A stretch of 40,340 bases of DNA from Nitrospiria bacterium (GTDB lineage Bacteria > Nitrospirota > UBA9217). Numbering within the stretch: the first letter of the stretch is position 1; every line of letters starts with the position of its first letter. The position numbers were made by a program, and so were the translations under genes. The DNA is taken from contig CAKKRC010000083.1 in NCBI GenBank assembly GCA_919902495.1, positions 1 through 40,340 of the forward strand, given 5' to 3'. This document shows positions 1 to 40,340 of this stretch, piece after piece. Under the pieces are notes generated by a model. That model did not search any database. It saw only the letters and a program-made list of their open reading frames with translations, and was not told the DNA's origin.

Positions 1-53
1 CCTGTGACCCCAGCCTTGTAAGGGCTGTGCTCTCCCAGCTGAGCTATCCGCCC
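1..53 (-). tRNA. tRNA-Val (anticodon TAC), 3' part cut by window edge
   Basis: Read on the minus strand, the acceptor 5' strand GGGCGGA, a D-arm AGCTCAGCTGGGAGAGC and the anticodon arm CAGCC-CTTACAA-GGCTG are visible. The 7-base loop CTTACAA puts TAC at the anticodon, so it should read GTA and other Val codons. The window begins just after the anticodon arm and the start of the variable region, so the T-arm and 3' acceptor are missing. A promoter sits about 25 bases upstream. Confidence 0.93.
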
Positions 54-77
54 GATTCCCGCCGAAACGGAAATATA

Positions 78-106
78 AATATCTATTATTCGGCCTGAAA
101 AGTCAA
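78..106 (-). promoter_or_regulatory. sigma70-type promoter of the tRNA-Val gene
   Basis: On the minus strand TTGACT is followed after 17 bases by GATATT, about 25 bases before the tRNA 5' end. Spacing is ideal and the -35 is one base from consensus; the -10 is weaker. Confidence 0.55.
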
Positions 107-122
107 GGGGAATTTGCTTCGC

Positions 123-779
123 TCACAACTGCGGGACCTTCTCTAGCGGCGTCTCCGGTTTCAGTTGGCGCTGTCGTTCCAGGGCCTTGTCAGCAGCGGG
201 AATATCACCTGCGGCCCGGTACGCTTCCGCCAGATGCTGATAGGCCTCGGCAAGGAGGTCCGGCAGGTCCCGTGGGATGGTTTCCGTCGATCCCCGAAGC
301 GAAGCGATCGCGTCCTGGACCTTTCCGAGCTTCAACTGGATGACACCGAGCGTATCAAGGTAGTACGGCCGGTGATCGGGATTGAGCTCCAGGGCCGCCG
401 TGACCAGGTCCTGCGCCTTACCCAACTTCCTGTCCTGCTGGACATAGACCCAAGCCAGGTTGTTGTGAAGGTCGCCGTTCTTCGGGTCGAGGTCCAGCGC
501 TTGCCCGTACGCCTGTTCCGCTTCCTCGTATTCTTTCGACCGGAAGGCGCTGTCGCCCAGGAGGGCCCACGCCCGGAGGAGCTTCTTGTCCTGCCTGACC
601 GCGGCCCGGTACTGGTCGCGGGCAAGTTCGACCTTGCCCTGGGTGTCATAGATGCCGCCGAGACGGACATGTTCGTCCGCCGACAGGGGATCGTGCAGCA
701 CGATGATCTTCGGCAGGGAGCAGCCGGAGAGCAGCAGTGCGAGAACGAGGATAGTTTTGAGAGAGTTATTTTGTTGCAT
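123..779 (-). CDS. TPR-repeat lipoprotein
   Basis: A 218-residue protein with an N-terminal lipoprotein signal: hydrophobic ILVLALLLSGC with a lipobox ending in Cys20. The rest is tetratricopeptide repeats from about residue 34 to 210 (for example the LARDQYRAAV and AEQAYGQALDLDPKNGDLHNNLA segments show the typical TPR A/Y/L pattern). It is probably an outer- or periplasmic-membrane anchored scaffold. It lies downstream of a C39-like peptidase and two PA2779-like genes on the same strand. In PA2778-type proteins, as I recall the family, a peptidase and TPRs occur in one chain; here they seem to be separate genes. The gap to the peptidase holds a palindromic repeat, so co-transcription is uncertain. 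Confidence 0.85.
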   Translation of the reverse strand: MQQNNSLKTILVLALLLSGCSLPKIIVLHDPLSADEHVRLGGIYDTQGKVELARDQYRAAVRQDKKLLRAWALLGDSAFRSKEYEEAEQAYGQALDLDPKNGDLHNNLAWVYVQQDRKLGKAQDLVTAALELNPDHRPYYLDTLGVIQLKLGKVQDAIASLRGSTETIPRDLPDLLAEAYQHLAEAYRAAGDIPAADKALERQRQLKPETPLEKVPQL

Positions 780-805
780 TATTCTTATCGATTACCCTTG
801 GCTAT

Positions 806-900
806 GAAGGCTGGGAAGGTAGGAAGTTCAGAAGGTAAGAAGGGAAGCGCTATTGACTCGCCGCCGGTCCTCCTACCATCCTACTTTTTACGTTCTTACC
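806..900. repeat. Intergenic imperfect palindrome of short repeated words
   Basis: The left half repeats words such as GAAGGTAAGAAG and GGAAGGTAGGAAG. The right half carries their complements (CCTACCATCCTAC, GTTCTTACC). It sits between the TPR lipoprotein and the peptidase gene and has no coding potential I trust. Similar designs with different words occur at 13095, 18458, 29833, 32011 and 37785. Confidence 0.6.
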
Positions 901-901
901 C

Positions 902-1501
902 TCAGGGTGTGATCACGATCATCCACTTCCCTGCCCGCGCCCACTTCTTCTCAAAATCCTCGTATAGCATTGTCTTGCTCGGTGTTCCGCCGTCGTGCAT
1001 GATGAACAGGCCGTTCCCGTCATCGAAGCCGATGACCGTCACGAAGTGCGGCTGACGGTAGAACCAGAAGCCGAGGTCCAGGAGGCAGATGACCGGGCTG
1101 TTGCTCCTTACGGCGGTCTTCAGGGCAGCGGCGGTCCCGGCAGATGACGAGGTCTTGAATCCTTCATCCTTCGCATAACGCTCCAGGTCCATGGGCAGGG
1201 TCCCCCGGAGCTTGGGCAGGTAGACATTCGCCGTAATCCGTTCCAGGTCGGCCGCCTTGCCATGGAACGAAAGGACGCTCGCGAGCGCTGCGGGACCGCA
1301 GTCATATTCCGTCTGCTTTACGAAGGGAACGCCTTCAATGTAATGCCCCCGTCCTTCCAGGCCGGACCTGACGGCATCGAAGCTTGCTGCTCCGCATCCC
1401 GACAGTGCCAAATTGAGCACTGCGAGGGCTCCCAGTAAAAAAAGGCCGTGAACAGTCATGACGCTGTCCACGGCCTTGTTCCGATTGAACTGAGGGATCA
1501 T
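902..1501 (-). CDS. PA2778/C39-like cysteine peptidase lipoprotein
   Basis: A 199-residue protein with an N-terminal hydrophobic segment and lipobox LALSGC (Cys36), so probably a lipoprotein. The catalytic domain is papain-like, of the peptidase C39 type. YDCGPAAL carries the nucleophilic Cys, PHFVTVIGFD the His, and the following MHDGG the third catalytic residue. C39-type domains commonly process double-Gly leader peptides or act as related peptidases; the substrate here is unknown. The start codon overlaps the stop of the upstream PA2779-like gene by 4 bases (ATGA), implying translational coupling. I infer the PA2778 family because of this PA2779-like neighbour. Confidence 0.82.
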   Translation of the reverse strand: MIPQFNRNKAVDSVMTVHGLFLLGALAVLNLALSGCGAASFDAVRSGLEGRGHYIEGVPFVKQTEYDCGPAALASVLSFHGKAADLERITANVYLPKLRGTLPMDLERYAKDEGFKTSSSAGTAAALKTAVRSNSPVICLLDLGFWFYRQPHFVTVIGFDDGNGLFIMHDGGTPSKTMLYEDFEKKWARAGKWMIVITP

Positions 1502-1929
1502 GTTTTCTTGATCACGATCCTGCCTTCCAGGAGATAGATGATCAGGACGACCAGCAGCGCGATGATCACGAGGCCGAGAACCAGTCCCAGAACGCTATCG
1601 CCGCCCGCCTGGAGGGAGTCCATGCTCGCGGCGAGCTGGTGGACCTGCTCGTCGGAGAGCTTGTCGATGCGGGCAGCGGTCTCGTCGGGGGTGAGACCGT
1701 AGTCCATGAGCCGCTGCCGCAGCTCTTTGGTCTCGAGGGTCTTCTGGATCTTTGCGATGTCCGCGGCGCGGTCCGGTGAAGGCGCGCTCTGATCCGCGTA
1801 GGGTGCTGCGGACGGGGCCGGCAGGAGCATGGCCTCCGCAGGACCCGCGAGTGTCGAGATGGCAAGAAGCGCGGCGATCAGGTAGCTGGCAAGGGGCCGG
1901 GCATAAAATGCAGTGAGCATGTGCTTCAT
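1498..1929 (-). CDS. PA2779-family protein, copy 1
   Basis: A 143-residue small exported membrane protein: N-terminal signal-like segment (YLIAALLAISTLAGPAEA), a conserved central module LMDYGLTPDETAARIDKLSDEQVHQLAASMDSLQAGGD, and a C-terminal hydrophobic helix (VLGLVLGLVIIALLVVLIIYLL). The central module is shared almost word for word with the next gene upstream (GLTPEETTARLNRLSDEQ...), so the two are tandem paralogs. The architecture matches what I recall of the PA2779 family (DUF6627), whose biochemical function is unknown. The gene overlaps the C39-like peptidase start by 4 bases. The peptidase may act on this protein, but that is inference. Confidence 0.8.
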   Translation of the reverse strand: MKHMLTAFYARPLASYLIAALLAISTLAGPAEAMLLPAPSAAPYADQSAPSPDRAADIAKIQKTLETKELRQRLMDYGLTPDETAARIDKLSDEQVHQLAASMDSLQAGGDSVLGLVLGLVIIALLVVLIIYLLEGRIVIKKT

Positions 1930-1967
1930 GGCAAAACCTCCTCTTCCGGGATGTGGCTGGTCGAGAG

Positions 1968-2351
1968 CTAGCGCCTCATGATGACGTGGTGGCCGGTCAG
2001 TTCGAGTACCGCGATGACGATGATCACGATCAGGAGAATGACGATCACGTCGCCGAGCACATCGCCGCCGGCCTGGACAGCGTCCATGTTCGCGGCAAGC
2101 CGGTGGACCTGTTCGTCCGAAAGCCTGTTCAACCGCGCCGTGGTCTCTTCCGGGGTGAGGCCGAAATCCAGCAGTCGCTGTTTGATCACTGAGGACTCAA
2201 GCGCGGACTGCACCTTCGTCTGGTCGGTGGAACGTGTCACAGCCTGTCCCGCGGGAATGAGCATGGCCCATCCCGGTGCGGGAAGGGCGAGCGCGAATAC
2301 GGCGATAATGAGATACAGCGAAAGGATCTTGATGAATGGCTTGTTAAGCAT
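1968..2351 (-). CDS. PA2779-family protein, copy 2
   Basis: A 127-residue paralog of the next gene downstream. It has an N-terminal signal segment (LYLIIAVFALALPAPGWA), the central LTPEETTARLNRLSDEQVHRLA module, a QAGGDV turn and a C-terminal hydrophobic helix (VIVILLIVIIVIAVLEL) followed by a short basic end. It begins with an AGGAGG-type SD on the minus strand (AAAAGGAGGTCTTTTC ATG). It is first in the PA2779-PA2779-peptidase cluster and lies just after frr, with only about 23 bases between them, so read-through from the rpsB operon is possible. Function unknown. Confidence 0.8.
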   Translation of the reverse strand: MLNKPFIKILSLYLIIAVFALALPAPGWAMLIPAGQAVTRSTDQTKVQSALESSVIKQRLLDFGLTPEETTARLNRLSDEQVHRLAANMDAVQAGGDVLGDVIVILLIVIIVIAVLELTGHHVIMRR

Positions 2352-2374
2352 GAAAAGACCTCCTTTTCTGCTTC

Positions 2375-2938
2375 TTACACGGTCATGATCTCTTTTTCCT
2401 TGTGGTCAAGGAACTCGTCGATCTTCTTGATATGGTTGTCGGTGAGCTTCTGGATATCATCCTGCAGCTTCTTCGTGGCGTCCTCGGAGATGTGGGCGTC
2501 CTTGTCCTTGCCCTTTTTCTTGATATCGTCGTTGATGTCCCGTCGGATGTTGCGAATGGCCACGCGGCAGTCCTCGGCGAGCTTTTTGGCGTGTTTCACG
2601 ATCTGGTGCCGCCGCTCCTCGGTGAGGGGGGGGATGGACAGCCGGATGACCTTGCCGTCATTCCCGGGGTTGAGACCGACGTCCGACTTGAGGATGGCCT
2701 TCTCGATCTCGCCCAGCATCTTGGGCTCCCAGGGCTGTATGGTGATGGTCTTGGGATCGGGCACGGCGAGGTTTGCCACCTGGTTCAGGTGGGTCGGCGT
2801 TCCGTAGTAGTCCACCATGATGCCGTCGAGGATGCCGAGAGACGCCCGGCCGGTCCTGATGGCGGCGAACTCACGCTTCAGGGTCTCGTGGGCCTTGTTC
2901 ATTTTCTCGTCCGCTTTCCTGACAAGCTCGTTCATCAT
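2375..2938 (-). CDS. frr: Ribosome recycling factor
   Basis: A 187-residue protein, the usual length for RRF. It releases the ribosome from mRNA together with EF-G after termination. Hallmarks include the [21 protein letters not shown] helix, [27 protein letters not shown] and [19 protein letters not shown]. An upstream in-frame extension is open but the true start is the ATG at 2936-2938 (or the second ATG at 2935), preceded by a GGGAGGT SD. It is the last gene of rpsB-tsf-pyrH-frr, 7 bases after pyrH, a very conserved bacterial order. Confidence 0.96.
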
Positions 2939-2945
2939 AGCACCG

Positions 2946-3728
<783 letters not shown>

Positions 3729-3757
3729 TCACGATCGCTGAACGGTGAGCGATTCTA

Positions 3758-4627
3758 TCATTTTTGGAGCTGGGCTGCAACCTCTTCGGCAAAGTCCGCC
3801 TTTTTCTTTTCGATGCCTTCGCCGAGCTGGAGCCGGACGAACCGCTTGACCGCCGCGGCCTTCAGGAGGTTCTTGACCTTCTGCTTGCCGTCCGGGTCCT
3901 TGATGAAGATCTGCTCCAGGAGGCAGGCGTCGCCGTAGAACTTCTCCATCTTGCCGTCGACGATCTTGCCGATGATGTTGTCCGGCTTTCCCGACTCCTT
4001 GGCCTGTGCCTCGCAGATCGCGCGCTCCCGGGCGACCGCGTCCGCGGCGACCGTCTCGCGGGAGAGGTAGAGCGGGTTGGCAGCTGCTACGTGCATGGCG
4101 ATGTCCTTGCCCAGCTGCTCGTCGCCGCCGATATACTCGACCATAACGCCGATCTTGCTGCCGTGGAGGTAGATGGCAAGGTTGTCGGCCGTCTGGAACC
4201 GCTCGAAGCGGCGGACTGAGATGTTCTCGCCGATCTTCTGGACCAGCGCATTGCGTTTTGCCTCGACGTTATCTCCGTCCAGGGTCAGCTGCGAGAGGGC
4301 CGCCACGTCAGCGGGCGCCTTCTCCGCGACGAGCCGGGCCAGTCCCTTCGCGAACTTCTGGAATTCGTCATTCTTTGCCACGAAGTCGGTCTCGCTGTTC
4401 ACCTCGATCAAGACACCGACCTTGCCTTCACTGAACGAGGCGATCATGCCTTCCGATGCCACGCGGGACGCCTTTTTCGCGGCCGCCGAAAGACCCTTCT
4501 TTCGCAAGAGGTCGACGGCCTTCTCGATGTCGCCGGCCGCTTCTTCCAGGGCCTTCTTCGCCTCCATCATGCCCACGCCGGTCTTATCGCGCAGTTCCTT
4601 TACCGCAGATGCTGAGATTGCTGCCAT
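3758..4627 (-). CDS. tsf: Elongation factor Ts
   Basis: A 289-residue EF-Ts, the guanine-nucleotide exchange factor for EF-Tu. The N-terminal UBA-like domain VKELRDKTGVGMMEAKKALEEA is diagnostic, followed by SEGMIASF, the core motif VEVNSETDFVAKN (here LIEVNSETDFVAKNDEF) and MHVAAANP. It is second in the rpsB-tsf-pyrH-frr operon. A strong GC hairpin lies in the 101-base gap after rpsB and may tune the rpsB:tsf ratio. Confidence 0.97.
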   Translation of the reverse strand: MAAISASAVKELRDKTGVGMMEAKKALEEAAGDIEKAVDLLRKKGLSAAAKKASRVASEGMIASFSEGKVGVLIEVNSETDFVAKNDEFQKFAKGLARLVAEKAPADVAALSQLTLDGDNVEAKRNALVQKIGENISVRRFERFQTADNLAIYLHGSKIGVMVEYIGGDEQLGKDIAMHVAAANPLYLSRETVAADAVARERAICEAQAKESGKPDNIIGKIVDGKMEKFYGDACLLEQIFIKDPDGKQKVKNLLKAAAVKRFVRLQLGEGIEKKKADFAEEVAAQLQK

Positions 4628-4687
4628 GGTAGGTAGATCCCCTTCCTTAACTATGTTTAAGTACGAATGATTGCCGGACTGAATTGA

Positions 4688-4712
4688 CCGCCCCCTCCGG
4701 ACGAGGGGGCGG
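4688..4712 (-). terminator. Strong hairpin between rpsB and tsf (attenuator-like)
   Basis: A perfect 10-bp stem (CCGCCCCCTC with GAGGGGGCGG) and a 5-base loop, positioned just after the rpsB stop. There is no T-run after it on the minus strand, so it is more likely a partial terminator or a processing or stability element than a full intrinsic terminator. Confidence 0.55.
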
Positions 4713-4728
4713 ATGGTATGAGTTGGTC

Positions 4729-5517
4729 CTATTCTTCGTCAGCGACGACGTCAGCCGCTGCTACCGGCACTTCGCCCGGAGCAGCAGCGCCCGCGGCCTT
4801 TGCCGCCTCCATCGCCTCGCCCGCCTCCTTGGCGATGGCCTGCCTGCCTTCGAGGACGGCATCGGCGACCTTGGAAGCCATCAAGCGGATGGCGCGAATG
4901 GCATCGTCATTTCCCGGAATGACGTAATCGATGTTGTCGGGATCGCAGTTCGTGTCCACAACGGCCACCACGGGGATGCCGAGCCGGTTCGCTTCCTGCA
5001 CGGCGATCTGCTCGTTGCGCGGATCGATGACGAACAGGAGCGACGGAAGGCCAGGCATGGTCTTGATGCCGCACAGGATCTTCTCGAGCTTCATGCGCTC
5101 CTTCTCGAGGCGTGCGACCTCTTTTTTAGTGAGCTTGTCGTAGGTGCCGTCCTCTTTCATCTTCTCGATCTTCTTGAGCCGGTCGATGCTCTTCTTGATG
5201 GTGGCGAAGTTGGTGAGCATGCCTCCGAGCCAGCGGCTCGAGATGTAATACATGCCGCACCGCTTTGCCTCTTCGGTGATGGCGTCCTGCGCCTGCTTCT
5301 TGGTGCCGACGAACAGGATGTCCTTGCCCTGGCTGGAGGATGTGCGGACGAAATCGTATGCTTCCTTGAACAGCTTGAGCGTCTTCTGGAGGTCGATGAT
5401 GTAGATACCGTTCCGCTCTCCGAAGATGTACTTCTTCATCTTGGGGTTCCAGCGCTTGGCCTGATGGCCGAAGTGAACCCCCGCTTCCAGCAACTCCTTC
5501 ATCGTGATCGTGGACAT
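4729..5517 (-). CDS. rpsB: 30S ribosomal protein S2
   Basis: A 262-residue S2 protein. It starts [19 protein letters not shown] and has the typical [60 protein letters not shown] and [31 protein letters not shown] blocks. The C-terminus ends in an Ala/acidic tail. The ATG is preceded by AGAAGGAGGACATC, an excellent SD. It is first gene of the rpsB-tsf-pyrH-frr operon, with a roughly 195-base leader. Confidence 0.97.
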
Positions 5518-5714
5518 GATGTCCTCCTTCTGGTTTTCCCTCCGCGCCGATCATCCCCTCAGCGGACCCCGATCAACTAAGCCCCCTCTCCCTTTTTCCC
5601 TCTCCCTCAAGGGGAGAGGGGCAGGGGTGAGGGGCTATAGTATATGGGGCAACCCCGCAGTGAGTCCCGGACGCGTGTGGATTTTGAGATTGCCTTCTCT
5701 AAACTAAAAAGGCG
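5518..5714 (-). promoter_or_regulatory. Long structured leader of rpsB
   Basis: From the inferred start near 5714 to the rpsB ATG there are about 195 untranslated bases. These contain a strong C/G-rich hairpin (about 5581-5635) and end in a good SD. In proteobacteria S2 is known to repress its own operon through its leader; whether this leader works that way is inference. Confidence 0.4.
5581..5635. repeat. C/G-tract palindromic element in the rpsB leader
   Basis: Runs of CCCCTCTCCC on one side pair with GGGGAGAGGGG and GGGGTGAGGGG on the other. A related C/G-tract palindrome lies at 21061-21100. It looks like a small dispersed repeat that is embedded in the rpsB 5' leader. Confidence 0.5.
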
Positions 5715-5720
5715 ACCCTT

Positions 5721-5749
5721 AAAATACCATAGTCACCCCGGCTGTTCAA
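5721..5749 (-). promoter_or_regulatory. sigma70-type promoter of the rpsB-tsf-pyrH-frr operon
   Basis: On the minus strand TTGAAC is followed after exactly 17 bases by TATTTT. It is the best promoter in the 527-base gap between rpsB and rplM on this strand. Confidence 0.6.
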
Positions 5750-5979
5750 GGGAAAAATGCTGAAATTCATAAAAAACAGGGCAAGGAGACATGATTGCGG
5801 CCATGGCGTCGTATCCAATGATGACCGGCCCTGACGACCAAAAAACACAATGGGAACGACAGGGTGAAAAGGTATCAACAAGGGCCTCCCTACTCTAACA
5901 AGCTAAAAACGTTGGTTTTTTATGAGAACGGGATCGAGGTCTCTTCACGGTATTTTTTCCGGCACAACTATAAAAACGC

Positions 5980-6008
5980 TTGACAAATATCATCAACTTG
6001 TTTATATT
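5980..6008 (+). promoter_or_regulatory. sigma70-type promoter of rplM-rpsI
   Basis: A perfect TTGACA, a 17-base spacer and TATATT lie 37 bases before the rplM ATG. Together with the minus-strand promoter at 5721 this accounts for the rpsB/rplM intergenic region. The rest of that gap (about 5750-5979) shows no gene or strong structure. Confidence 0.8.
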
Positions 6009-6044
6009 CACATTTCTCAAAATCGTTTACAGAAGGCGGGAATT

Positions 6045-6473
6045 ATGGCTACGGTTTCGGCAAAAGCAGAGGATGTGAAGAGAAGCTGGTTCGTCGTGGA
6101 TGCCAACGGCAAGACCCTTGGCAGGCTCGCGAGCCGGGTGGCGTCGGTGCTGAAGGGCAAGACCAAGCCCATCTACACCACCCACGTGGATACGGGTGAC
6201 TTCGTGATCATCGTGAACGCGGACAAGATACACCTCACCGGGAAAAAGCTTGATCAGAAGACCTATTACAGTCATTCGGGCTATCCCGGCGGTCTCAAGT
6301 CCGTCACCGCGGGCAAGCTGATGAAGACCAAGCCGGAACGGGTAATCAAGATGGCGGTAGAGGGCATGCTCCCCAAGACCAGGCTCGGCAAGCAGATGCT
6401 TTCCAAGCTCAAGGTCTACGCGGGGGAAAAGCACCCCCATGCAGCACAGCAGCCGGCGGAGATGAAGTTCTAA
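6045..6473 (+). CDS. rplM: 50S ribosomal protein L13
   Basis: A 142-residue L13. The true start is the ATG at 6045, giving [20 protein letters not shown]. It follows AAGGCGGG by a few bases and matches the family length, while upstream codons would read through the promoter. Diagnostic blocks: [46 protein letters not shown] and [21 protein letters not shown]. It is co-transcribed with rpsI, the usual arrangement. Confidence 0.97.
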
Positions 6474-6531
6474 TAATTAATCGCAGTTCAATGCGTGGGC
6501 TCCGGGCCCATGGCATACGGAGGATCAAGGA

Positions 6532-6933
6532 ATGTCAGCAGCAGCGGTTTCACGGTTCTATGCGACCGGCAAACGGAAGAATTCCATCGCACGGGTGTGG
6601 ATGATGCCCGGCAGCGGGAAGATCACCATCAATGATCGAACGTCGGACCAGTACTTCGGCCGGGACGTGCTCAAGATGATCATCCGCCAGCCCTTTGAAG
6701 TGACGGGCACGGTGGACAAGTTCGACGTCCTCGCCACGGTGGTCGGCGGCGGGTCCTCGGGCCAGGCTGGCGCGATCCGGCACGGCATTTCCAAGGCGCT
6801 GCTTGAGGTGGACACGGAAGCGAAGGGCAAGCTGCGCAAGGAAGGGCTTCTCACCCGCGATCCCCGAAAGAAGGAACGCAAGAAGTACGGGCAGAAGGGC
6901 GCCCGCGCCCGCTTCCAGTTCTCCAAGAGATAA
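6532..6933 (+). CDS. rpsI: 30S ribosomal protein S9
   Basis: A 133-residue S9. It has [47 protein letters not shown], and the C-terminal [27 protein letters not shown], whose last Lys-Arg contacts P-site tRNA. It starts after a GGAGGATCAAGG SD, 58 bases downstream of rplM. An intrinsic terminator at 7031 follows. Confidence 0.97.
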
Positions 6934-7030
6934 TACGGGCGGTTTTGGGGGCCAGCGCGCTTCCCGAGACCGGCATCCGGAAAGGGCAAGCGAACACGTT
7001 GATGACGTGCACCCCATGAAGAACGATCGA

Positions 7031-7058
7031 GGGAAGGTGAAGATGCCTTCCCTTTTTT
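7031..7058 (+). terminator. Intrinsic terminator after rpsI
   Basis: A 7-bp stem GGGAAGG/CCTTCCC with an 8-base loop is followed by six T residues. It ends only 8 bases before the argC start, so argC must be read through it or started by a very close signal. Confidence 0.75.
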
Positions 7059-7065
7059 ATTAACC

Positions 7066-8118
7066 ATGAAGAACGGCGAATTGAAAATAGCCATTGTCGG
7101 CTCCAGCGGGTACACGGGCGGAGAGCTCTACCGCATCCTGCTGCACCATCCCGGCGTTACGGTCACGGCCGTGACCTCCGAGAGGTCCGCGGGTAAGCCG
7201 CTCACCGACATCTTTCCCCACCTTCTCGGACTGACGGACCTTGTCTGCGAGCCCCTCGATCCCAAGGCTATCGCGAAGAAAGCGGACTTCGTTTTTCTGG
7301 CGCTACCCCACGTGACTGCGCAGACAGCGGCATACCGATTCCACGAACTGGGCGTCAAGGTGGTCGATCTCTCCGCGGACTACCGGCTGGCCGACGCGGC
7401 CGTATACGAGAAGTGGTACGAGCACGGCCACCAGCACCCGGACCTTCTGAAGAGCGCAGTATATGGGCTTCCAGAGCTTCACCGCGAGAAGATCCGGAAG
7501 GCATCGCTCACGGCGAACCCGGGATGCTACCCTACGAGCGCCATTCTCGGCCTGGCGCCGGCCGTCGCGAAGAAGCTGATCGACTCCTCGACCATCGTGA
7601 TCGATTCAAAATCCGGCGTGTCAGGCGCGGGCAGAAGCGTCTCCCTTGCCCATCATTATCCCGAGGTGAACGAGGGGTTCATGGCGTACAAGGTGGGGAC
7701 CCATCGTCACACGCCGGAGATCGAGCAGGAGATCTCGCTGATCGCGGGAGTCGTTGTGACGCTTTCGTTCACGCCGCACCTCGTTCCCATGAACCGGGGC
7801 ATTCTTTCGACGATCTACGGGAAACTTGCGTCACCGATCGACACAGAGCGGCTGCACGCCGCCTATCACGCGTTCTATGAGAACGAGCCGTTCGTCCGCG
7901 TTCTTCCGCCCGGGCAGTTCCCGAATGTCCGGAACGTGCGGGGCTCGAATTTCTGCGACATCGGTGTGCATGCCGACGGCCGGACGGGCCGCGCCGTTAT
8001 TGTGACCGCGATCGACAACCTGGTGAAAGGCGCCTCCGGCCAGGCGGTCCAGAACATGAACCTTATGATGGGCTTCGCGGAGACGGCAGGACTCAAATTC
8101 GCGGGACTGTTCCCGTAA
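7066..8118 (+). CDS. argC: N-acetyl-gamma-glutamyl-phosphate reductase
   Basis: A 350-residue ArgC, which reduces N-acetylglutamyl-phosphate to the semialdehyde with NADPH in arginine synthesis. The Rossmann motif [19 protein letters not shown] is at residues 7-25. The catalytic Cys154 is in NPGCYPTSA, and SGVSGAGR and [10 protein letters not shown] follow as expected. The ATG has no visible SD, because a terminator T-run abuts it. It is followed by argJ about 110 bases downstream, an arginine gene pair. Confidence 0.96.
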
Positions 8119-8228
8119 TGCGCAAGCACCGGAGGATCGGTGCACCGGAGCACCAGGGAAAGCAGAGGAGCGCGTCCCTGCCGGTACCCGGTCCAACAAC
8201 CACTTTATAGAGAAGCAGGAGTAGAATA

Positions 8229-9434
8229 ATGAAAGTACTCGATAGCAAGAATTTCTCGGTTCCCGGCTACAAGACCTGGGGCATTCATTGCGGGATCAAG
8301 AAGACCGACAAGAAGGACCTCGCCGTCATCGTTTCGGACCGTGAAGCGTCCATGGCGGGCGTTTTCACGAAGAACCGGGTGAAGGCCGCCTCGGTGGTGA
8401 TGGGCATGTCCAAGGTGAAGACCGGCAAGGGCCGGATCATTGTGGCGAACAGCGGCTGCGCGAACGCCTGCACCGGCAAACAGGGATTACTCGACGCCCG
8501 TGAGACAGCGGAGATCGCGGCGAAAGAGTTCGGCGCAAAACCTGAGGCCGTCTACGTAGCGTCCACCGGGGTCATCGGCGAGACGCTCCCGCTCCCCAGG
8601 ATCCGGACCGGCATCGCCACGGCCGCGGGGCTTCTCGCTCCGACGGGCTGGGGCCAGGCAGCCGAGGCCATCATGACCACGGACATCTTTCCCAAGATCG
8701 CCGTCGTACAGGAGGAGATCGGCGGGAAGACCATCACGCTGGCCGGCATTACCAAGGGCTCCGGCATGATCCATCCCAACATGGCCACCATGCTCTGCTT
8801 CATCGTGACCGACGCTCTCATCGCGCCGCCGATGCTCCGGAAAATGCTGACCGCGTCCGTTGAACGGTCGTTCAATATGATCACGGTGGACGGCGACACG
8901 AGCACCAACGACATGGTCCTGTTCATGGCCAATGGCGCCGCCGGCAACAAGCGGGTCGCGCCGGGCAGCAAGGACCTCAAGAAGCTCCAGGCCTGTCTCG
9001 ACGCGGTGACGCGCTCGCTTGCCCTGCAGATCGTAAAGGACGGCGAAGGCGCCACGAAGTTCGTCGAGATCACGGTGCGCGGAGCGAAAAATCCCGTGGA
9101 AGCGAGGCGTGCGGTCTCTGCCGTCGCAAAGTCCAGCCTGGTCAAGACCGCTCTCTTCGGCGAAGACGCGAACTGGGGAAGGATCATGGCCGTTCTGGGA
9201 AGCTGCGGCGTTGACATGGATGAGGTCCGCACGGATATTTCCTTCGGCAAGACGAATCTTGTCGAGAAGGGCGTCGTCCTGGGAAAACACGCGGAGAAAG
9301 AGGCCGCCGCCGCTCTCAAGCAGCGGGAGATCCACATTGCCATCGATCTCCATAAGGGGAAGGGTGAAGCGACGCTCTGGACCTGCGATCTTTCCACGGA
9401 ATATGTAAAGATAAACGCCGCCTACCGGAGCTGA
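8229..9434 (+). CDS. argJ: Glutamate N-acetyltransferase/amino-acid acetyltransferase
   Basis: A 401-residue ArgJ that transfers acetyl from acetylornithine to glutamate; the bifunctional type can also use acetyl-CoA. The self-cleavage site is visible: KGSGMIHPNMATML, where Ala186-Thr187 is the cleaved bond and Thr187 the nucleophile. Other family blocks are CANACTGKQG, ASTGVIGETLP, VDGDTSTNDM and ALFGEDANWGRI. The SD GCAGGAGT precedes ATG 8229. It pairs with argC for the cyclic acetyl pathway. Confidence 0.96.
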   Translation: MKVLDSKNFSVPGYKTWGIHCGIKKTDKKDLAVIVSDREASMAGVFTKNRVKAASVVMGMSKVKTGKGRIIVANSGCANACTGKQGLLDARETAEIAAKEFGAKPEAVYVASTGVIGETLPLPRIRTGIATAAGLLAPTGWGQAAEAIMTTDIFPKIAVVQEEIGGKTITLAGITKGSGMIHPNMATMLCFIVTDALIAPPMLRKMLTASVERSFNMITVDGDTSTNDMVLFMANGAAGNKRVAPGSKDLKKLQACLDAVTRSLALQIVKDGEGATKFVEITVRGAKNPVEARRAVSAVAKSSLVKTALFGEDANWGRIMAVLGSCGVDMDEVRTDISFGKTNLVEKGVVLGKHAEKEAAAALKQREIHIAIDLHKGKGEATLWTCDLSTEYVKINAAYRS

Positions 9435-9514
9435 TGAGGGATTTGAGGATCTCGACGGCAAGGCCATCCTCGCGGAAGTTCGCTGAATAATGAGAAAAAA
9501 CCCTTAAAAATCAC

Positions 9515-9543
9515 TTGACAAGAGGGGGTGGAGTTGCTAATTA
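9515..9543 (+). promoter_or_regulatory. sigma70-type promoter upstream of rpsU
   Basis: A perfect TTGACA is followed after 17 bases by TAATTA, with TATACT partly overlapping just downstream. It leaves a leader of about 105 AT-rich bases before the rpsU GTG. It probably drives rpsU-yqeY and perhaps more of the mutS2-dnaG-rpoD string. Confidence 0.65.
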
Positions 9544-9656
9544 TACTCTCTGATCTCCTCTACCGGCAGGTAAATGTATGTAGAATAGCATCTGCATGTG
9601 TAATTTTAACATAAATATTTCATATAGTTATATACAGAAGGGGGGTGTTGTAGACA

Positions 9657-9857
9657 GTGCCCAGCATACGGTTACGAGACAATGAGCCTTTTGAGGTAGC
9701 GCTTCGCAGGTTCAAGAAAAGCATCGAAAAGGAAGGCGTACTCTCCGAGGTGAAGAAGCGCGAGGCCTATGAAAAGCCGAGCGTGAAGAAGAAGAAGAAG
9801 GCTATCGCAGCGAGGAAGAAGGCGGCAAAGACGGCGCGCATGTTCCGGAATGGATAG
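9657..9857 (+). CDS. rpsU: 30S ribosomal protein S21
   Basis: A 66-residue S21 starting with GTG after a GGGGGGTG SD. The sequence begins (M)[26 protein letters not shown] and ends in a Lys/Arg-rich tail ([22 protein letters not shown]), as in S21. The rpsU-(yqeY)-dnaG-rpoD order is the ancient macromolecular synthesis operon; here mutS2 is inserted before dnaG. Confidence 0.95.
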
Positions 9858-9909
9858 TTAGCATTCGGGACAGATTTTTTGCCGGAAAGGTTCAGCGAAA
9901 AGGACGGCA

Positions 9910-10353
9910 ATGGGAATACGGGAGCAGATCGACGCGGATATCAAGGCCGCCATGAAGTCCGGCGCCAAGGACAAGGTTTCAGCCCTCCGGATGCTGTCGG
10001 CCGCGCTCAAGAACAAGCAGATCGACAAGCGGGCGCCGCTCGTGGACAGCGAGGTTCTGGACACGGTGCGTTCTCTCATCAAGCAGCGGAAGGACTCCAT
10101 CGAGCAATTCGCCAAGGGCGGCCGGCAGGACCTGGTGGACAAGGAAACGGCCGAGGTCGCCGTCCTCGAAGTGTATCTTCCCCAGCAGCTTGGCCGTGAA
10201 GAGGTTGAGAAACTGGTCCGCGAGGCCATAGCCCAGACCAGCGCCCAGGGCGCCAAGGACATGGGTAAGGTCATGAAAGCGCTCGTTCCGCTTATCGCAG
10301 GCCGTGCAGACAACAAGCTGGTGAGCGAACTGGTCAAAAGTTCACTGGGCTAA
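9910..10353 (+). CDS. yqeY: GatB/YqeY domain protein
   Basis: A 147-residue YqeY-family protein related to the C-terminal tRNA-binding tail of GatB. Typical features are IREQIDADIKAAMKSGAKDKVSALRML, IKQRKDSIEQFAKGGRQDLVDKE and YLPQQLGREEVEKLV, with GAKDMGKVMKALVPLIAGRADNKLVSELVK. The exact role of the free-standing domain is not settled; it may affect charging of Asn/Gln tRNA. It lies between rpsU and mutS2 and ends in a strong terminator. Confidence 0.92.
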   Translation: MGIREQIDADIKAAMKSGAKDKVSALRMLSAALKNKQIDKRAPLVDSEVLDTVRSLIKQRKDSIEQFAKGGRQDLVDKETAEVAVLEVYLPQQLGREEVEKLVREAIAQTSAQGAKDMGKVMKALVPLIAGRADNKLVSELVKSSLG

Positions 10354-10395
10354 GCCCGGTGGCAGGTGCGTATGCTATAGCCAGAGATCATTAAA

Positions 10396-10432
10396 ACAGG
10401 GGGCCATCCGGATCGTGGCCCCCTGTTCTTGT
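10396..10432 (+). terminator. Intrinsic terminator after yqeY
   Basis: A perfect 11-bp stem (ACAGGGGGCCA with TGGCCCCCTGT), a 9-base loop and a T-rich tail TTCTTGTT. It separates rpsU-yqeY from mutS2. Confidence 0.85.
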
Positions 10433-10715
10433 TAGGAGCCTCGATCAGTGATGCATGCAGACTTGTGTCGGCTGGCGCTCCAGCCCGATCTTGAGACCTT
10501 GTCCACTCCCTACACCGACAGCTGGATCCTCCACAGCAGTCCCGAACACAACGTGAATATGGTCCTTGCTGGCAGCGATATCGAGACGCCGGAGCTTCTT
10601 CTCGCCGATCGCCTGAACGGGAAGCACGCGGTCGTCGACGCGGCCGGTGCTTGCCTCCAGGCTGTGGCCGGCCAACGGTCTTTATCCTTGTTTATTACGG
10701 CTTGTCCGGGTTAGG
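10433..10715. other. 283-base gap before mutS2 with ambiguous ORFs
   Basis: Both strands are open across most of this gap (plus 10448-10714, 88 codons; minus 10445-10675, 76 codons). I recognise neither product and neither has a convincing SD. It may be a decayed gene, a leader of mutS2, or chance open frames in GC-rich DNA. Confidence 0.3.
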
Positions 10716-13094
10716 ATGAACGAACACGCCTTCAAGGTCCTTGAGTATGACAAGGTCCGGGACATCGTAGCCGGTTATGCTGCCTCGGAGCCGGGCCGCG
10801 CAGAGGTCCTGGGGCTGCTGCCGGCCGCCGGAAATTCCGTGGTCAGCGAGCGCCTCGGCGAGACGCGGGAATTCCTGCACATCCTCAGCTCCGGCGAACA
10901 TCCGCCCCTGGACGGGATACGTGATATACGCCGGGAGGCCGGCAGGCTTGCCGTTCCCGGAGTGATGCTTCAGCCGGTGGAGCTTCTGAACATTGCCGTT
11001 ACCCTCGGCGCCGCGAGAAGGCTCAAGACGTTCTTTCAGCGGTTCGAAGGGACCGGCAATATAAAAATTGCTGCGCCGCTCTTGTGCGCCCGGGCGGCAA
11101 GGATCACACCGCTCAAACAGAGCGAAGATGCGGTCCATGCCGCCGTGGACGAGACCGGCGAGGTGAAGGATTCGGCAAGTCCGGCGCTCCGCAGGGTCAG
11201 GAAGCTGATAGCGCGGACGCGGGATGAGATCATGGACCGCATGTCCCGCATCCTCCGCGATTCCGGTGCGCAGAACATCGTACAGGACCAGGTGATCACG
11301 GTCCGCGACGACCGGTATGTGATGCCGCTCAAACCGAACTTCCGGCAGGGCATCAAGGGCGTGGTGCACGGTCATTCCGGCTCCCGCGCCACTGTTTTCG
11401 TGGAACCGCTCGAGGTCGTTGAACAGAACAACAGGCTTGCCGAGCTCCGCATGGAAGAACGCGAGGAAGTCGAGCGGGTTCTCCGGGAGCTCACCGGCCT
11501 CCTGGCCAGGGACGCCACCGCGATCGGGGCAAATCTTGACTCGGCGGCAGGCATCGACGCAATCGCCGCCCGCGCCCGGTTCGGGACCGAGTACCAGGGG
11601 ACCGTACCGGAGCTGTCCGCGGATCGCCGTCTGCGTCTCCGCGCCGCGAGGCACCCGCTCATCATCGCGAAGCAGCGGTCCGGCGCGGCGCATATCGCCG
11701 TACCGAACGACATCGATCTTTCTGATACCGGCAGGACGCTGATCATCAGCGGCCCGAACGCCGGAGGCAAGACCGTCATCCTCAAGACGATCGGCCTGCT
11801 GTGCCTTATGGCGCAGGCAGGCATTCCGGTTACCGCCGCCGAGGGAAGCGAGCTTCCGGTCTTCGGTGATCTGTTCGCCGACATCGGCGATGAACAGAGC
11901 CTGGAAATGGACCTGAGCACGTTCTCGTCCCATGTGCGCCAGATCGCAGGGATCCTCCGGGAAGCGAAGAGCGATTCCCTGGTGCTGCTGGACGAACTGG
12001 GCTCGGGGACGGACCCCGCCGAAGGGGGCGCCCTGGGTGCTGCGGTCCTGGCGAGCCTGCAGGAAAGCGGCTGTGTGAGCGTGATCACGACGCACCACAA
12101 TGTGCTCAAGCTGTTCGGCGCCCGGACGGAGGGCGCGGTCAATGGCGCGATGGAATTCGACCCCGTAACTCTTCAGCCGACGTACAGGTTCCTCCCGGGA
12201 AGGCCGGGCAGGAGCTATGGCCTGGACATGGCGTCGCGGCTTGGCGTTCCGGACAGCGTGGTGCGGGACGCGCGAGCCCGTCTCAGCAGGGACGAGGCAA
12301 GCCTTGACCGTCTCCTGGAGCAGGTCGAGGAGGACACCCGACGGCTCCGCTCGGAGCGGCAGCAGGCGGAGCAGGACGTGGCCACGGCGCAGCGGCTGAA
12401 GGCCGAGGCAGAGCAGCTCCACCGGACGGCGTCCGACGAAGCGCGGAGCGCGAAGGCAAAGGCAAAGCAGGAGGCACGCGACACCCTTGCCAGCCTCCGG
12501 CAGAAGTTGAAGGAGCTTTCCCGCGTCGTACCCATTGAACGAGTGCAGGTGGAACAGGAACGCAGGGAGGTCGACGCGCTTGCAAGGCAGCTTGAGCCGC
12601 TCGAAGAAGAACACGTGGGGCAGCCGATCTATCGCGGAACGATCAGTCCCGGCGATCGGGTGCGGATACCGAAGCTGAAACGAACGGGCACCGTGTTGTT
12701 TGCGCACCACGATGTGCTCGAGGTGGATGCGGACGGCCTGAAGCTCAGGATAGCATTGCGGGACGCGGTCCCGCTGGAACAGGAATCTGCCGCGAAGCAG
12801 GGCGGCAGGGCATCCGGCTGGAGCGCGGACATCGAGGAATGGGAAGGCCTGCCCGACCGCGTGAACCTGCTGGGCTTGCGGGTAGACGAGGCGCTGGCTG
12901 AGACAGAGCGGTTCCTGGACAGCGTGAGCGTGAAGGGAGTCCATCACGTGACCATCATCCACGGGCTCGGCACCGGAGCGCTCAAGGCCGCGGTGACCGG
13001 GCTCTTGAAGAGCCATCCGCTTGTCGCGTCGGTTCGTACCGGCGATCCGTCCGAAGGCGGGGCCGGAGTGACCGTGGCGGAGCTGAAGAAATAA
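10716..13094 (+). CDS. mutS2: MutS2 (Smr-domain MutS-family ATPase)
   Basis: A 792-residue MutS2, a MutS paralog without the mismatch-recognition domain. It acts on recombination intermediates or, in some bacteria, on stalled or collided ribosomes. The Walker A GPNAGGKT is at residues 346-353 and the Walker B region is LVLLDELGSGTDPAEGGALG. A long charged coiled-coil (about 520-620) follows, and a C-terminal Smr domain (about 710-792) with LLGLRVDEALAETERFLD and HGLGTGALKAAV. The ATG at 10716 follows TTAGG; upstream in-frame codons lack family similarity. Confidence 0.95.
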   Translation: MNEHAFKVLEYDKVRDIVAGYAASEPGRAEVLGLLPAAGNSVVSERLGETREFLHILSSGEHPPLDGIRDIRREAGRLAVPGVMLQPVELLNIAVTLGAARRLKTFFQRFEGTGNIKIAAPLLCARAARITPLKQSEDAVHAAVDETGEVKDSASPALRRVRKLIARTRDEIMDRMSRILRDSGAQNIVQDQVITVRDDRYVMPLKPNFRQGIKGVVHGHSGSRATVFVEPLEVVEQNNRLAELRMEEREEVERVLRELTGLLARDATAIGANLDSAAGIDAIAARARFGTEYQGTVPELSADRRLRLRAARHPLIIAKQRSGAAHIAVPNDIDLSDTGRTLIISGPNAGGKTVILKTIGLLCLMAQAGIPVTAAEGSELPVFGDLFADIGDEQSLEMDLSTFSSHVRQIAGILREAKSDSLVLLDELGSGTDPAEGGALGAAVLASLQESGCVSVITTHHNVLKLFGARTEGAVNGAMEFDPVTLQPTYRFLPGRPGRSYGLDMASRLGVPDSVVRDARARLSRDEASLDRLLEQVEEDTRRLRSERQQAEQDVATAQRLKAEAEQLHRTASDEARSAKAKAKQEARDTLASLRQKLKELSRVVPIERVQVEQERREVDALARQLEPLEEEHVGQPIYRGTISPGDRVRIPKLKRTGTVLFAHHDVLEVDADGLKLRIALRDAVPLEQESAAKQGGRASGWSADIEEWEGLPDRVNLLGLRVDEALAETERFLDSVSVKGVHHVTIIHGLGTGALKAAVTGLLKSHPLVASVRTGDPSEGGAGVTVAELKK

Positions 13095-13230
13095 GCACCA
13101 AATCACAAAGAACAAATATCAAATAATATCCAAGTTCCAAGCACCAATGACCTGGCTGGTCGGATTTTGATATTGTACTCTTGGTATTTGGGAGTTATTT
13201 GAAATTTGATGCTTGATCATTGGTGCTTGC
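13095..13230. repeat. Long imperfect palindrome between mutS2 and dnaG
   Basis: The left arm ends in CAAGCACCAATGA and the right arm in TCATTGGTGCTTG. Both arms also carry repeated words such as CAAATA and CCAAG and their complements. The right arm runs to within a few bases of the dnaG start. It is not similar in sequence to the other palindromes but has the same design. Confidence 0.75.
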
Positions 13231-13236
13231 GGTAAC

Positions 13237-15030
13237 GTGTACTCCGAAGATATCATACGGCGGGTGCGGGACAGCGTCGACATCTACGACCTGGTCTCGG
13301 GGTATGTCTCGCTCAAGAAGGCGGGCAAGAACTGGCTGGGGCTTTGCCCCTTTCACAGCGAGAAGACACCGTCGTTCAATGTGAACCCGGCCAAGCAGAT
13401 CTTTCACTGCTTCGGGTGCGGCGTCGGCGGCGACGCCTTCAAGTTCCTCGAGCTGCAGGAGGGGCTGAACTTTCCCGAGGCGGTGAAGCAGCTCGCCGGC
13501 CGCGCGGGCATCACGCTCCCCGAGAGCAGGCCCCGGGCGGACGAGAAGAAGAGCGACGACGAACGGAAAGCGCTTCTCAAGATCACTTCCGAGGCGGCGG
13601 ATTACTTCCGGCGGGAGCTCGAAGGCTCGGCAGGCAGCGCGGCGCGGGCATACCTCACAAAACGGGGCCTGACCGATGCGGTCATCAAGGACTTTGCCCT
13701 GGGATACGCCCGGCCGGAGTGGGACGGGCTCCTCAAGCATCTGCGGCAGCACGGCCATTCGCCGGCGCTGCTGGAAAAGGCCGGGCTCATCGTCAAGCGG
13801 AGCGAGGGTGAAGGTCACTACGACCGCTTCCGGGGCAGGATCATCTTTCCCATACGGGACATCAGCGGGCAGGTGATCGCCTTCGGCGGCAGGGTGATGG
13901 ACGACTCCCTGCCCAAGTACCTGAACTCGCCCGAGACGCCGCTCTACAGCAAGAGCAACGTGCTCTACTGCCTCGACCAGGCGAAGGAACCGGCGCGGAA
14001 GCAGGGATACTTCATCATCGTCGAGGGATATCTCGACGCGATCGCTTGCCACCAGCATGGCGCGAAGAACGCCGTGGCGACGCTCGGCACGGCGCTTACG
14101 GACGGGCACCTGCGGTTGATGCGGCGGTTCGCCCAGAAGCTCATGCTGATCTTTGATCCGGACCCGGCGGGTGTAAAGGCCACGCTGCGCGGCTTCGAGC
14201 TCTTTGCCGGGAGCAGCATGAAGGTGAACGTCGTATCGCTGCCCGACGGCGACGATCCGGACACTTTTCTGAAAAAGAAGGGTTACGATGCCTTCGCCAC
14301 CTGCCTCAAAGGCTCTGCAAAGTTCATGGACTTCGTGCTCAGCCAGGTGGTGAAGGACGGTGCGGCCGCATCCATTGACGAGAAGGTGGAGCGCGAGGCA
14401 GAGATGCTGGGATTCATCGCGAAGCTCCCCTCGGGCATCGAGCAGGACCACTATCTCAAGAAGACCGCCGAGGCATTGAACGTCGATGAAGCGACCCTGC
14501 GCCAGGACATGGCGAAGCGGCGCACCGCGCACGCCGGGCCGCGGGAGCGGACGGCGGCGGGAGCGACTGCTTCGAAGGGCCAGCGGCCGCGGGCCGAGGA
14601 GATGCTAGTCCACCTCATGCTGAGGGACGAGGACGTCGCCCGGAGTCTGGCGGAGCAGATCGCGCCCGAGGACTTCACGGACCCGCTGTATCGGCGTGTG
14701 GCAGAGCGCATCTTTTCAACGTTGAAGAGCGGCAAGGGGATCGACCTTCGAGAAATTTCCATCGAGGGGGACGATGAACTGAACCGGCTCTTCTCGCACT
14801 ATAGTGTCCTGGAGATAGAGAACAACGACCAGGAGAGCAGCAATGATCAGAAGATGAATCTTGAAAAGACCTGTGCGGACTGCGTGGAGCGGATCAAACA
14901 GCAGGGCTCGGTAAAGAAGATGAAGTCGCTGCTGACGGCGATCCATGATGCGGAGTCCCGGGGCGACCGGGAACAGCTGAGGTCGCTTCAGGAGCAGATC
15001 GTACAGATCCGGCGGCGAGAGACGCAGTGA
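13237..15030 (+). CDS. dnaG: DNA primase
   Basis: A 597-residue DnaG that makes RNA primers for replication. The N-terminal CHC2 zinc finger has Cys37, His40, Cys58 and Cys61 (LCPFH...FHCFGCG). The Toprim catalytic core has FGGRVMDD, the glutamate near residue 263 in [10 protein letters not shown], and [10 protein letters not shown] DnaB-binding C-terminal helical region follows. I chose GTG 13237 ([12 protein letters not shown]), which matches usual DnaG starts; an in-frame TTG at 13213 lies inside the palindrome. The SD is weak. Confidence 0.95.
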
Positions 15031-15073
15031 CCGCGGTCACGCGAGCAGATATCGGGGGAAGGAAGAATCAGGT

Positions 15074-16897
15074 ATGCCAAAAAAGGAACTGAAGGACATG
15101 GCAAAACGGGGCAAGACCGGCGATGCCAAGAAGCCGTCATCGGCGAAACAGCAGGGTTACCTGCCGTTCGAGGACGGCGCCGAGCCCATCGCGGCCGAAG
15201 AGGTCTCGACGGAGCAGCTTGACAGCATTATCTCGCTGTTCGGCGACGAAGACTCCGATATCGAGCTCGGTTCGCCGCGTTCGGACGGGAAGGCCCGTCC
15301 CGGCGGCGATGAAGATGCCGAGGAGGCCATCGAGACCGAGGAAGCAGGCCTCGAAGAGGCCGCCGAGGAAGAGGCCGAGGAAGAGGATGTCGATGTCGGG
15401 CTCGGCAAGACCGACGATCCCGTCAGGCTCTACCTCAAGGAAATGGGAACCGTGCCGCTGCTGTCCAAGGAGGGCGAGGTAGCCATTGCCAAGCGGATCG
15501 AGGAGAGCAAACGGGAAGCGGCCCAGATCATCTACAGCATTCCCTTCTCGATGCAGGATGTCCGCGATCTCGGTGAACGGCTGCGCAAGGGCAAGGTCAG
15601 CATCCACGAGGTGGTGCATTCCGGAGATGACGATTTCGAGGACATGCAGGCGCAGAACGAGGAAGAGCTCCAGGCCCGGGTGCTCAAGCTGATCAACGAG
15701 ATAGACAAGCACAGCAAGAACATGAACGCGCTTCACAAGAGCGCCGGCAGCACACGTCTCACCGAGGCGAAGAAAAAAGCCCTCCGGGACAAAATGCTGA
15801 CAACACGGAACGCCCTCTTCGACAAGCTCGAGGCGCTCAACATCCATTGCCGCCAGACGGACCGCGTGGTCCTGAAGGTGCATGAGATGGTGACGGAGAT
15901 CAACCATTGTGAACGGGAGGTTCACGCGTTCGAGCGAAAAACGGGGAAGAGCATCGCTGAGCTCAGGGAGCTTTTCAAGAAGGTGCGCTTGGGAGGCCGG
16001 GACCTTACCAATGCGGCGCGGAAGGCCGGCATCAAGCCCGAAGCGCTCCTCGACATGGAAAAGGCCTACCGGAACGCCGGCAAGCGCGTTAAAAAAGTGG
16101 AGCAGGACTGCGGTGTTCCCGCTGATAGCCTGAAGAAGGCCCTTCGCGCGTATGAACGTGCCGAGGAACGGGCGAAGCTCGCCAAGAGCGAACTGGTCGA
16201 GGCGAACCTCCGCCTGGTGGTCTCCATCGCCAAGAAATACACGAACCGCGGGCTCCAGTTCCTCGACCTCATCCAGGAAGGGAACATTGGCCTCATGAAG
16301 GCCGTGGACAAGTTCGAATGGCAGCGGGGGTACAAGTTCAGCACCTATGCCACCTGGTGGATCCGCCAGGCGATCACCCGGGCTATCGCCGACCAGGCGC
16401 GCACGATCCGCATCCCGGTCCATATGATCGAGACCATGAACAAACTTATCCGCACGTCCCGCGCCCTGGTACAGGACCTGGGAAGGGAGCCTACGACCGA
16501 GGAGATCGCATCCACCATGAAACTGCCGGTGGAGAAGGTCCGCAAGATCATGAAGATCGCCAAGGAGCCCATTTCACTCGAAACGCCCATCGGCGAGGAA
16601 GAGGACAGCCATCTGGGCGATTTCATCGAGGACAAGAAGATCGCCTCACCCCTTGAGTTCGCCATCAGGAACAACCTGCACCTGCAGGTCCGCAAGGTAC
16701 TGAACACGCTGACCGACCGCGAGGAGAAGGTGCTCCGCTGGCGGTTCGGCATCGGCGAGCACACGGACCACACGCTTGAGGAAGTGGGCCAGGAGTTCGA
16801 TGTGACCCGCGAGCGCATACGCCAGATCGAGGCCAAGGCGCTCCGGAAGCTTCGCCATCCGAGCAGAAGCAAGCAGCTCAAGAGCTTTGTGGAGTAA
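15074..16897 (+). CDS. rpoD: RNA polymerase primary sigma factor (sigma70)
   Basis: A 607-residue housekeeping sigma factor. After a short basic start come a Glu/Asp-rich stretch (residues about 75-115), region 1.2 [21 protein letters not shown], a long non-conserved insertion, and region 2 [43 protein letters not shown] with [19 protein letters not shown]. Regions 3 and 4 follow, ending in the [23 protein letters not shown]. The perfect -35/-10 elements elsewhere in the window fit this factor. It directly follows dnaG, the classic order. Confidence 0.97.
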
Positions 16898-17009
16898 GAT
16901 TCCTGGCGGATGGCTTGACTTTTCTGCCGCGGTGTGTCAATATACCGTTCCCTCGATCGACGTTCGGTCAATGGACGGCGAAGGGGAGGTTTCGACAGGC
17001 TTCACAGCA

Positions 17010-17085
17010 GGGCCCATAGCTCAGCTGGTAGAGCTACCGGCTCATAACCGGTTGGTCCCAGGTTCGAGTCCTGGTGGGCCCACCA
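17010..17085 (+). tRNA. tRNA with CAT anticodon (Met, or Ile2)
   Basis: A complete 76-base cloverleaf including CCA: acceptor GGGCCCA/TGGGCCC, D-arm AGCTCAGCTGGTAGAGCT, anticodon arm ACCGG-CTCATAA-CCGGT and T-arm CCAGG-TTCGAGT-CCTGG. The anticodon is CAT. The overall sequence looks like elongator tRNA-Met, but a lysidine-modified tRNA-Ile2 cannot be excluded by eye. The initiator type is unlikely because position 1 pairs normally. Confidence 0.93.
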
Positions 17086-17151
17086 TCCTTTTCGATGCGG
17101 AGTACGGAATGCGGAATTACGGATATACAGGGAATGAAAATAGGATTTGAC

Positions 17152-17181
17152 AAAAGTGCGCCTTCAGGCGCACTTTTTTTT
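17152..17181 (+). terminator. Intrinsic terminator after the tRNA, just before the zinc-ribbon gene
   Basis: An 11-bp stem AAAAGTGCGCC/GGCGCACTTTT with a 4-base TTCA loop runs into a T-run of eight. The SD (GGAG) of the next gene follows immediately. The region before it (17093-17125) carries GCGGA-type words. Confidence 0.88.
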
Positions 17182-17191
17182 GGAGACGACC

Positions 17192-17917
17192 ATGGAAGAA
17201 CGACTGAACCTGCTGATCCAGCTTCAAGAGATCGACGGCGCGATCCGCGCCCGCCAGGAGGAGAAGCGGAAGCTTCCCGAGCTGCTCGCAGCGCTGGAAC
17301 GGAAGAGCGAGGCGAACAAGGCCGAACTCGATAGCGTCCGCGAGGCCCTGGAAACGGCCCAGAAGAGCAAGCGCGACCGCGATCGCGACCTCGAAGAGGG
17401 AGCGCAGAAGGTCGAGAAGCTGAAGTCGCGGACGCCGGACATCAAGACGAACAAGGAATACACTGCCCTGCTGAAAGAGATCGAGACCGTGGAGCAGGAG
17501 AACAAGACGATCGAGGACGATATCCTCAAGCTGATGGAAAAGATCGACGCGGCGGCTGCCGAGATCAAGGCCGCCGAAGCGCGTTCCGCGCAGGAAGCGG
17601 CCGAGATCGATGCTGAGCGGAAACAGTTCGAGGAGAGCATGGCGAAGCTTGAGAGCGAGCTGGCCGCCGATGGCCGCGCGCGGGATGAGATCGCCTCGCG
17701 CATCGATGCGGCCCTGCTTGCCAAGTACCATAAGCGGTTGGTTCAGCAAGGCGGGCGTGTCGTCGTCGAGGCCCGGGGCGAGTCCTGTTCCGGATGCTTC
17801 ATGAGCATACCGCCGCAGATATTTGTGAACGTTAAAAAGAACACCGAGATCATCACCTGCCCGAATTGCCAGCGCATCCTGTTTTTTAAAGAAGCGATCG
17901 CACCGAAAACTCCATAG
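17192..17917 (+). CDS. C4-type zinc-ribbon coiled-coil protein (CT398-like)
   Basis: A 241-residue protein. Residues 1-180 form a long heptad-rich coiled coil (many E/K/A repeats, LLIQLQEIDGAIRARQEEKRK). The C-terminus has a four-Cys zinc ribbon: CSGC near 201 and CPNC near 228 (ARGESCSGCFMSIPPQ...IITCPNCQRILFF). This matches the CT398/YbbB-like zinc ribbon family, common upstream of rnhA and rnpB in this kind of bacterium; its function is poorly known and is perhaps linked to flagella or secretion, or to nucleic acids. Start ATG 17192 with GGAG 7 bases before it. Confidence 0.88.
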   Translation: MEERLNLLIQLQEIDGAIRARQEEKRKLPELLAALERKSEANKAELDSVREALETAQKSKRDRDRDLEEGAQKVEKLKSRTPDIKTNKEYTALLKEIETVEQENKTIEDDILKLMEKIDAAAAEIKAAEARSAQEAAEIDAERKQFEESMAKLESELAADGRARDEIASRIDAALLAKYHKRLVQQGGRVVVEARGESCSGCFMSIPPQIFVNVKKNTEIITCPNCQRILFFKEAIAPKTP

Positions 17918-18052
17918 CACGAATCCAGGAGCGGGCGATCAGAACACATAGTGATCCCTTGAGGATCGTAGATCCCCTGTCCCGCCAGGGCGGGACTGCG
18001 GGGAGCTTCACTGTCATGAACGGTGTGTCGTGATCGTAAAAAAGGACATCTT

Positions 18053-18457
18053 GTGGAACTGACCATCTACACCGACGGCGCATCAAGGAACAATCCCGGG
18101 GAATCCGGCGCCGGCGTCTATATCCTGCAGGACGGGGAGCCGTTCGAGCAGATCGCACGGTACCTGGGGACGACGACCAATAACGTTGCCGAGTACACCG
18201 CCGCCATCATCGGCCTTGAGCACGCGGTGAAGGCGGGCGCCCGGCGCGTCAGCCTCTTTGCGGACTCCGAGCTCATGGTGAAGCAGATCAACGGCCAGTA
18301 CAAGGTGAAGAGCGAAGGCCTGAAACCCCTGCACGCAAAGGCACGGGAGCTCATTGCCAGGATCGGCAGCGTTGCGGTACAATACATCCCGAGGGAACAG
18401 AACAAGGAAGCGGACGCACTGGCGAACAAGGCGATAGACGAAAGAATTGTAAAATGA
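18053..18457 (+). CDS. rnhA: Ribonuclease HI
   Basis: A 134-residue RNase H-fold protein that cuts RNA in RNA-DNA hybrids. The acidic active-site residues are visible: Asp in LTIYTDGASRNNPGESG, Glu in NVAEYTAAIIGLEHA, Asp in LFADSELMVKQINGQYKV, and Asp in REQNKEADALANKA. I chose GTG 18053 because AAAGGA lies 6 bases before it; a GTG further upstream would add 10 non-conserved residues. It is the short bacterial type without an N-terminal hybrid-binding domain. Confidence 0.92.
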   Translation: MELTIYTDGASRNNPGESGAGVYILQDGEPFEQIARYLGTTTNNVAEYTAAIIGLEHAVKAGARRVSLFADSELMVKQINGQYKVKSEGLKPLHAKARELIARIGSVAVQYIPREQNKEADALANKAIDERIVK

Positions 18458-18541
18458 AAATTGCAAATTGCAAATTGGAAAATGGGTGGACGAGGATATT
18501 CAATTTAATATTTACAATATTCACTTTGCAATTTGCAATGG
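18458..18541. repeat. Palindromic AATTTGCAATT-word element
   Basis: The left arm has tandem TTGCAAATTGCAAATTGG and the right arm has the complement CTTTGCAATTTGCAATGG, separated by an AT-rich centre. It fills the gap between rnhA and the RNase P RNA gene. Confidence 0.7.
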
Positions 18542-18552
18542 TTCTTTGAATT

Positions 18553-18919
18553 CAGAGCGGGTGAGGTGATCGCTCCCCGGAAACGGGGGGAGGAAAGTCC
18601 GAGCTCCACAGGGCAAGGCGGTCCCGAAACGGGACAGGGGGCGACCCCATGGAAAGTGCCACAGAAAAGAAGACCGCCCGCAAGGGCAAGGGTGAAACGG
18701 TGGGGTAAGAGCCCACCAGGTTCCCGGGCGACCGGGAATGCTTGGAAAACCCCGCCTGGAGCAAGATCACATAGGGAAGCGTCCCCCGCAAGGGGGTAAG
18801 GACGGCCCGTCCGAGACTTCCGGGTAGATCGCTCGAGTCCCGCAGCAATGCGGGACCCAGATAAATGCTCACCGCCCCGGGAAACCGGGGAGACAGAACT
18901 CGGCTTACGGCCCGCTCTG
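18553..18919 (+). ncRNA. rnpB: RNase P RNA (type A)
   Basis: A 367-base RNA whose ends pair as CAGAGCGGG and CCCGCTCTG (P1). The conserved core GAGGAAAGTCCGAGCTCC is near the 5' end, with ACAGGGCAAG after it, and the 3' side carries the P4 partner near AACTCGGCTTACGGCCC. Several GNRA-capped stems are visible (for example CCCGGAAACGGG, CCCGAAACGGG, CCGGGAAACCGG). A T-run (TTTTTTT) directly follows P1. As catalytic RNA of RNase P it matures tRNA 5' ends. Confidence 0.97.
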
Positions 18920-18959
18920 ATTTTTTTATTCTCCCGACGTCATAGGAGCACGCTCCTCA

Positions 18960-20105
18960 GTGAAGCTCGCTGATACGTTAAACAGCAAGGACAACAACTT
19001 CAATCTTCTCCGCCTGTCAGCGGCCACCTTCGTGCTCATTCATCACATGCACGTGTTCCTCGGGGAGAGTGGTCGCGTGCATTGGATCGCGGGTGAGGTG
19101 ATGGGGTCCGCGGTCCAGATATTCATCATCATCAGCGGCTTCCTGGTCACCAAGAGCTGGATGAACGACCCGCGGCCGTTCCTGTTCGTGAAGAAGCGGG
19201 CACTGCGGATCTTCCCTGCCCTGGCATGCTCGGTCCTGCTGGCCGTTCTGATCATCGGGCCGCTCGTCACGCGCGCTGACCTGAAGCTGTATTTTTCCCA
19301 TCCCGGCACAACCGAGTATCTCAAGAACGTGTTCCTCTTTCCCGTCTATTATTATCTGCCCGGTGTGTTCATGAACAATCCCTATCCGCACGCCGTCAAC
19401 GGCTCGCTGTGGTCGCTGCCCATTGAAGTGTTCCTGTATGGCCTCCTGATCATTCTGGGGCTGACCCGCGTTGTCGGAAAAAGGGTCCTGGTAGCGGGGA
19501 TCGCGGTACTGCTTATTGCCGGAGAGCAGTATTTCAAACCGGCCCTGTCCGCCAGCCGGGTGTTCTTCCTGACCATGCCGGTGTCCTTTTTGCTTTCGCT
19601 GGGGATCTTCTTCTTCATCGGCGCACTCTATTACCTGTACGCTGAAAAGATCGTCCTGAACAAATGGGCGGCATTGCTGCTGCTTCCGCTCTTTGTGGTA
19701 GCGAACAAGCTTCCCCTGAGCGAACTCATCCGCTATGCCGTTCTGCCCTATATCGTATTGTATGTCGCCTATTCAGACATCGCATTCATAAAGTTCTTTC
19801 AGAAGATGGATGTGTCCTATGGCGTCTATGTATATGCATTTCCGATCCAGCAGACGGTGGTGCATTATTACTACGGCCAGCTCGGGACCTATACGATATT
19901 GATGATGTCCCTGGCGATCGTTCTGGCGGTTTCTTACCTGTCATGGCGTTTCGTTGAAAAGCCCAGCCTTGCATGGGCACACCGGCGTTCCGCCGATGGG
20001 GGTGGCGGCACTCCGGCGGGGGTGAGGCATGATGGGGCTCCAACGGACAAGTCAGCACGGAAAAGCGGCAAAAAGAGGTCCAAGCGGAAGGGCCGGACAA
20101 CCTGA
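18960..20105 (+). CDS. Acyltransferase 3 family membrane protein
   Basis: A 381-residue protein with about ten hydrophobic helices, of the OafA/WecH-like acyltransferase family. It starts with the family signature NNFNLLRLSAATFVLIHHMHVFLGE, where the His pair is catalytic, and has IFIIISGFLVTKSW, FVKKRALRIFPAL and NGSLWSLPIEVFLYG. Such enzymes O-acetylate cell-surface sugars such as LPS O-antigen. The C-terminal roughly 45 residues are unusual, Gly- and Lys/Arg-rich (SARKSGKKRSKRKGRTT), and would be cytoplasmic. Start GTG 18960; an AGGAG lies about 11 bases before it. Confidence 0.88.
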   Translation: MKLADTLNSKDNNFNLLRLSAATFVLIHHMHVFLGESGRVHWIAGEVMGSAVQIFIIISGFLVTKSWMNDPRPFLFVKKRALRIFPALACSVLLAVLIIGPLVTRADLKLYFSHPGTTEYLKNVFLFPVYYYLPGVFMNNPYPHAVNGSLWSLPIEVFLYGLLIILGLTRVVGKRVLVAGIAVLLIAGEQYFKPALSASRVFFLTMPVSFLLSLGIFFFIGALYYLYAEKIVLNKWAALLLLPLFVVANKLPLSELIRYAVLPYIVLYVAYSDIAFIKFFQKMDVSYGVYVYAFPIQQTVVHYYYGQLGTYTILMMSLAIVLAVSYLSWRFVEKPSLAWAHRRSADGGGGTPAGVRHDGAPTDKSARKSGKKRSKRKGRTT

Positions 20106-20172
20106 TCCTTCATACCATTAGGCGGCCGGGACCACAGGGCCCGGCCATCGGCGTGTCTAGAACCTTTTCTTC

Positions 20173-21033
20173 ATGTCAAGCCATCGAACTACATTGACCT
20201 CGCGATCCCTCCCGGACAAAAGGCCATCTCATTCCATAGTCCTCGCATTCCGGAAACGCATCTACGATCATTACGATACGTACGGCCGCGACCTCCCCTG
20301 GCGGAAGACCCGCGACCCGTATCGCGTGCTGGTCTCCGAGATCATGCTGCAGCAGACGCAGGTGGACCGCGTGATCGCGAAGTACCGAGAATTCCTTGCC
20401 GCGTTCCCCGACATCCGGTCGCTCGCGAAAGCGCGTGTGGCAACGCTTCTGCGGATATGGTCCGGGATGGGGTACAATCGCCGGGCGCTTGCCCTCAAGG
20501 CGCTGGCGCAGGCCGTGGTCTCCGAACACGACGGGAAGCTCCCGGCCGATCCCGAGGTGCTGGTCGGGTTGCCGGGCATCGGGCCGTACACCGCAGGCGC
20601 AGTGTCGGCATTCGCCTTCAACAAGCCGGTGGTCTTCATGGATACGAATATCCGCCGGGTGTACATCCACGAGTTCTTCCGCGACCGGGAGAACATCCGC
20701 GACGAGGACCTGCTTCCGCTGGTCCGCCAAACCCTTGACGCGAAGAATCCCCGGAAATGGTACAATGCTCTTATGGATTACGGGACCATGCTGAAGAAAG
20801 AGCATGCCAACGCGAACCAGCGAAGCGCCCACTATACGCGCCAGAGCCCTTTTGAGAACTCGAACCGCCAGGTGCGGGGCAGGATCCTGAAGGCCCTTGT
20901 CGCAGGGACATCGCTCACCGCTGCCCGGATCGTCAAGGAAACCTGCATGGATGCGGAGCGGGTGAGGAAGAACCTGGCGGACCTGGAGCATGAGGGGTTC
21001 ATAAGGAAGAGGGGACGAAGCTACCTCATGTAA
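20173..21033 (+). CDS. A/G-specific adenine glycosylase-like, lacking the Fe-S loop
   Basis: A 286-residue HhH-GPD DNA glycosylase. It has the MutY signature RVLVSEIMLQQTQVDRV with catalytic Glu56, the HhH GLPGIGPYTAGAV (residues 132-144), and the catalytic Asp157 in FMDTNIRRV. MutY normally has a Cys-X6-Cys-X2-Cys-X5-Cys cluster after the HhH domain and a C-terminal 8-oxoG-sensing domain. Both are absent here: the segment after LMDYGTMLKKEH has no Cys, and the C-terminus instead looks like a winged helix (TAARIVKETCMDAERVRKNL). It removes A opposite oxidised or plain G by family inference. Confidence 0.82.
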   Translation: MSSHRTTLTSRSLPDKRPSHSIVLAFRKRIYDHYDTYGRDLPWRKTRDPYRVLVSEIMLQQTQVDRVIAKYREFLAAFPDIRSLAKARVATLLRIWSGMGYNRRALALKALAQAVVSEHDGKLPADPEVLVGLPGIGPYTAGAVSAFAFNKPVVFMDTNIRRVYIHEFFRDRENIRDEDLLPLVRQTLDAKNPRKWYNALMDYGTMLKKEHANANQRSAHYTRQSPFENSNRQVRGRILKALVAGTSLTAARIVKETCMDAERVRKNLADLEHEGFIRKRGRSYLM

Positions 21034-21060
21034 CCAAAGGTCCCGAAAGACAACAGCACC

Positions 21061-21100
21061 CTCACCCCTCCCCCCTCCGGGGGGGGGGAAAGGGTGGAGG
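21061..21100. repeat. C/G-tract palindrome
   Basis: CCCTCACCCCTCCCCCCTCC is followed by a run of ten G, then AAAGGGTGGAGG, forming a strong hairpin in the gap before the radical SAM gene. It resembles the element at 5581-5635 and may double as a transcription terminator for the glycosylase gene. Confidence 0.5.
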
Positions 21101-21193
21101 TTGTTCTCGTCGGGACCAGTGGTTGCATCGATGGTGCGATCTTCTTGCAGGCATCCTTATGCATTCGGTGTTCTGGTATCCACAAGGAAAATC

Positions 21194-22108
21194 ATGCGAA
21201 CAGCGCCTGATTATATACAATTCTATCCCACGCTTCGGTGCAACAAGTCCTGCGACTTCTGCTTCAACACGTCCATGGCACCGATGCCGGATATGCCCTA
21301 CGAGGACTTCAGCCGCATGCTGGGCACGCTCCGATTGATCGGCGTGAGCACCCTTGATATCATCGGCGGTGAACCCACCCTGCACACCGACCTCCCGCGA
21401 TTGATCAAGACCGCACTGCTGGAGGGAATGAAGATCAACCTCAGTTCCAACGGAACCGACCTCATCCGGCTGTCCGAGATCATGATGCATCATCCGCAGG
21501 TCTCGGTCGGCATTTCGGTGAATGACCAGAGAACGGCCTGGGCACTCGAGGAATTCATCGCCAAGCACCGACCCATCGTAAAAATGGTGGCGGGCCTCCA
21601 CGTCGACGCCTCGCTGGTCATGCAGCTCCTTGCCCTGAAGCCGAAGCAGTTCTTCCTGCTGTACCGCGATGCGCCGGACGCTGCGCAGCTCAATGAAACG
21701 ATACCCTTTGACCAGTTCTGGACCTTTGTGAACGGCCGGTTCGATCCAAGACAGGTCGGCACTGTTTCCTGCTCGGGCTTCCTGCCCGACTATGCACACT
21801 ATCCGGAACTGCTGAAGGCCCGGTGTCCGGCCGGGTCCACGAAGCTCGGCATCATGCCCGATGGTTCGGTCTATCCCTGCAACCTTTTTTTCGGCCGGCA
21901 GGAATTCCTGCTCGGCAATATCTTCTCCGATCCATTCGAGGACATCTGGCACCATTCCTCCCTTGCGTTCTTCAGGACCTTTACCGGAAATACCTGCCCC
22001 CGGACCACGTGCGTGCTCCATGCCAAATGTCACGGCGGGTGCCCCGCCCACAGCTATATCCACTCCGGCAAGCGGGCTGCGCCTGAACCGCGGTGCAAGC
22101 GAACCTGA
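21194..22108 (+). CDS. Radical SAM/SPASM-domain protein
   Basis: A 304-residue radical SAM enzyme. The 4Fe-4S motif CNKSCDFC (Cys16, Cys20, Cys23) is followed by IIGGEPTLH and a partial TIM-barrel. The C-terminal SPASM-type region contains several Cys (CPAGSTKLGIMPDGSVYPCNLFFGR, then CPRTTC, CHGGC). SPASM proteins mature peptides or modify other targets using extra Fe-S clusters. I see no precursor peptide within 500 bases, so the target is unknown. I chose ATG 21194 (AGGAAAATC SD); the in-frame extension to 21101 shows no similarity to the family. Confidence 0.85.
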   Translation: MRTAPDYIQFYPTLRCNKSCDFCFNTSMAPMPDMPYEDFSRMLGTLRLIGVSTLDIIGGEPTLHTDLPRLIKTALLEGMKINLSSNGTDLIRLSEIMMHHPQVSVGISVNDQRTAWALEEFIAKHRPIVKMVAGLHVDASLVMQLLALKPKQFFLLYRDAPDAAQLNETIPFDQFWTFVNGRFDPRQVGTVSCSGFLPDYAHYPELLKARCPAGSTKLGIMPDGSVYPCNLFFGRQEFLLGNIFSDPFEDIWHHSSLAFFRTFTGNTCPRTTCVLHAKCHGGCPAHSYIHSGKRAAPEPRCKRT

Positions 22109-22131
22109 TATATCGAGTGCAATAAATCTGT

Positions 22132-22137
22132 TATACT
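22132..22137 (+). promoter_or_regulatory. Extended -10 promoter of the Lrp-type RAM gene
   Basis: TGTTATACT (an extended -10 with TATACT) sits 27 bases before the ATG at 22165, behind a clear SD AAGGGAGG. No strong -35 is seen, as is common with extended -10 promoters. Confidence 0.45.
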
Positions 22138-22164
22138 AAGAACAACGCTGAAGGGAGGTCACTC

Positions 22165-22440
22165 ATGGTCACGTCACTGGTTCTTCTCACCGTATCGCGG
22201 GACCGGGTCAACGAGGTCGCCGAGGAGCTTGCCGAGATGCAGGGAGTATCCGAGGTCTATTCGGTCGCCGGGAGGTATGACCTGGCGGTCATCATCCGCG
22301 CGCGGGACAACGATCAGCTCGCCGACCTGGTGACCCACCACATGCTCAAGGTGCGGGGCATCCTCACGTCCGAGACCCTTATTGCCTTCCGTGTGCATTC
22401 GCGCCACGACCTGGAAGGAATGTTTTCCATAGGGATCTAA
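22165..22440 (+). CDS. Stand-alone Lrp/AsnC ligand-binding (RAM) domain protein
   Basis: A 91-residue protein that matches only the C-terminal RAM domain of Lrp/AsnC regulators, with no HTH. The alpha-beta pattern is VTSLVLLTVSRDRVNEVAEELAE, GVSEVYSVAGRYDLAVIIRARDNDQLADLV, then GILTSETLIAFRVHS. Stand-alone RAM proteins bind small molecules such as amino acids and may act as decoy partners or sensors. The SD AAGGGAGG is strong. A 16-bp terminator follows. Confidence 0.88.
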   Translation: MVTSLVLLTVSRDRVNEVAEELAEMQGVSEVYSVAGRYDLAVIIRARDNDQLADLVTHHMLKVRGILTSETLIAFRVHSRHDLEGMFSIGI

Positions 22441-22505
22441 GAAGGAACGCCGGACAGGGAGTGGTGCGGACAAGTTTTCGCCTAACGGATGGGCCGGGAA
22501 GAAAA

Positions 22506-22541
22506 AGAACGGGGGAAGCAGATCACTGCTTCCCCCGTTCT
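22506..22541. terminator. Perfect 16-bp hairpin terminator shared by convergent genes
   Basis: AGAACGGGGGAAGCAG pairs exactly with CTGCTTCCCCCGTTCT around an ATCA loop, between the plus-strand RAM gene and the minus-strand Cys protein. The minus side has a T-rich tail (TTTTTCTT), so it should end the minus-strand transcript best. Confidence 0.88.
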
Positions 22542-22566
22542 CTATCCGATGACGGTGCGGTGAGGA

Positions 22567-23034
22567 TCAGAGGGATACGGGCTTTTCCGATAACCGGTCG
22601 CCCTTGATGCCGATGACGATCTCGGTAAAGGGGATGTCCTTTCCCGACTTCTTAAGGGCCTCTTTCAGGATCATGGTCATGCCGCTGCAGCAAGGCACCT
22701 CCATCCGGAGGACCGTAAGGCTTTTAATGGGCGTTGTGATGAATATCTGGGTGAACTTCTCTACGTACTGCATGCCGTCGTCGAGCTTGGGACAGCCGAT
22801 CAGGACCTTCCGGTCCTTCAAGAACTCCTGGTGGAAATAGGGGGTCGCAAAGGCAGTGCAGTCCGCGGCGACCAGCAGGTCGGCATTGTTCAGGAACGGC
22901 GCGATCGTGCCGATGAGCTTGATCTGGATAGGCCAGTGGGAAAGCCGTTTTACTGCGTCTGCCGCTGCGGCCGGTTCGGCCGTCACGGCTACAGATGCGC
23001 ACGACGGGCAGCCTGCATGGGTATCGTTCTTCAT
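22567..23034 (-). CDS. Conserved Cys-containing (Fe-S/metal-linked) protein
   Basis: A 155-residue protein starting MKNDTHAGCPSCAS. The start at 23034 has a near-perfect SD (GAGGAGGTTTACC); the longer open frame upstream is not needed. Its core HWPIQIKLIGTIAPFLNNADLLVAADCTAFATPYFHQEFL ... LIGCPKLDDGMQYVEKFTQIF, and VPCCSGMTMILKEALKKSG, resembles a group of proteins often annotated as 4Fe-4S proteins, but without a ferredoxin motif. Conserved Cys include CPSC, ADC, GCPK and PCC. No function is established; a metal or cluster role is an inference. Confidence 0.8.
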   Translation of the reverse strand: MKNDTHAGCPSCASVAVTAEPAAAADAVKRLSHWPIQIKLIGTIAPFLNNADLLVAADCTAFATPYFHQEFLKDRKVLIGCPKLDDGMQYVEKFTQIFITTPIKSLTVLRMEVPCCSGMTMILKEALKKSGKDIPFTEIVIGIKGDRLSEKPVSL

Positions 23035-23150
23035 GGTAAACCTCCTCGGTTCGGGTATTCGTTCAATCTGTTGATCATACTGTACCACACAGACGGCGCG
23101 CACGGTATGAGGTATATCATATGCACGGCGGGGCTGAAACAAATATCCGT

Positions 23151-23179
23151 TGCAAAAACCGGTCTGAATTGAGTACAAT
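23151..23179 (+). promoter_or_regulatory. sigma70-type promoter of the LysE-type gene
   Basis: TTGCAA, 17-base spacer, TACAAT. The -10 ends only 14 bases before the ATG at 23194, so the transcript would have a leader of about 8 bases or be nearly leaderless. No SD is visible. Confidence 0.6.
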
Positions 23180-23193
23180 GCGACCCACTATCC

Positions 23194-23814
23194 ATGGAGC
23201 AGGTATTTTTTCTCAAAGGTATCATGATCGGGTTCGTGATCGCGGCGCCCGTCGGTCCCATCGGCGTGCTCTGCGCGCGCCGCACGCTGCTGCACGGCCG
23301 GAGAGCGGGTTTCTTCTCCGGCATGGGCGCGGCCACGGCCGATTCCCTGTACGGCTTCATTGCCGCCTTCGGGCTCACCTTCATATCAGACCTGCTGGTC
23401 GATCATCAGACAGTGCTCCGTCTGGCTGGAGGGGCCATCCTGGTGTTCCTGGGCGTCAAGTCCTTCGCAGCGCAACCGGTGAAAAAGAACGAACTTCCCC
23501 GGACAGCGCGTCATTATGCGGGGATGTACTCCTCCACCTTTTTTCTGACCCTTACCAATCCTATGACCATCTTTTCCTTTGCCGCGGTCTTTGCCGGTTT
23601 CGGGCTGGCGGGGATAAAGGGCAGCGCCCTGTCATCGGGGATCCTGGTGCTGGGTGTGTTCCTTGGGTCCGCGCTGTGGTGGCTCTTTCTGGTCGCCCTC
23701 TTCAGCCTGTACAGCAGGCGCTTTCACTCCCATGAATTGGTCTGGGTGAACCGCGTCACCGGCGCCATCATAACCGCTTCGGGCGCTTTTGCGCTCGGCA
23801 GCCTATTTTGGTGA
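23194..23814 (+). CDS. LysE/RhtB-family exporter
   Basis: A 206-residue membrane protein with about six hydrophobic helices. It starts with the LysE-type signature FFLKGIMIGFVIAAPVGPIGVLCARRTLLHGRRAGFFSG, and has SSTFFLTLTNPMTIFSFAAVFAGFG, another family block. Family members export amino acids such as lysine, threonine or homoserine, or related small molecules; the substrate here is unknown. There is no SD, and the promoter sits almost on the start. A neighbouring NifX-like gene follows from its own promoter. Confidence 0.85.
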   Translation: MEQVFFLKGIMIGFVIAAPVGPIGVLCARRTLLHGRRAGFFSGMGAATADSLYGFIAAFGLTFISDLLVDHQTVLRLAGGAILVFLGVKSFAAQPVKKNELPRTARHYAGMYSSTFFLTLTNPMTIFSFAAVFAGFGLAGIKGSALSSGILVLGVFLGSALWWLFLVALFSLYSRRFHSHELVWVNRVTGAIITASGAFALGSLFW

Positions 23815-23851
23815 CCTGCCTGTTCCCGGTGTGCTTCCGCTCCCGAACTTC

Positions 23852-23879
23852 TTGACATTTTCCCGCCATGCCGTAGTAT
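23852..23879 (+). promoter_or_regulatory. sigma70-type promoter of the NifX-like gene
   Basis: A perfect TTGACA, a 16-base spacer and TAGTAT lie about 31 bases before the ATG at 23911. Confidence 0.6.
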
Positions 23880-23910
23880 GATGATACTTATATTCTCGGA
23901 GGATCATTCA

Positions 23911-24303
23911 ATGAAGATCTGTTTTCCCATCCAGCACGACGAAGGTATGGACAGTGGGGTGTTCGATCATTTCGGTTCTGCGCCCGCGTTCGTCGTCGTG
24001 GACACCGATAGCGGCACGGTCTCGACGATAAAGAATGGGGACCAGCATCATGCCCATGGCGCGTGCAACCCCCTGAAGGCGCTGGACAACCAGCAGATTG
24101 ACGCTGTCGTCGTTGGCGGCATCGGCGCAGGTGCGCTCTCCCGGCTGAACCAGTCGGGCATCAGGGTCTATCGGGCCCAGTCGCGGACCGTTCGGGAAAA
24201 CCTTGCGTACCATCAAGAGCAGGGTCTATCCGAATATGCGCTCCAAAGCGTTTGCGGAGGGCTTGGTCATGGAAAGGGTCATGGCGGCGGCTGCGCCCAT
24301 TAG
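23911..24303 (+). CDS. NifX/MTH1175-family dinitrogenase cofactor-like protein
   Basis: A 130-residue protein of the dinitrogenase iron-molybdenum cofactor biosynthesis (NifX/NafY) fold. It has KICFPIQHDEGMDSGVFDHFGSAPAFVVVDTDSG and AVVVGGIGAGALSRLNQSGIRVYRA. The C-terminus is Gly/His/Cys-rich (CGGLGHGKGHGGGCAH), suggesting metal binding. No nif structural genes are nearby, so a general metal or cluster carrier role is more likely than nitrogenase. Start ATG 23911 after TCGGAGGATC; the longer upstream frame has no SD. Confidence 0.88.
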   Translation: MKICFPIQHDEGMDSGVFDHFGSAPAFVVVDTDSGTVSTIKNGDQHHAHGACNPLKALDNQQIDAVVVGGIGAGALSRLNQSGIRVYRAQSRTVRENLAYHQEQGLSEYALQSVCGGLGHGKGHGGGCAH

Positions 24304-24326
24304 ACCTTCGACCGGAGGAACTGTAT

Positions 24327-24656
24327 ATGGAACTGCTCAACCAGGTACGCGGCCATCACTTCATGCTGGGCGTGTTCAAGAACCAGCAGCAAGACCCTTA
24401 TTGCAGCGCGTGCAGCGCCTTCGCGAACACGCTGAAAGCGGCACGGGAGAGCGTCGCAAAACTGGAGGCCGAGCACAGTGACGCGTTCAAGGCGCTCTCG
24501 CCGGAGTATGGCAGCATGATGGCTGAGACCCGAACAGGCCTGTCGATCCTTCAGGGTCCCGCGGACCCTTCCGGCCAGAAAAGGGCCGGGAACTGCAAGC
24601 TACCCCAGGGCGTGTGCTTCATCAAGGCGTCCTTTGCCCTCGTCCAACAGATATAA
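24327..24656 (+). CDS. Small CxxC-containing protein next to the NifX-like gene
   Basis: A 109-residue protein starting MELLNQVRGHHFMLGVFKNQQ with a good SD (CCGGAGG) 8 bases before it. It contains CSACSAFANT (CxxC) and a later Cys pair (NCKLPQGVCF). It starts 23 bases after the NifX-like stop, so they are probably co-transcribed. I do not recognise the family. The mix of a CxxC and the NifX-like partner suggests metal or cluster handling, but that is inference. Confidence 0.65.
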   Translation: MELLNQVRGHHFMLGVFKNQQQDPYCSACSAFANTLKAARESVAKLEAEHSDAFKALSPEYGSMMAETRTGLSILQGPADPSGQKRAGNCKLPQGVCFIKASFALVQQI

Positions 24657-24759
24657 ACCGCTGTTCCCCGCCCCTTTTTCGCGTTGCCTGCCGGAATTCT
24701 CCTCCTGATCAAGGACAACTTTTAACCTATTTTACCTTCAACTGCTTGAAATTGTGTGC

Positions 24760-24765
24760 TATAAT
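24760..24765 (+). promoter_or_regulatory. Extended -10 promoter of the rubrerythrin operon
   Basis: TGCTATAAT, a perfect extended -10, lies about 110 bases before the ATG at 24876; TTCAAC lies 17 bases before it as a weak -35. The 220-base gap from 24657 otherwise shows AT-rich DNA and no gene. Confidence 0.6.
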
Positions 24766-24875
24766 AAGACCAGGTCAAACGATCGAGGATACGATAGGTC
24801 TTTTATAATCCACAACGTATTGTTTTATTTGCCAAATATATACAATAAAGAAATCGCTATGCCAAGGAGGGCAGC

Positions 24876-25361
24876 ATGAACCCACTGGAAGTGGCCAGTA
24901 AAATGGAGACCGACGCCATAAAATTCTACACCGAAGCCGCGGCGAAAACAAATTACGAGGCCGGTAAAAAGATGTTCCTGAGCATTACGGAGGACGAAAA
25001 ACGGCATCTCGTCATGATCTCGGACCTTATCAAGGGCATGAACATCACGATCAATGATGTAAGTCCCATGAAACGGGTCAAGACGATCTTTGAGTCGATG
25101 AAGGACCAGATGATGAAGAAGGTGGCCGCAAGCAAGGACGAACTGGATGCCTTCAAAATAGCGATGCAAATGGAGAAGGAAGGAAAGGCGTTTTATCAGA
25201 AGTCCCTTGCAGCCGCAACCACGGATAAAGAGAAGGCCTTGTTCAAGCGGCTCATCGAGGAGGAGCAGCAGCACTATGAGATCTTCGAGAACACCTACAG
25301 CCACCTGTCGGACACCGGGAACTGGTTCCTCTGGGAGGAGCGGGGTGTGATCGAAGGATAG
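24876..25361 (+). CDS. Rubrerythrin-like ferritin-fold di-iron protein
   Basis: A 161-residue four-helix protein. Di-iron ligand pattern: an N-terminal Glu in EVASKMETDAIKFYTEAA, then ITEDEKRHLVMISDL (ExxH), a second Glu in QMEKEGKAFYQKSLAA and LIEEEQQHYEIFENTYSHL (ExxH). There is no C-terminal rubredoxin CxxC domain, so it is the short type. Rubrerythrins reduce peroxide or store iron in anaerobes. The end DTGNWFLWEERGVIEG is typical of this subgroup. It heads a three-gene run with an unknown 91-residue protein and a WrbA-like protein. Confidence 0.9.
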   Translation: MNPLEVASKMETDAIKFYTEAAAKTNYEAGKKMFLSITEDEKRHLVMISDLIKGMNITINDVSPMKRVKTIFESMKDQMMKKVAASKDELDAFKIAMQMEKEGKAFYQKSLAAATTDKEKALFKRLIEEEQQHYEIFENTYSHLSDTGNWFLWEERGVIEG

Positions 25362-25403
25362 AGCAGGAACGGCCCCTATTGACATCAGAGAGGAGTGATC
25401 TCT

Positions 25404-25679
25404 ATGAAATACACCATTGTCGCATTGAAAGAAAAGATCCGGGAGATGTACCCGGACATCGAGAAGCACAAAGTGAGCGTCGGCATTACGTTCAACGAAG
25501 AAAAGGACGCCTACGTCCTGAAGTTCAAGCGGGGAAAGCAGGAACTGGTCACGCAGATCGACAAGAGCGACGCCGATGACTGTATGAACAATATCCGGTG
25601 CCTGCACCTCGGCATCAAGGTGGACCAGTTCGTCGGGAACTTCGAAGCGCGAGAGGAATTCGGGAGGAAAGTGGCATGA
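25404..25679 (+). CDS. Small conserved-looking protein of unknown function
   Basis: A 91-residue protein, start ATG 25404 after an AGAGAGGAG SD. It is charged, with an alpha-beta look: [61 protein letters not shown]. Cys occur at [10 protein letters not shown]. Its stop overlaps the WrbA-like start by 4 bases (ATGA), implying tight coupling and a shared oxidative-stress or redox role. I do not recognise it. Confidence 0.7.
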
Positions 25680-26305
25680 CGGACAAGGCGCGGGTCCAGG
25701 TCATTTTCTACAGCATGTACGGTCATATCTACCGCATGGCCGAGGCCGTTATTGAGGGAGCGAGAACGGTGCCGGGCGTCGAAGCAGGCCTGTTCCAGGT
25801 GCCCGAGCTGGCGCCGCCGGACGTACTCGAAAAGTCAGGAGCAGCGGCAGCTCGCAAGGCCTTCGCCCATGTGCCGTTCGCGAAGGTGGACCAGATGGGC
25901 GAGGCCGACGCGGTCATATTCGGCACACCGACACGGTTCGGGAATATGTGCGCCCAGATGCGGAACTTCATGGACCAGGCCGGCGGGCTATGGATGAAGG
26001 GCGCATTGATCGGCAAAGCGGGTAGCGTGTTCACCTCTTCGGCCACCCAGCACGGCGGGCAGGAGACCACCATCACGAGCTTTCATACGACCCTCCTGCA
26101 CCTGGGAATGGTGATCGTAGGGGTTCCCTACTCCGAGCAGCGTCAGATGACCATGGCGGAGATCAGTGGAGGCTCGCCGTACGGCGCATCGACCATTGCC
26201 GGCGGCGACGGATCCCGTCTGCCCAGCGAGAACGAGCTTGCCATCGCACGGTTCCAGGGCAAACACGTTGCTGAGATAGCGAAAAAACTGAAAGGCGTAA
26301 CGTAG
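25676..26305 (+). CDS. WrbA-like flavodoxin-fold NAD(P)H:quinone oxidoreductase
   Basis: A 209-residue flavodoxin-like protein of the WrbA family. FMN phosphate-loop: [17 protein letters not shown]; then [51 protein letters not shown] and the late [12 protein letters not shown]. WrbA reduces quinones by two electrons to avoid semiquinone radicals, an oxidative-stress function. It overlaps the upstream gene by 4 bases. A terminator, shared with the minus-strand peptide, lies just after it. Confidence 0.92.
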
Positions 26306-26334
26306 GGCTGGCCGGAACAGTGATGGAAAAACAA

Positions 26335-26360
26335 GAGCTCGGGGAGGGAACCCCGAGCTC
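26335..26360 (-). terminator. Intrinsic terminator after the small peptide gene
   Basis: A perfect 10-bp stem GAGCTCGGGG/CCCCGAGCTC with a 6-base loop. The minus strand continues with TTGTTTTTCC, so it is a good terminator for the peptide transcript; it also follows the WrbA-like gene on the plus strand. Confidence 0.85.
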
Positions 26361-26390
26361 AAATTATTTGGAGCGCGATACAGCGCCTGA

Positions 26391-26453
26391 TCAGCAGGAG
26401 CTTTTACACTTGCAGGTCGTTGCCGTGGTCTTTGCCACCTTTTTGATCGACAT
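26391..26453 (-). CDS. Candidate RiPP precursor peptide (20 aa, Cys-rich C-terminus)
   Basis: A 20-residue peptide: a basic N-terminal leader-like half (MSIKKVAKTTATT) and a C-terminal core CKCKSSC. It has a very strong SD (AAAGGAGG, 7 bases before ATG) and its own TTGACA-N17-TACTAT promoter at 26482-26510. A perfect terminator begins 31 bases beyond its stop. It lies 40 bases downstream of a SPASM radical SAM maturase gene on the same strand, the usual position for precursor peptides. The three Cys at alternate spacing fit thioether (sactipeptide/ranthipeptide-like) cross-links to the Lys, Ser or Thr neighbours, but the chemistry is inference. It is too short for routine gene callers. I cannot identify a known family. 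Confidence 0.72.
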   Translation of the reverse strand: MSIKKVAKTTATTCKCKSSC

Positions 26454-26481
26454 GGTGTCGCCTCCTTTCATCGTCAGCTAA

Positions 26482-26510
26482 ATAGTAACAATTCTAATCC
26501 TGCTTGTCAA
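26482..26510 (-). promoter_or_regulatory. sigma70-type promoter of the small peptide
   Basis: On the minus strand a perfect TTGACA, 17-base spacer and TACTAT, with the -35 inside the last codons of the radical SAM gene. The expected start is about 22 bases before the peptide ATG. This would let the peptide be made in large excess over its maturase. Confidence 0.75.
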
Positions 26511-27636
26511 TGACGCCGTAGAGGGAACAGCGGTACAGGTCCTTTCCGGCCGCACGGTCCACCTGTTCAGCGCGATATCGGCACCCGCCCCGGCAGGCCT
26601 CCAGGTACTCGCACTTGCAGCCGAGGCTCTCAAGCCGGATGGGCCGCACGCGCTCCCAGCAGGTTCGCAGGCCTTCGCTGAGGGAGCCAACGGCGCGGTC
26701 GCCGTAAAATGTGCATTTAGCCGCCGTTCCATCGTACAGGACCGCCATAAGATGGAGGCCGCAGGCGTACCCTCTGCCGGTTGAATGCATGCCTCCACCG
26801 TACCCGTAGCCGAGATACTTGCCGCCTATCTCGGGAGCTACGGCGAGCTCGCGGTTGTCCCGCAGCCTTCCGTCAACGCAGGGGACGTCGACGGTCCAGT
26901 CCTTGACACCCAGCGACCTGAAGAGCTCTTCCATGGCGTCAAAGTCCCCGAGGTTGCCGGGATGGACCATGGTCGATACGGAGACCTCGAAGCCGGCATC
27001 CAGAGCGCGGCGAAGCGCATTCAGGGCGAGATCATAGGTCCCGTTTCCGCGAAGCGCATCATGGGAGCTCTGCATCCCGTCGATGCTCACCTGGATCTCA
27101 TGCACCTTGAGCCGGACCAGGAGATCCTTCTTCAGAAGCACGCCGTTCGTGAACAGCACCTTTCTGAGGTACAGGTCCGGAAGCATCTCATTGATCTCGT
27201 CGAACCGGGAGTGAAGGAGCGGCTCGCCCCCCGTAAGCAGGACCCGAAGGCCCTGCATCTCCTCGAAATCCTTCAGTACCGAGCGGACCTGGACCGTCGA
27301 CAGCTCGCGGTCATTGACGTCGCCGAGATAGCAGTGCCTGCACCGGAGGTTGCATTTGCTGGTGAGCTGAAGCTCGAGGTAGCGCAGCGAGGGGTCCGGC
27401 GAGGGTCTCAACGCGGGGCGGGCGACCGTGACCCGTTCCCTCGTCAGGAGACCTTCATCCAGGCAATAATCGATGAAGGCGCTGTCATTATTTTCACACC
27501 CGCCTTCGGATGCGCAGGAGCTGAGAAAGCGAAATGAGTCCTCATCGAGCTCATAGAGCTCATCCTTGGCAAGCTGATAGACCGACGGGGTCTCAAGCCA
27601 TTTCAGCGACGCCTGTCTCGCCAGAGAAAACGCCAT
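26494..27636 (-). CDS. SPASM radical SAM peptide maturase
   Basis: A 380-residue radical SAM enzyme. Residues 1-70 look like a winged-helix/PqqD-like peptide-recognition domain (SLARQASLKWLETPSVYQLAKDELYELDEDSFRFLSSC). The SAM-binding 4Fe-4S motif is CNLRCRHC (Cys95, Cys99, Cys102), then LLTGGEPLL. The C-terminal SPASM region has Cys292, 308, 326, 340, 342, 348, 352 and 370, enough for two auxiliary Fe-S clusters. This is the architecture of RiPP maturases that make thioether or C-C cross-links in Cys-rich peptides. A 20-residue Cys peptide lies directly downstream, and a divergent Cys-rich protein gene lies upstream. A TATAAT -10 at 27643-27648 ends 6 bases before the ATG, so the mRNA is likely leaderless. 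Confidence 0.88.
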   Translation of the reverse strand: MAFSLARQASLKWLETPSVYQLAKDELYELDEDSFRFLSSCASEGGCENNDSAFIDYCLDEGLLTRERVTVARPALRPSPDPSLRYLELQLTSKCNLRCRHCYLGDVNDRELSTVQVRSVLKDFEEMQGLRVLLTGGEPLLHSRFDEINEMLPDLYLRKVLFTNGVLLKKDLLVRLKVHEIQVSIDGMQSSHDALRGNGTYDLALNALRRALDAGFEVSVSTMVHPGNLGDFDAMEELFRSLGVKDWTVDVPCVDGRLRDNRELAVAPEIGGKYLGYGYGGGMHSTGRGYACGLHLMAVLYDGTAAKCTFYGDRAVGSLSEGLRTCWERVRPIRLESLGCKCEYLEACRGGCRYRAEQVDRAAGKDLYRCSLYGVIDKQD

Positions 27637-27642
27637 GGATTA

Positions 27643-27648
27643 ATTATA
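27643..27648 (-). promoter_or_regulatory. TATAAT -10 of the radical SAM maturase (leaderless)
   Basis: On the minus strand TATAAT ends 6 bases before the ATG at 27636, so the expected start coincides with the A of the ATG. No SD is present. It overlaps the divergent promoter region of the 116-residue Cys-rich gene. Confidence 0.6.
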
Positions 27649-27671
27649 CACGATGGTTTCGCGATTTTTGT

Positions 27672-27677
27672 TATAAT
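27672..27677 (+). promoter_or_regulatory. Extended -10 promoter of the Cys-rich protein (leaderless)
   Basis: TTGTTATAAT (extended -10) ends 6 bases before the ATG at 27684; the expected start is at or next to the ATG. No SD is present. Confidence 0.6.
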
Positions 27678-27683
27678 GTGTTC

Positions 27684-28034
27684 ATGCCTCGGGAAAAAAA
27701 AGGAAGGGTGGACACAACGCTCTGCCATAATTTCTGTCAGTACTACAAGCCGGGCAAGAACGAAGAGCTTGCGTGCCAGGGTTATGTCGTTGTCCATCGG
27801 CTCATTGAAAAGGGCAGGCACGTATCCCAGGATAAGCCCCGGCGAACGGCGGCACTTGATGCAAGGACCATTGAAGGCCTGAAAGGACGCGTGTGCGCGG
27901 CCTGCTCCTTCCGCGCGGCAGATTGTGATTTTATCTTGAGCGGCGGAACGGCGTCTCCCTGCGGCGGGTATGTGCTGCTGTTCCACCTCTTGGGCAGCGG
28001 CGACCTGACGCTTGAGGAATTGGAAGAAAGATGA
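27684..28034 (+). CDS. Cys-rich protein divergent from the radical SAM maturase
   Basis: A 116-residue protein. It has a clear pattern of Cys clusters: TTLCHNFCQYYKPG (CxxxC), then ELACQGY, RVCAACSFRAADCDFIL (CxxC, C) and ASPCGGYVLLFHLL, with a charged C-terminus (GSGDLTLEELEER). Such clusters suggest one or more Fe-S or Zn sites. It is transcribed divergently from the maturase, from a leaderless promoter. I do not recognise the family. Its tail (Y, nine residues, GDL) loosely recalls the NCBIfam name 'Y_X(10)_GDL', but the spacing differs by one and I could not check it. It may be a partner in peptide maturation or sensing; that is inference. Confidence 0.7.
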   Translation: MPREKKGRVDTTLCHNFCQYYKPGKNEELACQGYVVVHRLIEKGRHVSQDKPRRTAALDARTIEGLKGRVCAACSFRAADCDFILSGGTASPCGGYVLLFHLLGSGDLTLEELEER

Positions 28035-28091
28035 CCTGTCCGTGTTTAGTCTATCCGGATCAAATTGCGGCGTAAAAAGATAGAGGTGTCT

Positions 28092-29822
28092 ATGGACTAT
28101 ACGATCAAGGTCGGCGGTGAAGCAGGGCAGGGGATTCAGACCATCGGCGAAACGCTGGGCCGGGTATTTTCCCGCGGCGGATATCACGTTTTTACGAACC
28201 AGGAATACGAGTCCCGGGTCCGCGGCGGACATAATTTCTACCAGATACGGTTCTCCGACCGGCCGGTCATGGCGCCGAAGGACGCGGTGGACATCATCGT
28301 GGCCCTGGACAAGGAAAGCATCCTGCTCCACGCCCAGGAGCTTACGTCCCGCGGGCAGATCATCTACGACGCCGATGCCCTGAAGGAAAAACATGACACG
28401 CAGGCATTCCTCGATATTCCGTTCGCGAAGCTGGCCGTCGAGCACGGCGGCGACAAGATCATGGCGAACACGGTCGCCACGGGCGCGGTGCTCGGCATGC
28501 TCGGCATGGAGCTTGACATCCTGATGGGGATCATTGCCGACACGTTCGGAAAGAAGGGCGAGAAGGTCATCACCGCGAACAAGAACGCCGCGCTGGCGGG
28601 ATACGATCACGCGGTAAAGGGTTGTCTCAAATGCAGCTTTGCCGTCGCTCCCGTCGAGAAGGCCGAACCGCGCATGCTGGTCGGCGGGACCGAGGCCATC
28701 GCCCTGGGCGCCCTGGCATCGGGGGTAAAGTTCTACTCGGCCTATCCTATGACGCCGTCCACAGGCATCATGAACTATCTCGCGGGCAAGGAAAAGGAAT
28801 ACGGCATGGTCGTGGAGCAGGCCGAGGACGAGATCGCGGCCGTCAACATGGCGCTGGGCGCGTCGTTCGCGGGGGTGCGCGCAATGACCGGCACGTCGGG
28901 CGGCGGTTTCGCCCTGATGGTAGAGGGCGTTTCCCTTGCCGCCATCACGGAAACACCGATCGTGATCGCCATGGGACAGCGGCCGGGCCCGGCGACAGGC
29001 CTTCCCACCCGGACCGAACAGGGCGAGCTGCATATGGTGCTGCACGCGGGCCACGGCGAGTTCCCGCGGTTCATCTTTGCGCCGGGCACGCCCGAGCAGG
29101 CGTTCTTTCTCACGAACAAGGCCTTTGATCTGGCCGAAAAGTATCAGGTTCCGGCCTTCATCCTTTTCGATACCTATCTCTCCGATTCCCAGTGGACCTA
29201 TAAGGGATTCGATCTCGAGCGGATCAGGACGACGGACTATCGCCTCCGGGGGGAGGCGTTCCAGGCACGGGCCGTCTACAAGCGCCACGCATACACGGAG
29301 AGCGGGGTGAGCCCCCTGGCCGTGCCCGGCGACGCGAGGCACCTGGTGGTGACGGACAGCGACGAACACGATGAGGAAGGACATATCACCGAGGACGCTG
29401 CTGTCCGCGTCAACATGGTGGAGAAACGGCTCTTCAAGAAGCTGCCGCGCATGCAGGAAGAGATCGCCCCGCCGTTCCTCTATGGGGACCACAATCCTGA
29501 TATTGTCATCACCGGCTGGGGTTCGCTGTACGGCCTCCTGCGGGAAGCCGTGGACGAGCTGTCCAAGAACTACGGCATTGCCCTGCTGCACTTCAGCGAG
29601 CTCACACCGTTCCCCGGCACGGAGAAATTCGACTACCTCAGGCTTCTCTCCAAGGCGCAGCTTTCCATCTGCGTCGAGCAGAACGCCACGGGACAGCTCG
29701 CGAGATTGATGAGGACCGAGACGGGTTACGAGTTCGGCGCGCTGCTCAACAAGTATGACGGCCGGCCGTTCACGGTCGAGTCGCTGGTGAAGAACCTGAA
29801 GGGGCTGATCAGGAAGCTGTAG
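28092..29822 (+). CDS. korA: 2-oxoacid:ferredoxin oxidoreductase, fused gamma-alpha subunit
   Basis: A 576-residue subunit with an N-terminal gamma domain (DYTIKVGGEAGQGIQTIGETLGRVFSRGGYHVF, about residues 1-190) fused to the alpha domain starting at GGTEAIALGALASGVKFYSAYPMTPSTGIMNYL. It has the conserved VVEQAEDEIAAVNMALGASFAGVRAMTGTSGGGFALM block. With korB it oxidises 2-oxoglutarate (or another 2-oxoacid) to an acyl-CoA with ferredoxin reduction. I chose ATG 28092 (SD TAGAGGTG); the in-frame extension upstream has no SD. A palindromic repeat interrupts the operon between korA and korB. Confidence 0.92.
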   Translation: MDYTIKVGGEAGQGIQTIGETLGRVFSRGGYHVFTNQEYESRVRGGHNFYQIRFSDRPVMAPKDAVDIIVALDKESILLHAQELTSRGQIIYDADALKEKHDTQAFLDIPFAKLAVEHGGDKIMANTVATGAVLGMLGMELDILMGIIADTFGKKGEKVITANKNAALAGYDHAVKGCLKCSFAVAPVEKAEPRMLVGGTEAIALGALASGVKFYSAYPMTPSTGIMNYLAGKEKEYGMVVEQAEDEIAAVNMALGASFAGVRAMTGTSGGGFALMVEGVSLAAITETPIVIAMGQRPGPATGLPTRTEQGELHMVLHAGHGEFPRFIFAPGTPEQAFFLTNKAFDLAEKYQVPAFILFDTYLSDSQWTYKGFDLERIRTTDYRLRGEAFQARAVYKRHAYTESGVSPLAVPGDARHLVVTDSDEHDEEGHITEDAAVRVNMVEKRLFKKLPRMQEEIAPPFLYGDHNPDIVITGWGSLYGLLREAVDELSKNYGIALLHFSELTPFPGTEKFDYLRLLSKAQLSICVEQNATGQLARLMRTETGYEFGALLNKYDGRPFTVESLVKNLKGLIRKL

Positions 29823-29832
29823 AAAGCATAGG

Positions 29833-29952
29833 CACGAACACAAATGACACGAATGGGACGAATGACACGAATACGACAAAAAACAAAAGAAATAGGCCGC
29901 GATGGTTGTTGCATTTATTCGTGCTATTCGTCAATTCGTGAAATTCGTGTTC
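29833..29952. repeat. Palindrome of CACGAAT/ATTCGTG words between korA and korB
   Basis: The left arm contains GACACGAATGGGACGAATGACACGAAT. The right arm has ATTCGTGCTATTCGTCAATTCGTGAAATTCGTG, its near-complement. The centre is AT-rich and has no coding potential. The korA stop is 10 bases before it and korB starts 37 bases after. Confidence 0.75.
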
Positions 29953-29989
29953 AAAGGTTTTAAGGTCTTCTGCGAACAGGAGAAACAGC

Positions 29990-30844
29990 ATGCCAACGCC
30001 AGATGAGTATCGAGGACAAATCCCGGCATGGTGCCCCGGATGCGGGAACTTCCCCATCCTCAAGACCTTCAGGGACGCCATGGCGGAGCTGGGGATCGAA
30101 CCGCACCGGTACACGCTCGTGTCCGGCATCGGTCAGGCCGCGAAGTTCCCCCACTACACGAAAGGGAACACCTTTAACGGCCTCCACGGCAGGGCGCTCC
30201 CCGTCGCAGCAGGCATCCGGCTCGCGAACCACGAGATGCCGGTCATCGTCACGACCGGCGACGGAGACTGTTATGGCGAGGGCGGCAACCATCTTATGGC
30301 CGCAATGCGGCGGAACATCAACATAAAACTGTTCGTCCACGACAACCAGATATACGGACTGACCAAGGGACAGCCTTCACCCACGACGGGCGAAGGCACG
30401 GTGACGAAGAACATGCCCTTCGGAGTCATTTCCGGCCAGTTCAGCCCCATGACGCTCGCGGTGGCGCTGGACTGCAGCTTCGCCGCACGGGCGTTCGCCG
30501 GTGATATCGAGCACTTGAAGGCGATCGTGAAAGAGGCGATCAACCACAAGGGATTCTCGCTCGTGGACATCCTTCAGCCCTGCGTCTCCTTCAATAAGGT
30601 AAACACCTACGAGTGGTACCGCCAGCGGGTCTACAAGCTCGGGCCGGACCACGATCCCGCGGACCGAAACGCCGCGTTCCAGAGGTCGCTCGAGTGGGGC
30701 GACAAGATTCCCCTCGGGATCATCTATCGGCACGACCGGCCGACCTTTGAGGAGCGCTTTCCGGTCCTCAGCGGCAAACCGCTGGTGAAGCAGGAGCAGT
30801 TCAATACGGGAAAGCTCGAAAGAACGCTGGCCGAGTTCCGCTGA
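29990..30844 (+). CDS. korB: 2-oxoacid:ferredoxin oxidoreductase, beta subunit
   Basis: A 284-residue TPP-binding subunit. It has the CPGCGNFPILKTFRDAM start that belongs to this family, GHGRALPVAAGIR-type sequence (LHGRALPVAAGIRLAN), and the TPP motif GDGDCYGEGGNHLMAAMRRNINIKLFVHDNQIYGLTKGQPSPTT. The Cys pairs near the N-terminus (WCPGCG) and DCYGEGG are expected for a small Fe-S or structural role. It pairs with korA as a two-subunit enzyme. SD ACAGGAGAA precedes ATG 29990. Confidence 0.94.
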   Translation: MPTPDEYRGQIPAWCPGCGNFPILKTFRDAMAELGIEPHRYTLVSGIGQAAKFPHYTKGNTFNGLHGRALPVAAGIRLANHEMPVIVTTGDGDCYGEGGNHLMAAMRRNINIKLFVHDNQIYGLTKGQPSPTTGEGTVTKNMPFGVISGQFSPMTLAVALDCSFAARAFAGDIEHLKAIVKEAINHKGFSLVDILQPCVSFNKVNTYEWYRQRVYKLGPDHDPADRNAAFQRSLEWGDKIPLGIIYRHDRPTFEERFPVLSGKPLVKQEQFNTGKLERTLAEFR

Positions 30845-30891
30845 CGGAAGGAACGGGACGCGCATTCGGGGAGAGAAAGGTCCGGACAACC

Positions 30892-31959
30892 ATGGCGAGA
30901 ATTTCAAAGCGAAGAACCAAGAAGGTAGGGCTTCCCGCCGGGTCGCTTGTGTACACGGGCGAGCAGGCGCTCGGGAAGGTCGAGGTCACGCTCATTGACT
31001 ACGACGAGCAGACCTTCGAGGAACGCCCGCTGCACTCGGTGGACGAATGTGCGATCTACAAGGCCAAGCCAACGGCAACCTGGATCAATGTGGACGGGGT
31101 GCACAACCCACCCATGCTGGAAAAGATCGGCGAGTGCTTCGGCCTCCACCGCCTGGTGACCGAGGACCTGATGAGCGTGGTCCAGCGGCCCAAGGTCGAG
31201 GATCACAGCGAGTATCTCTTCGTGGTCCTCAAAATGCTCACCTATGACGAGAAGGACGGCCGGATCGTTCCGGAGCAGGTGAGCCTCATCGTGGGAGACA
31301 ACTTCCTGCTGTCGTTCCAGGAGGGCGTCAAGGGCGACGTGTTTCCCCTGATCCGCGACCGTCTGCGCGCAGGCAGGGGGAAAATCCGGAAAATGGGCGT
31401 GGACTACCTTGCCTATTCGCTCCTGGACGCGCTGGTGGACGGCTATTTTGTGATCCTCGAAAAGCTCGGCGAACGCATCGATCTGCTGGAGGAGGAGCTC
31501 ATCGCCCGGCCCGGCAGGACCGTCGTTGGACAGATCTATCAGCTGAAGCGGGAGCTCCTGTTCCTGCACAAGGCGGTATGGCCGCTCCGCGAGGTCGTCT
31601 CGTCCCTGGTGCGGCGGGAATCGCCGCTCATCCGGGAGGCGACCGCCCCCTATCTGCGGGACGTATACGACCATGTGGTGCAGGCGATCGACAGCGTGGA
31701 GATCTACCGCGACATGCTTTCTACCATGCTCGACCTGTATCTCTCGAGCGTCAGCAACCGGATGAACGAGATCATGAAGGTCCTGACCATCATCGCCACG
31801 ATCTTCATGCCGCTCACGTTCCTTGCCGGGGTCTACGGCATGAACTTCAAGCACATGCCCGAGCTCGAATGGAAATACGGGTACCTCTTTGCCTGGGTCA
31901 TCATGGCCGGGATTGGGATCGCCATGGGTTTCTACTTCAAGCGGAAAAAATGGATGTAA
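30892..31959 (+). CDS. corA: CorA-family magnesium/cobalt transporter
   Basis: A 355-residue CorA. The long N-terminal cytoplasmic domain ends in a helix with EEELIARPGRTVVGQIYQLKRELLFLHKAVWPLREVV. Two C-terminal membrane helices are VLTIIATIFMPLTFLAGVYGMNF and YLFAWVIMAGIGIAMGFYF. The YGMNF (GMN) selectivity loop follows the first helix and MPEL is in the loop. The basic C-terminus KRKKW is typical. It transports Mg2+ (and possibly Co2+ or Ni2+) into the cell. An SD-like GAAAGG lies ahead of ATG 30892. Confidence 0.94.
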   Translation: MARISKRRTKKVGLPAGSLVYTGEQALGKVEVTLIDYDEQTFEERPLHSVDECAIYKAKPTATWINVDGVHNPPMLEKIGECFGLHRLVTEDLMSVVQRPKVEDHSEYLFVVLKMLTYDEKDGRIVPEQVSLIVGDNFLLSFQEGVKGDVFPLIRDRLRAGRGKIRKMGVDYLAYSLLDALVDGYFVILEKLGERIDLLEEELIARPGRTVVGQIYQLKRELLFLHKAVWPLREVVSSLVRRESPLIREATAPYLRDVYDHVVQAIDSVEIYRDMLSTMLDLYLSSVSNRMNEIMKVLTIIATIFMPLTFLAGVYGMNFKHMPELEWKYGYLFAWVIMAGIGIAMGFYFKRKKWM

Positions 31960-32010
31960 CGGTGAGCGGGGGGCCGGACATGCGGTCCGAAGCGAGCAGC
32001 ACAGCAAGGG

Positions 32011-32160
32011 CACGTGGACACAGAAGAAACGGATCGACTGCAGATAACGGCTGCACAGCCGAACTATTCCTTCGCGCAGACCTTGTCCACTGAGCGGCGT
32101 TCCCTCAACAATGGATCCGATCTTTTCCCGCATCTATCCGTGTCAACTGCTGTGTCTGCG
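32011..32160. repeat. Weak palindrome of GTGGACACAG/CTGTGTCTGC words
   Basis: Words such as GTGGACACAGAAGAAACGGAT at the left are echoed in complement at the right (ATCCGTGTCAACTGCTGTGTC). The region 31960-32197 between corA and the histidine kinase holds no other recognisable feature. Confidence 0.4.
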
Positions 32161-32197
32161 TTCCGGGGAACGGCGGCGAAGCAGGGCGGCCGAGCGG

Positions 32198-34711
32198 TCA
32201 GTTCGCGCCGGTCATATGAAGGACCTCGTCGACCTTCCGGAGGAGGTCTTCGGGGAGGAATGGTTTCGAGAGCAGCGTCGTTGAGCTGTCAATGACCCCT
32301 TTTCTGCCGAGATAGTCCGCGGTGTATCCGCTGATGAACAGCACCTTGATGTCCGGAGCCATCTGCCGGATCTCGCCATGGACCGCCTTGCCGTTCTTCT
32401 TCGGCATGATCACATCGAGGATGAGCATCCCGATCTCGGCCCGGTTCGCGATATATTTTTCCAGCGCGTCCTCCCCGTCTACTGCCTCGATGACCGTGTA
32501 TCCCGCCGCGACAAGGGCGTCCCGCGTGAGGTCCCGCACTTCCTTGCTGTCCTCGGCAAGCAGAATGGTCTCCGAGCCGCGGGCGAGGGCCGCAGCCATC
32601 GGCGCACGCTGCTCGCTGATCGACGCCTCGATCTCGGGAAAATAGATCGTGAAGGTCGTACCCTTCCCTCGCGTGCTGGTGACGATGATATTCCCCTGGT
32701 GCTGCTTGACGATCCCGTAGACGATCGAAAGTCCGAGCCCCGTGCCCTTGCCGACCTCCTTGGTCGTAAAGAAGGGATCAAAGATCTTCCCCCGCGTGTC
32801 GTCGTCCATTCCCATGCCGGTGTCCGATATGGAGAGCACGATGTAGCTGCCCTGTTCTTTGAGGCCGAGCGTCTGGGCACGGTCACGATCAAGCTCCTGC
32901 CGCATCGTTGAAATGGTCAGGATCCCGCCGTCGGTCATGGCGTCCCGTGCATTGGTGCAGAGGTTCATCAGTACCTGCTCGATCTGCCCCGTATCTCCCA
33001 GGACCCGCTGCTCTCCGTCGGCGAGCATGGTCACGAGCTCGATGTCTTCGCCGATGACCCTGAGCAGCAGCTTCTCCATGCTCCGGACGGTATCATTCAG
33101 GTTGAACGGCCGATTCTCGATCTTTTGCTTTCTGCTGAAGGTAAGGAGGCTTTTCGTGAGGCTTGCGGCCCTGTTCGCCGCCGCGAGAAGATTCTCGATG
33201 ATCTCCGGAGATTGCCTGCCCTCCCGGGCCTGCATCTTGAGGATGCTGGTGTAGCCCAGGATGGCGGTCAGGATATTGTTGAAGTCGTGGGCAATGCCGC
33301 CCGTAAGGGTCCCGACGGCCTCCATCTTGAGCGCATGGCGGAGCTGGTCCTCGAGGTTCCGCTTCGCAGTGATGTTGTTGATGGTCTCGATGACCGAGAC
33401 GACGTTGCCGTTCGAGTCCTTCATGGGGAACGATTTCGTCTCCACGTACACATAGTTCCCGGCGCTGTCCCGGTGGGTGTGCAACGCGGCATGGGACGCG
33501 CCCGTTTCGTAGGCCTGCTTCACGGCGCACTCTTCACCTGCTTCGTAGCAGGGCTTCTGTATCTTGTGGGAGATCTCGTAGCAGTGCTTTCCGATGATCG
33601 CATCGACCGGCATCCGCACCTGGTCGGCGTAGGCATGGTTCGCCGAAACCACGCGGAAATCCCGGTCGATGACAATGAAGGCCTCGTCCACCGCCTGCAG
33701 GATGTCCCTGTTCATTTCCGCGACCTTCCTGCTGTCCGTAATGTCCAGTATCATTCCCGAGATGATGCCGCCTTCCAGGGACCCGCTCAGCAGGACATGA
33801 CGGGTCTGTCCGGTCCGGGTGAGCAGATCAAGCTCGAAGTCCTGGAGGGACCCATGGTCGCGAAGGCGCTGGAGCACGACCGCACGGTCAGAGGGGTTCC
33901 GGTAGCGCATCAGCACTCCCTCCGCCTGGAGCGCCTCCGGTGACGGAAATTCGAACATCGTTGCCATGGCCTCATTTGCGTACAGGAGCTCGCCGGAAAG
34001 GCTGGTGCGATAGATCCCCACGAGGGCATTGTCCACAAGATCGCGGTAATTCTTCTCCGATGCCCGGAGCGCCTCTTCGGCCTTCATGCGCGCCGTGATG
34101 TCCCGCACCATTTCTATCCCTGCGATAACGTTTCCCGACCGGTCCATGAGCGGAGAGGCGATGATCTCGTAATGGACCATTCCCTGTTCCGTGAACCGCT
34201 TTTGCTCGGCCCGGTGGACCTTGCCGTCCTGAAAGGACAGCGCCACATGGCAGCCGGGGCAGACCTGGTCACGTCGCTGGTAGGCCTGGTAACAGTATTC
34301 CCCGGCCCGGTCGCCACCGACGATGTCCTTGTGGCGCTGGTTCTGGTACAGCACCCGGAAGTCCCGGTCCTGAATGCTGATCCCCTCGCCCATGGCGGCG
34401 ACAATGGCTTCAAAGCGCGATTTCTCGTGCTCGAGATCATGGAGAGTGCTTACCAGGGTCTTGTGTGCCTGCTGATGAAGGGAAACCTGCCTGCGGATAT
34501 ACCAGTAGAGAACTGCGGCGGTGCTGATGATGAAGAACCAGCCTTTATAGGTCTGCATGCGGACAAACGTATGCTGATCAGAGAACAGCGCTACAAGCGC
34601 CCGGTCGGAACAGAGGATCCACAGACAGCCGGCCAAAGCGTAGATGAGCGAGATCTTGAGGGGGCTGATCCTGCCGGGTGGAGTTTTTTTGTGTGCGGCC
34701 GAAATATCCAT
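32198..34711 (-). CDS. Hybrid histidine kinase with three PAS domains
   Basis: An 837-residue sensor kinase. Two N-terminal hydrophobic helices (about 18-40 and 56-72) anchor it. Three PAS-like domains follow (about 95-210, 217-330, 333-450). The HisKA has GGIAHDFNN with phospho-acceptor His475; the HATPase has CTNARDA and [13 protein letters not shown], then a C-terminal receiver ([26 protein letters not shown]). PAS1 and PAS3 contain extra Cys: [15 protein letters not shown] (140, 151, 154) and [19 protein letters not shown] (377, 388, 395), a pattern that hints at metal or redox sensing. It has its own promoter TTGCAA-N17-TATAAT at 34795-34823. Confidence 0.92.
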
Positions 34712-34794
34712 GAGGTTGTTCAGCAGTTTTCAGAAAGCATAAAGACCCTCTTCGGCCGGATGCTCAAAGGGAGGATGAATATATTTGTAGTATT

Positions 34795-34823
34795 ATTATA
34801 AGGGGGTATTCAAAAAATTGCAA
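34795..34823 (-). promoter_or_regulatory. sigma70-type promoter of the histidine kinase
   Basis: On the minus strand TTGCAA, 17-base spacer and a perfect TATAAT; the expected start is about 77 bases before the ATG at 34711. Confidence 0.7.
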
Positions 34824-34891
34824 TATAGTTACACAAACTGCTTGTCACTCTGAAGTTGTTGCGTGAAGTTGAAACAGAAAAGAATACAAGA

Positions 34892-34948
34892 GCGAGGCGC
34901 GGATCGACGGCAGGGAACGCACAGACCCTGTCGCACCCGCAACCTCGC
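34892..34948 (-). terminator. Possible hairpin region after the DUF4139 gene
   Basis: GCGAGG (34892-34897) can pair with CCTCGC (34943-34948) around an inner CAGGG/CCCTG hairpin. On the minus strand a T-rich stretch follows (CTCTTGTATTCTTTTC). It would end the DUF4139 transcript. This is weaker than the other terminators. Confidence 0.35.
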
Positions 34949-34971
34949 ATGAATTTAGTTTACCAAGCCGA

Positions 34972-36429
34972 TCAATATCTCATCCTCACCCGGTACGTCA
35001 TCTTCGTCTCGCCGTCCTTCGGGACCGGCACCAGGAACTCGGCGGTGAATGCCTCGCTCTTTGTATATTCATGCGAGGATTCGACCATGGTCCAGTCGCC
35101 CGGTATCGGCTCAACCACCTTTACGACAATATCTTCTTTCTTATGGTTCCGGAGGGATATCTCGTAGGCCGCCTCGTAGCGGTTGAACATGAGCTTTTTC
35201 CATTCCGTCATCTTTCGTCCGCCTTTCACATCAAAGGCGTCGCCGAGCCTGATCCTGACCTTTTCTTTCTCCGGCGTGTGGTCGATGGAGTCCTCACCCA
35301 CGAACTGAAGGCTGCCTTCGCTGTCATGCTTGTAGACCCGGATCGTGCCCTTCGGGAGCGGCATGCCGAGGTGGTTGTCTTTGCGGTTGTCGATCTCGAC
35401 GAATACGCCGATCTTCTGGTTCGTAGCTATCTCACCATACTGGCCGTAATAATAGTACGGCGCTCCCCGAAAGATGAATTCTTTTTTCACCGGGATGTCC
35501 TCAGCCTGCACCAGGCTTATCTGCTTGGTCTGGTTGTCCTTGACCGTGGCGGTCCGCTGGAGTGTGTAGATATGGTACTCAAAGAACGAGTCCTCCTTGA
35601 ACTGGGGCGCAGCGGCTTCGCCAACGGCCATTTTGGCGGCGCGCAGCATCTTTCCCTCATATTCCTGCTTGTCCTTTGCCCGGTTCACGTCGCCGGCAAC
35701 GAGCTTGAGCTTCGCGTTCTTGTAGGTCGCGCCGCTCTTGTTGTCAATGGTCACCCATCCGGAAAGGTCCGCCTTGTCGTCCTTGTCGTTCAGCGTGACC
35801 ACATAATCGGACCGCCAGTTGATACCGTTCGTGAGGTAGGATGCTTCAACCTTCTGGCCGTTCAGGAGGCCGTTCTCGGCAAGCCAGACGAGCGTGGGCT
35901 TTGCCATGAGGTTCTCGGGAACGCCGGGAAAGATGATTCGTCCCGGATGGCCATAGGTTATATCGTCGCCGATCTTGAAGATCGGTCCGCCGTTGTTCGA
36001 CAGCAGCGTCGCGGTCACGAGCTCCTCTCGCTCCGTGTAGGGATTCCTCGTGAAGAGCTTCACTTCCTTGCCCACGTATTTGTCGAGGAGCTTCTGGGGA
36101 TTCAGGAGATCGTATTCGTAGTTCTGCTCCAGGACGAGAAGGCTGTCGGGATTGCCGAGTGACTTGATGTGTACGCTCGTCGGGATGATCTGGGACGCGA
36201 CATCCATGAACCGCAATTCGCCCACACCCTTCGGCAGTTTGATCTGGCGCAGGTCCTTCACGAGGCCGAGATTGACGTTATAGATGGTGAGGCTGACGGA
36301 TCGCTGGTCGTCAAGGGTGCTGGTGACGGGCGCCGCCTTGTCGGCAGGCGCCAGCGCGGCGAGAGCGGGACCGCTTCCTGTCAAGATGATCGCTAAAGCC
36401 AACAGCAAAGAAAGGAACCGGATAACCAT
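34972..36429 (-). CDS. Secreted DUF4139-family protein
   Basis: A 485-residue exported protein. A signal peptide is visible: MVIRFLSLLLALAIILTGSGPALAA. The rest matches the DUF4139 family: LTIYNVNLGLVKDLRQIKLPKGVGELRFMDVASQIIPTSVHIKSL, EASYLTNGINWRSDYVVTLN and VTIDNKSGATYKNAKLKLVAGDVNR. These proteins are beta-rich and of unknown function, possibly in the periplasm or cell surface. The start ATG 36429 has an excellent SD (GGAGGTTCACC). A near-perfect ECF-type promoter (36500-36529) lies upstream. Confidence 0.87.
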   Translation of the reverse strand: MVIRFLSLLLALAIILTGSGPALAALAPADKAAPVTSTLDDQRSVSLTIYNVNLGLVKDLRQIKLPKGVGELRFMDVASQIIPTSVHIKSLGNPDSLLVLEQNYEYDLLNPQKLLDKYVGKEVKLFTRNPYTEREELVTATLLSNNGGPIFKIGDDITYGHPGRIIFPGVPENLMAKPTLVWLAENGLLNGQKVEASYLTNGINWRSDYVVTLNDKDDKADLSGWVTIDNKSGATYKNAKLKLVAGDVNRAKDKQEYEGKMLRAAKMAVGEAAAPQFKEDSFFEYHIYTLQRTATVKDNQTKQISLVQAEDIPVKKEFIFRGAPYYYYGQYGEIATNQKIGVFVEIDNRKDNHLGMPLPKGTIRVYKHDSEGSLQFVGEDSIDHTPEKEKVRIRLGDAFDVKGGRKMTEWKKLMFNRYEAAYEISLRNHKKEDIVVKVVEPIPGDWTMVESSHEYTKSEAFTAEFLVPVPKDGETKMTYRVRMRY

Positions 36430-36499
36430 GGTGAACCTCCTGTTGTCGGGGTGCTGCCCCAGGGGAGGCGGGTGATGCCCGGTTCCCGCCTTCTGGGCC

Positions 36500-36529
36500 A
36501 TTGGACAAGGGAGGTTCCTGAAAAGTTCC
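36500..36529 (-). promoter_or_regulatory. Putative ECF-sigma promoter of the DUF4139 gene
   Basis: On the minus strand GGAAC-N18-GTCCAAT, about 70 bases before the ATG at 36429. The whole surrounding stretch (GGGAACTTTTC, GGAACCTCC) is shared with the element at 37742-37770, which precedes the GGDEF gene. Confidence 0.6.
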
Positions 36530-36623
36530 CGGGAAGTTGACCGGGCAACTTCGCTTCAGGACAACGTGCGCATTGCTGTTCAGAAGGGATCGGGCGGGGG
36601 AGAACGAGGGGCGTCAGAGAAGG

Positions 36624-37601
36624 TCAGGGCGTCCTGACGCGGGCGCGCTTGCGCTCATACATGTGCCGGTCCGCCTCGTGCATCAGCACTTCGATCGGGA
36701 CGGGATTTCCCGGGTCGTAGCGGGACCAGCCGATGCTGAGGGAGAGGGTGTAGGGATTGGATCCCTGGGAGTTGTAGATGTTCATGATGTCCTGCAGACG
36801 GCGGGCCAGCAGGTCGGGATCGATGGGCACGTACTCAATGATGAAAACGACGAACTCGTCGCCTCCGATGCGGGCGATGATGTCATATTCCCGGAAGTTC
36901 CGGCGGATCATGTCCGCGGCTCCCCGGATGGCCTGGTCGCCCGCCTGGTGGCCGAAGGTGTCGTTGATGACCTTGAGCTCGTCCATGTCCACGGAGAAGA
37001 TCAGCGCGTCCTTGCCAAGCCGATTGGCCATGCGGAGCTCCTGCTGCACGAGCGTGAAGAATCCACGCCGGTTATGCAGGCCGGTGAGCTCGTCGGTAAG
37101 GGACAAGGAGCGCAGCTGCTCCTCCATCTGTTTTCGGTCCGTGATCTCCTTCGAGATGGCCGTGACGGCGGTGACGGCGTTCGACGCGTCCCGGACAGGA
37201 CTGAGCGTCCGAAGGAAGAACTTCCGGTCCCGCTCCGCCTGGTACTCGTGATGGAGCGACCTGCCGCTTCGGAAGACCGCATCGATGCTGGTCTGGAAAT
37301 CTTCGGTCTCGGCGGCCGAATGAAAGTCGCGGTAGTTCTTGCCGGTGACCTGGTCCTCCGAAGGGAAGCCGAGGCGCGACAGATGCTTTTTGTTCATGAA
37401 CAGGTAGTTGCACTTCTCATCCACGACATAGATCGAGTCGTCGGTGGAATCCACGAGGGAGCGGAACCTGTCCTCGCTCCGCCGGAGGTCGTTCTGAGCG
37501 CGGGCGTGAAGACGCTCCAGGTGCTCCAGTTCGGCGATGCGTTTTCGCATTTTCTGGAGCTCTGCGGCGAGCTGTTCTCTGGTCAGTTCACGTTCATTCA
37601 T
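36624..37601 (-). CDS. PAS-GGDEF diguanylate cyclase
   Basis: A 325-residue protein. Residues about 10-40 are a coiled coil, 41-155 a PAS domain (LVDSTDDSIYVVDEKCNYLFMN, EITDRK at the end), and 165-325 the GGDEF domain. GGDEF is intact at 246-250 and the I-site RxxD is at 237-240 with a five-residue gap (REYDIIARIGGDEF), so product inhibition by c-di-GMP is expected. It makes c-di-GMP from two GTP. No membrane segment is seen. I chose ATG 37601; the SD is weak and a longer frame to 37634 is less likely. A putative ECF promoter lies about 140 bases upstream. Confidence 0.93.
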   Translation of the reverse strand: MNERELTREQLAAELQKMRKRIAELEHLERLHARAQNDLRRSEDRFRSLVDSTDDSIYVVDEKCNYLFMNKKHLSRLGFPSEDQVTGKNYRDFHSAAETEDFQTSIDAVFRSGRSLHHEYQAERDRKFFLRTLSPVRDASNAVTAVTAISKEITDRKQMEEQLRSLSLTDELTGLHNRRGFFTLVQQELRMANRLGKDALIFSVDMDELKVINDTFGHQAGDQAIRGAADMIRRNFREYDIIARIGGDEFVVFIIEYVPIDPDLLARRLQDIMNIYNSQGSNPYTLSLSIGWSRYDPGNPVPIEVLMHEADRHMYERKRARVRTP

Positions 37602-37741
37602 GGGAATAGGGAAGCTACGGACCGGCACGAGCAAAGTATAACACGTATACCACCGGAGGGAGAATAATGCAACAGGTATTATTGTGAGCTACCATATTAC
37701 GCTGTTTAGGCGTCCGTCGCATTGTACCGGCCCTCTAGGAA

Positions 37742-37770
37742 ATTGGACAATGGAGGTTCCGGAAAGTTCC
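37742..37770 (-). promoter_or_regulatory. Putative ECF-sigma promoter upstream of the GGDEF gene
   Basis: On the minus strand GGAAC-N17-GTCCAAT, matching the DUF4139 element. It leaves a leader of about 130 bases before the ATG at 37601. Confidence 0.55.
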
Positions 37771-37784
37771 CGGATATTTTAGCC

Positions 37785-37858
37785 GTCATTCCCGCAAAAG
37801 CGGGAATCCAGGATCAATATTTATATCTGGATTCCTGATCAAGGCGCCCGGGGATGAC
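37785..37858. repeat. GTCATTCCCGC/GGGATGAC inverted repeat
   Basis: GTCATTCCCGCAAAAGCGGG at the left (itself a short hairpin) and GGGATGAC at the right end, with GGAATCCAG and CTGGATTCC between. This resembles a widespread class of intergenic inverted repeats. The rest of 37859-37921 shows no gene. Confidence 0.7.
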
Positions 37859-37921
37859 AGGACTAAGTTGTGTGTAAACTGCTGTATCATCATAGTAACC
37901 TTCTCGTACGGTGAACAAAGG

Positions 37922-38992
37922 TTACCTGCTTGGTGGATTATTTCCAACAATCATTATTTCTATAATCCAAGGACCTTCTCTAAGAGGAAATAGTGAATCT
38001 GGCGACCAGGCTTTCTTGTCGATGGTTTTCAATTTTTCTGTGAATAGAGCGAATTTTTTTGAATCAAGGGACACTGTCAGCACCTGAGCATTTGTAACTA
38101 CATCATGTTTGATCACTGCTCCTTCGAGGTCGCGGATGATTAAGCGGACTTTCGATATAGCAGCAGAAATATCATTGCTGGCAAGGGAATAATGTACATC
38201 CGCAGCTGCCTTGTCTTGCTTTTTTCTGGAGGCGGCTTCTTGTGGCTTTAACGAGAGTGCATCGCTCGATGAACTTTTTTGTGCCGCCTGCTCAGCCATT
38301 TGGAAAGGCGCGGCAGATTTCTTAGCCTTTAGAGCAAAAGCACGTTTCTCAAGATCGGCCTCATCCTTAACAGGTATTGTCGCTTCCCGCCTTGCCGGTG
38401 CTGGCGCTAATGCAGCCGGTTCCTCGCGGGTCGCAACAGCCTCTACGCCAGGTGCTGCAGGCAACGGAGGTGCAGGTTTTTCGTATTCGTATTTCATGTC
38501 CAGGGACTTGTAGTCTGGCACCTGCGCGACCTTCTTCTCGCGGCGTTCAGCGATCTCGGGAGCCTTATGCTTAGGTGCAGCACGCGATGCGTCATCTGCC
38601 TCCCGTTTCGCGAATCGCTCTATCGGGGCTTCTGCATATTTTTTTGTCGGATGCATGGTTGTATATAGGTAGAAAGCTGTGACCGACAGGAACAGGACAG
38701 CCACGGCCTGAACCGGGAACTGCCTGAGGAAGGGAGCAAAGACTCGCTGCCAGAGGCCCGTCTTCGCTTCCTGTTCAGCCCGCACCTTTGCCATGATCTT
38801 CTGCGTCATCCAGGCCGGGGATTCCACCTCCTCGACCGCATGGATATGTTCGATTGTCTTGCGTAGTTCGCGCAGCGCGTCCGAGCATTCGGTACAGGTC
38901 TTCAAATGTAGTTCGATGGTTTCCTTTTCACCGGGCGTGACCGCGCCGTCGATGAATTCCGATAATTTATGGCGCATCTCTTCGTGTTTCAT
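37922..38992 (-). CDS. Anti-sigma factor with zf-HC2 and C-terminal DUF4349-like region
   Basis: A 356-residue membrane anti-sigma factor. The zinc-binding HxxxCxxC (His29, Cys33, Cys36) of the ZAS/zf-HC2 domain is at the N-terminus, then one membrane helix (about 92-110, FPVQAVAVLFLSVTAFYLY). The extracytoplasmic part is Ala/Lys/Pro-rich, then DUF4349-like (VHYSLASNDISAAISKVRLIIRDLEGAV). It would hold the ECF sigma factor until an envelope signal releases it. Its start codon overlaps the sigma stop (ATGA), so the two are coupled. SD GGGAG about 8 bases before ATG 38992. Confidence 0.87.
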   Translation of the reverse strand: MKHEEMRHKLSEFIDGAVTPGEKETIELHLKTCTECSDALRELRKTIEHIHAVEEVESPAWMTQKIMAKVRAEQEAKTGLWQRVFAPFLRQFPVQAVAVLFLSVTAFYLYTTMHPTKKYAEAPIERFAKREADDASRAAPKHKAPEIAERREKKVAQVPDYKSLDMKYEYEKPAPPLPAAPGVEAVATREEPAALAPAPARREATIPVKDEADLEKRAFALKAKKSAAPFQMAEQAAQKSSSSDALSLKPQEAASRKKQDKAAADVHYSLASNDISAAISKVRLIIRDLEGAVIKHDVVTNAQVLTVSLDSKKFALFTEKLKTIDKKAWSPDSLFPLREGPWIIEIMIVGNNPPSR

Positions 38993-39612
38993 AGGAGGTC
39001 TCCCATGGACTTCTTCAAACAATCCTTCACCGATTCTCGCGCACGGAAGAGCCGTGACTTGACCGTGCCCGCGGCGACCTTCAGCATGCCGCCGATCTCT
39101 TCGTAGGAATAATCCTGCAGGTCACGAAGGACCAGGACCTCGCGGAAGTCCGGCTCAAGCGCCTTGATGCAGTCCTGGACCTTTGCCTGTACATCGCGCT
39201 TTTCCATCCGGTCCAGGACCGAGGGCTCGCCGGAAGGCGGATCGGGCATCATTTCGCCGTCATCCGTCCGGATCGGCGCGTCGAGCGAGACCGGGACCCG
39301 TGCCTGGTGCAGCTTCATCCGCTTCAGCCGGTTCCTCGACAGGTTCATGGTGATCGCCGTGAGCCAGGTCGAGAACTTCGCTTCAGCACGGAAGCCCCTC
39401 AGGTTCCGGTATGCCGAGACGAACGCATCCTGCACGACCTCGCAGGCGTCGTCGTGATCGCCCAGGAAACGGAAGGCGATGTTCAGCATCCGCTTCTGGT
39501 ATTTTGCCACCAGGGCCTCGAACGCGGACAGGTCGCCCTGTTGAGACAAGGCGACAAGGGATGCATCGGCGTCAAGGGCGCCTGAGCTGTTCTCTGTCGG
39601 AATATTAGACAT
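38989..39612 (-). CDS. ECF-type RNA polymerase sigma factor
   Basis: A 207-residue sigma factor with only regions 2 and 4. Region 2: LVAKYQKRMLNIAFRFLGDHDDACEVVQDAFVSAYRNLRGFRAEAKFSTWLTAITMNLSRNRLKR. Region 4: CIKALEPDFREVLVLRDLQDYSYEEIGGMLKVAAGTVKSRLFRARESVKDCLKK. It is RpoE-like and paired with a membrane anti-sigma factor, so it should respond to envelope stress. The ATG at 39612 has no SD; an element GGAAC-N18-GTCTAAT overlaps it, which could mean autoregulation or a misplaced start. Confidence 0.93.
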   Translation of the reverse strand: MSNIPTENSSGALDADASLVALSQQGDLSAFEALVAKYQKRMLNIAFRFLGDHDDACEVVQDAFVSAYRNLRGFRAEAKFSTWLTAITMNLSRNRLKRMKLHQARVPVSLDAPIRTDDGEMMPDPPSGEPSVLDRMEKRDVQAKVQDCIKALEPDFREVLVLRDLQDYSYEEIGGMLKVAAGTVKSRLFRARESVKDCLKKSMGDLL

Positions 39613-39633
39613 GAAGGATCGGTGCTTTGTTCC
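39604..39633 (-). promoter_or_regulatory. Possible autoregulatory ECF promoter overlapping the sigma start
   Basis: On the minus strand GGAAC-N18-GTCTAAT, one base from the elements at 36500 and 37742. The -10 lies just inside the annotated coding region, so transcripts would begin within the gene unless translation starts later. Confidence 0.3.
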
Positions 39634-39660
39634 TGTATCGAAGCGAACAACGGAATTTAG

Positions 39661-39689
39661 TTGGTCCTAAACGGCACCTGTGATACAAT
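39661..39689 (+). promoter_or_regulatory. sigma70-type promoter of the selenoprotein gene
   Basis: TTGGTC, 17-base spacer, TACAAT preceded by TGA (extended -10). The expected start is about 45 bases before the ATG at 39742. Confidence 0.6.
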
Positions 39690-39741
39690 TTTATCAGAAC
39701 GGCCCGGGAATGACCACCGGGAAAAGAAGGGAGGCAAAACC

Positions 39742-39957
39742 ATGGCGGACAAGATCACGATCTTCGGGAAAGCCGGCTGACCGTACACGGACAAGGCCCG
39801 TGAGGCCTACGGGAACAAGGCTGTCTACGTTGATGTAAAACAGGACCAATCAAGGCTCGATGAGATGCTCACCTACTCCAAGGGACAGCGCAAGGTGCCG
39901 GTGATCGTTGAAGGCGACAAGGTCTCGGTCGGCTACGGCGGTTCTTGAGGGGTGTAA
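39742..39957 (+). CDS. Glutaredoxin-like selenoprotein with two Sec codons (UXX-star type)
   Basis: A 71-residue product if both in-frame TGA codons are read as selenocysteine (U). The first TGA is codon 13, giving KAGUPYT, a glutaredoxin-like redox motif in the first loop after a beta strand (ITIFGKAG). The second is codon 69, followed by Gly-Val and TAA, giving a C-terminal GGSUGV. The middle reads as a thioredoxin-fold protein (VYVDVKQDQSRLDEML, then KVPVIVEGDKVSVGYGG). The SD GGGAGGC precedes the ATG, and the promoter is at 39661. Each TGA is followed by a hairpin with its loop 18-19 bases downstream (39799 and 39966), the normal bacterial SECIS distance. I recall an NCBIfam group named UXX-star that ends this way, but could not check. 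Standard gene callers would miss or truncate it. Confidence 0.85.
39781..39812 (+). promoter_or_regulatory. SECIS-like hairpin for the first Sec codon
   Basis: After the TGA at 39778-39780 an outer CCGTA/TACGG stem and an inner GGCC/GGCC stem enclose the loop CGTGA, which starts 19 bases after the TGA. Apical GU bases are present, as in known bacterial SECIS loops. Confidence 0.6.
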
Positions 39958-39978
39958 CGACCGGCGGTCGCCGGTCGT
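39957..39978 (+). promoter_or_regulatory. SECIS-like hairpin for the second Sec codon
   Basis: A perfect 9-bp stem ACGACCGGC/GCCGGTCGT with a GGTC loop starting 18 bases after the TGA at 39946-39948. GGU in the loop fits the bacterial SECIS consensus. It begins at the last base of the TAA and may also help to end transcription, though no T-run follows. Confidence 0.65.
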
Positions 39979-40060
39979 GATCGCGGATTTCGGATTGCGG
40001 AATGCGGATTAATCAGTATCTTGCTTTTTCTCCGTGTCTCCCCGTCTCCGTGTCGCTTAG
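39979..40060. repeat. Short-word tract (GCGGATT and TCCGTGTC words)
   Basis: GCGGATTTCGGATTGCGGAATGCGGATT is followed by CTCCGTGTCTCCCCGTCTCCGTGTC. The GCGGA words also occur at 17093-17125. No gene is seen between the selenoprotein and the isochorismatase-family gene. Confidence 0.4.
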
Positions 40061-40120
40061 AAGCGCCTACTTCTGGCACCGTGTCGAATACTGAGATTTT
40101 ACTATAGGGGAGGGACACTC

Positions 40121-40340
40121 ATGTCGGTGGATAAGTTCATATTGGACAAGAACAACGCGGCGCTTCTGATCATCGATATCCAGGAGCGGCTTGCCGTGGT
40201 GATGGACAGGAAGGACCAGGTCGTGAAGAACACGCTGCACCTGGTCGAGCTTGCCAGGATGCAGAAGTTTCCGATCATGGTCACCGAACAATACCCAAAG
40301 GGCCTCGGCAGGACCGTGCACGAGATCCAATCCTCTCTTC
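40121..40340 (+). CDS. Isochorismatase-family hydrolase, cut by window edge
   Basis: The first 73 codons of a cysteine-hydrolase-like protein. It has the family N-terminal block NAALLIIDIQERL with catalytic Asp19, and VTEQYPKGLGRT with the conserved Lys. Members hydrolyse isochorismate, nicotinamide or similar substrates; the substrate cannot be told from this fragment, and the catalytic Cys would lie beyond the window. SD GGGGAGGG precedes the ATG. Confidence 0.85.
   Translation, partial: MSVDKFILDKNNAALLIIDIQERLAVVMDRKDQVVKNTLHLVELARMQKFPIMVTEQYPKGLGRTVHEIQSSL

Follow-up and report, generated by a model that had tools for sequence, protein, structure and literature searches.

We report a putative RiPP system of Nitrospirota in which a short precursor peptide would be modified at its CKCKxSC end by a radical SAM/SPASM enzyme, a reading to which we assign a probability of about 0.82. 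The peptide is protein-coding, deeply conserved, and coupled both to the enzyme and to a protein with seven cysteines. The kind of system, a radical SAM/SPASM RiPP, is known. Judged by sequence comparison, the precursor, its length, the family of the maturase and the seven-Cys partner have no match in the models and literature that we searched, and the whole looks like a hitherto undescribed way of modifying a peptide, with its role in housekeeping and not in antibiosis. The window, i.e., the whole stretch of 40,340 nucleotides that we analysed, encodes the following features.

26391..26453, minus strand: ORF of the 20-residue precursor peptide, MSIKKVAKTTATTCKCKSSC, with its ATG at 26453 and its stop ending at 26391
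26468-26461, minus strand: Shine-Dalgarno sequence of the peptide, AAAGGAGG, read from the sequence, at a position of low entropy over 88 loci
26482..26510, minus strand: promoter of the peptide, TTGACA-17-TACTAT, overlapping the 3' end of the maturase gene
26335..26360, minus strand: intrinsic terminator after the peptide, with a 10-bp stem that also serves the convergent plus-strand gene
26494..27636, minus strand: radical SAM/SPASM maturase of 380 residues, recognised by Pfam Radical_SAM (PF04055), orthologue motifs and fold
27442..27636, minus strand: RRE-like (PqqD-like) N-terminal domain of the maturase, about residues 1-65, assigned from the structural model and Foldseek
27684..28034, plus strand: seven-Cys protein of 116 residues, divergent from the maturase, a likely third component according to its homologues and co-occurrence

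The first-pass annotation of this sequence had claimed a 380-residue radical SAM ORF with CNLRCRHC and eight Cys in a SPASM-like C-terminus, followed on the same strand, 40 bases beyond the maturase stop, by a 20-codon ORF with a Shine-Dalgarno sequence, a promoter and a terminator. We found every one of these elements, with CNLRCRHC at residues 95-102 and the eight Cys after residue 290. The likely third gene, encoding the seven-Cys protein at 27684-28034, had been missed.

The peptide gene recurs widely in the phylum. A DNA pattern for CKCKxxC followed by a stop matched in 118 of 396 Nitrospirota genomes, belonging to 71 of 170 genera, and the same pattern reversed, used as a control, gave one match in these 396 genomes. 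A scan that started from enzyme homology only, and demanded of the peptide just two Cys near the end and a Shine-Dalgarno sequence, retrieved in most loci a 20-residue ORF ending in CKCKxSC after the enzyme and on the same strand. The distance between the two genes ranged from 24 to 202 nt in 65 cases (all loci). Homologous loci thus carry the ORF and conserve its core, the point on which the first-pass annotation had made its claim depend. Among 99 distinct copies of the peptide, 88 have 20 residues and 11 have 19, with the consensus M-x-I-[KR]-K-V-x-K-x4-T-CKCK-[SG]-S-C and a steady length of 19-20 residues. The Cys-rich end is the best-conserved part, the conservation of its motif Cys and Lys being partly imposed by the search pattern. 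Positions outside that pattern were also conserved in the distinct 20-residue ORFs: I3 and K5 in 86 of 88, T13 in 83, and S19 in all 88.

The substitution pattern of the peptide is that of a protein-coding sequence. Over the 88 ORFs, the entropies at first, second and third codon positions were 0.55, 0.54 and 1.38 bits, and the 3' flank was near random (about 1.95 bits). The reading as an RNA element was rejected on the variation at third codon positions and the lack of any Rfam match. Expression signals accompany the gene much more often than expected from shuffled sequence. Of the 66 peptides linked to the enzyme, 48 had a promoter-like site with a score of 9/12 or more ahead of them (3 expected) and 28 had a terminator behind them (0.6 expected); the corresponding values for peptides unlinked to the enzyme were 11 of 31 (1.8 expected) and 14 of 31 (0 expected). 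The peptide is short and cationic, and has neither a conserved aromatic residue nor Asp; the copy in G167 (L081), for example, reads MIKKVSGKPMPTCKCKGSC. Variants of the core with His in place of Lys, CKCHSSC and CKCHQSC, were found in two distant genera (L185, L186, L187, L188), and two genomes, G032 (L097) and G040 (L098), carry a second, unlinked copy of the peptide.

Enzyme and peptide were strongly coupled across the 396 genomes. With an enzyme presence threshold of E at most 1e-50 and the peptide pattern described above, a first count gave 111 genomes with both, 7 with the enzyme only, 7 with the peptide only, and 271 with neither (Fisher 5e-80). Once the CKCHxSC variants (G024, G047, G189, G309) were included and two matches due to chance (G314, G337) were taken out, these numbers became 115, 3, 5 and 273 (phi 0.95), which are not counts of independent events, because inheritance is mostly vertical. 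The lack of a peptide in G347, and probably also in G009, is due to a contig that ends at that point. In G293 the enzyme is present and the peptide was looked for and not found. In G305 the enzyme occurs as fragments, one of them at a contig edge; this genome (L094:1-7850) has a tandem pair of peptides with a C-terminal fragment of the maturase before each copy. Two near-complete genomes, G103 (L191) and G283 (L119, L193), keep an intact-looking peptide gene with no detectable maturase orthologue, and these count against the RiPP reading.

Where the two genes are linked, as they are in most cases, the peptide comes directly after the enzyme. It is encoded far from the enzyme gene in families f16, f5, f20 and f27, where both genes persist. 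The enzyme, the peptide, a TPR protein, ispE and prs are consecutive in f11, and the peptide of f16 is still upstream of TPR, ispE and prs (the last two named by sequence recognition). This arrangement suggests a move of the enzyme gene, with the peptide staying in place. Inheritance, as judged from sequences, is mostly vertical: the enzyme tree required 19 changes of family label, with a minimum of 16 and a mean of 55 for shuffled labels. Our survey of the distribution covered Nitrospirota genomes and, beyond them, plasmids and viral contigs. The peptide had no match in the plasmids and viral contigs, and the plasmid matches of the enzyme were partial, with less than 40% identity among the matches listed; we rejected a mobile element on these grounds. 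A contig search with one protein query matched only close Nitrospirota relatives. The gene dsrA was present in 177 of the 396 genomes and associated with the enzyme with a phi of 0.55, below the coupling between peptide and enzyme. Among the dsrA-positive genomes, 100 had both enzyme and peptide, 2 the enzyme only, 4 the peptide only and 71 neither. Sulfite reduction was discarded as the function of the system, given this phi of just 0.55 and a family (f26) that has dsrA without the system.

The CX3CX2C motif of the maturase (C95, C99, C102) was invariant in 80 orthologues. Seven of the eight C-terminal Cys were conserved in at least 79 of these 80, following the SPASM pattern C-x10-G-x4-C...C-x1-C-x5-C-x3-C...C; this spacing is the C-x1-C variant, and the match to the Pfam SPASM profile was weak and found in 5 of 46 members. 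The structural model (pLDDT 92.6) had SkfB, CteB and SuiB as best fold matches in the PDB, with anSME and PqqE also among the matches. SkfB, CteB and SuiB all mature RiPPs and combine an RRE with a radical SAM core and domains for auxiliary clusters; SkfB makes the sporulation killing factor, and SuiB forms a C-C bond whereas the other two form thioethers. The domain architecture of our enzyme is indicated by this predicted fold. The modelled N-terminal domain has four strands followed by two helices, and searching it in isolation with Foldseek returned TbiB1, SuiB and lasso peptide synthetase B1 first, with weak E-values (0.06-0.4). Sequence profiles of the domain gave no RRE match. The PqqD-like (RRE) N-terminus proposed in the first-pass annotation has support from fold comparison, at these weak E-values, and none from sequence profiles. 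Two Cys of this domain, C41 and C58 (27463-27516, minus strand), recur in 70 and 75 of the 80 orthologues, a conservation that a recognition function does not account for.

The protein encoded divergently from the maturase has seven Cys that are invariant in 46 homologues, with the pattern C-x3-C-x12-C ... C-x2-C-x6-C ... PCGG. We found no known family for it and no relative in the PDB. In a single-sequence search, 105 genomes had both this protein and the enzyme, 13 the enzyme only, 6 the seven-Cys protein only, and 272 neither. A profile search recovered it, partly as fragments, in 4 of the 13 enzyme-only genomes (in G033 just upstream of the enzyme and on the same strand), and in none of the 51 tested genomes without enzyme or peptide. 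The protein is thus present in about 109 of the 118 enzyme-bearing genomes, and its distribution makes it a likely third component of the system. Its gene adjoins the enzyme gene throughout f1 and in some members of f21, f23, f33 and f5, and is located elsewhere in f11, f16, f20 and f27.

Comparison with described systems places this one close to several of them and within none. Among the NCBIfam models listed, none reached its cut-off with the maturase of the window. The lead towards geopeptides was not sustained. Such systems also have a SPASM enzyme beside a small peptide, but the model TIGR04280 gave 31.5 bits for a cut-off of 400, beneath the scores of unrelated radical SAM families, and we rejected it. 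SCIFF or ranthipeptides (CteA/CteB) share with our system a Cys-rich precursor, a radical SAM/SPASM enzyme with an RRE (a putative one in ours), CteB being one of the best fold matches, and a broad, conserved distribution within one lineage. Yet, SCIFF has about 45 residues with six Cys, instead of 19-20 with three, and belongs to another lineage; the sequence families are unrelated beyond the radical SAM core and no NCBIfam model scores. The wide spread of SCIFF in Clostridia has been taken as an argument against an antimicrobial role (PMC8326336). Relative to SkfA/SkfB and other sactipeptides, SkfB is the closest PDB entry by structure as well as by sequence, and Cys is the probable sulfur donor, but the precursor is much shorter here, export and immunity genes are lacking, and the maturase scored 60.3 bits with the SkfB model (cut-off 300) and 55.4 with that of StsB (cut-off 625). 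PQQ (PqqA/PqqD/PqqE) and mycofactocin (MftA/MftB/MftC) resemble our system by a very short precursor, an RRE (putative in ours) and a SPASM enzyme, a conserved core and a cofactor-like distribution. They differ in that our peptide has neither Glu-Tyr nor a C-terminal Val-Tyr, and ends in a Cys-based SSC; the mycofactocin model gave 79.5 bits for a cut-off of 265. CKCKSSC, three close variants of it and the word geopeptide were absent from the literature searched, in which nothing relevant on Nitrospirota and radical SAM RiPPs turned up either.

The enzyme most probably modifies this 19-20-residue peptide, and the modification is very probably located at the CKCKxSC end. We infer a leader/core division and acceptor residues as follows. 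The precursor would be transcribed separately from the enzyme, and its basic N-terminal half (M-x-I-[KR]-K-V...) would be bound by the RRE-like N-terminus. The CX3CX2C cluster may then generate a 5'-deoxyadenosyl radical that abstracts a hydrogen from a residue of TCKCKxSC. As the peptide contains neither Asp nor a conserved aromatic residue, the candidates left are Cys, Ser, Thr and Lys. By analogy with the family, and in keeping with the fold, the SPASM clusters would hold a Cys thiolate in place for the ring to close; a Cys held at the auxiliary cluster could close onto carbon to form one or more thioether rings, the candidate acceptors being the near-invariant S19 and T13, or K17. A Cys thioether is the likeliest product, given the three invariant Cys, the lack of a conserved aromatic residue or Asp, and the presence of two thioether formers among the best folds, and we hold it to be slightly better than an even bet. 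What counts against it is that the third of the best fold relatives, SuiB, makes a C-C bond. The weak RRE hits of the isolated domain, together with its lack of a profile match, speak against the RiPP reading as a whole, and so does the fact that we found no protease that would remove a leader.

The same enzyme and peptide could instead be engaged in another chemistry: oxidation of Ser or Cys as by anSME, decarboxylation at the C-terminal Cys as described for MftC (PMC8326336), epimerisation, or a C-C bond at Lys. The peptide has a fixed length and invariably ends in Cys, S19 is invariant, and anSME and PqqE are among the fold matches. SPASM enzymes are known to perform all of these reactions. 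Yet, a change at a single residue would need fewer than the three invariant Cys of the last seven residues, and both of the best-matching structures belong to enzymes that form thioethers, so that we regard such chemistry as possible, with the odds against it. An unmodified microprotein binding metal or sulfur through CxCx3C, with the enzyme acting on another substrate, e.g., the seven-Cys protein, is improbable. CxCx3C can bind soft metals, the seven-Cys protein co-occurs with the enzyme nearly as well as the peptide does, and CutA1 immediately precedes the seven-Cys protein in f11 and f16. Against this, the peptide is more tightly coupled to the enzyme than the seven-Cys protein is, it is mostly encoded directly after it, and the RRE-like domain of the maturase favours a peptide substrate.

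We consider a bacteriocin, or another secreted antagonistic peptide, very improbable, even if the nearest fold, SkfB, produces a killing factor and the peptide is short and cationic. The core is constant over 71 genera instead of diversifying, inheritance is mostly vertical, plasmids and viral contigs had no match to the peptide, and we found no conserved transporter or exporter, protease or immunity gene near the system. Least probable of all is a regulatory leader peptide, i.e., an attenuator responsive to Cys or Lys and no substrate. Its end is indeed rich in these two residues, and in f16 the ORF precedes the TPR-ispE-prs string with a stem-loop between. However, the downstream genes vary between families, terminators directly follow the ORF (in the window no same-strand gene comes before the terminator), I3, K5, T13 and S19 are also conserved, and the enzyme co-occurs almost perfectly even when unlinked.

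For the modified peptide that we favour, the surroundings give some indication of a role. In f1, f21 and f23 these include rubrerythrin, superoxide dismutase, nitroreductase, a flavodiiron-type protein, 2-oxoacid:ferredoxin oxidoreductase, a flavodoxin-fold NADPH-dependent FMN reductase-like protein and a second radical SAM/SPASM protein (24876-26305 and 28092-29822 on the plus strand of the window; L091, L092, L095, L120, L123, L125). As oxidative-stress or redox genes recur as neighbours in several families, they weakly suggest redox or metal homeostasis. The position of CutA1 beside the seven-Cys protein in f11 and f16 also speaks for the favoured reading. The product probably remains intracellular and may act in redox or metal metabolism together with the seven-Cys protein, a role to which we give slightly less than even odds.

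Tiny peptide genes routinely escape annotation. This one is present in about 30% of the sampled Nitrospirota species, nearly always with the enzyme, and therefore points to an old, non-antibiotic role. The pair is a directly testable enzyme and substrate, with a minimal precursor and an undescribed partner protein, and opens a way to the study of peptide-derived cofactors in a phylum most of which is uncultured. More tentatively, the system may produce a vertically inherited, phylum-level cofactor or metal/redox carrier derived from the peptide and working with the seven-Cys protein, as a core function of anaerobic Nitrospirota. If so, a precursor of 19-20 residues served by a dedicated radical SAM enzyme would be among the shortest known for RiPPs, and its product would be similar in nature to PQQ or mycofactocin, yet based on sulfur.

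Follow-up and report, generated by a model that had tools for sequence, protein, structure and literature searches.

The closest described systems are the UXX-star selenoproteins, which combine a glutaredoxin-like core with a terminal UXX form. Table 1 of a 2026 review, in the portion of it that was available (PMC13188914), lists "Distant Grx-like protein 1 (UXX-star selenoprotein family 1)" as a UxxT protein with two selenocysteine (Sec) residues and UXX-star family 2 as a protein with one, and the accessible part of PMC9312934 lists "Distant Grx-like protein 1, UxxT". Family 1 was not found in the accessible part of PMC2398784, the paper that the review cites for it. The same portion of the review (PMC13188914) provides a bSECIS model with a loop of 3-9 nt, an upper stem of 4-16 bp, a G at loop position 1 or 2 and a loop located 16-37 nt after the UGA.

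The window, as we term the whole 40,340-nt stretch of DNA analysed here, corresponds to contig C83 of a draft genome with a size of 3.67 Mb and a completeness of 97%. Translation of positions 39742-39957 of its forward strand with UGA as Sec yields MADKITIFGKAGUPYT...GGSUGV-stop. The first-pass annotation of this sequence had described an open reading frame with TGA at codons 13 and 69 followed by TAA, giving GUPYT and a terminal U-G-V on readthrough, and all of these elements are found exactly where it placed them. It had also reported a Shine-Dalgarno sequence and an extended -10 promoter; the former is present as GGGAGG, while the latter can be read in the sequence but is not listed by the promoter scan. 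The features of the gene are as follows.

39742..39957, forward strand: UXX-star selenoprotein family 1 gene, 71 residues including the predicted Sec13 and Sec69, TAA stop (TGA=U translation; NF041114.2 match)
39778..39780, forward strand: UGA codon 13 (predicted Sec13, within G-U-P-Y-T; sequence and translation, relatives)
39946..39948, forward strand: UGA codon 69 (predicted Sec69, third codon before the stop; sequence and translation, relatives)
39955-39957, forward strand: TAA stop (read in the sequence)
39729..39734, forward strand: Shine-Dalgarno-like GGGAGG (read in the sequence)
39681..39689, forward strand: extended -10-like TGATACAAT (read in the sequence; weak, absent from the promoter scan list)

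The encoded protein matches the NCBIfam profile NF041114.2, "UXX-star selenoprotein family 1", over its full length (positions 1-70 of 70) with a score of 112.9 bits (cut-off 72, E 6e-33), and no substantive difference from this family was found. It shares the glutaredoxin-like core and the terminal UXX form with families 2 (NF041211) and 3 (NF047338), but scores only 44.2 and 46.8 bits against them, below their cut-offs of 100 and 97, and it differs from family 2 also in having two Sec codons rather than the single Sec listed in the available portion of PMC13188914. Among broader profiles, it exceeds the gathering cut-off of Pfam Glutaredoxin PF00462 (35.6 against 22.9 bits) and falls short of the curated cut-off of TIGR02181 (glutaredoxin 3, GRX_bact; 30.3 against 90 bits). 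With UPYT at residues 13-16 and predicted Sec at 13 and 69, the gene agrees with the review's entry for family 1, and the locus is in all likelihood an ordinary member of this family, decoded as Sec at both UGAs. Because the portion of PMC13188914 that was available lists family 1 with two Sec, two Sec appear to be its norm; the first-pass remark that a pair of Sec is unusual for a 71-residue protein thus holds in general, but not for this family. This kind of protein is already catalogued, and the window gene is a clean known example of it; what is new here are the SECIS covariation, the tight UGA-Sec/UGA-stop pairs and an AhpF-like neighbour specific to one taxonomic family. When NF041212 was used to search for Cys-ending homologues, the one open-frame match that was translated (L136) had a different C-terminus.

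The host genome contains profile matches over curated cut-offs for selC (64.1 bits), selB (383.6), selA (609.9) and selD (364.5), with selA and selB together on contig C45. The earlier annotation had called for a search for these genes and had tied its reading to selB and selC; all four are present. Family members are also widespread in the phylum: 62 of 395 genomes drawn from it match the family at E<=1e-12, 61 of them over the cut-off, as do 51 of 148 related genomes at E<=1e-3, 32 over the cut-off. According to a reading-based count of the overlap between two row lists, selB (E<=1e-60) occurs in 57/62 phylum genomes with the family versus 120/333 without it (Fisher p 2.8e-17). The five gene-carrying genomes with no selB over the cut-off, on the original and on a repeat search, comprise two that are 74 and 79% complete and three that are 96-99% complete. 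Several genomes (G165, G179, G282, G284 and G356) have two or three selB matches.

Conservation of both TGA codons was assessed across these relatives. The 63 match rows from the 395 phylum genomes, tallied by reading, display two TGA codons in 55 cases, one in six, none in one and TGA plus TAA in one, and some of the one-TGA rows merely stop short of codon 69: both Sec appear in L066, L074, L084 and L087 once these rows are extended. Among 64 distinct rows, which include L019 and a member of another family (L053), residues 13 and 69 are U/U in 57, C/U in three and U/W in one, with no terminal motif found in three; codon 13 is Sec in 61/64 and Cys in 3/64. Three loci missed by the motif script (L083, L061 and L091) were read separately later. 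A C-terminus can be read in 61 relatives. Sixty of them have TGA as codon 69 and the other has TGG; TAA and TAG do not occur there, while the codon three positions further on is TAA in 24, TAG in 18 and TGA in 18, the remaining row being a codon longer. Stop identity changes 24 times on a tree of 60 rows that is based on few columns and has many unresolved forks. Because codon 69 is fixed as TGA beside a freely changing stop, we interpret codon 69 as a residue and the third codon after it as the stop, and the window protein almost certainly carries two Sec. Eleven columns are invariant among 59 aligned sequences (G9, 13, P14, T16, A19, L43, V52, P53, G64, G67 and 69), with a mean column identity of 65%. 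The homologue comparison proposed in the first-pass annotation therefore bears out its reading, since TGA is conserved at both codons and 60/61 relatives continue from codon 68 with TGA, two residues and a stop, instead of ending there without Cys or Sec; together with the family match and the Sec machinery, this supports its description of a double-Sec glutaredoxin-like protein.

Two relatives depart from the pattern at one codon. L016 has TGG at codon 69, and the hairpin still follows. L061 (G352:C63:5125-5325) has TAA at codon 13, where every other row shows TGA or codes for Cys, and is otherwise intact; its genome also holds a second copy with two TGA (L091), and the TAA may stem from an assembly error, decay or something else.

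Each UGA is followed by a candidate SECIS element.

39794..39808, forward strand: putative in-frame SECIS 1, AGGCC-CGUGA-GGCCU, 5 bp, loop 39799-39803 starting at +19 after UGA13 (relatives)
39957..39978, forward strand: putative SECIS 2, 9-bp stem (ACGACCGGC/GCCGGUCGU), GGUC loop 39966-39969, almost wholly 3' of the stop (folding and relatives)

The perfect 9-bp stem and GGU loop that had been noted after UGA69 are as described, and the window's hairpin folds with an MFE of -21.1 kcal/mol (z -2.9), a value equalled by none of 200 shuffles, with its loop starting at +18. Among 61 relatives, the loop of the 3' hairpin starts between +17 and +28 and contains GU in 50, and the stems vary in sequence yet still pair. 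Since the hairpin finder maximises pairing, the fair number is that of the dinucleotide-shuffling control, which gave p<0.05 in 47/60 relatives and missed in 13/60 (L017, L019, L053 and L090 having been dropped from the 64 rows).

For the element after UGA13, both the MFE and the hairpin script favour other hairpins over 39794-39808 in the window's own RNA, and because its MFE is another fold, the case for SECIS 1 rests on relatives. The script found a hairpin in 63 of the 64 rows given to it, and in 43 of these 63 the loop of the best one starts at +19. Codons 19 and 21 have third bases that face each other in the stem, and these are Watson-Crick partners in 57 of 58 Sec13 rows (C-G 46, T-A 9, A-T 2, one mismatch), compared with a shuffled mean of 38.9 and with 0/20000 shuffles as high, a statistic that ignores the relatedness of rows; of the 64 rows, this test excluded L019, L053 and L017, which is identical in sequence to L034. 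The pair is kept in only one of the three Cys13 relatives. A larger hairpin at 39781-39812 was considered and rejected: it is the MFE fold, but 39/200 shuffles are as good (z -0.91) and one of its pairs is broken in the same-genus copy L024. The first-pass annotation had drawn its hairpin after UGA13 at 39781-39812; the conserved element is instead the shorter one at 39794-39808, with its loop at +19.

Both elements comply with the bSECIS model, SECIS 1 with 5 bp, CGUGA and +19 and SECIS 2 with 9 bp, GGUC and +18, and it is very probable that each UGA has its own SECIS. SelB with Sec-tRNA would read UGA13 via the in-frame hairpin at 39794-39808, and UGA69 via the hairpin at 39957-39978 behind the stop codon. 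Comparative evidence for both elements thus points to a 71-codon bacterial gene in which two UGAs are apparently read as Sec, with one hairpin each.

The gene lies close to the end of the contig, with the following neighbours.

38989-39612, reverse strand: ECF sigma factor, upstream and divergent from the selenoprotein gene
37922-39022, reverse strand: zf-HC2 protein, probably the anti-sigma factor of the ECF sigma factor, upstream and divergent
40121 (start): isochorismatase-family gene, downstream of the selenoprotein gene and cut by the contig end

Comparison of 38 of the 41 large neighbourhoods (L083, L091 and L092 being left out) revealed an AhpF-like flavoprotein with TrxR and PDO domains downstream of the gene in 9/9 further loci of taxonomic family f1; the window was not counted because its contig ends there. 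The AhpF-like neighbour is absent from the 28/28 loci examined outside f1. Within f1, the zf-HC2 gene is present at 7/10 loci and the sigma factor at 5/10. As the AhpF-like gene accompanies every countable f1 locus and none outside it, its product is a plausible reductase partner within f1 only, an assignment that we regard as tentative and less likely than not.

The structure model of the protein (pLDDT 88.3, pTM 0.72) drops to a pLDDT of 75 in its last block, with the last residues less certain. It matches BC3987, glutaredoxins and NrdH with Z up to 9.0 and rmsd 1.8-2.3 over 61-67 residues, aligning to glutaredoxin-type structures only up to residue 67-68, and the best Foldseek match is a glutaredoxin (E 1e-3). 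The fold is common to classical glutaredoxin 3 and NrdH (Z 8.4 for E. coli Grx3 and 8.6 for NrdH), but the window protein has no Cys at the resolving position, 16, of its UPYT site, and ends just after the glycine motif, where Sec69 is located. In glutaredoxins, this glycine-rich motif lies near the thiol-binding groove. The function we infer is that of a short redoxin of the Grx fold whose Sec13 and Sec69 form a pair. Because Cys16 is missing and the second Sec comes right after the glycine motif, we favour a redox pair formed by Sec13 and Sec69, to which we give about even chances. Sec13 would attack the substrate, Sec69 would resolve the Sec13-bound substrate, and the protein would cycle between a two-selenol form and one with an intramolecular diselenide; a flavoprotein reductase would reduce the diselenide, in f1 probably the AhpF-like protein encoded nearby. 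SelL is said to have been described, in a 2007 PNAS paper, as a selenoprotein whose redox motif contains a diselenide. The diselenide idea would be common to both proteins, but the Sec pair of SelL is said to be within one redox motif, whereas that of the window protein is 56 residues apart.

The main alternative to a Sec13-Sec69 redox pair is that the two selenols together make up a binding site for a metal or metalloid, for instance Hg, As or Cu, the protein acting as a carrier or sink and not as a redox catalyst. The near invariance of both Sec positions would suit such a site, and the portion of PMC13188914 that was available suggests that the Sec residues of UXX-star proteins may serve as ligands for metals. 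No recurring metal-resistance gene, however, lies beside the loci examined, and the recurrent neighbour, within f1 only, is a thiol reductase; we consider a metal site unlikely, though a good deal less so than the alternatives that concern decoding. A two-selenol active site would merit biochemical testing.

Decoding could be more limited than proposed, with UGA13 alone read as Sec and UGA69 acting as a true stop, so that the protein would end at Ser68. UGA is a normal bacterial stop, and the model aligns only residues 1-67 to glutaredoxins, but a stop codon would be expected neither to remain TGA in the face of the stop variation seen three codons on nor to be followed by a hairpin conserved with compensating changes. 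On the conserved TGA and the variable stop beyond it, we rejected a stop at codon 69, which is very improbable. It is also conceivable that the gene is a glutaredoxin in decay whose TGA codons arose by chance, given that a single base change turns TGT, TGC or TGG into TGA and that L061 and L016 carry TAA and TGG at the respective codons. Against this stand TGA at both codons in 57/64 distinct rows, the column identity reported above and the selenocysteine machinery in the genome; conservation rules out this reading, whose probability is close to nil.

In 18/61 relatives (e.g. L029, L062, L068 and L087) the stop is itself a UGA that lies 9 nt downstream of the Sec codon and 9 nt closer to the same 3' hairpin, whereas the window has TAA. 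A third Sec at this UGA was considered and rejected: it would add a tail of 0-269 residues, as counted in the rows that yielded a length (L017 gave none), and the tail is not conserved. Judging by titles and the abstracts shown, no publication on either UGA-Sec/UGA-stop pairs or bacterial diselenide glutaredoxins was found, which is not proof of absence. Comparison across the UGA-stop relatives could readily show how sharply the choice between Sec and stop depends on the distance to the SECIS. A combined picture, in which the protein would be a compact two-selenol redoxin working via an intramolecular Sec13-Sec69 diselenide and the mRNAs a natural test of SECIS reach, is one we put forward as possible, at somewhat less than even chances.

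Searches for relatives in plasmid records returned none, and three loci on viral contigs match weakly (32-69% over part). Elsewhere in the window are the following RNA genes.

18554-18922: RNase P RNA, class A
17010-17082, and at the left end of the window: tRNA genes

The host selD (G000:C28:84998-85912, L055) has one in-frame TGA, and for that reason SelD is probably itself a selenoprotein. The same genome encodes a second, YruB-like glutaredoxin-like protein (L053:1333-1734) with a U-P-Y-C motif and no terminal Sec.
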